Origin: Candidatus Gastranaerophilales bacterium
GTDB lineage: Bacteria > Cyanobacteriota > Vampirovibrionia > Gastranaerophilales > Gastranaerophilaceae
NCBI GenBank assembly: GCA_944323155.1
Contig: CALURL010000014.1
Coordinates: 1-41,214 of the forward strand
Length of the DNA: 41,214 nt
Direction: 5' to 3'
Of the stretch, positions 1-41,214 are shown in pieces. Positions within the stretch are counted from its first letter, which is position 1; each line of letters begins with the position of its first letter. Under the pieces are notes generated by a model, which made no database searches, was not told where the DNA came from, and saw only the letters and a program-made list of their open reading frames with translations. A program made the translations under genes and the position numbers.

Positions 1-269
1 CAACAAAAGAAAAAAATAGCGGTCAATTTGGTACATTCGTTAGAAGTCAGATAAATAAGAAAAATGAAAATGGTTTATTAAAATCAAATACCTCAGAATT
101 TAACTATTTTGCAGCAAAAGACAGAAGAATGCGTTTCAATAACTCTAAAGATCCGATTTATTATGTATTCGACTGTATTGAAAATAGACCAATCAAAACT
201 TTGGCAAAAGAATTCGTAAAAGATTCATTATTTGAAATTACAAACTTCGTTTCAAAAGTCGTTAGATAA
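1..269 (+). CDS. 3' end of an unrecognised protein (partial)
   Basis: An open frame (codons starting at position 3) runs from the window edge to a TAA at 267-269, giving about 88 residues. The visible part is basic and Asn/Lys-rich, with a phrase like GQFGTFVRSQ near the start, RRMRFNNSKDP in the middle and an amphipathic C-terminus ending FVSKVVR. No family is recognised. The frame is uninterrupted and a terminator follows about 105 bp downstream, so it is probably a genuine gene end, but its start lies outside the window. Confidence 0.55.
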   Translation, partial: TKEKNSGQFGTFVRSQINKKNENGLLKSNTSEFNYFAAKDRRMRFNNSKDPIYYVFDCIENRPIKTLAKEFVKDSLFEITNFVSKVVR

Positions 270-373
270 TCAATAGGAAATTTAAAGGAAAAGAAAAAAT
301 CGTTGGAAAATCATAAATAAAGGTAAGGAAAAAGTTATATAAAAATGGAAACTAAGAATAGGATTTATTTGTA

Positions 374-398
374 AAAGATGGCAAAGCCATCTTTTTTT
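374..398 (+). terminator. Intrinsic terminator upstream of trpS
   Basis: A perfect 9-bp stem (AAAGATGGC at 374-382, GCCATCTTT at 386-394) with an AAA loop runs into a T-tract. It sits between the partial gene and trpS and separates their transcription. Confidence 0.85.
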
Positions 399-446
399 AT
401 TTGTTTTTAGTATATAATAAAAAAGTAACAAGAAAGGGCGTGTAAA

Positions 447-1448
447 ATGAAAGAAAGAATAGTATCAGGAATGAGACCGACAGGCAAATTGCACCTGGGA
501 CACTACCTTGGTGTAATTCAAAATTGGGCAGAACTTCAACATAAATATGAAAGCTTCTTTTTTGTAGCAGACTGGCACGCTCTTACAACCAAATACGATA
601 AAACAGAAACTTTGAAACAAGATACTATTGATGTTGTAATAGACTGGCTTGCATCAGGCATAGACCCGAATATCGCAACAATTTATGTTCAATCTTTAAT
701 TCCGGAAATTGCAGAATTAAATATATATCTAAGCATGGTAACCCCGCAAAACTGGGTAGAACGTGATCCTTGCCTTAAAGATATGGTAAAAATTATTCAC
801 ACAAAAGAAGGCACCAATTCACAGGTAAGTTATGGTTTGCTCGGGTATCCTGTTTTAATGAGTACAGATATAATGATGTTCAACGCAACAGGAGTTCCGG
901 TCGGAATCGATCAGGTTGCACATATTGAAATTACCCGTGACATTACAAGACGTTTCAATAATATTTATAAAACAGACTTCTTTAATGAAGCAAAACCTAT
1001 TTTGAATCATTGCTCATTAATATGCGGTCTTGACGGAAACAAAATGGGAAAATCATTCCAGAATGATATAAAAATATCTGATACAGAAGAAGTTACAGCA
1101 AAAAGAATAATGTCAGCCATAACCGACAGGAGCAGAATGCGAAAAGATGATCCCGGACATCCTGATGAATGTCAGGTTGCATTCAAATACTGGGAAATCT
1201 TCGGCGATAAATCACAGGTTGATACAGTAAGATGTGAATGTGAAAAGGGACTTAGAGGATGTGCAGACTGCAAACGCCAATTAGGCGCTTTAATAAACGA
1301 AAAATTTGCACCGATTAGAGAAAAAAGACGCTACTATGAAGCTCATCCACAAGAAGTTGAAGAGATTATTCGCGAAGGTTCAAAAAAAGCAAGAACAGAA
1401 GCACAAAAAGTTCTTTCACAAGTTAGAGAAATAATCGGAATGTATTAA
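447..1448 (+). CDS. trpS: Tryptophanyl-tRNA synthetase, probable 4Fe-4S-containing type
   Basis: Charges tRNA-Trp with tryptophan (class Ic synthetase, cytoplasmic). The 333-residue length is normal. The HIGH-type motif is HLGH at residues 16-19 and the KMSKS-type loop reads KMGKS near residue 200; GIDQVAHIEITRDI is the typical Rossmann-core segment. Towards the C-terminus Cys242, Cys265, Cys272 and Cys275 give the spacing C-x22-C-x6-C-x2-C, the arrangement I recall for the iron-sulfur-cluster TrpRS of Thermotoga maritima; one further Cys lies at 263. Start ATG 447 follows a GAAAGG ribosome site, and a TATAAT box lies at 413-418. It appears monocistronic, followed by a 341-bp gap. Confidence 0.96.
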   Translation: MKERIVSGMRPTGKLHLGHYLGVIQNWAELQHKYESFFFVADWHALTTKYDKTETLKQDTIDVVIDWLASGIDPNIATIYVQSLIPEIAELNIYLSMVTPQNWVERDPCLKDMVKIIHTKEGTNSQVSYGLLGYPVLMSTDIMMFNATGVPVGIDQVAHIEITRDITRRFNNIYKTDFFNEAKPILNHCSLICGLDGNKMGKSFQNDIKISDTEEVTAKRIMSAITDRSRMRKDDPGHPDECQVAFKYWEIFGDKSQVDTVRCECEKGLRGCADCKRQLGALINEKFAPIREKRRYYEAHPQEVEEIIREGSKKARTEAQKVLSQVREIIGMY

Positions 1449-1789
1449 TAAAAAACAAAACAACAAGCCGGGATGTAAGATAAACGGAGATTACAAACCG
1501 GCTTGGCTTTCTGCACTATGACTGGCAGAAGGAAAATTTTGTCAGAAAAATAGCCGTTAGAAACGGCCAATCTCATATTTGGTAAAAGGTTAGTGTGTAG
1601 GAGAAAATAAAGAAAAAGAAAATGGTTTATACTTTATGTATACCACCAGATAGTGTATCCATAACATATATTCTATATATATTTACAAATGTTAATGTTT
1701 TTATAATTTTATGAATTTTTAAACATTTGAAATTATTGCAATAAAAAGATTTTTCAAGTAAAATATTATCATTACGGAAGGGATATGGA
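1449..1789. other. 341-bp gap with clustered hairpins, candidate structured RNA
   Basis: No credible gene. Three hairpins lie close together: 1465-1504 (AAGCCGG with CCGGCTT, extended by TGTAA with TTACA across a small internal loop), 1509-1530 (TTCTGC with GCAGAA) and 1553-1567 (GCCGTT with AACGGC, 3-nt loop). None has a T-tract like a terminator. I could not match them to a riboswitch, SRP RNA, 6S RNA or T-box consensus that I know. The right part (1620-1735) is very AT-rich and leads into the lptB promoter. A small RNA or a trpS 3' UTR element is possible. Confidence 0.35.
1736..1764 (+). promoter_or_regulatory. Candidate sigma-70 promoter of the lptB operon
   Basis: TTGCAA (1736-1741) and TAAAAT (1759-1764) are separated by exactly 17 bp, 25 bp before the lptB start. 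A GGAAGGGA ribosome site follows at 1776-1783. Confidence 0.6.
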
Positions 1790-2515
1790 ATGAGAATTGA
1801 AGCTAAAAATCTTATAAAAATATACGGGGATAGAAGTGTAGTAAATGACATTTCGTTTGAAATGAATAAAGGCGAAGTTGTTTGTCTGCTTGGTCCAAAT
1901 GGTGCAGGTAAAACAACTACATTCTATATGGTTGTCGGACTTGTAAAACCAAATAAAGGACATATTTTTATAGATGGCAAAGATATTACAAACTGGCCTA
2001 TGAATATCCGTGCAAAAGCAGGTATAGGGTATCTTCCGCAAGAAGCTTCAATTTTTAGAAAACTTTCAGTTGAGGATAATATTAAACTTGTTTTAGAAAT
2101 GAATGACAAGCTTACTGTAGATGAAAAAAAACGTAAACTTGAAGAGTTGTTGGAAGAATTCGGGATAGCAAGATTACGTTCCTACGCTGCTGTATCACTC
2201 TCAGGCGGAGAAAGAAGAAGGGTTGAAATTGCTCGTGCGCTTGCAGCAAGTCCTGATTTTATGCTGCTTGATGAACCTTTCGCAGGTATTGACCCGATTG
2301 CAATTGGTGATATTAAAGATAATATTAAAAAGATTTCTCAAGACAAGGGGCTTGGTGTACTAATTACCGACCACAACCCAAAAGCAACTCTTTCTATCAC
2401 AGACAGAGCTTATGTAATATTTGACGGAAAAATTAAAATTCAGGGCAGAAGCCGCGATGTTGCTGTCGACCCTGTTGCTAAAGAATTCTACTTAGGAAAG
2501 GACTTCGCACTTTAA
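1790..2515 (+). CDS. lptB: Lipopolysaccharide export ABC transporter ATPase LptB
   Basis: Cytoplasmic ATPase that powers lipopolysaccharide extraction from the inner membrane through LptF/LptG. At 241 residues it has the length of LptB. Walker A is GPNGAGKTT (about residues 36-44), the Q-loop lies in GYLPQEASIF, the signature is LSGGERRR and Walker B is FMLLDEPFAGID, followed by the switch His in ITDHN. The phrases YLPQEASIF and FAGIDPIA are characteristic of LptB rather than of generic ABC ATPases. ATG 1790 has a strong ribosome site 7 nt upstream. It is followed after 2 bp by an LptF/G permease, which supports the assignment and indicates co-translation. Confidence 0.95.
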   Translation: MRIEAKNLIKIYGDRSVVNDISFEMNKGEVVCLLGPNGAGKTTTFYMVVGLVKPNKGHIFIDGKDITNWPMNIRAKAGIGYLPQEASIFRKLSVEDNIKLVLEMNDKLTVDEKKRKLEELLEEFGIARLRSYAAVSLSGGERRRVEIARALAASPDFMLLDEPFAGIDPIAIGDIKDNIKKISQDKGLGVLITDHNPKATLSITDRAYVIFDGKIKIQGRSRDVAVDPVAKEFYLGKDFAL

Positions 2516-2517
2516 TA

Positions 2518-3630
2518 ATGAAATTTCCTAAAATAACAATATATGACAGATACATATTCACACAAATTCTTGTAACCTCACTGGTTGCGATTTTACTGTT
2601 CACTGTTGTGTGGATTGCGCCGGAAATGCTTTTGAACACAATAAAACGCACGCTTGCCGGACAATATACTGTAAAAACAGCAATTCTGGTTTTATTTTAT
2701 GAATTACCAAAAATTCTCGGCAAAGCTTTCCCTGTAGGATTGCTTTTAGGAACACTTTTCACATTTGATAAATTAAGCAAGGATTCCGAACTTACAATCT
2801 TCAGAGCTGTTGGAATGTCTTTCCAGAGAATTATTGCACCGGTAATTGTGTTAAGTCTTATATTTACATACTTGTGTTTTGTAACGGGTGACAAGTTGAT
2901 TCCATATTCAGTAAACAAAGCCAACGCGATTAACGGAAACAACCCGACAACACAATACATTTATACACAAAAAGATGAAAATAACGTTCCGACAATGGCG
3001 GTTATTGTTTCGCGTTTCAGAGCAAATCATATGACAAATGTCATTGTTCTTGATTTTTCAAAACGAATTTATACAGATGTTCACCAATTGAATAACATAT
3101 TTTATGCAAAAACGGGCGAAACTCTGCCGGATAAATGGCATTTGGAAGATATAACGCAATATGAAATTTCCAATGACGGAATATTTATTGACATAAAAAA
3201 ACTTCCCTCTCTTGACATTTTGCAGGGAGAATCAGCAAAAAACGCTTATATTTTGATGACATATTCAATCAAAAAAGAAAGAGAAATTACAAATCATAAT
3301 CTAAAAAATTATATAAAACTTCTAAAAAAAGAAGGTTTGGATGAAGAATACAGATATATGTTAAACAAATATCTTCAAAGATTTTTCCATCCGTTTGTTT
3401 GTGTACTTTTGGCGATTATGGGGGCACTACTAGGATTTAGCAAACCCAGGGAACAAAGAATGGTCGGTTTTGTAATTGCAATAGGATGTATATTTGTTTA
3501 TTATATAACATTGCCGTTCTTTGATTTGCTTGCAGAAAAAGGTGTTATGCATCCGTTTTTAACAGCAATTTTCCCGCCGGCAGCTTTTCTGAGTGCAATT
3601 ATCGCATTCTACAAGTCTAAGGATCTATAA
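2518..3630 (+). CDS. LptF/LptG-family (YjgP/YjgQ) lipopolysaccharide export permease
   Basis: Inner-membrane permease partner of LptB. The 370 residues show the family layout: two N-terminal membrane helices (about 13-35 and 55-80), a third near 100-125, a periplasmic beta-rich jellyroll-like region (about 130-270), and three C-terminal helices from about residue 290. RYIFTQILVTSL near the N-terminus and the C-terminal FHPFVCVLLAIMGALLGFS are typical of the family. The gene is 2 bp after lptB and 2 bp before the next gene. Only one LptF/G-type permease is in this operon, whereas the usual transporter is an LptF-LptG heterodimer; a second copy elsewhere or a homodimer are both possible. I cannot say which of the two it is. 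Confidence 0.88.
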   Translation: MKFPKITIYDRYIFTQILVTSLVAILLFTVVWIAPEMLLNTIKRTLAGQYTVKTAILVLFYELPKILGKAFPVGLLLGTLFTFDKLSKDSELTIFRAVGMSFQRIIAPVIVLSLIFTYLCFVTGDKLIPYSVNKANAINGNNPTTQYIYTQKDENNVPTMAVIVSRFRANHMTNVIVLDFSKRIYTDVHQLNNIFYAKTGETLPDKWHLEDITQYEISNDGIFIDIKKLPSLDILQGESAKNAYILMTYSIKKEREITNHNLKNYIKLLKKEGLDEEYRYMLNKYLQRFFHPFVCVLLAIMGALLGFSKPREQRMVGFVIAIGCIFVYYITLPFFDLLAEKGVMHPFLTAIFPPAAFLSAIIAFYKSKDL

Positions 3631-3632
3631 TT

Positions 3633-4442
3633 ATGAAAAAACTTTTATTACTATTATTATCTGTAATTTTAACAGGACAATTCGTTTATGCGGCTCCGCC
3701 TATAGATATTTCATACTCCGATGGGATATATCATATAATCCTTAAGGGCGACAAGATTAAAAAACGTATACAATTTATGGCCTCAGAATCTCTTATCACA
3801 AACAGAGAAGCGCATAACAAATCACAAGCAAGATTAACAGTTAATGCAGGATTTTTTGATCCTAGCAACCAAAAAACAATTTCATACATAATTAATGACA
3901 GAACAACGTCAGAAGATCCAATGTTCAACGAAAATCTTACATCCAATCCTATTCTAAGAAGGAATTTAGACAAAATAATGAATAGGACAGAATTCAGAGT
4001 CGTAGAATGTGACAGTGACAGACGATTATATTACGAAATTGCTCCGCACAAAAGTTCCGTAGAATTTGGTTGTGTAGTTAGAACCGCAGCCCAGGGAGGT
4101 CCGCTGATTTATCCAGAATTAAAAATGGAAGAAGAGGCTTTTGTTATAAAAAATAAAGACGGAGAAATCATTCATGAATCCGCCTCTGTACTTCACAAAA
4201 CCGCAAGAACAATTATTGGAATAAAAGGCACAGACGAAGCACATATTTTGATATTTACAGATGAACATCCTGCTGATTTATATGATGTCCAAGCGTATGT
4301 AAAAAAGCTTGGAATTGACCGCGCAATGGCATTTGACGGTGGAAGTTCCACTTCTATGAATTATCTTAACAAATATGAAGTAGTTTCCACAAAAGGAGAT
4401 GGCGGCGGAAGAAGTCTGAAATCGTTTATGCTTGTATATTAA
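3633..4442 (+). CDS. Exported phosphodiester glycosidase (NAGPA-domain) family protein
   Basis: 269 residues with an N-terminal signal peptide (KKLLLLLLSVILTGQFVYA, cleavage probable after YAA) and a domain resembling N-acetylglucosamine-1-phosphodiester alpha-N-acetylglucosaminidase (NAGPA, formerly DUF2233). Diagnostic phrases are VNAGFFDP (about residue 70), the AAQGGPLIY segment, ARTIIGIKG and the C-terminal AFDGGSSTSMNY. The domain is linked to hydrolysis of sugar phosphodiesters in exopolysaccharide and wall polymers. It is the third gene of the lptB operon (2-bp gap), so a role in envelope glycan processing is plausible but inferred. The substrate is unknown. Confidence 0.85.
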   Translation: MKKLLLLLLSVILTGQFVYAAPPIDISYSDGIYHIILKGDKIKKRIQFMASESLITNREAHNKSQARLTVNAGFFDPSNQKTISYIINDRTTSEDPMFNENLTSNPILRRNLDKIMNRTEFRVVECDSDRRLYYEIAPHKSSVEFGCVVRTAAQGGPLIYPELKMEEEAFVIKNKDGEIIHESASVLHKTARTIIGIKGTDEAHILIFTDEHPADLYDVQAYVKKLGIDRAMAFDGGSSTSMNYLNKYEVVSTKGDGGGRSLKSFMLVY

Positions 4443-4444
4443 AT

Positions 4445-4933
4445 CTAAGTTGTTAAATCAATATATGATTGAACACGATTTTGAATAGCCTGATTTATAT
4501 CAGCAAGAACTTCTCTTTGAGCAGCACTGTGTTCAGGATTTTTGGCCTGCGAGCGTGTAAATTTAGCAAAATATGTGAACAATGGCAAAATTTGATCTTC
4601 ATCAAGCAAAACCTGATACCCGTTCAACTTAAATATTGAAGCTTTAGTTAAATTCTTCGCTTCATAACTTGTTGATTCCAATCTAAAATGCTCTGGGGAG
4701 TTTTTATCTACGCAGTTAACCTGATAACAGGAACGTAATTTCTTCAAAGTATTTTTAAATTCTGTTAAATCTTTATTGCCATTATCATCTAAATAAGCAT
4801 CAATTACAGTAGTTTGAGCATATACATTCCCCTTAGTAAAATTCCCGGAATCGGTGGGATATATCATATTTTTTACTTGTTCTTTACCTTTTAAAATTCT
4901 TAAATTATTTATACCATTAAAACTTATATTCAT
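4445..4933 (-). CDS. Unrecognised 162-residue protein
   Basis: Not recognised. It starts MNISFNGINN, has no signal peptide or membrane segment, and is mixed in charge with two Cys in the middle (RSCYQVNC). The C-terminal part, from about residue 115, is predicted helical. The stop lies 2 bp from the end of the convergent NAGPA gene. The start has no clear Shine-Dalgarno sequence, and a terminator of the upstream SIMPL gene lies just before it, so it is probably transcribed separately. An N-terminal ISF-x-G-like phrase recurs in the small protein at 32011-32421 (VSFHAG), which may hint at a lineage-specific family but is weak evidence. Confidence 0.6.
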   Translation of the reverse strand: MNISFNGINNLRILKGKEQVKNMIYPTDSGNFTKGNVYAQTTVIDAYLDDNGNKDLTEFKNTLKKLRSCYQVNCVDKNSPEHFRLESTSYEAKNLTKASIFKLNGYQVLLDEDQILPLFTYFAKFTRSQAKNPEHSAAQREVLADINQAIQNRVQSYIDLTT

Positions 4934-4971
4934 ACAAACAAGAAAAACTGAACAAAAAATTTTTTGCTAGT

Positions 4972-4997
4972 AAAAAAAGACCGATTTTTTATCGGCC
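4972..4997 (-). terminator. Intrinsic terminator of the speB-ligA-SIMPL cluster
   Basis: On the minus strand GGCCGAT pairs with ATCGGTC (including one G-U pair) and runs into seven T residues (the A-run at 4972-4978). It lies 30 bp after the SIMPL gene stop. Confidence 0.8.
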
Positions 4998-5027
4998 TTT
5001 TTATATAATTATAAATTATAAATAATT

Positions 5028-5771
5028 TTATTTAACAAAGAAACTTGCGTTTACGTTTGCGTAAATCTTAACAACCCCTTGTTCTATAACCGTAGAAGAT
5101 GATTCTGCCATATCGCCTGCGACATTAGCAGCCTTAAACATCATTAATCTCGGCACACTCGGGTTATTAGCATTGCAGCTTACATCAAGCGTTCTGATAC
5201 CTGAAACACTGGTTCCGGCGTATTTCGCAATAGAATTAGCCTGACTTTGAGCTTTTTTAACAGCTATTCCCAAAAGTTCGTTACACTGATCATCATATTT
5301 TGAAACAGAAAAAGATAAATTATCAATATTAGTAGCACCCAGAGAAATTGCTTTATCAATCATTGCACCTATTTTATCAATAGATTTTGTATGAACAATT
5401 ACTCTATTTGAAACCTGATATTTCTCTAAATTTCTTTTGCTGCCTGAATAGCTATATACCGGAGATGCATTAAAATCAGACGTTTTTACATAATCACCGT
5501 CCTGTACTTTAATCATATTTTTCAATGCAGTATAAACTTTATCAGAAATTTCTTTGTTTTGTTGAGTAGCTTTCTGCATAGATTTAGAATCAAAAGTTTG
5601 AACAGCAATAGAAATCTCTGCAACATCAGGAGCAAGTTCTGTATTTGCAGAAGCGTTTACAGAAATATAACCTTTTTGAAAATCAGAACTGGCAGACATT
5701 GCCTGCGTTGATAATGATGCTGTTCCTGCAAGCAAACTTAATACAGTTACAGTCAATAATACTTTTTTCAT
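5028..5771 (-). CDS. Exported SIMPL-domain (DUF541) protein
   Basis: 247 residues with a signal peptide (MKKVLLTVTVLSLLAGTASLS, cleavage near TQA). The mature start YISVNASANTELAPDVAEI is the hallmark of the SIMPL/DUF541 family (BP26/OMP28, YggE). Members are periplasmic or outer-membrane-associated, some forming ring-shaped oligomers, and YggE is linked to oxidative stress; a precise biochemical role is unknown. ATG 5771 has GGAGG 4 nt upstream. It is the last gene of a minus-strand cluster (11 bp after the membrane-protein gene) and ends at an intrinsic terminator. Confidence 0.88.
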   Translation of the reverse strand: MKKVLLTVTVLSLLAGTASLSTQAMSASSDFQKGYISVNASANTELAPDVAEISIAVQTFDSKSMQKATQQNKEISDKVYTALKNMIKVQDGDYVKTSDFNASPVYSYSGSKRNLEKYQVSNRVIVHTKSIDKIGAMIDKAISLGATNIDNLSFSVSKYDDQCNELLGIAVKKAQSQANSIAKYAGTSVSGIRTLDVSCNANNPSVPRLMMFKAANVAGDMAESSSTVIEQGVVKIYANVNASFFVK

Positions 5772-5782
5772 ACAGCCTCCTT

Positions 5783-6250
5783 TTACACTTTATGAATATC
5801 TTTTTCTTGATTATCTGAATTTTCTTTCTCAATATGTTCAATATTCTCTTTATTTTCGACAACCTTCAGGTCTTTTGAATCCTTATAATCTTTTGCATTA
5901 ATAATCATTGAGTTAAGCATACGCGCCTGTGATTGCAGCTTTACACGTTCCATAAGCTTTTTCATTTCTTCCTCGCTCAACTGTGCAGGATTTTTATATG
6001 CAACAAGAAATCTTTTTTTATCATTAATTATAAACCCGATAATTGCGAATATTCCCCAAAGCAAAACACCCTGATAAATATTAATTGCAGGCACTACATA
6101 TGTAAATGACACAATATAATTCCAGATATGCATTGCAACATATCCAGGAAATACGATAAATCCCGCTACAAGACATGCTACAATAAAGCATACCATTAAT
6201 AAACCTCTTATGCCTGTTATTTGAATAATTTTAGCGTTTCTTTTTTTCAT
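5783..6250 (-). CDS. Two-helix inner-membrane protein of unknown function
   Basis: 155 residues. The N-terminus is basic (KKRNAKIIQ) and is followed by two long hydrophobic segments at about residues 13-40 and 55-80. A charged cytoplasmic-type tail rich in Lys/Glu (about 95-155) is probably partly coiled coil, with the phrase LSEEEMKKLMERVKLQSQA. No family is recognised. It lies between ligA (27 bp) and the SIMPL gene (11 bp) on the same strand and has a ribosome site AGAGGA just upstream, so it is probably co-transcribed with both. Confidence 0.65.
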   Translation of the reverse strand: MKKRNAKIIQITGIRGLLMVCFIVACLVAGFIVFPGYVAMHIWNYIVSFTYVVPAINIYQGVLLWGIFAIIGFIINDKKRFLVAYKNPAQLSEEEMKKLMERVKLQSQARMLNSMIINAKDYKDSKDLKVVENKENIEHIEKENSDNQEKDIHKV

Positions 6251-6277
6251 AAATCCTCTGTTTTGTAAATTTAAAAT

Positions 6278-9119
<2,842 letters not shown>

Positions 9120-9144
9120 TTTACTTTCTCCTTAATATAAAAAT

Positions 9145-9173
9145 ATTTTACAACAAAGGATATCTTTTTACAA
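9145..9173 (-). promoter_or_regulatory. Candidate promoter of the speB cluster
   Basis: On the minus strand TTGTAA (9168-9173) and TAAAAT (9145-9150) are separated by 17 bp, and the -10 box lies 25 bp before the speB ATG. Confidence 0.6.
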
Positions 9174-9245
9174 AGGAAGTGACACATTCTATTTTACAAA
9201 AATTTCACCACTTGCTTTTTAGCATAAAGTTATTAAAATAATAAT

Positions 9246-9806
9246 ATGAAAAAATTTTTAATTATTTTATTTATGCTGTTTTTATCAGGTTCGTGCTATG
9301 CAGAAACTGATTACAGACAAATCTATCAAGATATGGAAGTACCTGATTTTCAGTATATTCACGGAATTGATCCCGGAGAACTTTATGATACGAAAAACAC
9401 AAGCTGGTCGCCGTATCCGCTTTTTAGACTGACATCGCCGATATTTTTCAAAAGCATCACAATAGAACCGGGATATTATCTTTTGACACCGAGAGAGCAC
9501 AAAGGAAACTGGTATATTTTATTCAAAGAAGCAGGTAAGGTTAAATATATAGTTCCCGCTTACAACAGAGACATTGTGCCTGAGGCTTTTTATGATGAAA
9601 ACCTTCCGAAAGCAAAATTAACTCCGAGCCAAAAATTTCATATTAATGCACTTAACTTAATCGGGAAAGTTATACCTAGTGCTCAAAGAAAACCTGCGCC
9701 GCAGACTTATCTTGAACTCACAGAACTTGAAAATAACTTCTTATCAGTTGTAATTTACTGGGGTAATCACAGATATTACACACTATTCAGAACAATTCAA
9801 TTATAA
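9246..9806 (+). CDS. Exported protein of unknown function
   Basis: 186 residues starting with a signal peptide (MKKFLIILFMLFLSGSCYA, cleavage probably CYA/ET). The Cys near the cleavage site does not form a good lipobox, so a lipoprotein is less likely. The mature part is rich in Tyr, Pro and aromatic residues, with phrases such as EPGYYLLTPREHKGNWYIL that look like a small beta-rich domain. No family is recognised. There is no Shine-Dalgarno sequence; a TAAAAT box at 9234-9239 lies only 6 nt before the ATG, with TTGCTT 16 bp further upstream, which suggests a leaderless transcript. Confidence 0.65.
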   Translation: MKKFLIILFMLFLSGSCYAETDYRQIYQDMEVPDFQYIHGIDPGELYDTKNTSWSPYPLFRLTSPIFFKSITIEPGYYLLTPREHKGNWYILFKEAGKVKYIVPAYNRDIVPEAFYDENLPKAKLTPSQKFHINALNLIGKVIPSAQRKPAPQTYLELTELENNFLSVVIYWGNHRYYTLFRTIQL

Positions 9807-9809
9807 AAT

Positions 9810-9838
9810 AAAAGCCCTTTTAAAATAAAAGGGCTTTT
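9810..9838. terminator. Bidirectional intrinsic terminator
   Basis: A perfect 13-bp stem (AAAAGCCCTTTTA at 9810-9822, its complement at 9826-9838) with a 3-nt loop lies between convergent genes. A/T-runs on both sides let it work in both directions. Confidence 0.9.
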
Positions 9839-9849
9839 TGTAATATTTT

Positions 9850-10224
9850 TTATTCTTCGTCGTCTGAATCTTCTTCTTTTTTAATCGTTTCGACAACCAT
9901 TTTCGCCATCTCTTTAGCGATAATATGCTGTGTTGCCTCCGGACAGTTTTGTAACATGTTCATTGCTGTTCGCAAAGTTGAATCTATATCATACCAGCGG
10001 CCTTTTCTGTTATCATCAAGACCTGAGCCTACTGCGTTAATAATATCTTCAACTGCTTCAAATTTTTCTTCTTCAATATTATGTTCGATAATGATTTTTA
10101 TTAAATTTAAAGCAATTTTAATCTGTGTTTCATCATCAGTTTCTTCCAGAGTTTGAACTGCCTGTGATAAAACCGGATCCTTGTCATACCAGCGTCTGTG
10201 CTGATTGCTGTATTCTTCTTTCAT
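9850..10224 (-). CDS. Small acidic protein built from an internal duplication
   Basis: 124 residues, no signal peptide or membrane helix, strongly acidic C-terminus (EEDSDDEE). Two halves are related: RRWYDKDPVLSQAVQTLEE (from about residue 10) and KGRWYDIDSTLRTAMNMLQN (from about residue 76). Each is a RWYD-x-D phrase followed by a long amphipathic helix of similar pattern and a Val/Ile-rich helix (LNLIKIIIE and AKMVVETIK). This looks like a tandem helical repeat. Function unknown; no family recognised. It has its own promoter (10262-10290) and ribosome site, and ends at the shared terminator. Confidence 0.7.
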   Translation of the reverse strand: MKEEYSNQHRRWYDKDPVLSQAVQTLEETDDETQIKIALNLIKIIIEHNIEEEKFEAVEDIINAVGSGLDDNRKGRWYDIDSTLRTAMNMLQNCPEATQHIIAKEMAKMVVETIKKEEDSDDEE

Positions 10225-10261
10225 AATGCCTCTTTCTCCTCATATATACTACGATAAGTAT

Positions 10262-10290
10262 ATTATGCAGATTTTAGCTGATTATGTCAA
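10262..10290 (-). promoter_or_regulatory. Promoter of the duplicated acidic protein gene
   Basis: On the minus strand a consensus TTGACA (10285-10290) is followed after 17 bp by CATAAT (10262-10267), 37 bp before the ATG at 10224. Confidence 0.7.
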
Positions 10291-10387
10291 GTTAAAAACA
10301 TTTTCAAATACAAAAATTACCAGCGGCAAACCTGTTTGAATTCATCATTTTTTACATTTACGTTTTACAAGATATAATTAAAACATT

Positions 10388-10678
10388 TTACCCTTGTTTG
10401 AATGTTACACCTTTATTGCCTTTTGGATAAATCCAGCCTAAAGATTTGTCTTCACAGGCAATCCTGCAGGCACCGCATTCCAAACAGTTTTCAAAATTAA
10501 CAATTAACCTATGTTCATCCTCATTCCACTCATAAACCCCTGCCGGACATACTATTGTACAAGCTTTTGATTTACAAAATCTACAGCAGTCCTGTACAGG
10601 CTGAAGATGAGATTCTGTGTCTGAATTATATTTTACAGTGTATAACTTTTCTTCTAAATTTTCTTTTTCACTACTCAT
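10388..10678 (-). CDS. fixX: FixX-type ferredoxin-like protein
   Basis: Small iron-sulfur partner of the FixC flavoprotein, carrying electrons towards the quinone pool. As called it has 96 residues. Cys motifs are CRFCKSKACTIVCPAG and CLECGACRIAC, matching FixX and the ferredoxin domain of ETF-quinone oxidoreductase. A longer frame opens with GTG at 10693, but I chose ATG 10678. A GGAG lies 9 nt upstream, and its ATG overlaps the fixC stop as ATGA, a typical translational-coupling arrangement. No fixA or fixB is present in the window. Confidence 0.88.
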   Translation of the reverse strand: MSSEKENLEEKLYTVKYNSDTESHLQPVQDCCRFCKSKACTIVCPAGVYEWNEDEHRLIVNFENCLECGACRIACEDKSLGWIYPKGNKGVTFKQG

Positions 10679-11997
10679 CGCAATATACTCCACAACAGTT
10701 TCATTAGACTTATTCCGTCTTTAATAAGCACTGAGAATTTTCTGTCTTTGAATATACTCTTTATAAATTTCCAATACAACTCTGTTTTGGGAACACTGTT
10801 TACTGAGGTAAACATCTTGAAGAAAGAATTAATTTTTTTTGGATAGTATCCTAAAAATTCATCTTTTCTATCATGCATAACATTCATCAAATCTTTGTAT
10901 GTTCGCAAATCTTTCATAACAAAAGATTCTTCGAGCACCTCCTGATACCTTGCAAGAGAATGCTCTGAATAATCCTGTTTTCCAAGTGCAATAACAGCAG
11001 TTTCTCCGGCAAGTTTACCGGAAATCATCGCAAGATTTGTGCCTTCCCAGTGAAGATTATTGACAAACATAGCAGCATCACCGCAAATCATTACGCCTGC
11101 ACCGTACAAAACAGGAATCTTCTTGTATCCGCCTTCCGGAATTAAATGTGCCGAATACTCTAACAATTCTCCGCCTTTTATCAAAGGTGCAATTGTCGGA
11201 TGTGATTTCATTTTATCAAGAAGTTCATATGGTTTAATTTTTCGTTCCACAAGTTCATTCAAAGTAATTCCAAGTCCAATGCTTACAGAATTGTCATTTG
11301 TATACATAAAACCTAATCCAAGCATACCGAGCATTGAACCGCCGAATATTGTGTAAACACAACCTTCATCGTCAGTTACATGAAATCTGTCATTAATCTT
11401 TTCTTTATCAAGTTTTATAACTTCTTTAACACTTAATGCAACATCTTCAGGATTTATGTCTCCGCGCAGGCCTATTTGTTTCGCAAGCAATGAATTTACA
11501 CCGTCAGCAAGAACAACAATATTACAATAATAATCTTCTAACTCGGTTTTAACCCCAACAACAAAACCATTTTCAACGATTAACTCGCGGACTACTGTTT
11601 CTTCAACAATAATCACCCCTTCTTTTTTAGCTTCTTCAGCCATCCAGCGGTCAAATTTTGCACGAATTACTGTATAACTTACAGCATCTTCTTTAGTATT
11701 TTTATAAGAAACAACTGTTGAATCATCTTCTCCAAGCAAAGCATATTTATGTTCAACATTTTTTCTTTCCAGAGGTGCATTCTTTTCAAAGTCAGGAAAA
11801 ATTTCTCTGGTCGGCTGAGCGTAAATAGCCCCGCCAAAAACATTTTTGCTGCCGGAAAATTTTCCGCGTTCTATCAAAACAACATTTTTACCGGCTCTGG
11901 CAATTGTTATTGCACACGAAATTCCTGCAGGCCCGCCGCCTACAACGATTACATCAACCTTATTTTCTTCACGATTTTCAAAATTCTCGCCCGTCAT
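10675..11997 (-). CDS. fixC: FixC-type FAD-dependent oxidoreductase (ETF-quinone oxidoreductase-like)
   Basis: 440 residues. The N-terminal dinucleotide-binding motif is VIVVGGGPAGISCAITIARAG (about 15-36), and a second FAD-contact motif is GVMICGDAAMFVN (about 310-322). The phrase GSKNVFGGAIYAQPT is typical of FixC/ETF-QO proteins. The family passes electrons from an electron-transfer flavoprotein to quinone, or takes part in FixABCX electron bifurcation. Here it is coupled to fixX but without fixAB nearby, so the electron donor is unknown. GGGAG lies just upstream of ATG 11997, and the promoter overlaps that of divergent rsmD. Confidence 0.92.
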   Translation of the reverse strand: MTGENFENREENKVDVIVVGGGPAGISCAITIARAGKNVVLIERGKFSGSKNVFGGAIYAQPTREIFPDFEKNAPLERKNVEHKYALLGEDDSTVVSYKNTKEDAVSYTVIRAKFDRWMAEEAKKEGVIIVEETVVRELIVENGFVVGVKTELEDYYCNIVVLADGVNSLLAKQIGLRGDINPEDVALSVKEVIKLDKEKINDRFHVTDDEGCVYTIFGGSMLGMLGLGFMYTNDNSVSIGLGITLNELVERKIKPYELLDKMKSHPTIAPLIKGGELLEYSAHLIPEGGYKKIPVLYGAGVMICGDAAMFVNNLHWEGTNLAMISGKLAGETAVIALGKQDYSEHSLARYQEVLEESFVMKDLRTYKDLMNVMHDRKDEFLGYYPKKINSFFKMFTSVNSVPKTELYWKFIKSIFKDRKFSVLIKDGISLMKLLWSILR

Positions 11998-12020
11998 ATA
12001 TCTCCCTTAAAACTAGATAA

Positions 12021-12051
12021 ATTATATAATAAATTTTGTTCATTGTAAAAT
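12021..12051. promoter_or_regulatory. Overlapping divergent promoters of fixCX and rsmD
   Basis: For fixC (minus strand), TTTACA (12044-12049) and TATAAT (12021-12026) are 17 bp apart. For rsmD (plus strand), a TAAAAT box at 12046-12051 overlaps that -35 element and lies 7 nt before the rsmD ATG. The two transcription units therefore share polymerase-binding DNA and may compete. Confidence 0.55.
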
Positions 12052-12058
12052 AGTAAAT

Positions 12059-12574
12059 ATGATTATCACAGCAGGTAAATTTAAAGGTCAAAAGATTAAT
12101 GTTCCTGATGAAAGTATTACCCGTCCAACGCTTTCCAAGGTAAGGATGAGTGTATTTAACACTTTGCAGGCAATGATAGATTTTGAAAACAGCACATTTC
12201 TTGATATGTATGCAGGTTCAGGCATAATGGGACTAGAAGCACTATCTAGAGGTTTTTCTAAGGCAACCGCAATTGAAAAACATCCTAAAGCCGCAAATAT
12301 TATAAAAAATAATTATAAAAAATTTACCCCCTCACCTGAGTTTATTTTTGGAGATACTTTGAAAATTTGCCCGAAACTTGAACAAAAGTTTGATGTAATA
12401 TATATAGATCCGCCTTACTTTTCAGGGGTTTATGAAGCCAGTCTCCAGGCAATTGAGAATATATCATCCGGAATTATAATTCTTGAACATGTTACAGATG
12501 TAGATTTCGGGAATTTTAAACTTATTAAACAAAAAAAATACGGTGATAAATTTATAACTTTTTTAAGAAATTAA
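12059..12574 (+). CDS. rsmD: 16S rRNA (guanine966-N2)-methyltransferase RsmD
   Basis: Methylates G966 of 16S rRNA using S-adenosylmethionine. 171 residues, near the usual length. It begins with the family phrase MIITAGKFKGQKINVP, followed by RPTLSKVRMSVFNTL. The SAM-binding motif is FLDMYAGSGIMGLEALSRG (about 48-66) and the catalytic motif IV is VIYIDPPYF (about 115-123). No ribosome site is visible and a -10-like box lies 7 nt before the ATG, suggesting leaderless translation. It ends at a bidirectional terminator shared with the HU gene. Confidence 0.93.
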   Translation: MIITAGKFKGQKINVPDESITRPTLSKVRMSVFNTLQAMIDFENSTFLDMYAGSGIMGLEALSRGFSKATAIEKHPKAANIIKNNYKKFTPSPEFIFGDTLKICPKLEQKFDVIYIDPPYFSGVYEASLQAIENISSGIIILEHVTDVDFGNFKLIKQKKYGDKFITFLRN

Positions 12575-12611
12575 AAGGAGCCTTGCAAAATAAATACAAG
12601 ACTCCTTTTAA
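12571..12611. terminator. Bidirectional terminator between rsmD and HU
   Basis: TTAAAAGGAG (12571-12580) pairs with CTCCTTTTAA (12602-12611), extended inside by CTTG/CAAG past one mismatch, with an 11-nt loop. It overlaps the rsmD stop and precedes the convergent HU stop. Confidence 0.8.
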
Positions 12612-12629
12612 ACTTTTTATATTCAAAAA

Positions 12630-12902
12630 CTATTTAACAAGTTCTTTGAATTTTTTACCAGCAGAGAATGCAGGAACTGTTTTAGCAGCAATTTTCAAAG
12701 GTGCACCAGTTTGTGGGTTGCGACCAGTTCTAGCAGCTCTTTTACGTGGTTCGAATGTTCCGAAACCTACTAAAGTAACTTTTTTACCTTTAGAAACTGT
12801 TTTTTCGATAGTTTCTAAAGTAGCAGCGATAATGTCAGCTGTAGCTTTTTGAGAAACTTTAGCTTTTTTTGATACTTCTTTTACTAATTCTTCTTTGTTC
12901 AT
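12630..12902 (-). CDS. hup: HU-family DNA-binding protein
   Basis: 90-residue histone-like nucleoid protein that bends DNA as a dimer. The sequence MNKEELVKEVSKKAKVSQ through TVSKGKKVTLVGFGTFEPRKR to GRNPQTGAPLKI is the full HU fold with the DNA-contact arm (residues about 55-75). A longer frame starts 18 codons upstream, but I chose ATG 12902 because GGAGG lies 6 nt before it and it is the canonical HU N-terminus. A strong promoter lies upstream, fitting an abundant protein. Confidence 0.96.
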   Translation of the reverse strand: MNKEELVKEVSKKAKVSQKATADIIAATLETIEKTVSKGKKVTLVGFGTFEPRKRAARTGRNPQTGAPLKIAAKTVPAFSAGKKFKELVK

Positions 12903-12978
12903 TATGAACCTCCTTCTACCTTGTGCATACAGTACCAGAAACCATTCTCTGTGCATGCTCTATCTCTTCGACTCAATC

Positions 12979-13006
12979 ATTATAGCATTTTATTTCATTT
13001 TGACAA
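12979..13006 (-). promoter_or_regulatory. Promoter of the HU gene
   Basis: On the minus strand TTGTCA (13001-13006) and a consensus TATAAT (12979-12984) are separated by 16 bp. It lies 77 bp before the HU ATG, leaving a 5' leader of about 70 nt. Confidence 0.7.
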
Positions 13007-13112
13007 GGGGTTTTACAAAAATAGTTATTAATTTTTATTGTTATAGTTACTTTTTCAGCATTTATATTCTGCTAAAGTCCAAATATTACAAGCATTTCAC
13101 TATTTTTAAATT

Positions 13113-13985
13113 TTAATTATAAACTTCGGGATTAACACGTGCAAACTTTACATCTTTGTAAAAATATTGCAAAATCTGATAACAATTGTATCCTTGTTTG
13201 GCTAAATTATTAGCACCATGTTGAGACATCCCGATGCCATGCCCGTTTTTTTTCACGTTATCATCAAAAGATGGGACGGAACGTAAATATGGTAAATCAG
13301 CACCCCATGCACCGGCAGATGTTTGACCGCCTGCTGAGGCTGAATAATAGGCTGTTATTACCTGCATATTATAGGTCAAGACAATACCTTTTGTTTCGTC
13401 AACTGCTGTGTTAGTTCTTACTGTTTCTGCAGAGGCACCGCCGTATGCTTGATCTTCAGGAGTATCTTTCAAGTCATAACCGTATCTTGCACGTTTACCG
13501 AGATTTGCAAGCGCATAACTTCTTGCGGCAATAGCCTGAGCCTTATGGGCTTCTATATTCCAGGAGGAAGGCATTTCTGATGGAACGACTCCTTTGATGT
13601 AGTCATCTAATGGAACATTATTAATTACGGTTAGCTGACCATTTTTATTCTGTATCATTATGAGTCCGCGATACCATTTACCTTTTGCGCTCACAAAACC
13701 GTTTGCGTTATCTTTAGTCCTGATGACAATATTATCTGAATCTATTTTATAATACTTGCCATCAATTCTTATTGCCATTAAGTTGCGATAAGGTCTGATA
13801 TGATAACCCTTCATAGCATCTAAATCACAAACAGTATGGTTGGTATTTGCATCAATAATTGTTCCTTTCACAGATGTGCCGACAGATGCAAGGTCAACCT
13901 CTGTTTGAAGCCCTATCTTGATAGCATAACACGGATTTGATCCTAATATAAATATAAACGCAAATAAAAATAATAACTTTTTCAT
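13113..13985 (-). CDS. Exported SpoIID/LytB-domain protein
   Basis: 290 residues as called, with a signal peptide (KKLLFLFAFIFILGSNPCYA). The SpoIID/LytB domain spans about residues 110-285: VPSEMPSSWNIEAHKAQAIA (about 137) with the catalytic-type Glu, ARSYAL, ITAYYSASAGGQT, and the C-terminal GHGIGMSQHGAN. SpoIID is a lytic transglycosylase acting on denuded peptidoglycan in spore-formers; related proteins occur in cyanobacteria and other non-sporulating bacteria and probably act in wall remodelling. A longer frame starts at 14006, but its first codons contain a TATAAT box. I therefore prefer the ATG at 13985, only 9 nt after that box. Confidence 0.9.
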   Translation of the reverse strand: MKKLLFLFAFIFILGSNPCYAIKIGLQTEVDLASVGTSVKGTIIDANTNHTVCDLDAMKGYHIRPYRNLMAIRIDGKYYKIDSDNIVIRTKDNANGFVSAKGKWYRGLIMIQNKNGQLTVINNVPLDDYIKGVVPSEMPSSWNIEAHKAQAIAARSYALANLGKRARYGYDLKDTPEDQAYGGASAETVRTNTAVDETKGIVLTYNMQVITAYYSASAGGQTSAGAWGADLPYLRSVPSFDDNVKKNGHGIGMSQHGANNLAKQGYNCYQILQYFYKDVKFARVNPEVYN

Positions 13986-13994
13986 TACACGTTT

Positions 13995-14003
13995 ATTATA
14001 CCA
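13995..14003 (-). promoter_or_regulatory. Extended -10 element just upstream of the SpoIID/LytB gene
   Basis: On the minus strand TGG-TATAAT forms an extended -10 box 9 nt before ATG 13985, with no Shine-Dalgarno sequence between. If used, the transcript would have almost no leader. Confidence 0.45.
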
Positions 14004-14044
14004 CATTCATCAGCTAAATTGTCTAAACCTTTTGATTGATTTTG

Positions 14045-14674
14045 TTATGCTTTATATTCAAGGTTCAAATTAGAAGTTACATGTTTTGCAATATCTTTTC
14101 CAAAGTGCTGCCCCAAATCATATGAAGCTATTGATCCGCCGACAAGTGCAAGTCCTTTTGTTACCATACCAATTTTACCGTTTAATTTATGCTCGGTGGT
14201 ATATTTTAATAAAGGTTTTAGAATTCTAGAATCCTTAGCAGCTTTCAAGGCATTCTTTGCAGTTTCAGAGTTTGCGAGTCTTTCATAATTTCCTTTAACA
14301 ATATTTTCGCCTGCAAACATAGTTGCAAGAGCTGCAGCTTCTGTTATACCTGAATTTACTTTGTCGTCAGAACGTAAAACTTTCAAAGCACCGGAAGCAC
14401 ATATTAATGGATTTACATTGTTGCAGCCCCACTTTATAGCTTTGCCAGCGTAGTCAAAAGCTTTACTTTCTTTAGCCATCTCAGAAAATACACTAGCTGC
14501 GCTCCTTGCAGTTTTCGCTACTGCAGAATCATATTTAAATATATTATTTACGACATCACTACAAAAATTAATCCCCTGACAACCAGCAACAACAGCTCTG
14601 CCGTCATCGCCATTACTTGCTTTGTCAACGTTTCTTGATGCAAATATAAAAGTTGCTACAGGACTAAATGCCAT
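14045..14674 (-). CDS. Ala/Lys-rich protein of unknown function
   Basis: 209 residues. There is no cleavable signal peptide, but weakly hydrophobic Ala/Gly-rich stretches occur near 85-95, 110-120 and 170-185 (GMVTKGLALVGGSIASYDLG). The protein is largely helical in appearance and carries four Cys, including GCQGINFC and KWGCNNVNPLIC. No family is recognised. AAGAAGGT precedes ATG 14674. It resembles in general style the other small Gly/Ala-rich proteins here (19317-20138, 32011-32421), each monocistronic and on the minus strand, but I cannot show homology. Confidence 0.65.
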   Translation of the reverse strand: MAFSPVATFIFASRNVDKASNGDDGRAVVAGCQGINFCSDVVNNIFKYDSAVAKTARSAASVFSEMAKESKAFDYAGKAIKWGCNNVNPLICASGALKVLRSDDKVNSGITEAAALATMFAGENIVKGNYERLANSETAKNALKAAKDSRILKPLLKYTTEHKLNGKIGMVTKGLALVGGSIASYDLGQHFGKDIAKHVTSNLNLEYKA

Positions 14675-14785
14675 AAATTTACCTTCTTTACTACACTACT
14701 ATTTATATAAAGTTTTTTATTTATTAAAAATTGCGTTACTATAAAAAAATTTTACATTTTTAACATTTTCAAATTTGCAGTTTTA

Positions 14786-14813
14786 TTGAAAAATACATAA
14801 AAACTGTTATAAT
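14786..14813 (+). promoter_or_regulatory. Promoter directly abutting the start at 14821
   Basis: TTGAAA (14786-14791), 16-bp spacer and TATAAT (14808-14813) with an extended TGT immediately before it. The -10 box ends 7 nt before the ATG and no ribosome site is present, so transcription would begin at or next to the start codon. Confidence 0.6.
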
Positions 14814-14820
14814 AACTATT

Positions 14821-15417
14821 ATGAAAAACTTTATTATTTCAACATCAATATTAGTTACGCTGATTTTTCCACTCAGTGCAAACTGTGTAGACATCCAGAG
14901 TGTAGAAATTCCTATGCGTGATTATGCTGAAATAGAAATTCCAGCAGGAACATTTATTCCTGTAATGAATACTCAGGAGATTTCCACGCAGCACTGCCAG
15001 GAAGGTTATAAAGTTAAATTCATTTGTACTAATGATTTATTTTTGTATGACACAAATATAATTCCAGAAGAAACCGTATTCTACGGCTATATTGAAAAAA
15101 TTAATGAGCCTGTAGTCGGAACAAATTCTGCAATGAAAATAAAAATAACCAAAATGGTACTTCAAGATGGTTATGAACTTCCGATAAAAGGATACATATA
15201 CTCTACAAATAATAACTTAATTGGCGGAGGAATATCTGAACCAGTAAAATACAGAGCAATGCCGCAATACAGCTCAATCGCGAAAGGCAAAGCAACCCTT
15301 CAAGCAAGACCTACAATGGAAAGAAAAATGGGAGTTCACACAACAATAGCTACAGGAGCAAATCTTATAATAATTCTTACTGCACCTGCCTACATTACTC
15401 ATACCTTAACAAATTGA
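14821..15417 (+). CDS. Exported TrbI/VirB10-like beta-domain protein
   Basis: 198 residues with a signal peptide (KNFIISTSILVTLIFPLSANC). The core reads IEIPAGTFIPVMNTQEIST, then KVKFICTNDLFLYDTNIIPEE, a VFYGYIEKI segment and MKIKITKMVLQDGYELPIKG. This resembles the beta-barrel region of TrbI/VirB10-type proteins: an IPAGT-x-IPV entry, a x-IP-x-GT/S turn, then a G-x-(V/I)-x-x-(V/I) strand. It shares this plan with the next gene, so the two look like diverged paralogues. A C-terminal hydrophobic segment (about 175-195) may be a membrane anchor. The TrbI-like call rests on pattern only. Confidence 0.65.
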   Translation: MKNFIISTSILVTLIFPLSANCVDIQSVEIPMRDYAEIEIPAGTFIPVMNTQEISTQHCQEGYKVKFICTNDLFLYDTNIIPEETVFYGYIEKINEPVVGTNSAMKIKITKMVLQDGYELPIKGYIYSTNNNLIGGGISEPVKYRAMPQYSSIAKGKATLQARPTMERKMGVHTTIATGANLIIILTAPAYITHTLTN

Positions 15418-15442
15418 CTTGTAAAATAATATAAAATACAAT
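15414..15442 (+). promoter_or_regulatory. Promoter of the second TrbI-like gene
   Basis: TTGACT (15414-15419, overlapping the previous stop codon) and TACAAT (15437-15442) are separated by 17 bp, giving the second paralogue its own promoter. Confidence 0.6.
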
Positions 15443-15488
15443 ATTATAAATATACATATCTTAGGAAAAAGGAAGGTTCTAAAGAATT

Positions 15489-16232
15489 ATGAGCAAAAAA
15501 TTAAATTTAGCTTTAGCAGTAATACTATTATCAAGCACAAGTGCTTTTGCTGCACCAAATTTCAATTACTCACAAAACCAACAAGCACCTTTATATCAAC
15601 AGAATTACTATAATATGCCATCGGTTGCAGGGAATAAAACTTTAAAAGGCAGTGTGGTAACAGTTCCTGCCGGTCAAAGCTTTAGTGCAGTGGTAACAAC
15701 ACCTTTGAGTTCTGCAAATTTAACTTTAGGGCAGACAGTTACAATAGCGTTAGGTTCTGATTTTTATTATAACAACAATCTTATAGCCCCTGCAGGAAGT
15801 TCTGTAACAGGACAAGTTTTAGAAGTTTCTAAAGCAAAGCGCGGCAGTATGAACGGGAAATTAATGATTAGATTTACCCAGATTGTTACTCCATACGGCT
15901 TGCAGGTTCCAATATCAGCTGTCATAAAAACAACAGATAACACAGGCCGTCTTGTTGGCGGAACAAAAATGGATGTTGCAAAAGATTACGGTAAAGATAT
16001 TGCAGTAGGTGCAGGAGCAGGGGCACTTGCTGGAGTAATTATATCACCGCTTGCAGGCGGCGATATCGGAAAAGGTACTGCACTTGCAACAGCAGTTGGC
16101 GCAGGCGGAGGACTTGTTAAATCTATCTGGGATAAAGGAGATGACGTAGAAATTCCTGTTAATGCTCAAATTCAACTAGTCCTAACCCAGCCGATTACAG
16201 TTAACCCTGCAATATATAACAACAATTATTAA
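15489..16232 (+). CDS. Exported TrbI/VirB10-like protein with Gly-zipper segment
   Basis: 247 residues with a signal peptide (KKLNLALAVILLSSTSAFA). After an Asn/Gln-rich linker the core reads VTVPAGQSFSAVVTTPLSS, GQTVTIALGSDFYYNNNLIA, PAGSSVTGQVLEVSKAKRG, NGKLMIRFTQI and YGLQVPISAVI, the same order of motifs as in the preceding gene. A Gly/Ala-rich segment (about 175-215, AVGAGAGALAGVIISPLAGG) resembles membrane-inserting glycine zippers. The C-terminus VEIPVNAQIQLVLTQPITV is a final strand motif. It probably sits in the periplasm or outer membrane. Location upstream of tonB-exbBD suggests an envelope role. Confidence 0.68.
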   Translation: MSKKLNLALAVILLSSTSAFAAPNFNYSQNQQAPLYQQNYYNMPSVAGNKTLKGSVVTVPAGQSFSAVVTTPLSSANLTLGQTVTIALGSDFYYNNNLIAPAGSSVTGQVLEVSKAKRGSMNGKLMIRFTQIVTPYGLQVPISAVIKTTDNTGRLVGGTKMDVAKDYGKDIAVGAGAGALAGVIISPLAGGDIGKGTALATAVGAGGGLVKSIWDKGDDVEIPVNAQIQLVLTQPITVNPAIYNNNY

Positions 16233-16242
16233 TCAGTCAGGC

Positions 16243-16287
16243 AATAATTTTATTTTTGTTTTACAATAAAATTATTACCGATATAAA
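16243..16287 (+). promoter_or_regulatory. AT-only hairpin and candidate promoter before tonB
   Basis: A perfect 12-bp AT-only stem (AATAATTTTATT at 16243-16254, complement at 16265-16276) overlaps a possible promoter with TTTACA (16260-16265) and TATAAA (16282-16287), 16 bp apart. The stem has no GC and is a weak terminator at best. Confidence 0.4.
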
Positions 16288-16331
16288 AAATTAGGGGAGA
16301 GTTACAGCAAAAACTGTATAAGTAAAAGAAA

Positions 16332-17546
16332 ATGTCATTATTAGGGAAATACACAGAAAATTTTATAGACGAAGAAGATAACTTACAAGACAATTCCTAC
16401 ACAACACCTGCGGTTTTGAAGGATGATGAAGATATTAGTTTAAAAAAATCAATAGTAATATCAACAATCCTTCACCCGACAGCAGTAGGAGCAGCATGGT
16501 TAATAGTTTTCATACTCGCGCTTATGGGAGTAACATTTTCTATATTTGATAAACCAAAACCAAAAGTTCAGGATATAGAATTTGTACTTGTAGATAAGGA
16601 AGAAACTCCTATTAACAAAAATACCCCATACCGAGCAGATATAAACTCCCGGGCTGGCGGACATCATGATCCAACCCGTAAAGTTTCAATGCCATCTCCT
16701 GCACCGGGTGTACCAAAGCAGGCACAAGCGGCAAAACCTAAAGCGGCTTCTGCAAAACCTGCCCCAAAAACTCAACCTAAAAATCCTATTCAAAAAATGA
16801 TACAACAGGTTACTCAGCCTCAACCGCCGCAGCCAAAGGCAAAACCAACGCCAAAACCTGCAGCTCAGGCTCAAGGGCCTAAAAAAGTAGAACAGGCAAG
16901 ACCTCAACCGCCAACAGCAAGGCCGTCTCTAAAACCACCAATGACGCCTAGACCTGTTGCAAAACCGTCTTCACCGTTCTCAATACCAGTACCTTCAGGC
17001 GGAACTAAAACAGGGCATTATTCAACCGGCCCAATCAGCGGTTCAGGTTCCTCTGCAAAAGGAGGAAGTGCAGGAGGAGGCTCTTCTGCAGGACGTTATG
17101 CGCCAACACCTTCACTCGCGCCAACAGGAGGTTCCGGATCTTCTGCAGGATCAAAACTTGCTAAAGGCGGTGGAGGAGGTACAGGCGGTTACGGAAACCC
17201 AGGGCCTGGAAATCCAAATGGAAGACCCGGTATTGATGCTGTCAGAGAACCGGATTTTGGCCCATACATGAGAGAACTTCAAAGACGTATCAAAATGAAC
17301 TGGGATCCACCAAAAGGTAACGAAAGTAAACGTGTAGTTTTGATGTTTAAAATCGCAAAAGACGGAAGATTGCTTTCTTGCAGTGTATTTAAGTCATCAG
17401 GATTACCAAGCGCAGATAAAGCGGCAATTAATGCGGTACAATTAACAGCACCATTCAGACCGCTTCCTGCAGAATTCAAAGGGTCAAGTATCGATATACA
17501 ATTCACCTTTGACTATAACGTATTCGGCGCATCCGGATACCACTAG
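16332..17546 (+). CDS. tonB: TonB-family energy transducer
   Basis: 404 residues. A cytoplasmic N-terminus of about 50 residues precedes one membrane helix (AAWLIVFILALMGVTFSIF, about 56-76). A long Pro/Lys/Ala-rich periplasmic linker (about 115-225) and a Gly/Ser-rich linker (about 230-300) follow. The TonB C-terminal domain starts near 313 (YMRELQRRIKMNWDPPKG through VVLMFKIAKDGRLLSCSVFKSSG). It transmits proton-motive force from ExbB-ExbD to outer-membrane partners. The long Gly-rich second linker is unusual for TonB. No TonB-dependent receptor is present in the window. The ribosome site is poor. First gene of tonB-exbB-exbD-exbD. Confidence 0.9.
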   Translation: MSLLGKYTENFIDEEDNLQDNSYTTPAVLKDDEDISLKKSIVISTILHPTAVGAAWLIVFILALMGVTFSIFDKPKPKVQDIEFVLVDKEETPINKNTPYRADINSRAGGHHDPTRKVSMPSPAPGVPKQAQAAKPKAASAKPAPKTQPKNPIQKMIQQVTQPQPPQPKAKPTPKPAAQAQGPKKVEQARPQPPTARPSLKPPMTPRPVAKPSSPFSIPVPSGGTKTGHYSTGPISGSGSSAKGGSAGGGSSAGRYAPTPSLAPTGGSGSSAGSKLAKGGGGGTGGYGNPGPGNPNGRPGIDAVREPDFGPYMRELQRRIKMNWDPPKGNESKRVVLMFKIAKDGRLLSCSVFKSSGLPSADKAAINAVQLTAPFRPLPAEFKGSSIDIQFTFDYNVFGASGYH

Positions 17547-17633
17547 AGCGAAGCCCGCTTTACAATCAAGTTTTGCATAAACTTGAACAAAAAATTAAAC
17601 AAAATCACACAACAGAAAAAAGAGGATAAAATT

Positions 17634-18284
17634 ATGGAACTATTATTACACTCAATTCAACTGGACTGGCCGGTATTATTACCGATACTTATATGTTCTA
17701 TTCTGGTTGTAGCCGTTGTTATCAACAGATTTTCTTACTACAAAAAGAACAAAAGAGATGTAGTCCAATTCATTCCAAGATTACAAAAGGAATTAACCAA
17801 AAACAATCTTGACGGTGCACAAAATTTAGCAGTACAATGCGGCGGTGTTATCGGAGAAGTTACAGAAGAAGCTGTAAGAATTTTTTCAGAACAAAGAAAT
17901 GGTTTTTCACGTTCATTCGATATTGCAGCAGCACTTGCGACAAGAAAACTTGAAAGCCACTTAACAATCTTAGGTACAATCGGCGGTGTTGCACCTTTCT
18001 TAGGTTTGTTCGGAACAGTTGTCAGAATTCTATATACATTCCAGGATTTGGCAACACAAGGCAACCAGTCAGCAGCAGTTGCAATGGGTATCGGGTCTGC
18101 TTTGATTGCAACAGCTTTTGGTTTAGGCGTTGCGATTGTGGCAGTTATATTCTACAACTCTTTCCAATCAATAGTTAAACGCTATGAAGACGACTTCCAA
18201 CTAATCAAATTATTGTTCTTAAGTTTTGTAGATTCTAACGACGAATCAACAACACCTTCAAGTGCAAATATTTCATTGTCTTAA
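17634..18284 (+). CDS. exbB: ExbB/TolQ/MotA-family proton channel protein
   Basis: 216 residues as called. Three membrane helices: about 13-30 (LLPILICSILVVAVVINRF), about 110-135 and about 150-180. The diagnostic segment is LTILGTIGGVAPFLGLFGTVVRI, followed by ATAFGLGVAIVAVIFYN, both hallmarks of ExbB/TolQ. It forms the proton-conducting pentamer with ExbD. The open frame extends upstream to a TTG at 17583, but I chose ATG 17634, which has AGAGGA about 9 nt upstream and the expected N-terminus. It follows tonB and precedes two exbD genes. Confidence 0.93.
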   Translation: MELLLHSIQLDWPVLLPILICSILVVAVVINRFSYYKKNKRDVVQFIPRLQKELTKNNLDGAQNLAVQCGGVIGEVTEEAVRIFSEQRNGFSRSFDIAAALATRKLESHLTILGTIGGVAPFLGLFGTVVRILYTFQDLATQGNQSAAVAMGIGSALIATAFGLGVAIVAVIFYNSFQSIVKRYEDDFQLIKLLFLSFVDSNDESTTPSSANISLS

Positions 18285-18361
18285 TTCAGTAAGATAGTGA
18301 AAAAATGAATTTTTAAAGAAAGGGTTACGAAATTAAACCATCGTAAACTACGGTAAAACAA

Positions 18362-18817
18362 ATGGCAATGAAAACAAACAAGGGCAAAGAAGCTCTATTC
18401 ACAGAAATTAATATAACACCACTAACAGATATTTTTCTTGTACTGTTAATCATAATGATGGTTGTAGCACCTACATTTCAGTCAAACGACACATCAATTA
18501 CTGTTCCTGAAATTAACAGCGGAATATCAATTGAACAGAGAAATGCGACCGTTGCAGTGACCAAAGAAGGTAAATTATACCTTAACGGGAATCCAACATC
18601 AGAAGAAAAATTAACAGAAGAACTTGTTGCCCTAAAACCATCATTAGAAAAGCCCGAGCTTGTTGTAAAAGCTGACGAAAGGGTAAAAAGTGCTAAAATA
18701 ATGGAAATTATGAATGCAGCCCAGAGTGCTGAATATAAAAAACTTATCGTAGCAGGTGAACCATTAAGTAAAAAGGAACAAAAAGAGTTAAAACAAAAAA
18801 CATCACCGGCAACATAG
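18362..18817 (+). CDS. exbD: ExbD/TolR-family protein (copy 1)
   Basis: 151 residues with one N-terminal membrane helix containing the proton-carrying Asp: EINITPLTDIFLVLLIIMMV (Asp near 22), as in ExbD/TolR. The periplasmic domain follows (ITVPEINSG through LVVKADERVKSAKIMEIMN), and a Lys-rich tail ends the protein. ATG 18362 has only a weak ribosome site; a second in-frame ATG two codons later is an alternative. Paralogous to the next gene, which it precedes by 31 bp. Confidence 0.92.
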   Translation: MAMKTNKGKEALFTEINITPLTDIFLVLLIIMMVVAPTFQSNDTSITVPEINSGISIEQRNATVAVTKEGKLYLNGNPTSEEKLTEELVALKPSLEKPELVVKADERVKSAKIMEIMNAAQSAEYKKLIVAGEPLSKKEQKELKQKTSPAT

Positions 18818-18848
18818 ACTTTGAATAAGTTTCAAAAAAGGAAGACAA

Positions 18849-19241
18849 ATGAGCAGAAATCGTGACACATTTAATGAGATAAACATAACACCATTAACGG
18901 ATATTTTCTTAGTACTGTTAATTATCATGATGGTAATAGCGCCGATGCTTGACCAGCAGGGTTTGAATTTAACAGTACCGGAAAATGTTGCTCAAGAACA
19001 GCAGCAGAATAAAGAAACTAAAATTATGACCGTAATGGTCTCTGCCGATGACAAATTCTATATGGATGGTGAAGAAATTCCGGCCGAAAAGCTTGAAAGT
19101 TCAATTCAATCACAATTAAAAAACTATCCTGACGGGCTTTTAATCAAAACGGATGCAGATTCAAGCCACGGAGCAATGGTAAAAGTTATGGATTGTGCGA
19201 GAAACTCCGGTGTTACAAGTATTTCTGTAGATCAAGTGTAA
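18849..19241 (+). CDS. exbD: ExbD/TolR-family protein (copy 2)
   Basis: 130 residues and the same architecture as its neighbour: EINITPLTDIFLVLLIIMMV is identical in both membrane helices, while the periplasmic parts have diverged (LNLTVPENVAQEQ through LLIKTDADSSHGAMVKVMD). A GGAAG ribosome site lies 6 nt before ATG 18849. Two ExbD proteins downstream of one ExbB suggest a heteromeric ExbD stator or two specialised complexes, as in several Gram-negative Ton systems with exbD1-exbD2. Last gene of the operon, ending at an intrinsic terminator. Confidence 0.92.
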   Translation: MSRNRDTFNEINITPLTDIFLVLLIIMMVIAPMLDQQGLNLTVPENVAQEQQQNKETKIMTVMVSADDKFYMDGEEIPAEKLESSIQSQLKNYPDGLLIKTDADSSHGAMVKVMDCARNSGVTSISVDQV

Positions 19242-19261
19242 AATAAATTCCATAATATAAC

Positions 19262-19296
19262 AAAACGCGTTTGAATTAATTTTCAAGCGCGTTTTT
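19262..19296 (+). terminator. Terminator of tonB-exbB-exbD-exbD
   Basis: A 14-bp stem with one G-U pair (19262-19275 with 19282-19295) is followed by a T-tract, 20 bp after the second exbD stop. Confidence 0.88.
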
Positions 19297-19316
19297 ATTT
19301 TCTTTAACTATATTAA

Positions 19317-20138
19317 TTATGCTGTTGTATCAACGTTTTTTTCTTGCGGCTGAGCAGAATTTTTATGATTCATTGCTTTTGCCACAGCAAAACCGCCAAT
19401 TCCTAATGCTGCTGCTCCGATAGAACCCCAGATTATAGCAGCTTTACCCTGCATTTTCTTTGCAACATCATTAAAGATATTAAATGCTTTCTCATTAAAA
19501 TCTTCATTCTTAACAAGTTTTTTTGCATCTTTATCATATAATCCATTAAATATCTGGTTTACAAGATCATCCATAGTTACAGGAATACCACTTTTGCGGA
19601 TTACATCTATACTATTTGCAAAATCTTGCTTGCATTTATCTAAACCTTTTGCATTAATTCCAGCCTCAACAGCCTCTGATAAAACTTTTTTATATTCATC
19701 AATGCTTGTTGCATTTGCAAATTTTTGCTCGTAAACATCAAAATTTATATTATTAAAAGTCAAATTATCTACCATGTCTAAACCATTACGATAATTAGCC
19801 TTTAAAGCATTAATATCACTATAAGAATCGATAACCTTATTAATAGGTTCAAGGGTAGCATTCTTAAACTCTTCAACAGTCTTAGCATTCTTCATTTTAT
19901 CAATCATAGACGAAGCATTTTTAAAGACTTCTTTTTGCGCGTCAGGAATATCAGATGCATTTACTACTCTTTCTCCTGCTTTTTTTATAAAGGTATCAGT
20001 AGGCGCATCGTCTTTTACCCATGGTTTTGAATAATATCCGGCCAAAGCCCCTGCTCCGCCGCCAACAATTGCAGAACCTGCAGTGATTAAACCTACATTA
20101 CCATTATTTCTGTTATCTACGCTGCTTACACCTGTCAT
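19317..20138 (-). CDS. Helical protein with hydrophobic ends, unknown function
   Basis: 273 residues. A Gly/Ala-rich hydrophobic segment lies near the N-terminus (NVGLITAGSAIVGGGAGALA, about 14-33) and a second near the C-terminus (AAIIWGSIGAAALGIGGFAV, about 234-253). Between them are about 190 residues of charged helical sequence with Asn/Ala/Asp-rich phrases such as FKNATLEPINKVIDSY. This looks like a soluble helical domain held between two membrane-associated segments. GAAAGG precedes ATG 20138. No family is recognised; it is probably monocistronic. Confidence 0.65.
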   Translation of the reverse strand: MTGVSSVDNRNNGNVGLITAGSAIVGGGAGALAGYYSKPWVKDDAPTDTFIKKAGERVVNASDIPDAQKEVFKNASSMIDKMKNAKTVEEFKNATLEPINKVIDSYSDINALKANYRNGLDMVDNLTFNNINFDVYEQKFANATSIDEYKKVLSEAVEAGINAKGLDKCKQDFANSIDVIRKSGIPVTMDDLVNQIFNGLYDKDAKKLVKNEDFNEKAFNIFNDVAKKMQGKAAIIWGSIGAAALGIGGFAVAKAMNHKNSAQPQEKNVDTTA

Positions 20139-20215
20139 ACTAAAACCTTTCTATCTTTGTTACTACACAATTTATTAAAATACAGAAAGGCTAAAAAGTT
20201 GACACAGTGCCGCTC

Positions 20216-20235
20216 TATCCTATCCTATCCTATCC
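20216..20235. repeat. Pentanucleotide microsatellite (TATCC)4
   Basis: Four exact tandem TATCC units followed by TATGA. A consensus TTGACA lies at 20199-20204, and 16 bp later a TATCCT within the repeat could serve as a -10 box (20221-20226). The tract lies between the divergent 19317-20138 gene and ftsH. Confidence 0.8.
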
Positions 20236-20326
20236 TATGAGGTATTATATCTGGATTTCAGGCATTTTAAAATTTATATTTACAATTCGTAACATGTATA
20301 TAAACACATCACTATTATTCATTATG

Positions 20327-20355
20327 TGGAAAAATTTTGATGTTTGAGTTATAAT
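20327..20355 (+). promoter_or_regulatory. Candidate ftsH promoter
   Basis: TATAAT at 20350-20355 with a weaker TGGAAA 17 bp upstream (20327-20332). The -10 box is 35 bp before the ftsH ATG, and a GAGAGGG ribosome site follows. Confidence 0.55.
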
Positions 20356-20390
20356 AAATCCATACAAATATTATTAAGAGAGGGTATATA

Positions 20391-22295
20391 ATGAACAAAA
20401 GTCAATCTGCGGGAATGTATATAGTTTTAGCAATAGTAGTGCTGGTTTTCGTGTCATCAGTGTTTATGGCAGGGCCTGCTACAACTACTTCAGAAATTTC
20501 ATATTCCAACTTTTTACAAAAGTTAGATAACGGCGAATTCAAAAAAATTGAAAAAGCCGACGATTTTCTAATTGCTGTACCCAAAAACCAGCCAAAAGCT
20601 GAAAAAGCAGAAAGCGGCAAAACTGTTACAGCCCCAACACCTGAAAATCCTTTCGGAGTTGCAGAAAAAAAAGTTCCGCAAATTCAATATAAAGTCCTGA
20701 CCCCTAACGACCCTGATTTGATGAAAAAACTTGAAGCATCAAAAGTCGAAATTTCAGTCAAAAAACCTTCTGAATCATCACAGTTAGCAGGAATTTTAGG
20801 CTCTTTGTTATTACCGTTATTGTTTATTATATTTCTTGTTGTAATGGCAAAAAGCATTCAAGCTGGCGGCTCTCAGGCCATGTCTTTTGGAAAAAGCAAA
20901 GCAAAAATGCTTTTAGACAGCAAAGTTAAAACAACTTTCAAAGACGTTGCAGGCATTGACGAAGAGAAAAAAGAACTTGAAGAAATAGTAGACTTCCTTA
21001 AAAATGGAGATAAATACCTTAAATTAGGCGCCAAAATTCCCAAAGGCGTACTTCTTGTAGGCCCTCCTGGAACCGGTAAAACATTGATGGCAAAAGCAGT
21101 TGCAGGCGAAGCAGGAGTTCCTTTCTTCTCAATAAGCGGTTCTGACTTTGTCGAAATGTTTGTCGGTGTTGGTGCAAGCCGTGTAAGAGATTTGTTCGAT
21201 CAGGCAAAGAAACACCAGCCTTGTATAATTTTTATAGATGAAATCGATGCAGTCGGCAGACAACGTGGAGCCGGTATGGGTGGAGGACATGACGAACGTG
21301 AACAAACACTTAACCAATTGCTTGTTGAAATGGACGGCTTTGATGAAAACGTTAACATTATCGTAATTGCCGCAACAAACAGACCCGATATCTTAGATAA
21401 TGCATTATTAAGACCCGGCAGATTTGACAGGCAAATCGTTATTAACAGACCAGATATTCTTGGTCGTGAACAAATTCTTAAAGTTCATGCGAAAAACAAA
21501 CCACTTGCAGGTGATGTCGATTTAAAAACTCTTGCAAAACGTACACCAGGCTTTACAGGTGCTGATTTACAGAATTTATTAAATGAAGCTGCATTACTCG
21601 CCGCACGCTACAATAGAAAAGATATTAATATGGAAAATCTTGAAGAAGCAATTGATAAAGTAATCGCAGGCCCTGAAAAGAAAAGCAGAATTATTACCGA
21701 CGAAGAAAAAGAAAATACTGCATACCACGAAGTAGGACACGCCCTGCTTGCAAAACTTTTGAAAAACACAGATCCGCTTCATAAAGTTTCCATAATCCCG
21801 CGCGGAATGGCTCTTGGTGTTACTATGACTTTACCGGAAAAAGATCATTTGACTTACAAAAAATCTCAATTATTAGATAGAATTACAATGACCCTCGGCG
21901 GCCGTGTCGCAGAAGAAATTGTTTACGGACCGGACAATATAACAACAGGCGCAAGCAATGACCTTGAAAAAGTAACCCAAACTGCACGTAACATGGTTAC
22001 AACATACGGAATGAGCGAAAAAATGGGTAATATGCAGTACGGAAAAAGTCAGGAACATATATTCCTCGGACGAGATTTCGGACATAGCAATGACTTCTCT
22101 GATGAAATAGCTGCAGAAATCGACAAAGAAGTTAAAAAGATTGTGGACGAACGCTACGCCATCGCGAAACAACTATTGACCGAAAACAGAGATATGCTTG
22201 AATATATTTCAAAAGCACTACTTGAAGAGGAAACTATTGATGAAAAAACTTTTGAAGAATTAATGGAAAAAGTTAGAAGTGAACGCCAGAGCTAA
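20391..22295 (+). CDS. ftsH: ATP-dependent zinc metalloprotease FtsH
   Basis: Membrane-anchored AAA+ protease that degrades misfolded and regulatory proteins. At 634 residues it is normal length. N-terminal membrane helix about 8-27, periplasmic domain, second helix about 125-148 ([20 protein letters not shown] region). AAA domain: Walker A GPPGTGKT (about 224-231), Walker [13 protein letters not shown] and the second region of homology [19 protein letters not shown]. Zinc site HEVGH at 446-450 with a downstream acidic ligand in the [13 protein letters not shown] region. Its 3' end overlaps the next gene by 17 bp, which suggests translational coupling. Confidence 0.97.
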
Positions 22296-22977
22296 ATATA
22301 TTCTTGAACTGCCGGTAACACAAAGTGAAACACCAATATTGAAACAAGCACAAAACAGCAAATGTGATATTATCGGACTTAAGTTCAGCAGCATAGATAA
22401 GATAGAAAACACCGAAGAAGCCGTTAAAACATTAAAACGGCTTCTTCCAAATATCGAAAAACCACTGATGATTAGAGGAACCGGAGATAATGAAATTGAT
22501 AAGGAACTTCTTCCGGCGTTGGTTGACGAACTTCCGTTTGAATGTATAATTGCGCATGCAAACGAAAATACATACAAATCCATAGTTCCGCACGTAATTA
22601 AAGGCAATCATAAACTTGTTATAAAAACTCCGATAGATATAAATTTATGCAAAGAAATGAATATTCTTGTTTCAGATATTGGCTTAAGCCTTGATAAAAT
22701 AATCATAGATACAGACATAGGTGGGCTAGGTTACGGTCTTGAATACGGTTATAGCATTATAGAAAGGATTAAAATAGAAGCCCAAAAAGGCGATAAATAT
22801 CTTAACTTCCCAATAATCTCCTTTGCCGCAGAGGAAACTTCCAAAACTAAAGAAGCTAAAAATCAAGATTTATCACCATATCTTGAAATAACTTCAGCCG
22901 CTGCAGTGCTTGCCGCAGGAGCAGATTATATTGTCTTAAACAATGTTGATACAGTGAATACAATGGTAAATTTATAA
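22279..22977 (+). CDS. Corrinoid iron-sulfur protein small subunit-like (CODH/ACS delta, AcsD/CdhD family)
   Basis: 232 residues, TIM-barrel type. Phrases such as [40 protein letters not shown] and [20 protein letters not shown] match the acetyl-CoA decarbonylase/synthase delta subunit family, which with the large subunit forms the methyl-carrying corrinoid protein of the Wood-Ljungdahl pathway. It is shorter than the roughly 310 residues usual for AcsD. The only plausible start is GTG 22279, inside the end of ftsH. Its stop overlaps the next start as TAATG. Function in the absence of CODH/ACS is uncertain; methyl transfer to homocysteine is one possibility. Confidence 0.78.
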
Positions 22978-24101
22978 TGTCAGAATTATCAGGATTACAA
23001 ATATTCAAATATCTTCCGGGAGCCAAGAAAGCAGAACATACAAACTGCAAAGAATGCGGCTGCCCGACCTGTATGGCTTTTGCAATCAAACTTGCAAAAC
23101 ATCAAATTGATATTGAAAATTGCCCCTACGTTCCAGAAGAATTAAAAGAATTATTTTTACAAAGCTCTAAACAACCTCAGAAAACAATAGAAATTCAAGG
23201 TATAAAAATCGGAGGTGAGAATGTACTTTATCGCCATGAAAAAACATTTATAAACAAAACAGTAATTGCTGTAATCATTGATATGGCAAAACCTGACTGG
23301 CAGGAAAAGTTTCAAAGGATTAAAAATTTTGAAATTACACGCATTAATCAAGTTCTCAAAGTTGATTTGATTATAACTAGAAACGGCCAGCTTGACGGAT
23401 GTGTCAGTATAGAAGATCTTCAAAATTTGCCGTTAATCAAAATTACAGACAGCAATTTTGAAACAACATCACAAGAACTTATAAATATTCGTAAAAAAGC
23501 GATTTTAGAAAAAGACGGAAATTTTTCAAATCCTGTTTACGTCTATTTTCCACACACAAATGACACTTATCAATTATGCGCCAAAGCGGCTTATTATATA
23601 TGCAAATATGCAAATATGCTTGTATTTGAGGATTTTGATGAAAATATATTTACGGCACTTATGAGCTTACGAGAAAATATATTCACAGACCCGCAAAAAC
23701 CATTACAGGTAGAATCTAAAATATATGAATTCAACAATCCTGATGAGAATTCACTAATTTTCCTAACAACAAATTTTGCACTTACATTTTTTGCAGTCGC
23801 AAATGAACTAGAAAGCCTGCCTGTTCCATCTTATCTTGTGGTAACTCCTGCCGACGGTATGAGCGTTTTGACAGCCTGGTCTGCTGAAAAATTCACCGCC
23901 AAAATCGTCGCAAAGACTTTGAAAAAACTTAAACTTGCCCCAAAAGTAAAAAATAGAAAAATTATAATCCCCGGGCTTCTTGCACACATGAAAGAAGAGC
24001 TGGAAGAAGAAATTAAAAACGAAAATCTAGATTTTGAGATAGTTGTCGGAACAATTGATGCGTTTGCAATCTCTGATTTTGTAAAAAACATGAACAACTA
24101 A
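22977..24101 (+). CDS. Corrinoid iron-sulfur protein large subunit-like (CODH/ACS gamma, AcsC/CdhE family)
   Basis: 374 residues. The N-terminal 4Fe-4S motif is complete: Cys24, Cys27, Cys32 and Cys49 have the C-x2-C-x4-C-x16-C spacing of AcsC within the phrase CKECGCPTCMAFAIKLA. The C-terminal cobalamin-binding domain is recognisable by GMSVLTAWSAEKFTAKIVAK, RKIIIPGLLAHMKEELEEE and FEIVVGTIDAF. The middle barrel region is shorter than in acetogen AcsC (about 450 residues). The domain pair makes this a corrinoid methyl carrier with a low-potential cluster for reactivation. It is the last gene of ftsH-acsD-acsC. Confidence 0.85.
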   Translation: MSELSGLQIFKYLPGAKKAEHTNCKECGCPTCMAFAIKLAKHQIDIENCPYVPEELKELFLQSSKQPQKTIEIQGIKIGGENVLYRHEKTFINKTVIAVIIDMAKPDWQEKFQRIKNFEITRINQVLKVDLIITRNGQLDGCVSIEDLQNLPLIKITDSNFETTSQELINIRKKAILEKDGNFSNPVYVYFPHTNDTYQLCAKAAYYICKYANMLVFEDFDENIFTALMSLRENIFTDPQKPLQVESKIYEFNNPDENSLIFLTTNFALTFFAVANELESLPVPSYLVVTPADGMSVLTAWSAEKFTAKIVAKTLKKLKLAPKVKNRKIIIPGLLAHMKEELEEEIKNENLDFEIVVGTIDAFAISDFVKNMNN

Positions 24102-24143
24102 AATATTTGTTGAACGAAAAATGTGTTGAGCAAGAATTTATTT

Positions 24144-24200
24144 GTTGGGGTAGAAACCCCAACCTACATTGTATTATTTAGTTGGGCAGGTATGCCCAAC
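24144..24200. repeat. Palindromic repeat doublet, copy A (downstream of fliR)
   Basis: Two 20-bp hairpins with 8-bp stems: GTTGGGGTAGAAACCCCAAC at 24144-24163 and GTTGGGCAGGTATGCCCAAC at 24181-24200, joined by a 17-bp AT-rich linker. The reverse complement matches the doublet at 28319-28384 in unit order, in linker wording (AAATAATA, then C/T, then AAT) and in the GTAG before the second unit. It lies between convergent acsC and fliR. Confidence 0.85.
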
Positions 24201-24208
24201 ATTATTTT

Positions 24209-24988
24209 TTAGATAATATGCGAAAATGACAAAAAGTAATCGTTAATAACATTTATCAGCATAGGCATAATCCATACTAAAATTGCGGCTCCTAAAACAG
24301 GCTTGAATAAAAAACTAAGCTGGAAAACGTTTACCTGAGGTGCGGTCTTTGAAATTACGCCAAGAATAATATCCTGTCCCAATGTTGCAAGTAGAACAGG
24401 AGATGCAATTTGGAGCCCCATATACAAAACGTTTGAAGAAAGTTCTATTAAATAATCCATATTCACAATCTGATCCAGAGGAATACTTGTTGCCCCGAGA
24501 GGAAATATCGTAATACTTCTGATAAATGCCTGAATTAACCAGTATATCCCGCCAAGTTCAATAAATATCAAAACCCCTAAAAGAGAAAAACATTTCCCCA
24601 AAATAGAAACCTGGCTGGAAGTTGTTGGATCCAAAACCATTGCAGATGTCAAACCCATCTGCATATTAATCATATCAGCGCCAGCTTCTACGGCTATTAG
24701 AATTAACTGAGCCATATAACCTATCATTGCTCCGACAACTATATTCAAAAATATGGAAAGAGCAAATGAACTTTGTATAACATGAACATCAGGCTTTACA
24801 ATTCCTGTCAAGACAATAGTTAAAATTAATATAAAACTCAGCTTAACAAGCCCTGGAACTTCTTTTCTGTTAAATACAGGAGCAAGTCTTATAAAGCCTA
24901 AAAGACGTGAAAAAATGAAAATGCCTGCCGCAAGGTATGCATTCATCATCGGAAACATTTTCATTAATTCATTAATTATATTCTCCAA
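24209..24988 (-). CDS. fliR: Flagellar-type export apparatus protein FliR
   Basis: 259 residues with about six membrane helices. The segment AAGIFIFSRLLGFIRLAPVFNRKEVPG near the N-terminus and IASPVLLATLGQDIILGVIS near 200 are typical of FliR/SctT. It forms the inner-membrane export gate with FliP and FliQ. The start is TTG at 24988, supported by AGGAG 8 nt upstream; the next in-frame ATG is 8 codons later. It begins immediately after the stop of the preceding gene. Last gene of the export operon, facing convergent acsC. Confidence 0.9.
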   Translation of the reverse strand: MENIINELMKMFPMMNAYLAAGIFIFSRLLGFIRLAPVFNRKEVPGLVKLSFILILTIVLTGIVKPDVHVIQSSFALSIFLNIVVGAMIGYMAQLILIAVEAGADMINMQMGLTSAMVLDPTTSSQVSILGKCFSLLGVLIFIELGGIYWLIQAFIRSITIFPLGATSIPLDQIVNMDYLIELSSNVLYMGLQIASPVLLATLGQDIILGVISKTAPQVNVFQLSFLFKPVLGAAILVWIMPMLINVINDYFLSFSHII

Positions 24989-25369
24989 CTACTTTTCTCC
25001 TGCTTTTGTTGGCGGCAGCAATACATCCAAACCGTTAATCTTAAGATTTTGCGGCGGAATATCACAAACCTCTGTATTAAAACCATTTAAGTCATTAAAT
25101 ATAATTTTATCAGACTTTACATTTATACCTATTCTTCTCTCACCTTGAGAAGTTGTAATAATAATATTCGTTTTACCGTCTTTTTTAGCTTTCAAAAGAA
25201 TAGTTTCCTTTTTGTTATCAATAGTCTGTAAGGGGAAAACTTCTGCAATATTGCTATCTTCAATAACTGCAGAAGATACTGGATTATCAGAAAAAATTAT
25301 ATAATCCTGATAAGCATCAGCCTGAAGCGGTAATATAAATAATGTCAAAAATAGTAAAACTTTTTTCAT
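24989..25369 (-). CDS. Exported protein resembling a secretin/CpaC N-terminal domain, inside the fli cluster
   Basis: 126 residues with a signal peptide (KKVLLFLTLFILPLQADA, cleavage before YQDY). The mature part contains VSSAVIEDSNIAEVFPLQ followed by ETILLKAKKDGKTNIIITTS, which resembles the pilus/secretin N-terminal domain (T2SS-T3SS_pil_N, as in CpaC): a V-x-D-x-x-(I/V)-A-x-(V/A) strand followed by I-L-(L/I)-x-(A/G)-K-x-x-G-x-T. No secretin barrel follows. It abuts fliR directly and follows fliQ by 4 bp, so it is co-expressed with the export gate. No such gene is a standard member of fliOPQR operons. Assignment by motif only. Confidence 0.6.
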   Translation of the reverse strand: MKKVLLFLTLFILPLQADAYQDYIIFSDNPVSSAVIEDSNIAEVFPLQTIDNKKETILLKAKKDGKTNIIITTSQGERRIGINVKSDKIIFNDLNGFNTEVCDIPPQNLKINGLDVLLPPTKAGEK

Positions 25370-25373
25370 AATA

Positions 25374-25862
25374 TTACCTTCCTAAAATAGTATTAGTTTC
25401 TACGAAATCCGGTTTAGGCATAGGTGTTCTCGGGCTTGGGAGATATTTAATTTTCTGATTTTGGTTTATAAACGGCACCTTGCCTGGATTTTTCATTAAT
25501 TCATTAATATCAGGCTGATTTTTAAACTTATCACTCATTTCATGTTCAAAAGGAGTTGTATACTTGTAGTAGTCAGGCGAAAGGACATAAGTATCATTTT
25601 TTGAAACCGCATTAAAAGCCATAGCCATTCCGTCTGTAAAAAAGTTTTTCAAAAGATTAATATATCCCATCCCGCCGATAACAATTACGAGAAACACACC
25701 GAGAATTTTCGGTGCTGCAGCAATGGTTTGTTCCTGAACCTGAGTTACAGCCTGCAAAATACCTACAACAAGCCCTATTCCTGCCGCAACCAATACACAG
25801 GGCATTGATATTACAAGCATTAATAAAAAACCTCTTGCTAAATATTCTACTAACAGTTCCAT
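25374..25862 (-). CDS. fliQ: Export apparatus protein FliQ with long C-terminal extension
   Basis: The first about 85 residues are FliQ: two membrane helices (about 10-38 and 50-75) with the typical VGILQAVTQVQEQTIAAAPKI between them. FliQ proteins are usually close to 90 residues; this one has 162. The extra 75 or so residues are hydrophilic and Pro/Asn/Lys-rich (YYKYTTPFEHEMSDKFK, then YLPSPRTPMPKPDFVE), with no recognised domain. The frame is open throughout and the next gene starts 4 bp after its end, so the extension looks genuine. AAAGGA lies 10 nt before ATG 25862. Confidence 0.9.
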   Translation of the reverse strand: MELLVEYLARGFLLMLVISMPCVLVAAGIGLVVGILQAVTQVQEQTIAAAPKILGVFLVIVIGGMGYINLLKNFFTDGMAMAFNAVSKNDTYVLSPDYYKYTTPFEHEMSDKFKNQPDINELMKNPGKVPFINQNQKIKYLPSPRTPMPKPDFVETNTILGR

Positions 25863-25887
25863 TGTATTTATATCCTTTCAAACTTTT

Positions 25888-26529
25888 TTAATTGTAACTT
25901 GTAACAAGCCCCTGAACAATTAACGCCCAGCCGTCAACTGCAATGAATATCAACAGCTTAAATGGCAAAGAAATAATTGTCGGCGACAGCATGAACATCC
26001 CCAAAGCCAGCAATATATTTGCAACAACAAGGTCTAATACAATAAATGGTACAAATATAATAAAGCCGATTTCAAAAGATGTTTTAAGTTCGCTAATGAT
26101 AAATGCCGGAGCAACTTGCCATATCGTAATCTCGTCAGGACTTTTCGGCGGAGTTTTATGCGTCATTTCAACAAAAAACGCAAGATCACTTTCTCTTGTC
26201 TGTTTCATCATGAATTCTTTAAGCGGTTTAGAACCCTCATTAATAGCTTCAATCATATTCTGATTTTTCTGATATGGAACAGAGCCCATTTCATACATTT
26301 TCTGAAAAGTTCCTCCCATTGTGTAGAATGTCAAAATCATGGCAAGCCCGATAATTACAATTGACGGTGGCACCTGCTGAGTACCCATTGCAGTTTTCAA
26401 CATTGAAAACACTATAACAAATCTTAAAAAACTTGTCATACAGCAGAATACAAACGGAATTAGTGAAAACAAAGTCATCACTATCAGCATTTGTAAAACG
26501 GGATTCATATTATGTAAAACACTATCCAT
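25888..26529 (-). CDS. fliP: Flagellar-type export apparatus protein FliP
   Basis: 213 residues with about four membrane helices. Diagnostic phrases: TSFLRFVIVFSMLKTAMGTQQVPP (about 32-56) and AFIISELKTSFEIGFIIFVPF (about 142-162), then PFKLLIFIAVDGWALIVQGL at the C-terminus. These are core FliP/SctR motifs. The protein begins directly with its first helix and has no extra cleavable signal sequence of the enterobacterial FliP kind. It lies between fliO (13 bp) and fliQ (25 bp). Confidence 0.95.
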   Translation of the reverse strand: MDSVLHNMNPVLQMLIVMTLFSLIPFVFCCMTSFLRFVIVFSMLKTAMGTQQVPPSIVIIGLAMILTFYTMGGTFQKMYEMGSVPYQKNQNMIEAINEGSKPLKEFMMKQTRESDLAFFVEMTHKTPPKSPDEITIWQVAPAFIISELKTSFEIGFIIFVPFIVLDLVVANILLALGMFMLSPTIISLPFKLLIFIAVDGWALIVQGLVTSYN

Positions 26530-26542
26530 TTATTATCTATCC

Positions 26543-26908
26543 TTATATTCTTTTAACTATATTTTGAAAAACGGTTGTTTCTTTGTTTTTCGGGAAGTCC
26601 ACGATTGTTGGAAGTTCATCAACAGAAGATTTCAACTCTTGACGTTTGAAAGTTGCATTATCGTCAAGTTTTGAAATTAGAGAAGTTCTATCAACATCTG
26701 ATGCAACAAGAAATCTTTCTTTACCGGCACGAATTATATAAAGATTTTTACGAGGCGCAAGGCTTATTGAATCTTCTACATTAAGGAATTTAGATTTAGA
26801 ACTCATTCCAAAACCTTGTGTAGTCTGTTTATAAACAAATAAGGCAAGAAAGATTAACCCAACCATTGCGGCTGTATATACTACAAAATTTATTAAATAT
26901 CCGCTCAT
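26543..26908 (-). CDS. fliO: FliO-like flagellar biosynthesis protein
   Basis: 121 residues as called: a single N-terminal membrane helix (LINFVVYTAAMVGLIFLALFVY), then a small basic cytoplasmic domain with LNVEDSISLAPRKNLYIIRA and KERFLVASDVDRTSLISKL, the FliO pattern (LxVxxxxxLxxxxxLxLVxVGxxxxLVG). FliO helps assemble the FliP ring and is specific to flagellar systems, which argues against a non-flagellar type III system. I chose ATG 26908, which has GGAGGG 7 nt upstream, over the TTG at 26926. Confidence 0.82.
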   Translation of the reverse strand: MSGYLINFVVYTAAMVGLIFLALFVYKQTTQGFGMSSKSKFLNVEDSISLAPRKNLYIIRAGKERFLVASDVDRTSLISKLDDNATFKRQELKSSVDELPTIVDFPKNKETTVFQNIVKRI

Positions 26909-26943
26909 ATTATATCCCTCCGTCAAGTCTTAATTCTATATTG

Positions 26944-27396
26944 TTAAATATCTTCGTCTTCCAGCTCAAAATCACTGTAATCAAATTCATCTTCATCATC
27001 ACCAGCAGGATTTTGCGGCTGCTCATTAGAAATTTCATTTTCAAATGGCTGCTCTTCCTCCATAGGAGCATTTTCTTCTAAAGGAGCATTTTGCAATGGC
27101 ATTTGTTCATCTACAGGCTGTTGAGGAGCTGATGCAGCCTGCTCTTTATTTCCAGAATTTGCAATAACTTCTTCTACCTTAACCCCGTATCTGTCATTGA
27201 TAATTACAAGTTCGCCCCTTGCAATAGGTTTATCTTCAACAGTCAGAGTAACTTTGTTATCGTAGATTGATGTCAAATCTACAACCAAGCCTTCTTCTAT
27301 ATTTTTCAATTCTCCGAGTGTGATTTTAACAGAATCGAATTGAGCATCCATTTCTACTTCAATACTATCCCAGAGATTGGTATTATTTTCTGCCAT
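26944..27396 (-). CDS. Probable internally initiated FliN-like short product
   Basis: Within the FliM/FliN fusion, an in-frame ATG at 27396 (Met255, MAENNTNLWDSIEVEM) is preceded by AAGGAG (27402-27407) with a 5-nt spacer. This is a better ribosome site than that of the full-length start. It would give a 150-residue protein with only the second SpoA domain and the acidic tail, the size and content of FliN. Known SctQ/SpaO/YscQ genes produce a C-terminal isoform by exactly such internal initiation. Inferred here. Confidence 0.6.
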   Translation of the reverse strand: MAENNTNLWDSIEVEMDAQFDSVKITLGELKNIEEGLVVDLTSIYDNKVTLTVEDKPIARGELVIINDRYGVKVEEVIANSGNKEQAASAPQQPVDEQMPLQNAPLEENAPMEEEQPFENEISNEQPQNPAGDDEDEFDYSDFELEDEDI

Positions 27397-28158
27397 ATTA
27401 TCTCCTTCCTCGTTATCAACAGGTATAACAAGCCCCATATTCGGGTTTAAATTAACTTCTTTTTCATAGTCTCTAAATTTTAGAGTCAAATGTTTCGGAT
27501 CACTGTTTTCAAAAACAACAATATCGTCAACATCTAAATTTTTAAGTTCATATAGCTTAAATCTTGTTGAGCCGATTTTGAAAGCGACATCGAGTGTGCT
27601 TTTTTGAAAATCAGTGTAATTAAATTTATCATTTTTAGAAACGACTTCATCTGGCTTTAGAAGCACTTCAGGCAATGAGATAATAAATTTTGAAACAGTA
27701 TTTTCATCAATATCCTTAATAAGAAAAGTCAGATGAATAATATCAAAATTAGTACGTTTCAAAGTCGGTGGCGGCGGGGAAAGAAATTGAGCCACAGAAT
27801 TGTACATGTAATCATTAAATGAGGTAATAATTTTTGCTTCTAAATCTGTAAGCCTGTTAAGGGAGAATTTTCGTTGAGCTCTTCCTAAAACTCTATCGAG
27901 AACAATTTCAACAGCTCTTTCAGACATTCTAAAGAACATATCATGCTGTTTATCTATGCGGATTTTCGTAACAAAATACGCATCCTTATCCATTAATGTA
28001 TTGATATTTTTGCTAATGCCTGCGAGCACAAAACTAAATCCGGGTAAAAAGAATTCATCACAAGACTTTTGTACAACCGGCGGGTAGTTTTTTTCAAACC
28101 AATTGTACTGACTATACAATTTTTTGTATTCAATTGAGTTAATATTATCATTTACCAT
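26944..28158 (-). CDS. FliM/FliN-type fusion protein with two SpoA domains (SctQ-like)
   Basis: 404 residues. Residues about 75-165 resemble the FliM middle domain (VEIVLDRVLGRAQRK, LNRLTDLEAKIITSFND). A first SpoA domain lies about 190-250 (STLDVAFKIGSTRFKLYEL...). A second SpoA domain, about 258-330, is FliN-like (DSIEVEMDAQFDSVKITLGE, then GELVIINDRYGVKVEEVI). A Gln/Pro/Glu-rich and finally very acidic tail (about 335-404) follows. SctQ proteins of type III systems have this two-SpoA layout; in flagella the parts are usually separate FliM and FliN/FliY. It would form the C-ring or sorting platform. A strong internal start yields the C-terminal part alone (see the separate entry). First gene of the operon. 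Confidence 0.85.
   Translation of the reverse strand: MVNDNINSIEYKKLYSQYNWFEKNYPPVVQKSCDEFFLPGFSFVLAGISKNINTLMDKDAYFVTKIRIDKQHDMFFRMSERAVEIVLDRVLGRAQRKFSLNRLTDLEAKIITSFNDYMYNSVAQFLSPPPPTLKRTNFDIIHLTFLIKDIDENTVSKFIISLPEVLLKPDEVVSKNDKFNYTDFQKSTLDVAFKIGSTRFKLYELKNLDVDDIVVFENSDPKHLTLKFRDYEKEVNLNPNMGLVIPVDNEEGDNMAENNTNLWDSIEVEMDAQFDSVKITLGELKNIEEGLVVDLTSIYDNKVTLTVEDKPIARGELVIINDRYGVKVEEVIANSGNKEQAASAPQQPVDEQMPLQNAPLEENAPMEEEQPFENEISNEQPQNPAGDDEDEFDYSDFELEDEDI
27402..27407 (-). promoter_or_regulatory. Internal ribosome-binding site in the FliM/FliN fusion gene
   Basis: AAGGAG on the minus strand, 5 nt before the in-frame ATG at 27396. It falls exactly in the linker between the two SpoA domains. 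Confidence 0.65.
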
Positions 28159-28318
28159 ACGTTAGCTAACTATCCCTTTTCAAGTCTGATAATGAATATT
28201 CCCCATAAATACAATATATTAATTCAGACTATTTCACATCAACCTTTTAATGGATATTTTGAAAAAATCAAGAATTATTAACTAACAATCTCAAAAAACA
28301 AGTATGACATTCTGCGTC

Positions 28319-28384
28319 GGTTAGGCATACCTGCCCAAATAAATAATATAATACAGAGCTGTAGGTTGGGCATACCTGCCCAAC
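28319..28384. repeat. Palindromic repeat doublet, copy B (upstream of the export operon)
   Basis: A degenerate unit GGTTAGGCATACCTGCCCAA (28319-28338) and a perfect unit GTTGGGCATACCTGCCCAAC (28365-28384, 8-bp stem, 4-nt loop), joined by a 26-bp linker. It has the same structure as copy A at 24144-24200 in the opposite orientation. The perfect unit is preceded by CTGTAG, as is the copy at 40074. Confidence 0.85.
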
Positions 28385-28400
28385 ATCGTAACTTCTATAT

Positions 28401-28430
28401 AAAAAAAACTCCCGCAAGGAGGGCGGGAGT
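28401..28430 (-). terminator. Terminator of the pilin-like gene
   Basis: On the minus strand an 8-bp GC-rich stem (ACTCCCGC with GCGGGAGT, 28408-28430) is followed by a run of T residues (A-run 28401-28408). A second hairpin at 28436-28456 (TATAAGCC with GGCTTATA) lies between it and the gene's stop. Confidence 0.85.
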
Positions 28431-28470
28431 AGTATTATAAGCCGAGGGGGCTTATATTAAGTATGAAAAG

Positions 28471-30762
28471 TTATTTGTTTTTAGCTTCCAAAGCTTTTAA
28501 ACGGGCTTCGATTGCTTTGTTTTGCTTGATTATTTGTTTGTTTTGTTCTTGCAGAATTTTTACTTGGTTAGTTAACTCGGTTATCTTCGAATCAAGTTCT
28601 TTTACTGCGTTTACCAAGGCGTAAAACATGTCTTCTAAACGAATTTGTAAGAAACCATCATCACCTTTGCTTACGGCGTCCGGAAAGACTTTCTGTAAAT
28701 CCTGAGCGATTACGCCGACATGCGGAGTTTTTGCCTTGTCGTTTTTGAAAGTATAGTTAAATATCTTTAATTCACGAATTTTATCTAAGCCAGAGGTGAA
28801 TTCATGACCTACATATTTTAGACGTTTGTCTGATATCCAGCTGTTAGACAAGTAGCCTGGATTACCATTATTTGTATATGGGTCTGAGGCATTTAAGAAA
28901 CCGCCTACGTTATAGGTATCGTCAGAACCTGCTTTCTTATTTGAGACAATTGAAAGACGGGGATCTGCAATGTGCGGAGAAGCTATTGCCAAATGGCCTC
29001 GGACTAACAAAGTACCGTTTACTACTATGGCAGCACCACGACTTTTGTCATTATGGATCTCTAATGGTGCAGTAGCACTGATATTACTTACGTTATTTCG
29101 CTTTACATAGGGCTCACTACCGATATATATACGCTCCACGCTGTCGTTAGCAAGCTCACCGCTTGGGCCGGAATTAGCACCTATACATACTTTATTGCTA
29201 CCATAGACATTGGCACAGGCTTCTCGACCGATGGCGATATTATCTTGACCACGAGCCATAGCACCATCACCCATAGCAATTGAATATTGTCCTGATGCAG
29301 TTGTACCTACTGAAGTTCCTAAAGTTCCGATAGCAATGGATTGCGAACCACTAGCATTTGCCATGTAACCTATGGCTATAGCTTCTGAATTACTCGCATT
29401 AACATCTGAGCCTATTGCTATACTATACTGAGAACGAGCATAAGCATATTGGCCAACCGCGGTTGCGCGTTCGGCGGTTGCTTCTGCTACATCACCAATT
29501 GCGGTTGCGTAGGTGTTGGTGGCTCTACTTAAATTACCATAAGCTGTTGAATACTGACCACTGGCTGTGGAATTATAACCCCCAGCTGTTGCACCCTCAG
29601 CATCGGCATGAGATAAAGCACCTAAAGCCGTTGCATAACTATTAAATGCACTTGCATTGGCGCCTAAAGCCGTTGTATAACTGCCACTATGGTAATGGTT
29701 GGCATCGTCAAAATTTGTGCGGTAACCCACTGCAGTGTTATAATCCCCGCTCATGTCACGCAAACTGTCATAACCTAAGGCTGTGTTATGACTTCCAGAC
29801 GTATACAACGATGAATAAGTTCCTACGGCTGTGTTCTCTATACCAGTCGTGTTTGCTTCTAAACTTCGTTCACCGATTGCTATGTTATAATAACCACCGG
29901 TATTATTTACTAACGGATTTAAGCCTATAGCTACGTTATTATATCCATTGTCGTTACTGTACAAAGCATGGTAACCAACAGCAACATTACTATTACCAGT
30001 CTGGTTTAAGGTAAGAGCACTTTGACCTACAGCTACGTTATTGCTGCCGCTTAAATTATGATACAAACTATCGGCACCTATTCCTACATTTTCCTGGCCT
30101 GAAGTATTGGATCGCATGGAACTGTTACCAATTGCGACGTTTCGCCAACCAGTTGTATTGGATGTTAAAGATAATTCGCCAACGGCAGTATTATAATAGC
30201 CACCGGTATTACTTTTTAATGACTCAAAACCTATTGCTGTATTTTTGGTACCGTTATCACCTGTGCCCGAGCCGGTGACATTTATTAATGCACCACTACC
30301 AAAGGCGGTATTTTGAGAACCTTTTAGCTGTGATGTTGTGAGACCATAATTGCCTTTGTCATCCATGTATAACTGACCCAGAATCGTGCCGGCACCGGCA
30401 CTTGTTGCATGTTTAAACAATATATGATTTTGGCCGTCTTCTATGGTACTGATTAGTAATTTGCTTGACGGGTCGGTAGCTTCACGTTCATTCTGGCCGA
30501 TCATGGCGACCTGAGTGTCGGCTATTCCGTAATAAATGTCAGATCTGTTTCTTGCCCAGCGCCAACGCTCGGAATTATCACCGCTTTTGTTTCTCGTTGT
30601 GACTACAGGTGCAAATGCTGCCATGATTATACTCATTATGAGCATTACAACCATCATTTCTGCTAACGTAAAGCCGGATTTTTGTGCCAACTTTCCAAAT
30701 CCTCGCTCAGCAAATTTTGCAGCACCTTTTTTTAAGGCTGCTTTCCTTAATTCATAACTCAT
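28471..30762 (-). CDS. Prepilin-like protein with YadA-type head repeats and Peptidase_S74 chaperone domain
   Basis: 763 residues. The N-terminus has a 30-residue basic leader ending in Gly30, then FTLAEMMVVMLIMSIIMAAF: a type IV prepilin cleavage site with the Glu5 equivalent (Glu35). From about 150 to 320 there are about eight repeats of roughly 21 residues (pattern N-x-A-(V/I)-G-x-x-(A/S)-L-x-x-N-x-x-G). These are followed by about 14-residue YadA-head-like repeats (ATALGANASAFNS..., SIAIGSDVNAS) to about 540. SDKRLKYVG at 644 begins a Peptidase_S74 intramolecular chaperone (Ser/Lys pair kept; GVIAQDLQKVFPDAV), and a C-terminal coiled coil runs from about 720. S74 domains trimerise phage tail fibres and then cut themselves off. 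A surface fibre is inferred. GGAG precedes the ATG. Confidence 0.88.
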   Translation of the reverse strand: MSYELRKAALKKGAAKFAERGFGKLAQKSGFTLAEMMVVMLIMSIIMAAFAPVVTTRNKSGDNSERWRWARNRSDIYYGIADTQVAMIGQNEREATDPSSKLLISTIEDGQNHILFKHATSAGAGTILGQLYMDDKGNYGLTTSQLKGSQNTAFGSGALINVTGSGTGDNGTKNTAIGFESLKSNTGGYYNTAVGELSLTSNTTGWRNVAIGNSSMRSNTSGQENVGIGADSLYHNLSGSNNVAVGQSALTLNQTGNSNVAVGYHALYSNDNGYNNVAIGLNPLVNNTGGYYNIAIGERSLEANTTGIENTAVGTYSSLYTSGSHNTALGYDSLRDMSGDYNTAVGYRTNFDDANHYHSGSYTTALGANASAFNSYATALGALSHADAEGATAGGYNSTASGQYSTAYGNLSRATNTYATAIGDVAEATAERATAVGQYAYARSQYSIAIGSDVNASNSEAIAIGYMANASGSQSIAIGTLGTSVGTTASGQYSIAMGDGAMARGQDNIAIGREACANVYGSNKVCIGANSGPSGELANDSVERIYIGSEPYVKRNNVSNISATAPLEIHNDKSRGAAIVVNGTLLVRGHLAIASPHIADPRLSIVSNKKAGSDDTYNVGGFLNASDPYTNNGNPGYLSNSWISDKRLKYVGHEFTSGLDKIRELKIFNYTFKNDKAKTPHVGVIAQDLQKVFPDAVSKGDDGFLQIRLEDMFYALVNAVKELDSKITELTNQVKILQEQNKQIIKQNKAIEARLKALEAKNK

Positions 30763-30801
30763 ACTTTCACTCCATAAAAATTATTCAATTGTTATATTAT
30801 C

Positions 30802-30830
30802 ATTATAGCGCATTATTTATTTTACTGCAA
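30802..30830 (-). promoter_or_regulatory. Promoter of the pilin-like gene
   Basis: On the minus strand TTGCAG (30825-30830) and TATAAT (30802-30807) are separated by 17 bp, 39 bp before the ATG. Confidence 0.7.
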
Positions 30831-30863
30831 CATCGAAATTCTTCTTTATTGTAAAATGTTCCT

Positions 30864-31952
30864 ATGCCAAGAAATATTTATATACACATACCTTTTTGCA
30901 AACAGAAATGTAAATACTGCTCTTTCGTATCATTCCCGAAACTTGAGTTAAAGCAGGATTACATAAATGCATTAAAAAAAGAAATTACAAATTATTACAA
31001 AAATGAAAAATTAAAAACGATTTATTTTGGCGGTGGCACACCGTCACTGCTGAAAATTAGCGAAATGGAACAAATTCTTAGCCTTCTTAACTTCAATGCA
31101 GAAACGGAAGTGACTGTTGAAATTAATCCAGAAACAATTAATTTTGAATATCTGCAAAGTTTAAAAAAAATTGGAGTTAATAGAATAAGCATAGGGTGCC
31201 AGACATTTGACGACAAAATACTTTGTGAAATAGGAAGAAAACATTCCTCTGACGATGTAGTTATTGCGGTAAAATACGCACAAAAAGCCGGTTTTGACAA
31301 CATTAATCTTGATTTTATATACGGACTTCCAAACCAGAAAATCGAAGATTTCTCAAAAGATTTAGAAAAAGCTGTATCGCTTGAAATTCAACACATTTCT
31401 CTATACGGGCTTAAAATTGACGAGGGCTGCTATTTTTACAAAAATCCGCCTAAAAACCTTCCTGACGATGATATTCAGGCTGACATGTATCTTAAAGCAA
31501 TAGAAATTCTTACACGCCAAGGATTTGAACACTATGAGATAAGTAATTTTGCAAAACAAGGATTCCAATCGCGGCATAACCTGAATTATTGGGATAACAA
31601 CAGTTACTATGGTTTTGGCTGTGCGGCACACGGATATGTTAACGGAATACGCTATTCCAATAATTCAAATATAGATTTATATCTTGCAAACCCGCTTTGC
31701 CATAAGACGGAGCACAAAGTTACACAACAAGAAAGATTGGAAGAAGAAATTTTCTTAGGATTTAGAAAAATTTCCGGAATAAATGTTGAAAAAATTAACG
31801 AAAATTTCGGCATTGATTTCCGTAAAAAGTACGCCAGTCAACTAAAAGAGTTTGTCGGCAATCGGTATCTTTTAGAAACTAATACAGGATACAGGCTCTC
31901 TGACACAGGTATTCTTATTAGTAACAATATTCTATCCGAATTTTTAGAATAA
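30864..31952 (+). CDS. hemW: HemW-like radical SAM protein
   Basis: 362 residues. The radical SAM cluster motif is Cys12-x3-Cys16-x2-Cys19 in HIPFCKQKCKYCSF. YFGGGTPSLL (about 53), VTVEINPETI, NRISIGCQTFDD and HYEISNFAKQG follow as in HemW/YggW. Members were annotated as oxygen-independent coproporphyrinogen oxidases, but the HemW branch, which lacks the extra Cys of HemN after the cluster motif, is regarded as a heme chaperone. Sequence order and length fit HemW. A TAAAAT box (30852-30857) ends 6 nt before the ATG and no ribosome site is visible, suggesting a leaderless transcript divergent from the pilin-like gene. Confidence 0.9.
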   Translation: MPRNIYIHIPFCKQKCKYCSFVSFPKLELKQDYINALKKEITNYYKNEKLKTIYFGGGTPSLLKISEMEQILSLLNFNAETEVTVEINPETINFEYLQSLKKIGVNRISIGCQTFDDKILCEIGRKHSSDDVVIAVKYAQKAGFDNINLDFIYGLPNQKIEDFSKDLEKAVSLEIQHISLYGLKIDEGCYFYKNPPKNLPDDDIQADMYLKAIEILTRQGFEHYEISNFAKQGFQSRHNLNYWDNNSYYGFGCAAHGYVNGIRYSNNSNIDLYLANPLCHKTEHKVTQQERLEEEIFLGFRKISGINVEKINENFGIDFRKKYASQLKEFVGNRYLLETNTGYRLSDTGILISNNILSEFLE

Positions 31953-31975
31953 AAAAAGGGTCACATATGTGACCC
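31951..31975 (-). terminator. Terminator after the 32011-32421 gene
   Basis: A perfect 18-bp palindrome (GGGTCACATATGTGACCC, 31958-31975) is followed on the minus strand by a run of seven T residues (31951-31957), directly at the convergent hemW stop. Confidence 0.8.
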
Positions 31976-32010
31976 AATGTATTATATTGTAAAATTAATT
32001 TTTATTTAAT

Positions 32011-32421
32011 CTATTCTGCCGGAGTTTCTGTTTTTATATCTTCTGTTTTTGCGGCTTCTTTTCTTTTAAATATTTTTTTATAAGCACTATTTGCAGAATC
32101 ACCGATTGCATAGAAGAAATTGTTAATTTTTTCTTTAGTAGTTAATTTTTCTCCTTCTAAAGCTACAGCTTTTTTCCATGTAGAGCCTTTTCTGCCGACA
32201 GCAATACCAAGACCAATCCATGTTGCAAGAGCAAGAGCACCTATACCACCAACAATTTTTGCTGTTTTATATTTATCAAAACCATCTTCTTCAGATCTAT
32301 CAAAACTGTCAGCCTCTTGATTAGAAGTTTGCATCATATTAGATAACTTTGATTCTTCATTACCAAAATTAGTTTTAAACTTACCTGCATGAAAACTTAC
32401 ACTTGATACCGGACTTAACAT
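32011..32421 (-). CDS. Small single-helix membrane protein of unknown function
   Basis: 136 residues. It begins MLSPVSSVSFHAGKFKTNFG, has a charged region (about 22-50), one membrane helix (IVGGIGALALATWIGLGIAV, about 53-72), and a Lys/Glu-rich C-terminal tail with KINNFFYAIGDSANSAYKKI. No family is recognised. A strong AGGAGG lies before ATG 32421 and a terminator follows. The N-terminal VSF-x-(A/G)-x phrase weakly resembles that of the unknown protein at 4445-4933. Confidence 0.68.
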   Translation of the reverse strand: MLSPVSSVSFHAGKFKTNFGNEESKLSNMMQTSNQEADSFDRSEEDGFDKYKTAKIVGGIGALALATWIGLGIAVGRKGSTWKKAVALEGEKLTTKEKINNFFYAIGDSANSAYKKIFKRKEAAKTEDIKTETPAE

Positions 32422-32607
32422 TTAGAACCTCCTTATATATAATATCCACACTTTAATTTTTATATTGACCTTAGGATAAAAACCGTGAACAAAATTATTT
32501 TTGCGCAAATATTATTAGTTTTCAATAAAATTTACAAATCTTTACATAAAAAGTGGAATATTTTTTTATCTCGTGTAATCTTATTGAGTAGAAGGGGAGA
32601 ATTAAGC

Positions 32608-35600
32608 ATGGTTTTAAATCAAGATACACTAATTTACATTGAAGACAACGACAAAATTGAAGCAAGTATTGCCGCTAAAGGCTTTGCAGACAAAGAAACT
32701 CAAAATAGAGCTTACATAAATACTCTCGGTGCAGAACTTGCATTAAAATATTTAAATTCTGAAAATATTGATATCCAGAATATTTATAATATTCATTCTA
32801 TCAAAAAAATTCTGGAAGAAAACGATATTTCTGACATAATGCTTCCAAATATACATATTGATGTAAGAGTTGTTTTTGATGAAAACTTTATTTTTATCCC
32901 TAAAGAACATTTTCAATATAATTTGACTCCTGATATATATATTGTTTTTAAATTAGCAGAAGATTTAAGCCATGTAAACTTTTTAGGTTTCTTTGAACCT
33001 AAATTGATAAACAAAAATAATTCAAATGACAAATATTATTTTATAGAAAAAGAAAAACTGAATTCTCCTTTAGATTTGAAAAAATTTATTGAAAATTTTA
33101 AAGGCAGCACAGAACAAAAACTTTCTGAAGATGATATTCAAAATTCAGAAAGAATAATGATTTCCATAATAGACAATGATGTTACTGACGAAGAAAAAAA
33201 ATATCTGCTAAAACAACTCACAAAATGCGCAGAATTAAGAGACAGGTTTATTGAATACGAAAACTTTGAAGTTTTATCATACAGAGCAATAGCAGATGAC
33301 GAAGTTATAAAAAAAGAATACACAGACAAATCAGCAACCACAGAAGATATTGTGCCAATTGCAGGCTTTGATGAAAATTCAAAAACAGAAGAAGAAAATG
33401 CAAACAGCACTGACAATTTAAATCTCAACACGGACACAAATCTCGATGACTTCTTAACAAGCGACCTTGAAGATGTTCCTGATATTAATGAAATAAATTC
33501 TATTGAGGCAAGTCCAGAATTAGAGACACCTGCTCCTACAGATATAACAGATACATTAGAAGAATTACCTGCACAACCACAGGCTGAGGCAACAAATACA
33601 AATATCGAAGCATCTACAAAAGAAGAGACACAAGATAATACTTCTCAAAAAACTGATTCTAGCAGCGTAATCGGTGACGTGGCAGCCCTTGGAACAGCAG
33701 CGGCTTTAGGTGCCGGCACTGCGGCAGCAGCAATGGCGGCTGGAGAGTTAATTAATGAAGTTTCTGAGGGAATTGACCTTGCAAAAGAAGGGATTAACCT
33801 GGCCGAAGCAGGGCTTGAAAGTTTTACAACTCCTATAGATAATAACCCGCAAGAAAAAATAATTTCTTTTGATGACATTAAAATAGATGATAAGAATACA
33901 GACAGTATTGAAGAAAATTCTTCTGACACAGAAAATTCTATATCATTTGAAGATATTCAAATAGATGATAATATAGAAAATAATACGTTATCAGAGACTA
34001 AAGATGAGAATTCTATATCTTTTGATGACATAGAATTTGAAACACCGGAAAATGATTTGGCAGAAGAAACAACTAATTCTTTTGACCCTGGAATTTCTCT
34101 TGACAATATTGATATTTCAGAATCCAACATTGAACCTCTTGACACAAATCTTCCTGATTTAGGCACAGAATCAATTTCTTTCGATAACATTGATACAAGC
34201 AGCATTGCAGCCCCGCAAATTGATGAAAACATGCTGCCAAATGAGTCAATATCTTTTGATAATATTGAACTTAATGACAATAATGTAGCTGAATTCGATG
34301 AGGAAGAGGATAATACAAACACTCTTGACTTTGATAGTATCGAAGATGATGTTCAGGCTGAAGAATTAACAGACGATAATATTGCTCCTGCGGAAACTGA
34401 TGATAATAACATTGCAGAGTTTGCAGAATTAGATTCTACCGTGAATTCAAATATTGACAATAATCTAACATCAAATGAAGATAATAATATCTCTGATTTT
34501 CTTGATTCCTCAATGGATTTCAATGAAAATGATCAAGAAACAGCAGATTTACTGAATTCAGAAACAAATGCTAATGAAACTGCAGATATTTCTGAAATGC
34601 CCGATGAAAACAGCAATACAGCAGCATTAGAACCACAAATTTTCGAAAATGAAACTGAAGAAACCGCAGAAAAATCAGAAGGGTTCGGAAAAAATCTTCT
34701 TGAAGGGCTTTCTGAAGATAATGTAGGCGATATCTCAATAGAAGATTTGGGAATTACAGATACTGATAATTCAACAGCAAATGCTCAAGATATATCTTCC
34801 AATGATTTATTTGCTGAAATTGACGATCTTCTTTCAGATACAGACCAATCCGGTTCTAATACCCAAACTTCTGAAACGCAGCCAACAGAGCAGCAAAATG
34901 ATATTTCTGATTTCCAAATCGAAGACCTGCTAGGCTCAGATTCCATTGATGATATAGTTAATCAAAAAGCTGCACAAGCTCAAAATACGACCTCTTCAAC
35001 AAATGACAACTCTGCTCTTCCGACAGATGATATAGCATCTCTCATAGACCAAGTTGAAACAAATTATATTCCTGATGACGCTGCTCAACAAGCAGATGGG
35101 AATGATACAAACGAAAAATTAGGTTTTTTATTCAACGATAATGAAAACAATGGAGAAGGCAATTTCGAAAGTTTTGCAGATATTGATTCTCTACCAGGAG
35201 CAGATACTGATAATATGCCAACTCCACCGGGTGTTGCATTATATAATAAAAAATCATCATCAGCTTCAAGTAAAAAAACAATTATTGTTGCAGCTGCTGT
35301 AGTCGCAGTATTAGCTTCTGCCTCTGTGTTTGCATTTTTAAAATCAAAAGGCTCAGATTCTAATATAGATAACATGACACAAAATACAAATGAATCAGAA
35401 ATTCTTGACACAGCAAAGACAGCTTCTACCGCACCTTTACCTGCAAGCACTGCGAATGAGACTTCTGATGAAAATGTATTGACAAATGCACCTGATATTA
35501 ACTCAATTGATAAAAAAGAAGTGCAAAAAGCCAAAACATCAAAAGATATAAAAAATATTGCCAAAACACAAAAGCCTAAACAGGTAAATTCAGATTCATA

Positions 35601-35940
35601 TCTTTCAGTTCAAAAATTGGTCTGGGATGTACCTGATTATCTGTCATACAGCAATAAAATGAAAAATTATCTTATGACAGCAGGGAAAAGTATAAAACTC
35701 TCACTGTCAGCAGATTTACTTCTTGCAACAGAATATGCATATTCAAACCAGGTGAAAGTAGGCCTTACACTATCTAACAATGGCTCTGTACAAAATGCAA
35801 AAATTATAAATAGCAGCGGCTCTAAAGAAATAGATGACATTGTGTTACAATCTGTTAAAAATACGTTAGATGTCGTAAAACCGCCTGCTGGCGAGGTTAA
35901 AGGCTCTAATTTTAATTTGGGGCTTATAATATATTTATAA
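32608..35940 (+). CDS. Large membrane protein: DUF1822-like N-terminus, acidic repeats, TM helix, TonB-type C-terminus
   Basis: 1110 residues as called. Residues about 1-160 resemble DUF1822: NRAYINTLGAELALKYL, then DIMLPNIHIDVRVV, FIFIPKEHF and VNFLGFFEPKL. A very acidic Asn/Asp/Glu/Ser-rich region (about 215-880) holds at least six short motifs of the form S-I-S-(F/L)-(D/E)-(D/N)-I, and a small Ala/Gly-rich hydrophobic patch near 365-380. One membrane helix follows a KK pair (TIIVAAAVVAVLASASVFAF, about 892-911). The last 100 residues resemble a TonB C-terminal domain (VKVGLTLSNNGSVQNAKIIN, then DDIVLQSVKNTLD). The frame opens at 32485, but ATG 32608 has AGGGGAG 8 nt upstream. Function unknown; probably cytoplasm-to-periplasm spanning. 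Confidence 0.72.
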   Translation: MVLNQDTLIYIEDNDKIEASIAAKGFADKETQNRAYINTLGAELALKYLNSENIDIQNIYNIHSIKKILEENDISDIMLPNIHIDVRVVFDENFIFIPKEHFQYNLTPDIYIVFKLAEDLSHVNFLGFFEPKLINKNNSNDKYYFIEKEKLNSPLDLKKFIENFKGSTEQKLSEDDIQNSERIMISIIDNDVTDEEKKYLLKQLTKCAELRDRFIEYENFEVLSYRAIADDEVIKKEYTDKSATTEDIVPIAGFDENSKTEEENANSTDNLNLNTDTNLDDFLTSDLEDVPDINEINSIEASPELETPAPTDITDTLEELPAQPQAEATNTNIEASTKEETQDNTSQKTDSSSVIGDVAALGTAAALGAGTAAAAMAAGELINEVSEGIDLAKEGINLAEAGLESFTTPIDNNPQEKIISFDDIKIDDKNTDSIEENSSDTENSISFEDIQIDDNIENNTLSETKDENSISFDDIEFETPENDLAEETTNSFDPGISLDNIDISESNIEPLDTNLPDLGTESISFDNIDTSSIAAPQIDENMLPNESISFDNIELNDNNVAEFDEEEDNTNTLDFDSIEDDVQAEELTDDNIAPAETDDNNIAEFAELDSTVNSNIDNNLTSNEDNNISDFLDSSMDFNENDQETADLLNSETNANETADISEMPDENSNTAALEPQIFENETEETAEKSEGFGKNLLEGLSEDNVGDISIEDLGITDTDNSTANAQDISSNDLFAEIDDLLSDTDQSGSNTQTSETQPTEQQNDISDFQIEDLLGSDSIDDIVNQKAAQAQNTTSSTNDNSALPTDDIASLIDQVETNYIPDDAAQQADGNDTNEKLGFLFNDNENNGEGNFESFADIDSLPGADTDNMPTPPGVALYNKKSSSASSKKTIIVAAAVVAVLASASVFAFLKSKGSDSNIDNMTQNTNESEILDTAKTASTAPLPASTANETSDENVLTNAPDINSIDKKEVQKAKTSKDIKNIAKTQKPKQVNSDSYLSVQKLVWDVPDYLSYSNKMKNYLMTAGKSIKLSLSADLLLATEYAYSNQVKVGLTLSNNGSVQNAKIINSSGSKEIDDIVLQSVKNTLDVVKPPAGEVKGSNFNLGLIIYL

Positions 35941-35976
35941 ATATGTTATACTATTGACAGAACAAGGAAATAAGAA

Positions 35977-36546
35977 GTGGAATTAGCTCAAGACAAAATA
36001 GACTTAATCGAAAAAATAATAAAAAACGATAAAAAATTTGCCAATAATGAAGATTTGTATGATGATTTTTTCAATGAAACATGCAAACGCTCATTTATGA
36101 TTGTTAAAACTGTTACATCAGATGCTACATTGGAAGCCTATTTAAGGAAAATAGCAACCACTTCTATTCTTAATGTTCTAAAAAATTCAGGCAGATTAAG
36201 ACGCACCAAAAGCGGCTATATGTCGTCAGGCGAAGTTTCTCTTGAAACATTAACTCCTGATACAAGACCGGATTATTCAACTGTTAGTATTACTTATTCA
36301 ACTGCTAATATTCAGGAAACGCCCGAAGATATAGTTATAAAAAAAGAAATTTTACAAAAAGTAATTGATTCCGTTTATCTAATAAACGATTCTGAGCCGG
36401 ATAAAAAATACCTTGATTTATATATGATGCGCTATGAAAAAGGTATGACTCAAAAAGAAATCGCAGAAAATTTAGGACTTTCTCAATCAGAAATTTCAAA
36501 ACGGTTATTCAAATTAATGGAAAAAGTTAAACAAGCATTTAATTAA
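35977..36546 (+). CDS. Small sigma-70-like regulator (ECF-like)
   Basis: 189 residues starting at GTG 35977, with AAGGAA 6 nt upstream. The C-terminal part is a clear sigma region 4 helix-turn-helix: YEKGMTQKEIAENLGLSQSE followed by ISKRLFKLMEKVKQAF (about 150-188). The N-terminal part (about 20-75) has a region 2-like arrangement of helices, with TLEAYLRKIATTSILNVLKN, but lacks the well-conserved core motifs, so it is a divergent sigma factor or a sigma-derived regulator. It lies 36 bp after the DUF1822-like gene and 13 bp before the ATPase gene; co-transcription of all three is likely. Confidence 0.75.
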   Translation: MELAQDKIDLIEKIIKNDKKFANNEDLYDDFFNETCKRSFMIVKTVTSDATLEAYLRKIATTSILNVLKNSGRLRRTKSGYMSSGEVSLETLTPDTRPDYSTVSITYSTANIQETPEDIVIKKEILQKVIDSVYLINDSEPDKKYLDLYMMRYEKGMTQKEIAENLGLSQSEISKRLFKLMEKVKQAFN

Positions 36547-36559
36547 TACGGGGGTAAAA

Positions 36560-39550
36560 ATGAAATGTCCCGTATGTAAAAAAACAATTCCAGATAATAC
36601 TTTAAAATGCCCATATTGCAATACCAGAACAGGTTTGGTTTGCAAAAATTGTAATACCGTTAATTCAATATTTAGTCTCAAATGTAAAAAATGCGGTAAT
36701 GAAATTCTAAAAAAATGCCCTAACTGTTCGTCAATTAACCTTCCAGATGCAGAAAAATGTAGAAAATGCGGTTATTCCTTTATCCAGCCGTCAGTTGAAG
36801 AAATTGTAGAAGAGACGCCTGAAGAAATAAAACTAGAATACCCTGCAAATTTAATATCGCAAGAAGCGGCAAAAAATATTCTTGTAAAAGGGATATTGTC
36901 AAAAGATAAAAAAATATTTTCACTAAGCGGCGATAAAGGTATTGGAAAAACAATTGTACTAAAATCTGTAATGCATGAACTTGTAGAGAAACATTATTCT
37001 TGGCTTTACGGAAAATGTACTTCAATTACGCAACTTACAGCAGGCGGGCTAATTCAGGATATGCTTCTAAATCTTTTTAACCTGCCGAATATCTGCATAA
37101 ATAATTTACAATTTAAAAAAGATGCATCAAAATTTTTCAAGAATGAATTTCCTGAACTCACAAATAATGAAGTTTTTGATCTGTTGAATTTTCTCTATCC
37201 GCATACAGAAGGGAAATTTGAAGATATATTCGCCAACAAAACCAAAACATTTAATTGTCTATATAAAATCTTTGACAAAATCGCTCAGAATAATCAGATT
37301 ATTCTAGTTGTTGACAACTTTGATTTCATTGACGGATTTTCATTCGAATTTCTTAACCATCTGATAAAAAGGCCAAATATTTGGGCTGATTTAAAATTTT
37401 TACTAATTTATACAGATGCACGTCCGGCAAAAGGTTATTTTTATTTTCCGCAAAAAAATAATGAAAATATCTATCTTGATATTGGTATAGCGCCTCTTGA
37501 TTTCAATCAGATGGAAATCCTGACTGATGCAAAGAAAAAAAATATTGAAGGTTTTCCGGGCTTGAATAAAACCGAAAAAGTTCAAATATATAAAATCAGC
37601 AATGGTAATCCATCATACATAAACCATGCTCTTTGTTTAAAATTTGACTGCCAGCTTGCAGACCAGCCTTTTGAATTAAGTACAGATTTTAAAGGGCTTT
37701 TGGAATTCAGATTAGGACTTTTAGCACATATAAATCCGCCAGCTTATGATATTCTGCTCGGAGCAGCAATCCTTGGCGATAAAATCAATATAAACCTTTT
37801 AAAAGAAATATTTGAAGTTGATGATAAAACATTTACTGATATAATGACGTATCTTGAAAAAATGGATTACATAACCCCAATGAATGAAATATTTTACGAA
37901 TTTAGCAGCCAGCTTCTGTGGGAAACCATTTTGAAAAATGCTAAAAAAGATACAAATTATGACAAAATTAATAGAAAAATACTGAGTTCACTCACAGCTT
38001 TCACTCTTAATTCAATCTCAATACTTGCGATTATAGCCCAGAATATCAAAGAAGCATCTCTTGCATTGAACATATGGACACAAAATACCCGCCTTGCAGC
38101 ATTTATAGGAGATGTAAACTTATACGCACTTGCCCAGAAACAATCAATGGCATTAATTAATGAATTTGATGAAACAGCTACATTGAAAACTCGGTTCAAT
38201 ATATCAGAACGTCTCGGAAAACTTTTAACCAATTATAATCCAACAGAAGCAATGGATTACTTACCGGATGCTATATCAAATGCACAGAGTATAGGCGATA
38301 CACCAAAAGAAATTGAACTTTTATCATATCTATCTACCTGCTGTAGAAAAACAGGGAATTATTTCGGCGAAGTAGAGTGCGTTGATGCGGTTTTAGAAAA
38401 AGCTAATCAGGATAACAAATTAGAAATTGCTCTTTTAAAATGCTCTAAACTTTCAGCACTTTTAAATATTGGTAACTGCGGACAAATTATCAACATGATT
38501 GATACGGAAATAATGCCTATTTTTGACATATTTTTCAAGAAAAATAGGAATACAAAGCATATTTCCTTACAATTTGTTTATGAAAGCTGGTTAAAAACAT
38601 ACTTAATGCTCGCAAATGCTCTTGTTTTGCAGGGTAATGACAGATCGTTTGAAATTTTAACAATACTATTCGATATTATAGAACGCAATAATATTAAAGA
38701 TGAATTATTTATCTGCAAATGTAAATTGACTCTTGCATTTGCTGAAACCATAAAAGGGAATTACAAATCATCAGAACAAATGCTCGAAGAAGTCCTGAAA
38801 CTTTATCGTGAAAATGTTATGGATAATGAAACAATTTTACGCTGGAATTTTATTAATATAGTTAATAACTTTATGCGTAAAAGATATGACGGCATTCAGG
38901 AAGATTTATTCGAAATCGTAACATTTGCCAACAACAATGGGGATAATTTTACAAAAAATATCCTAAAAACTTTGCTTGGAAAACTATTCAAAGACAAGGA
39001 ACAGACAAAACATGCAATGGAAATATATAACGATCAAATAGCATATTTTGCAAAAGAAAAAATGGCTATAGGAGCACTTTTAACGTGGTATTTAATAGCA
39101 GAGGCAACACTGATTACAGAAGGTCCGCAAAACGCTATGGAAATCGCAGAACAGGCATTGCAAGTGGCTCAAAATCCTAAAATTGATAATTACTTCTTCG
39201 TAATTTTGTTAAAAACAATTATAATTGAATGCTGCATAACACTTTCTGACTTTGAAAGTGCAAAAATGCATCTGGATAGCGCAATAACTCTTGCCGAAAA
39301 ATTCAGCATGAATGACCTTTTGTCAAGATTATATCTCCTGCAAGGCAAATATTTGCAGGAACTTGGACTTGTAAAATCCCAACAACAAAAACTCTACATA
39401 GAAGGCTGTGCAAAAATGTATCAAAAAGCCGCAGATTTAACTGCAAAAACAAAAAATAATTATGTAAATACAAAAATTATTAAAGCCCAAAAAGTTCTAA
39501 AAACTTTCTGCCAGATAAACTGCATTCAAATAGAAGGAATTACTAAATAA
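36560..39550 (+). CDS. Zinc-ribbon / P-loop ATPase / helical-repeat (STAND-like) protein
   Basis: 996 residues. Residues 1-72 contain six CxxC pairs at Cys3/6, 17/20, 28/31, 42/45, 53/56 and 67/70, that is three consecutive zinc ribbons. A P-loop NTPase domain follows: Walker A GDKGIGKT at 124-131, Walker B-like IILVVDNFDFID near 247-258, then an arm with a winged-helix-like region (about 370-460). The remaining 500 residues are helical, TPR-like (EVECVDAVLEKANQDNKL, AMEIAEQALQVAQNP). This is the layout of STAND signalling ATPases such as MalT-like or adenylate-cyclase-associated proteins, with the effector replaced by zinc ribbons. Last gene of the trio. Ligand and target unknown. Confidence 0.75.
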   Translation: MKCPVCKKTIPDNTLKCPYCNTRTGLVCKNCNTVNSIFSLKCKKCGNEILKKCPNCSSINLPDAEKCRKCGYSFIQPSVEEIVEETPEEIKLEYPANLISQEAAKNILVKGILSKDKKIFSLSGDKGIGKTIVLKSVMHELVEKHYSWLYGKCTSITQLTAGGLIQDMLLNLFNLPNICINNLQFKKDASKFFKNEFPELTNNEVFDLLNFLYPHTEGKFEDIFANKTKTFNCLYKIFDKIAQNNQIILVVDNFDFIDGFSFEFLNHLIKRPNIWADLKFLLIYTDARPAKGYFYFPQKNNENIYLDIGIAPLDFNQMEILTDAKKKNIEGFPGLNKTEKVQIYKISNGNPSYINHALCLKFDCQLADQPFELSTDFKGLLEFRLGLLAHINPPAYDILLGAAILGDKININLLKEIFEVDDKTFTDIMTYLEKMDYITPMNEIFYEFSSQLLWETILKNAKKDTNYDKINRKILSSLTAFTLNSISILAIIAQNIKEASLALNIWTQNTRLAAFIGDVNLYALAQKQSMALINEFDETATLKTRFNISERLGKLLTNYNPTEAMDYLPDAISNAQSIGDTPKEIELLSYLSTCCRKTGNYFGEVECVDAVLEKANQDNKLEIALLKCSKLSALLNIGNCGQIINMIDTEIMPIFDIFFKKNRNTKHISLQFVYESWLKTYLMLANALVLQGNDRSFEILTILFDIIERNNIKDELFICKCKLTLAFAETIKGNYKSSEQMLEEVLKLYRENVMDNETILRWNFINIVNNFMRKRYDGIQEDLFEIVTFANNNGDNFTKNILKTLLGKLFKDKEQTKHAMEIYNDQIAYFAKEKMAIGALLTWYLIAEATLITEGPQNAMEIAEQALQVAQNPKIDNYFFVILLKTIIIECCITLSDFESAKMHLDSAITLAEKFSMNDLLSRLYLLQGKYLQELGLVKSQQQKLYIEGCAKMYQKAADLTAKTKNNYVNTKIIKAQKVLKTFCQINCIQIEGITK

Positions 39551-39574
39551 TTTATTATATAATTTGAAATTGTA

Positions 39575-39603
39575 TTGACAAAATCAAGATACAGAGTTAC
39601 AAT
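39575..39603 (+). promoter_or_regulatory. Promoter of the His/Cys-rich regulator gene
   Basis: Consensus TTGACA (39575-39580), 17-bp spacer, TACAAT (39598-39603), then GGAGGG 6-7 nt before ATG 39630. One of the best promoters in the window, indicating independent expression from the preceding ATPase gene. Confidence 0.75.
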
Positions 39604-39629
39604 TATTTGTGTAAAAAGGAGGGAATTTT

Positions 39630-39941
39630 ATGCATAATTGTAATCATGAACATTGTCATCACAATGAAGGGAATTGCGGACACGGACATTCAGAAGGCCA
39701 CTGCAATCACTCAGGCGAACATCACTGTGGCGGTCATGGAGAAGGCCATTGCCACAACGGCGAAAAACAAGGCTGCGGCTGGGGCGGTAAAAGAGACGGT
39801 GCCGGAAGAAAATGCGAAAATCCAAAAATCCCTTTTAATAGAAGATTAAATGAAGAATTAATAACAAAATTAAAAAATTATGCTTCAGAACATGGCATAA
39901 CAGAAACACAAGCACTAGAACGCGCAATAGAAAATCTTTAA
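39630..39941 (+). CDS. His/Cys-rich metal-binding-type protein with ribbon-helix-helix C-terminus
   Basis: 103 residues. The first 49 hold 14 His and 7 Cys in short alternating patterns (HNCNHEHCHHNEG, then GHGHSEGHCNH), typical of nickel, zinc or copper binding. A short basic GWGGKRDGAGRK phrase (about 50-61), of a type found before DNA-binding domains, comes next. The C-terminal 37 residues look like a ribbon-helix-helix: IPFNRRLNEELITKLKNYAS then EHGITETQALERAIENL. A metal-sensing or metal-storing DNA-binding protein is inferred. An overlapping frame from 39607 is a compositional shadow. Strong promoter and ribosome site. Confidence 0.75.
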   Translation: MHNCNHEHCHHNEGNCGHGHSEGHCNHSGEHHCGGHGEGHCHNGEKQGCGWGGKRDGAGRKCENPKIPFNRRLNEELITKLKNYASEHGITETQALERAIENL

Positions 39942-39986
39942 TATACTTTTAAATATAAAATTTTTCAATATTTTTAAAGTTTTTCG

Positions 39987-40061
39987 AATATTAGCGCAAG
40001 TACCTACGCGTAGCCCCCCCCCCACCCCAAGGGGAGAGAGTTAGAGAGAGGGGCTAATATT
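39987..40061. repeat. Inverted-repeat element with a C10 tract
   Basis: AATATTAGC at 39987-39995 is the exact complement of GCTAATATT at 40053-40061, and TAGCCCC (40011-40017) can pair with GGGGCTA (40050-40056). Inside are ten consecutive C (40014-40023), then ACCCCAAGGGG, and a purine-rich AGAGAG tract. It looks like a small non-coding mobile or structural repeat. Composition differs sharply from the AT-rich surroundings. Confidence 0.6.
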
Positions 40062-40073
40062 GTTTAACTGTAG

Positions 40074-40093
40074 GTTGGGCATACTTGCCCAAC
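40074..40093. repeat. Palindromic repeat, single copy C
   Basis: GTTGGGCATACTTGCCCAAC: the same 8-bp stem as copies A and B with a one-base change in the loop. It is preceded by CTGTAG exactly as in copy B, but there is no second unit next to it. Confidence 0.85.
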
Positions 40094-40156
40094 AAAACTG
40101 ACTCTGTTAACCTTCTCTACAAGCACGGAAAGGCTTAAGTGAGGTTTAATAAATAA

Positions 40157-40189
40157 AAAAAATCTCTCTTTAATAAAGAGAGATTTTTT
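40157..40189. terminator. Terminator after the GGGtGRT gene
   Basis: A 15-bp stem (AATCTCTCTTT core at 40161-40171 with 40175-40185, extended by A/T pairs) and a 3-nt loop. A-run and T-run on either side allow use on both strands; it lies 21 bp beyond the GGGtGRT stop on the minus strand. Confidence 0.85.
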
Positions 40190-40209
40190 ATTAGCAATTC
40201 ATATAATTA

Positions 40210-41214
40210 TTACTTATTCATTGCACCTTCAACAGCAACTGCAACAGCAACTGTAGCACCTACCATCGGATTGTTACCCATACCGATTACACCCATCATT
40301 TCTACGTGAGCAGGAACTGATGAAGATCCGGCAAATTGAGCATCTGAGTGCATTCTTCCCATAGTATCTGTCATACCGTAAGAAGCAGGGCCGGCAGCAA
40401 CGTTATCAGGGTGAAGAGTTCTGCCTGTACCACCGCCTGAAGCTACTGAGAAGTATTTTCTTCCATTTTCCCAGCACCATTTTTTGTAAGTACCAGCAAC
40501 AGGGTGTTGGAATCTTGTCGGGTTAGTTGAGTTACCTGTGATAGAAACATCAACACCTTCATGAATCATAATAGCAACACCTTCTGAAACATCGTCAGCA
40601 CCGTAACATTTTACTTTTGCTCTTTCACCATCAGAGAAAGGCTGTTCTTTAACGATTTTTAATTCGCCTGTTTTATAATCATATTTAGTTTCAACAGATG
40701 TAAAACCGTTAATTCTAGAAATAATGTATGCTGCATCTTTTCCTAACCCGTTCAAAATAACTCTCAAAGGAGTTTTTCTAACTTTGTTAGCGTTTCTAGC
40801 AATACCAATAGCACCTTCTGCAGCAGCAAAAGATTCATGTCCTGCTAAGAAACAGAAACATTGAGTTTCTTCTCTCAAAAGCATTGCAGCAAGGTTACCA
40901 TGACCAAGCCCAACTTTTCTTTGGTCGCCTACTGAACCAGGGACAGCAAATGCTTGTAAACCTTCACCAATTGCTTCAGCGGCATCTGCAGCAGTTTTTA
41001 CGCCTTTTTTAATAGCGATTGCAGCACCTAAAGTATAAGCCCAAACAGCATTTTCAAATGCAATAGGCTGAATTCCTTTTACAATAGCGTCAACATCAAT
41101 ACCTTTTGAATCACATAATTCTTTAGCTTCTTCCAAAGATTTGAAACCATATTCAGGTAAAATTTTATTCAATTTTGCTTGACGTCTATCTTGTCCTTCA
41201 AATTTTACTGTCAT
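40210..41214 (-). CDS. GGGtGRT-family protein
   Basis: 334 residues; the ATG occupies the last three bases of the window, so the coding region is complete but its promoter is not visible. The name-giving motif is present in FSVASGGGTGRTLHPDNVAA (about 256-275), followed by GPASYGMTDTMGRMHSDAQF and the C-terminal GMGNNPMVGATVAVAVAVE. The N-terminal part includes KVGLGHGNLAAMLLREETQC with CFCFLAGHESFAAAEG. The family is widespread in anaerobes; function is unknown. From memory it is often beside an iron-sulfur scaffold (NifU-like) gene, which cannot be checked here because the upstream side is outside the window. Confidence 0.9.
   Translation of the reverse strand: MTVKFEGQDRRQAKLNKILPEYGFKSLEEAKELCDSKGIDVDAIVKGIQPIAFENAVWAYTLGAAIAIKKGVKTAADAAEAIGEGLQAFAVPGSVGDQRKVGLGHGNLAAMLLREETQCFCFLAGHESFAAAEGAIGIARNANKVRKTPLRVILNGLGKDAAYIISRINGFTSVETKYDYKTGELKIVKEQPFSDGERAKVKCYGADDVSEGVAIMIHEGVDVSITGNSTNPTRFQHPVAGTYKKWCWENGRKYFSVASGGGTGRTLHPDNVAAGPASYGMTDTMGRMHSDAQFAGSSSVPAHVEMMGVIGMGNNPMVGATVAVAVAVEGAMNK

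Follow-up and report, generated by a model that had tools for sequence, protein, structure and literature searches.

The window (the whole stretch of 41,214 nucleotides that was analysed, from Candidatus Gastranaerophilales bacterium) carries a single uninterrupted ORF of 763 amino acids at positions 28471-30762 of the minus strand, which probably encodes a modular minor type IV prepilin. In this reading, to which we attribute a probability of roughly 60%, a Peptidase_S74 (S74) domain would trimerise the fibre and then cut itself, and the variable tip would be shown by the pilus as an adhesin. The reading is built on features present in the sequences themselves, all of which are metagenome-assembled data: the modules, their conservation, the machinery genes, the variable tip and the mosaic blocks.

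A preliminary description of this region had reported three modules in one frame. The architecture is as it described, the strand being minus, that of the translated ORF. Pfam matches all three modules: N_methyl (residues 27-49, E 1.4e-6, over the Pfam cut-off), YadA_head (E 8.8e-13, the top copy at residues 456-480) and Peptidase_S74 (residues 644-697, E 1.4e-15). The NCBIfam prepilin domain TIGR02532 also scores over its cut-off. Residues 30-40 read GFTLAEMMVVM and residues 643-650 ISDKRLKY, which places Gly30 and the Ser644/Lys649 pair exactly where they had been reported. A class III signal is present, with Gly30 before Phe31 (the predicted cut), Glu35 at mature position +5 and a hydrophobic helix.

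All features given here by window position lie on the minus strand. The predicted prepilin leader (residues 1-30, 30673-30762), defined from the N_methyl match and the leader sequence, has no poly-G tract in the window copy. It is followed by the mature N-terminal pilin helix (residues 31-57, 30592-30672; modelled at residues 33-49), in which Glu +5 and Pro +22 are fully or almost fully conserved across the family. After this helix no known pilin domain was matched by Pfam in the ORF. Next come a neck or collar (residues 58-145, 30328-30591) with the family-specific residues W67 and G89, and a YadA-like head (residues 146-560, 29083-30327) in which the xxNTAIG type of repeat occurs some 22 times between residues ~147 and 521. 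Residues 601-643 (28834-28962) are hypervariable and would form the distal end if S74 cuts. They precede the core of the S74 intramolecular chaperone (residues 644-697, 28672-28833). Beyond S74, both sequence and model include a C-terminal helix or coiled coil (residues 709-763, 28474-28638), with 80% of heptad a/d positions hydrophobic, which is predicted to drive trimerisation. Pfam found no match to the YadA C-terminal membrane anchor family in the ORF or its close relatives. Downstream of the gene, on the same strand, are flagellar export and switch genes of the FliR, FliP, FliO and FliM/N types (24209-28158); in a close relative (L017), the S74 end of the gene adjoins fliM and fliP, as in the window.

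Mean identity to relatives is 0.74 at residues 41-60, about 0.4-0.5 in the neck and 0.2-0.5 in the head. It is 0.06-0.07 in residues 601-640 and 0.64-0.86 in S74, the hypervariable segment (601-643) thus being flanked on both sides by conserved parts. The AlphaFold2 monomer has a pLDDT of 90-98 in the head, with a high-confidence beta-roll at residues ~290-550, and low confidence for the neck (including residues 58-110) and for S74, where the model is uninformative. Using Foldseek, the modelled head matches that of BpaC (E 4e-8), and both Foldseek and sequence profiles match it to the heads of BpaC, BoaA and YadA. For the S74 profile, the top PDB match is the MyRF ICA domain (7dc3, 1.5e-10), with phage fibre S74 domains next. 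Over residues 110-732 the protein aligns colinearly, at 31% identity, with a Pelagibacter-phage tail fibre, which suggests, as the simplest origin, that a phage-type fibre was joined to a pilin helix.

An assembly misjoin of two genes is ruled out by the paralogues and by the same fusion in relatives. The window corresponds to contig C14 in a genome of 1.79 Mb (99.7% complete), which contains exactly four S74 domains, every one in the prepilin-S74 architecture; the copy on contig C26 ends at the contig edge, just past the cleavage site and inside the pilin helix. The preliminary description had held that absence of the fusion from related genomes would count against it. The fusion is, in these assemblies, found on many independent contigs of related MAGs and recurs across the Gastranaerophilales. 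Of 59 relatives, 38 have related proteins and 29 have S74 domains. In the first survey, a prepilin motif starts nearly every S74 ORF with a complete 5' end, and in the sole apparent exception (L020) the prepilin start sits in the adjacent ORF. A prepilin start is absent from one S74 protein of family f4 (L163) and from one in a more distantly related bacterium of the same phylum (L169). Using Pfam, S74 was identified in all 31 close relatives (N_methyl in 26) and in all 18 divergent relatives (N_methyl in 16). The Ser and Lys of the SDxxxK motif are invariant across all 87 distinct S74 domains compared; Ser644, Asp645, Arg647 and Lys649 are invariant among close relatives, and Glu +5, like the S..K pair, is conserved.

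For processing, trimerisation, cleavage, location at the tip and adhesion we infer the following route. The N-terminal helix would insert the protein in the inner membrane and the single PilD-type peptidase of the genome would cut after Gly30. In the periplasm, the C-terminal coiled coil and S74 would bring three chains together and fold them into a trimeric YadA-like fibre. Cleavage before Ser644 by the Ser644/Lys649 dyad would follow, and a chaperone of ~14 kDa would depart. The MyRF ICA has to be trimeric to be cut and its dyad, Ser587/Lys592, has been tested (PMC8326128), while the S74-type MAT fibres of Bdellovibrio end in SDxxxK and one self-cleaves at S782 (PMC10769870). It had been suggested earlier that the fibre may then be released. 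Since the S74 cut falls just before the Ser, it is the C-terminal 120-residue chaperone that would leave, the fibre remaining joined to the pilin helix. The stable trimer would consist of three pilin helices, one fibre and a hypervariable free tip; the cut would leave residues 601-643 free at the end, the site of the binding parts in phage and MAT fibres. The type IV pilus machine may take up this trimer, most probably as the pilus tip in the manner of CofB and TcpB, for display as an adhesin, and the tip repertoire may be diversified by paralogous copies swapping segments. CofB and TcpB are trimeric minor pilins located at the pilus tip (PMC9565799, PMC10191384) and provide a precedent for combining a trimer with pilin packing, which the preliminary description had considered unclear.

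The host genome includes one A24 (PilD-type) prepilin peptidase with its N-terminal domain, a PilC-PilB-secretin cluster and two PilT-family ATPases over the curated cut-off. PilB, PilC and the secretin score below their equivalog cut-offs, and PilM, PilN/O and a major pilin were not identified in this genome; the machine could therefore be partial or T2SS-like. Ca. Gastranaerophilus termiticola has been reported to have pilA, B, C, D and T (PMC5877343). The 1.79-Mb genome also has a very large pilin-like repertoire, with 84 N_methyl matches, many of which share the helix FTLAEVL(I/V)TLGIIGV.

The four S74 paralogues have long exact DNA blocks in common, in differing pairs. The window copy shares 132 nt of the head with the C10 paralogue (29677-29808), a region that has diverged in the other two paralogues, and 113 nt at the C-terminus, in the helix after S74, with the C26 paralogue (28501-28613); C10 and C12 share 197 nt of the neck and head. 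Such blocks in different pairings suggest segmental gene conversion among the four genes. The sharing of different blocks by different pairs is stronger evidence for mosaic structure than our codon-shuffle test, which ignores uneven conservation along the gene.

The number and arrangement of S74 genes vary. Four copies are dispersed in the window's genome and up to 12 in other genomes, and many genera have one. Eight sampled genomes (7 genera, 3 families) have exactly three S74 genes, and in every one of them the three form a cluster within 5 kb. Tandem S74-pilin triplets occur in two other families, with a fourth, non-S74 pilin next in most sampled genomes (for example, at L151, L152, L159 and L160, of families f6 and f7, the triplet is followed by a fourth pilin with no S74), an arrangement that resembles minor-pilin operons. 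Coordinates of tandem triplets are L151 7515-12319, L152 7683-13602, L156 6267-9621 and L160 4725-9651; further examples are L157 8469-15129 and L158 4709-8888. In an S74 tree, whose resolution of orthology does not reach across families, the three triplet positions are orthologous within f6 and within genus g8, which makes a specialised three-gene set, perhaps a minor-pilin tip complex, plausible.

Several other explanations must be weighed against a pilus-borne tip. It is unlikely, though several observations point this way, that the protein is a trimeric fibre anchored in the inner membrane or periplasm, whose prepilin helix is processed by PilD but acts as a mere anchor and never enters a pilus; such a fibre would span the periplasm or cross the outer membrane in another way. 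Only a short neck, modelled with low confidence, separates the helix from the fibre and there is no recognised globular pilin module, which counts against a pilus subunit; the failure to find PilM argues in the same direction, and so does the number of N_methyl matches, which is high if each is to be an ordinary pilus subunit. However, the conserved Glu +5 and Pro +22 are tied to pilin assembly and not to mere anchoring, and the genome has pilus motor genes, including PilT. Different S74 pilins might also co-trimerise in a heterotrimeric tip complex derived ancestrally from a three-gene operon. The clustering of three-gene sets and the orthology of their position classes would fit this, but the dispersed copies in the window's genome and the single copy in many genera would not, and the S74 trimers studied so far are, to our knowledge, homotrimers; we therefore regard it as rather improbable.

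A tail fibre of prophage or phage origin, carried on a mobile element and forming no part of the cell surface, would account for the colinearity of the protein body with phage tail fibres. The evidence makes this very hard to sustain: the gene is not among phage structural genes, its neighbours being the flagellar fliM-fliO-fliP-fliR genes and a HemN/HemW-type gene, the fusion is spread through the order, and no phage with a pilin N-terminus was found. We give even less credence to S74 cleaving other proteins as a peptidase, the role that PMC8179133 suggested for pilin+S74. The family is indeed annotated as a peptidase, but the S74/ICA domains that have been studied cut themselves after trimerising (PMC8326128, PMC10769870) and S74 is located here after a trimeric-type fibre and before a coiled coil.

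The earlier proposal of a pilin-like subunit or anchored trimeric fibre is supported in part, as the modules are in one frame, are kept in relatives and occur in a genome that has pilus genes. Apart from release of the fibre, what does not survive is its description as a new class of surface fibre. The proposal had also made no mention of the variable tip, of mosaicism among the paralogues, of triplets or of poly-G leaders. The bare pilin+S74 architecture is already known: in PMC8179133, IPR012902-IPR030392, the same two-module combination of N_methyl and S74 as in the ORF, ranks within the 15 most common architectures of modular pilins and is read as a possible peptidase. It is only listed there, with no trimeric head, variable tip, triplets or repertoire described in the text consulted. 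Trimeric tip minor pilins and bacterial S74 fibres are likewise known, separately. CofB and TcpB of type IVb pili are minor pilins with a C-terminal homotrimer at the pilus tip (PMC9565799, PMC10191384) but have no S74 and no YadA head, and their fold is different. The Bdellovibrio MAT fibres are chromosomal, trimeric and multigene, with diverse tips, and 13 end in an SDxxxK S74 domain, one of them self-cleaving; however, they start with a signal peptide and a ~130-residue beta domain (PMC10769870), and the prepilin N-terminus in place of the signal peptide rules out membership of the MAT superfamily. The YadA-family adhesins (BpaC, BoaA, YadA) have the same head repeats and fold but are held in the membrane by their C-terminus, whereas in the ORF it is the N-terminus that is membrane-bound; the lack of a Pfam match to the YadA anchor excludes a YadA autotransporter. 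MyRF, which gives the S74 profile its top hit in the PDB, is a membrane protein and cleaves itself in the trimeric state, although it is a eukaryotic transcription factor.

The modular minor prepilin reading brings trimeric tip pilins together with S74-assisted fibres, both of them established principles, and would give a common yet unexplained architecture a concrete meaning: a type IV pilus with a phage-style trimeric fibre. In a partial literature search, no paper was found that names Peptidase_S74 and prepilin together. The trimeric-fibre reading, the constant ends with a variable tip, the mosaic blocks, the S74-pilin triplets and the poly-G leaders were not found in the literature searched and appear to be new.

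These leaders are tracts of G10-G12 (or C10) between the start codon and the prepilin cleavage site of pilin genes. A detailed census covered contigs C1-C4, where 30 of 39 G9+ tracts precede an N_methyl match by at most 300 bp (random expectation: a mean of 0.69 and at most 5 in 10,000) and 30 of 35 pilins have a tract. When 33 tract-bearing pilin starts of the host genome were examined, 29 were out of frame, nearly all with 10 G, and four were in frame, all with 11 G. Tracts are present in 13 of 74 S74 pilins, including two of the four host copies: C10 (G11) is open from the ATG and C12 (G10) is not. In genome G028, a single G again separates the two members of an S74 pair, but there the G10 member is on and the G11 member off. 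Many genera of family f1 have frequent G9 runs, which are rare in the other families; in a small sample from four other genera, 10 of 14 tracts are linked to pilins (0.3 expected), mostly in one genus. Examples of poly-G leaders are L075, L080 and L073, together with loci L074-L103 and L173-L202 of the host genome (G000). In genome G051, all 43 G9 matches fall on the same strand, and they probably stem from a single long poly-G run that is an artefact.

The natural reading of a tract in this position, with frame differences of one G, is phase variation. We tentatively propose, at somewhat less than even odds, a phase-variable, recombining pilin repertoire in the Gastranaerophilaceae, in which one-G switching across dozens of pilin genes, some of them S74 pilins, would change trimeric tips and pilins. 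That most copies are off tempers this reading, and homopolymer errors in the assemblies or transcriptional slippage at the tracts are possible explanations of the pattern. No paper on phase variation in Gastranaerophilales was found in the partial search. If the leaders truly are switches, it would mean that a large, pilus-centred set of contingency genes exists in these gut bacteria, which are uncultured and related to cyanobacteria. The host repertoire also includes two large pilins of ~600-630 residues, at L121 3162-5054 (C4) and L119 11642-13438 (C23), whose starts are near-identical (FTLSEVIIVMLIIAVVAGVC); the one at L121 contains repeats rich in Cys and has a poly-G tract in its leader.
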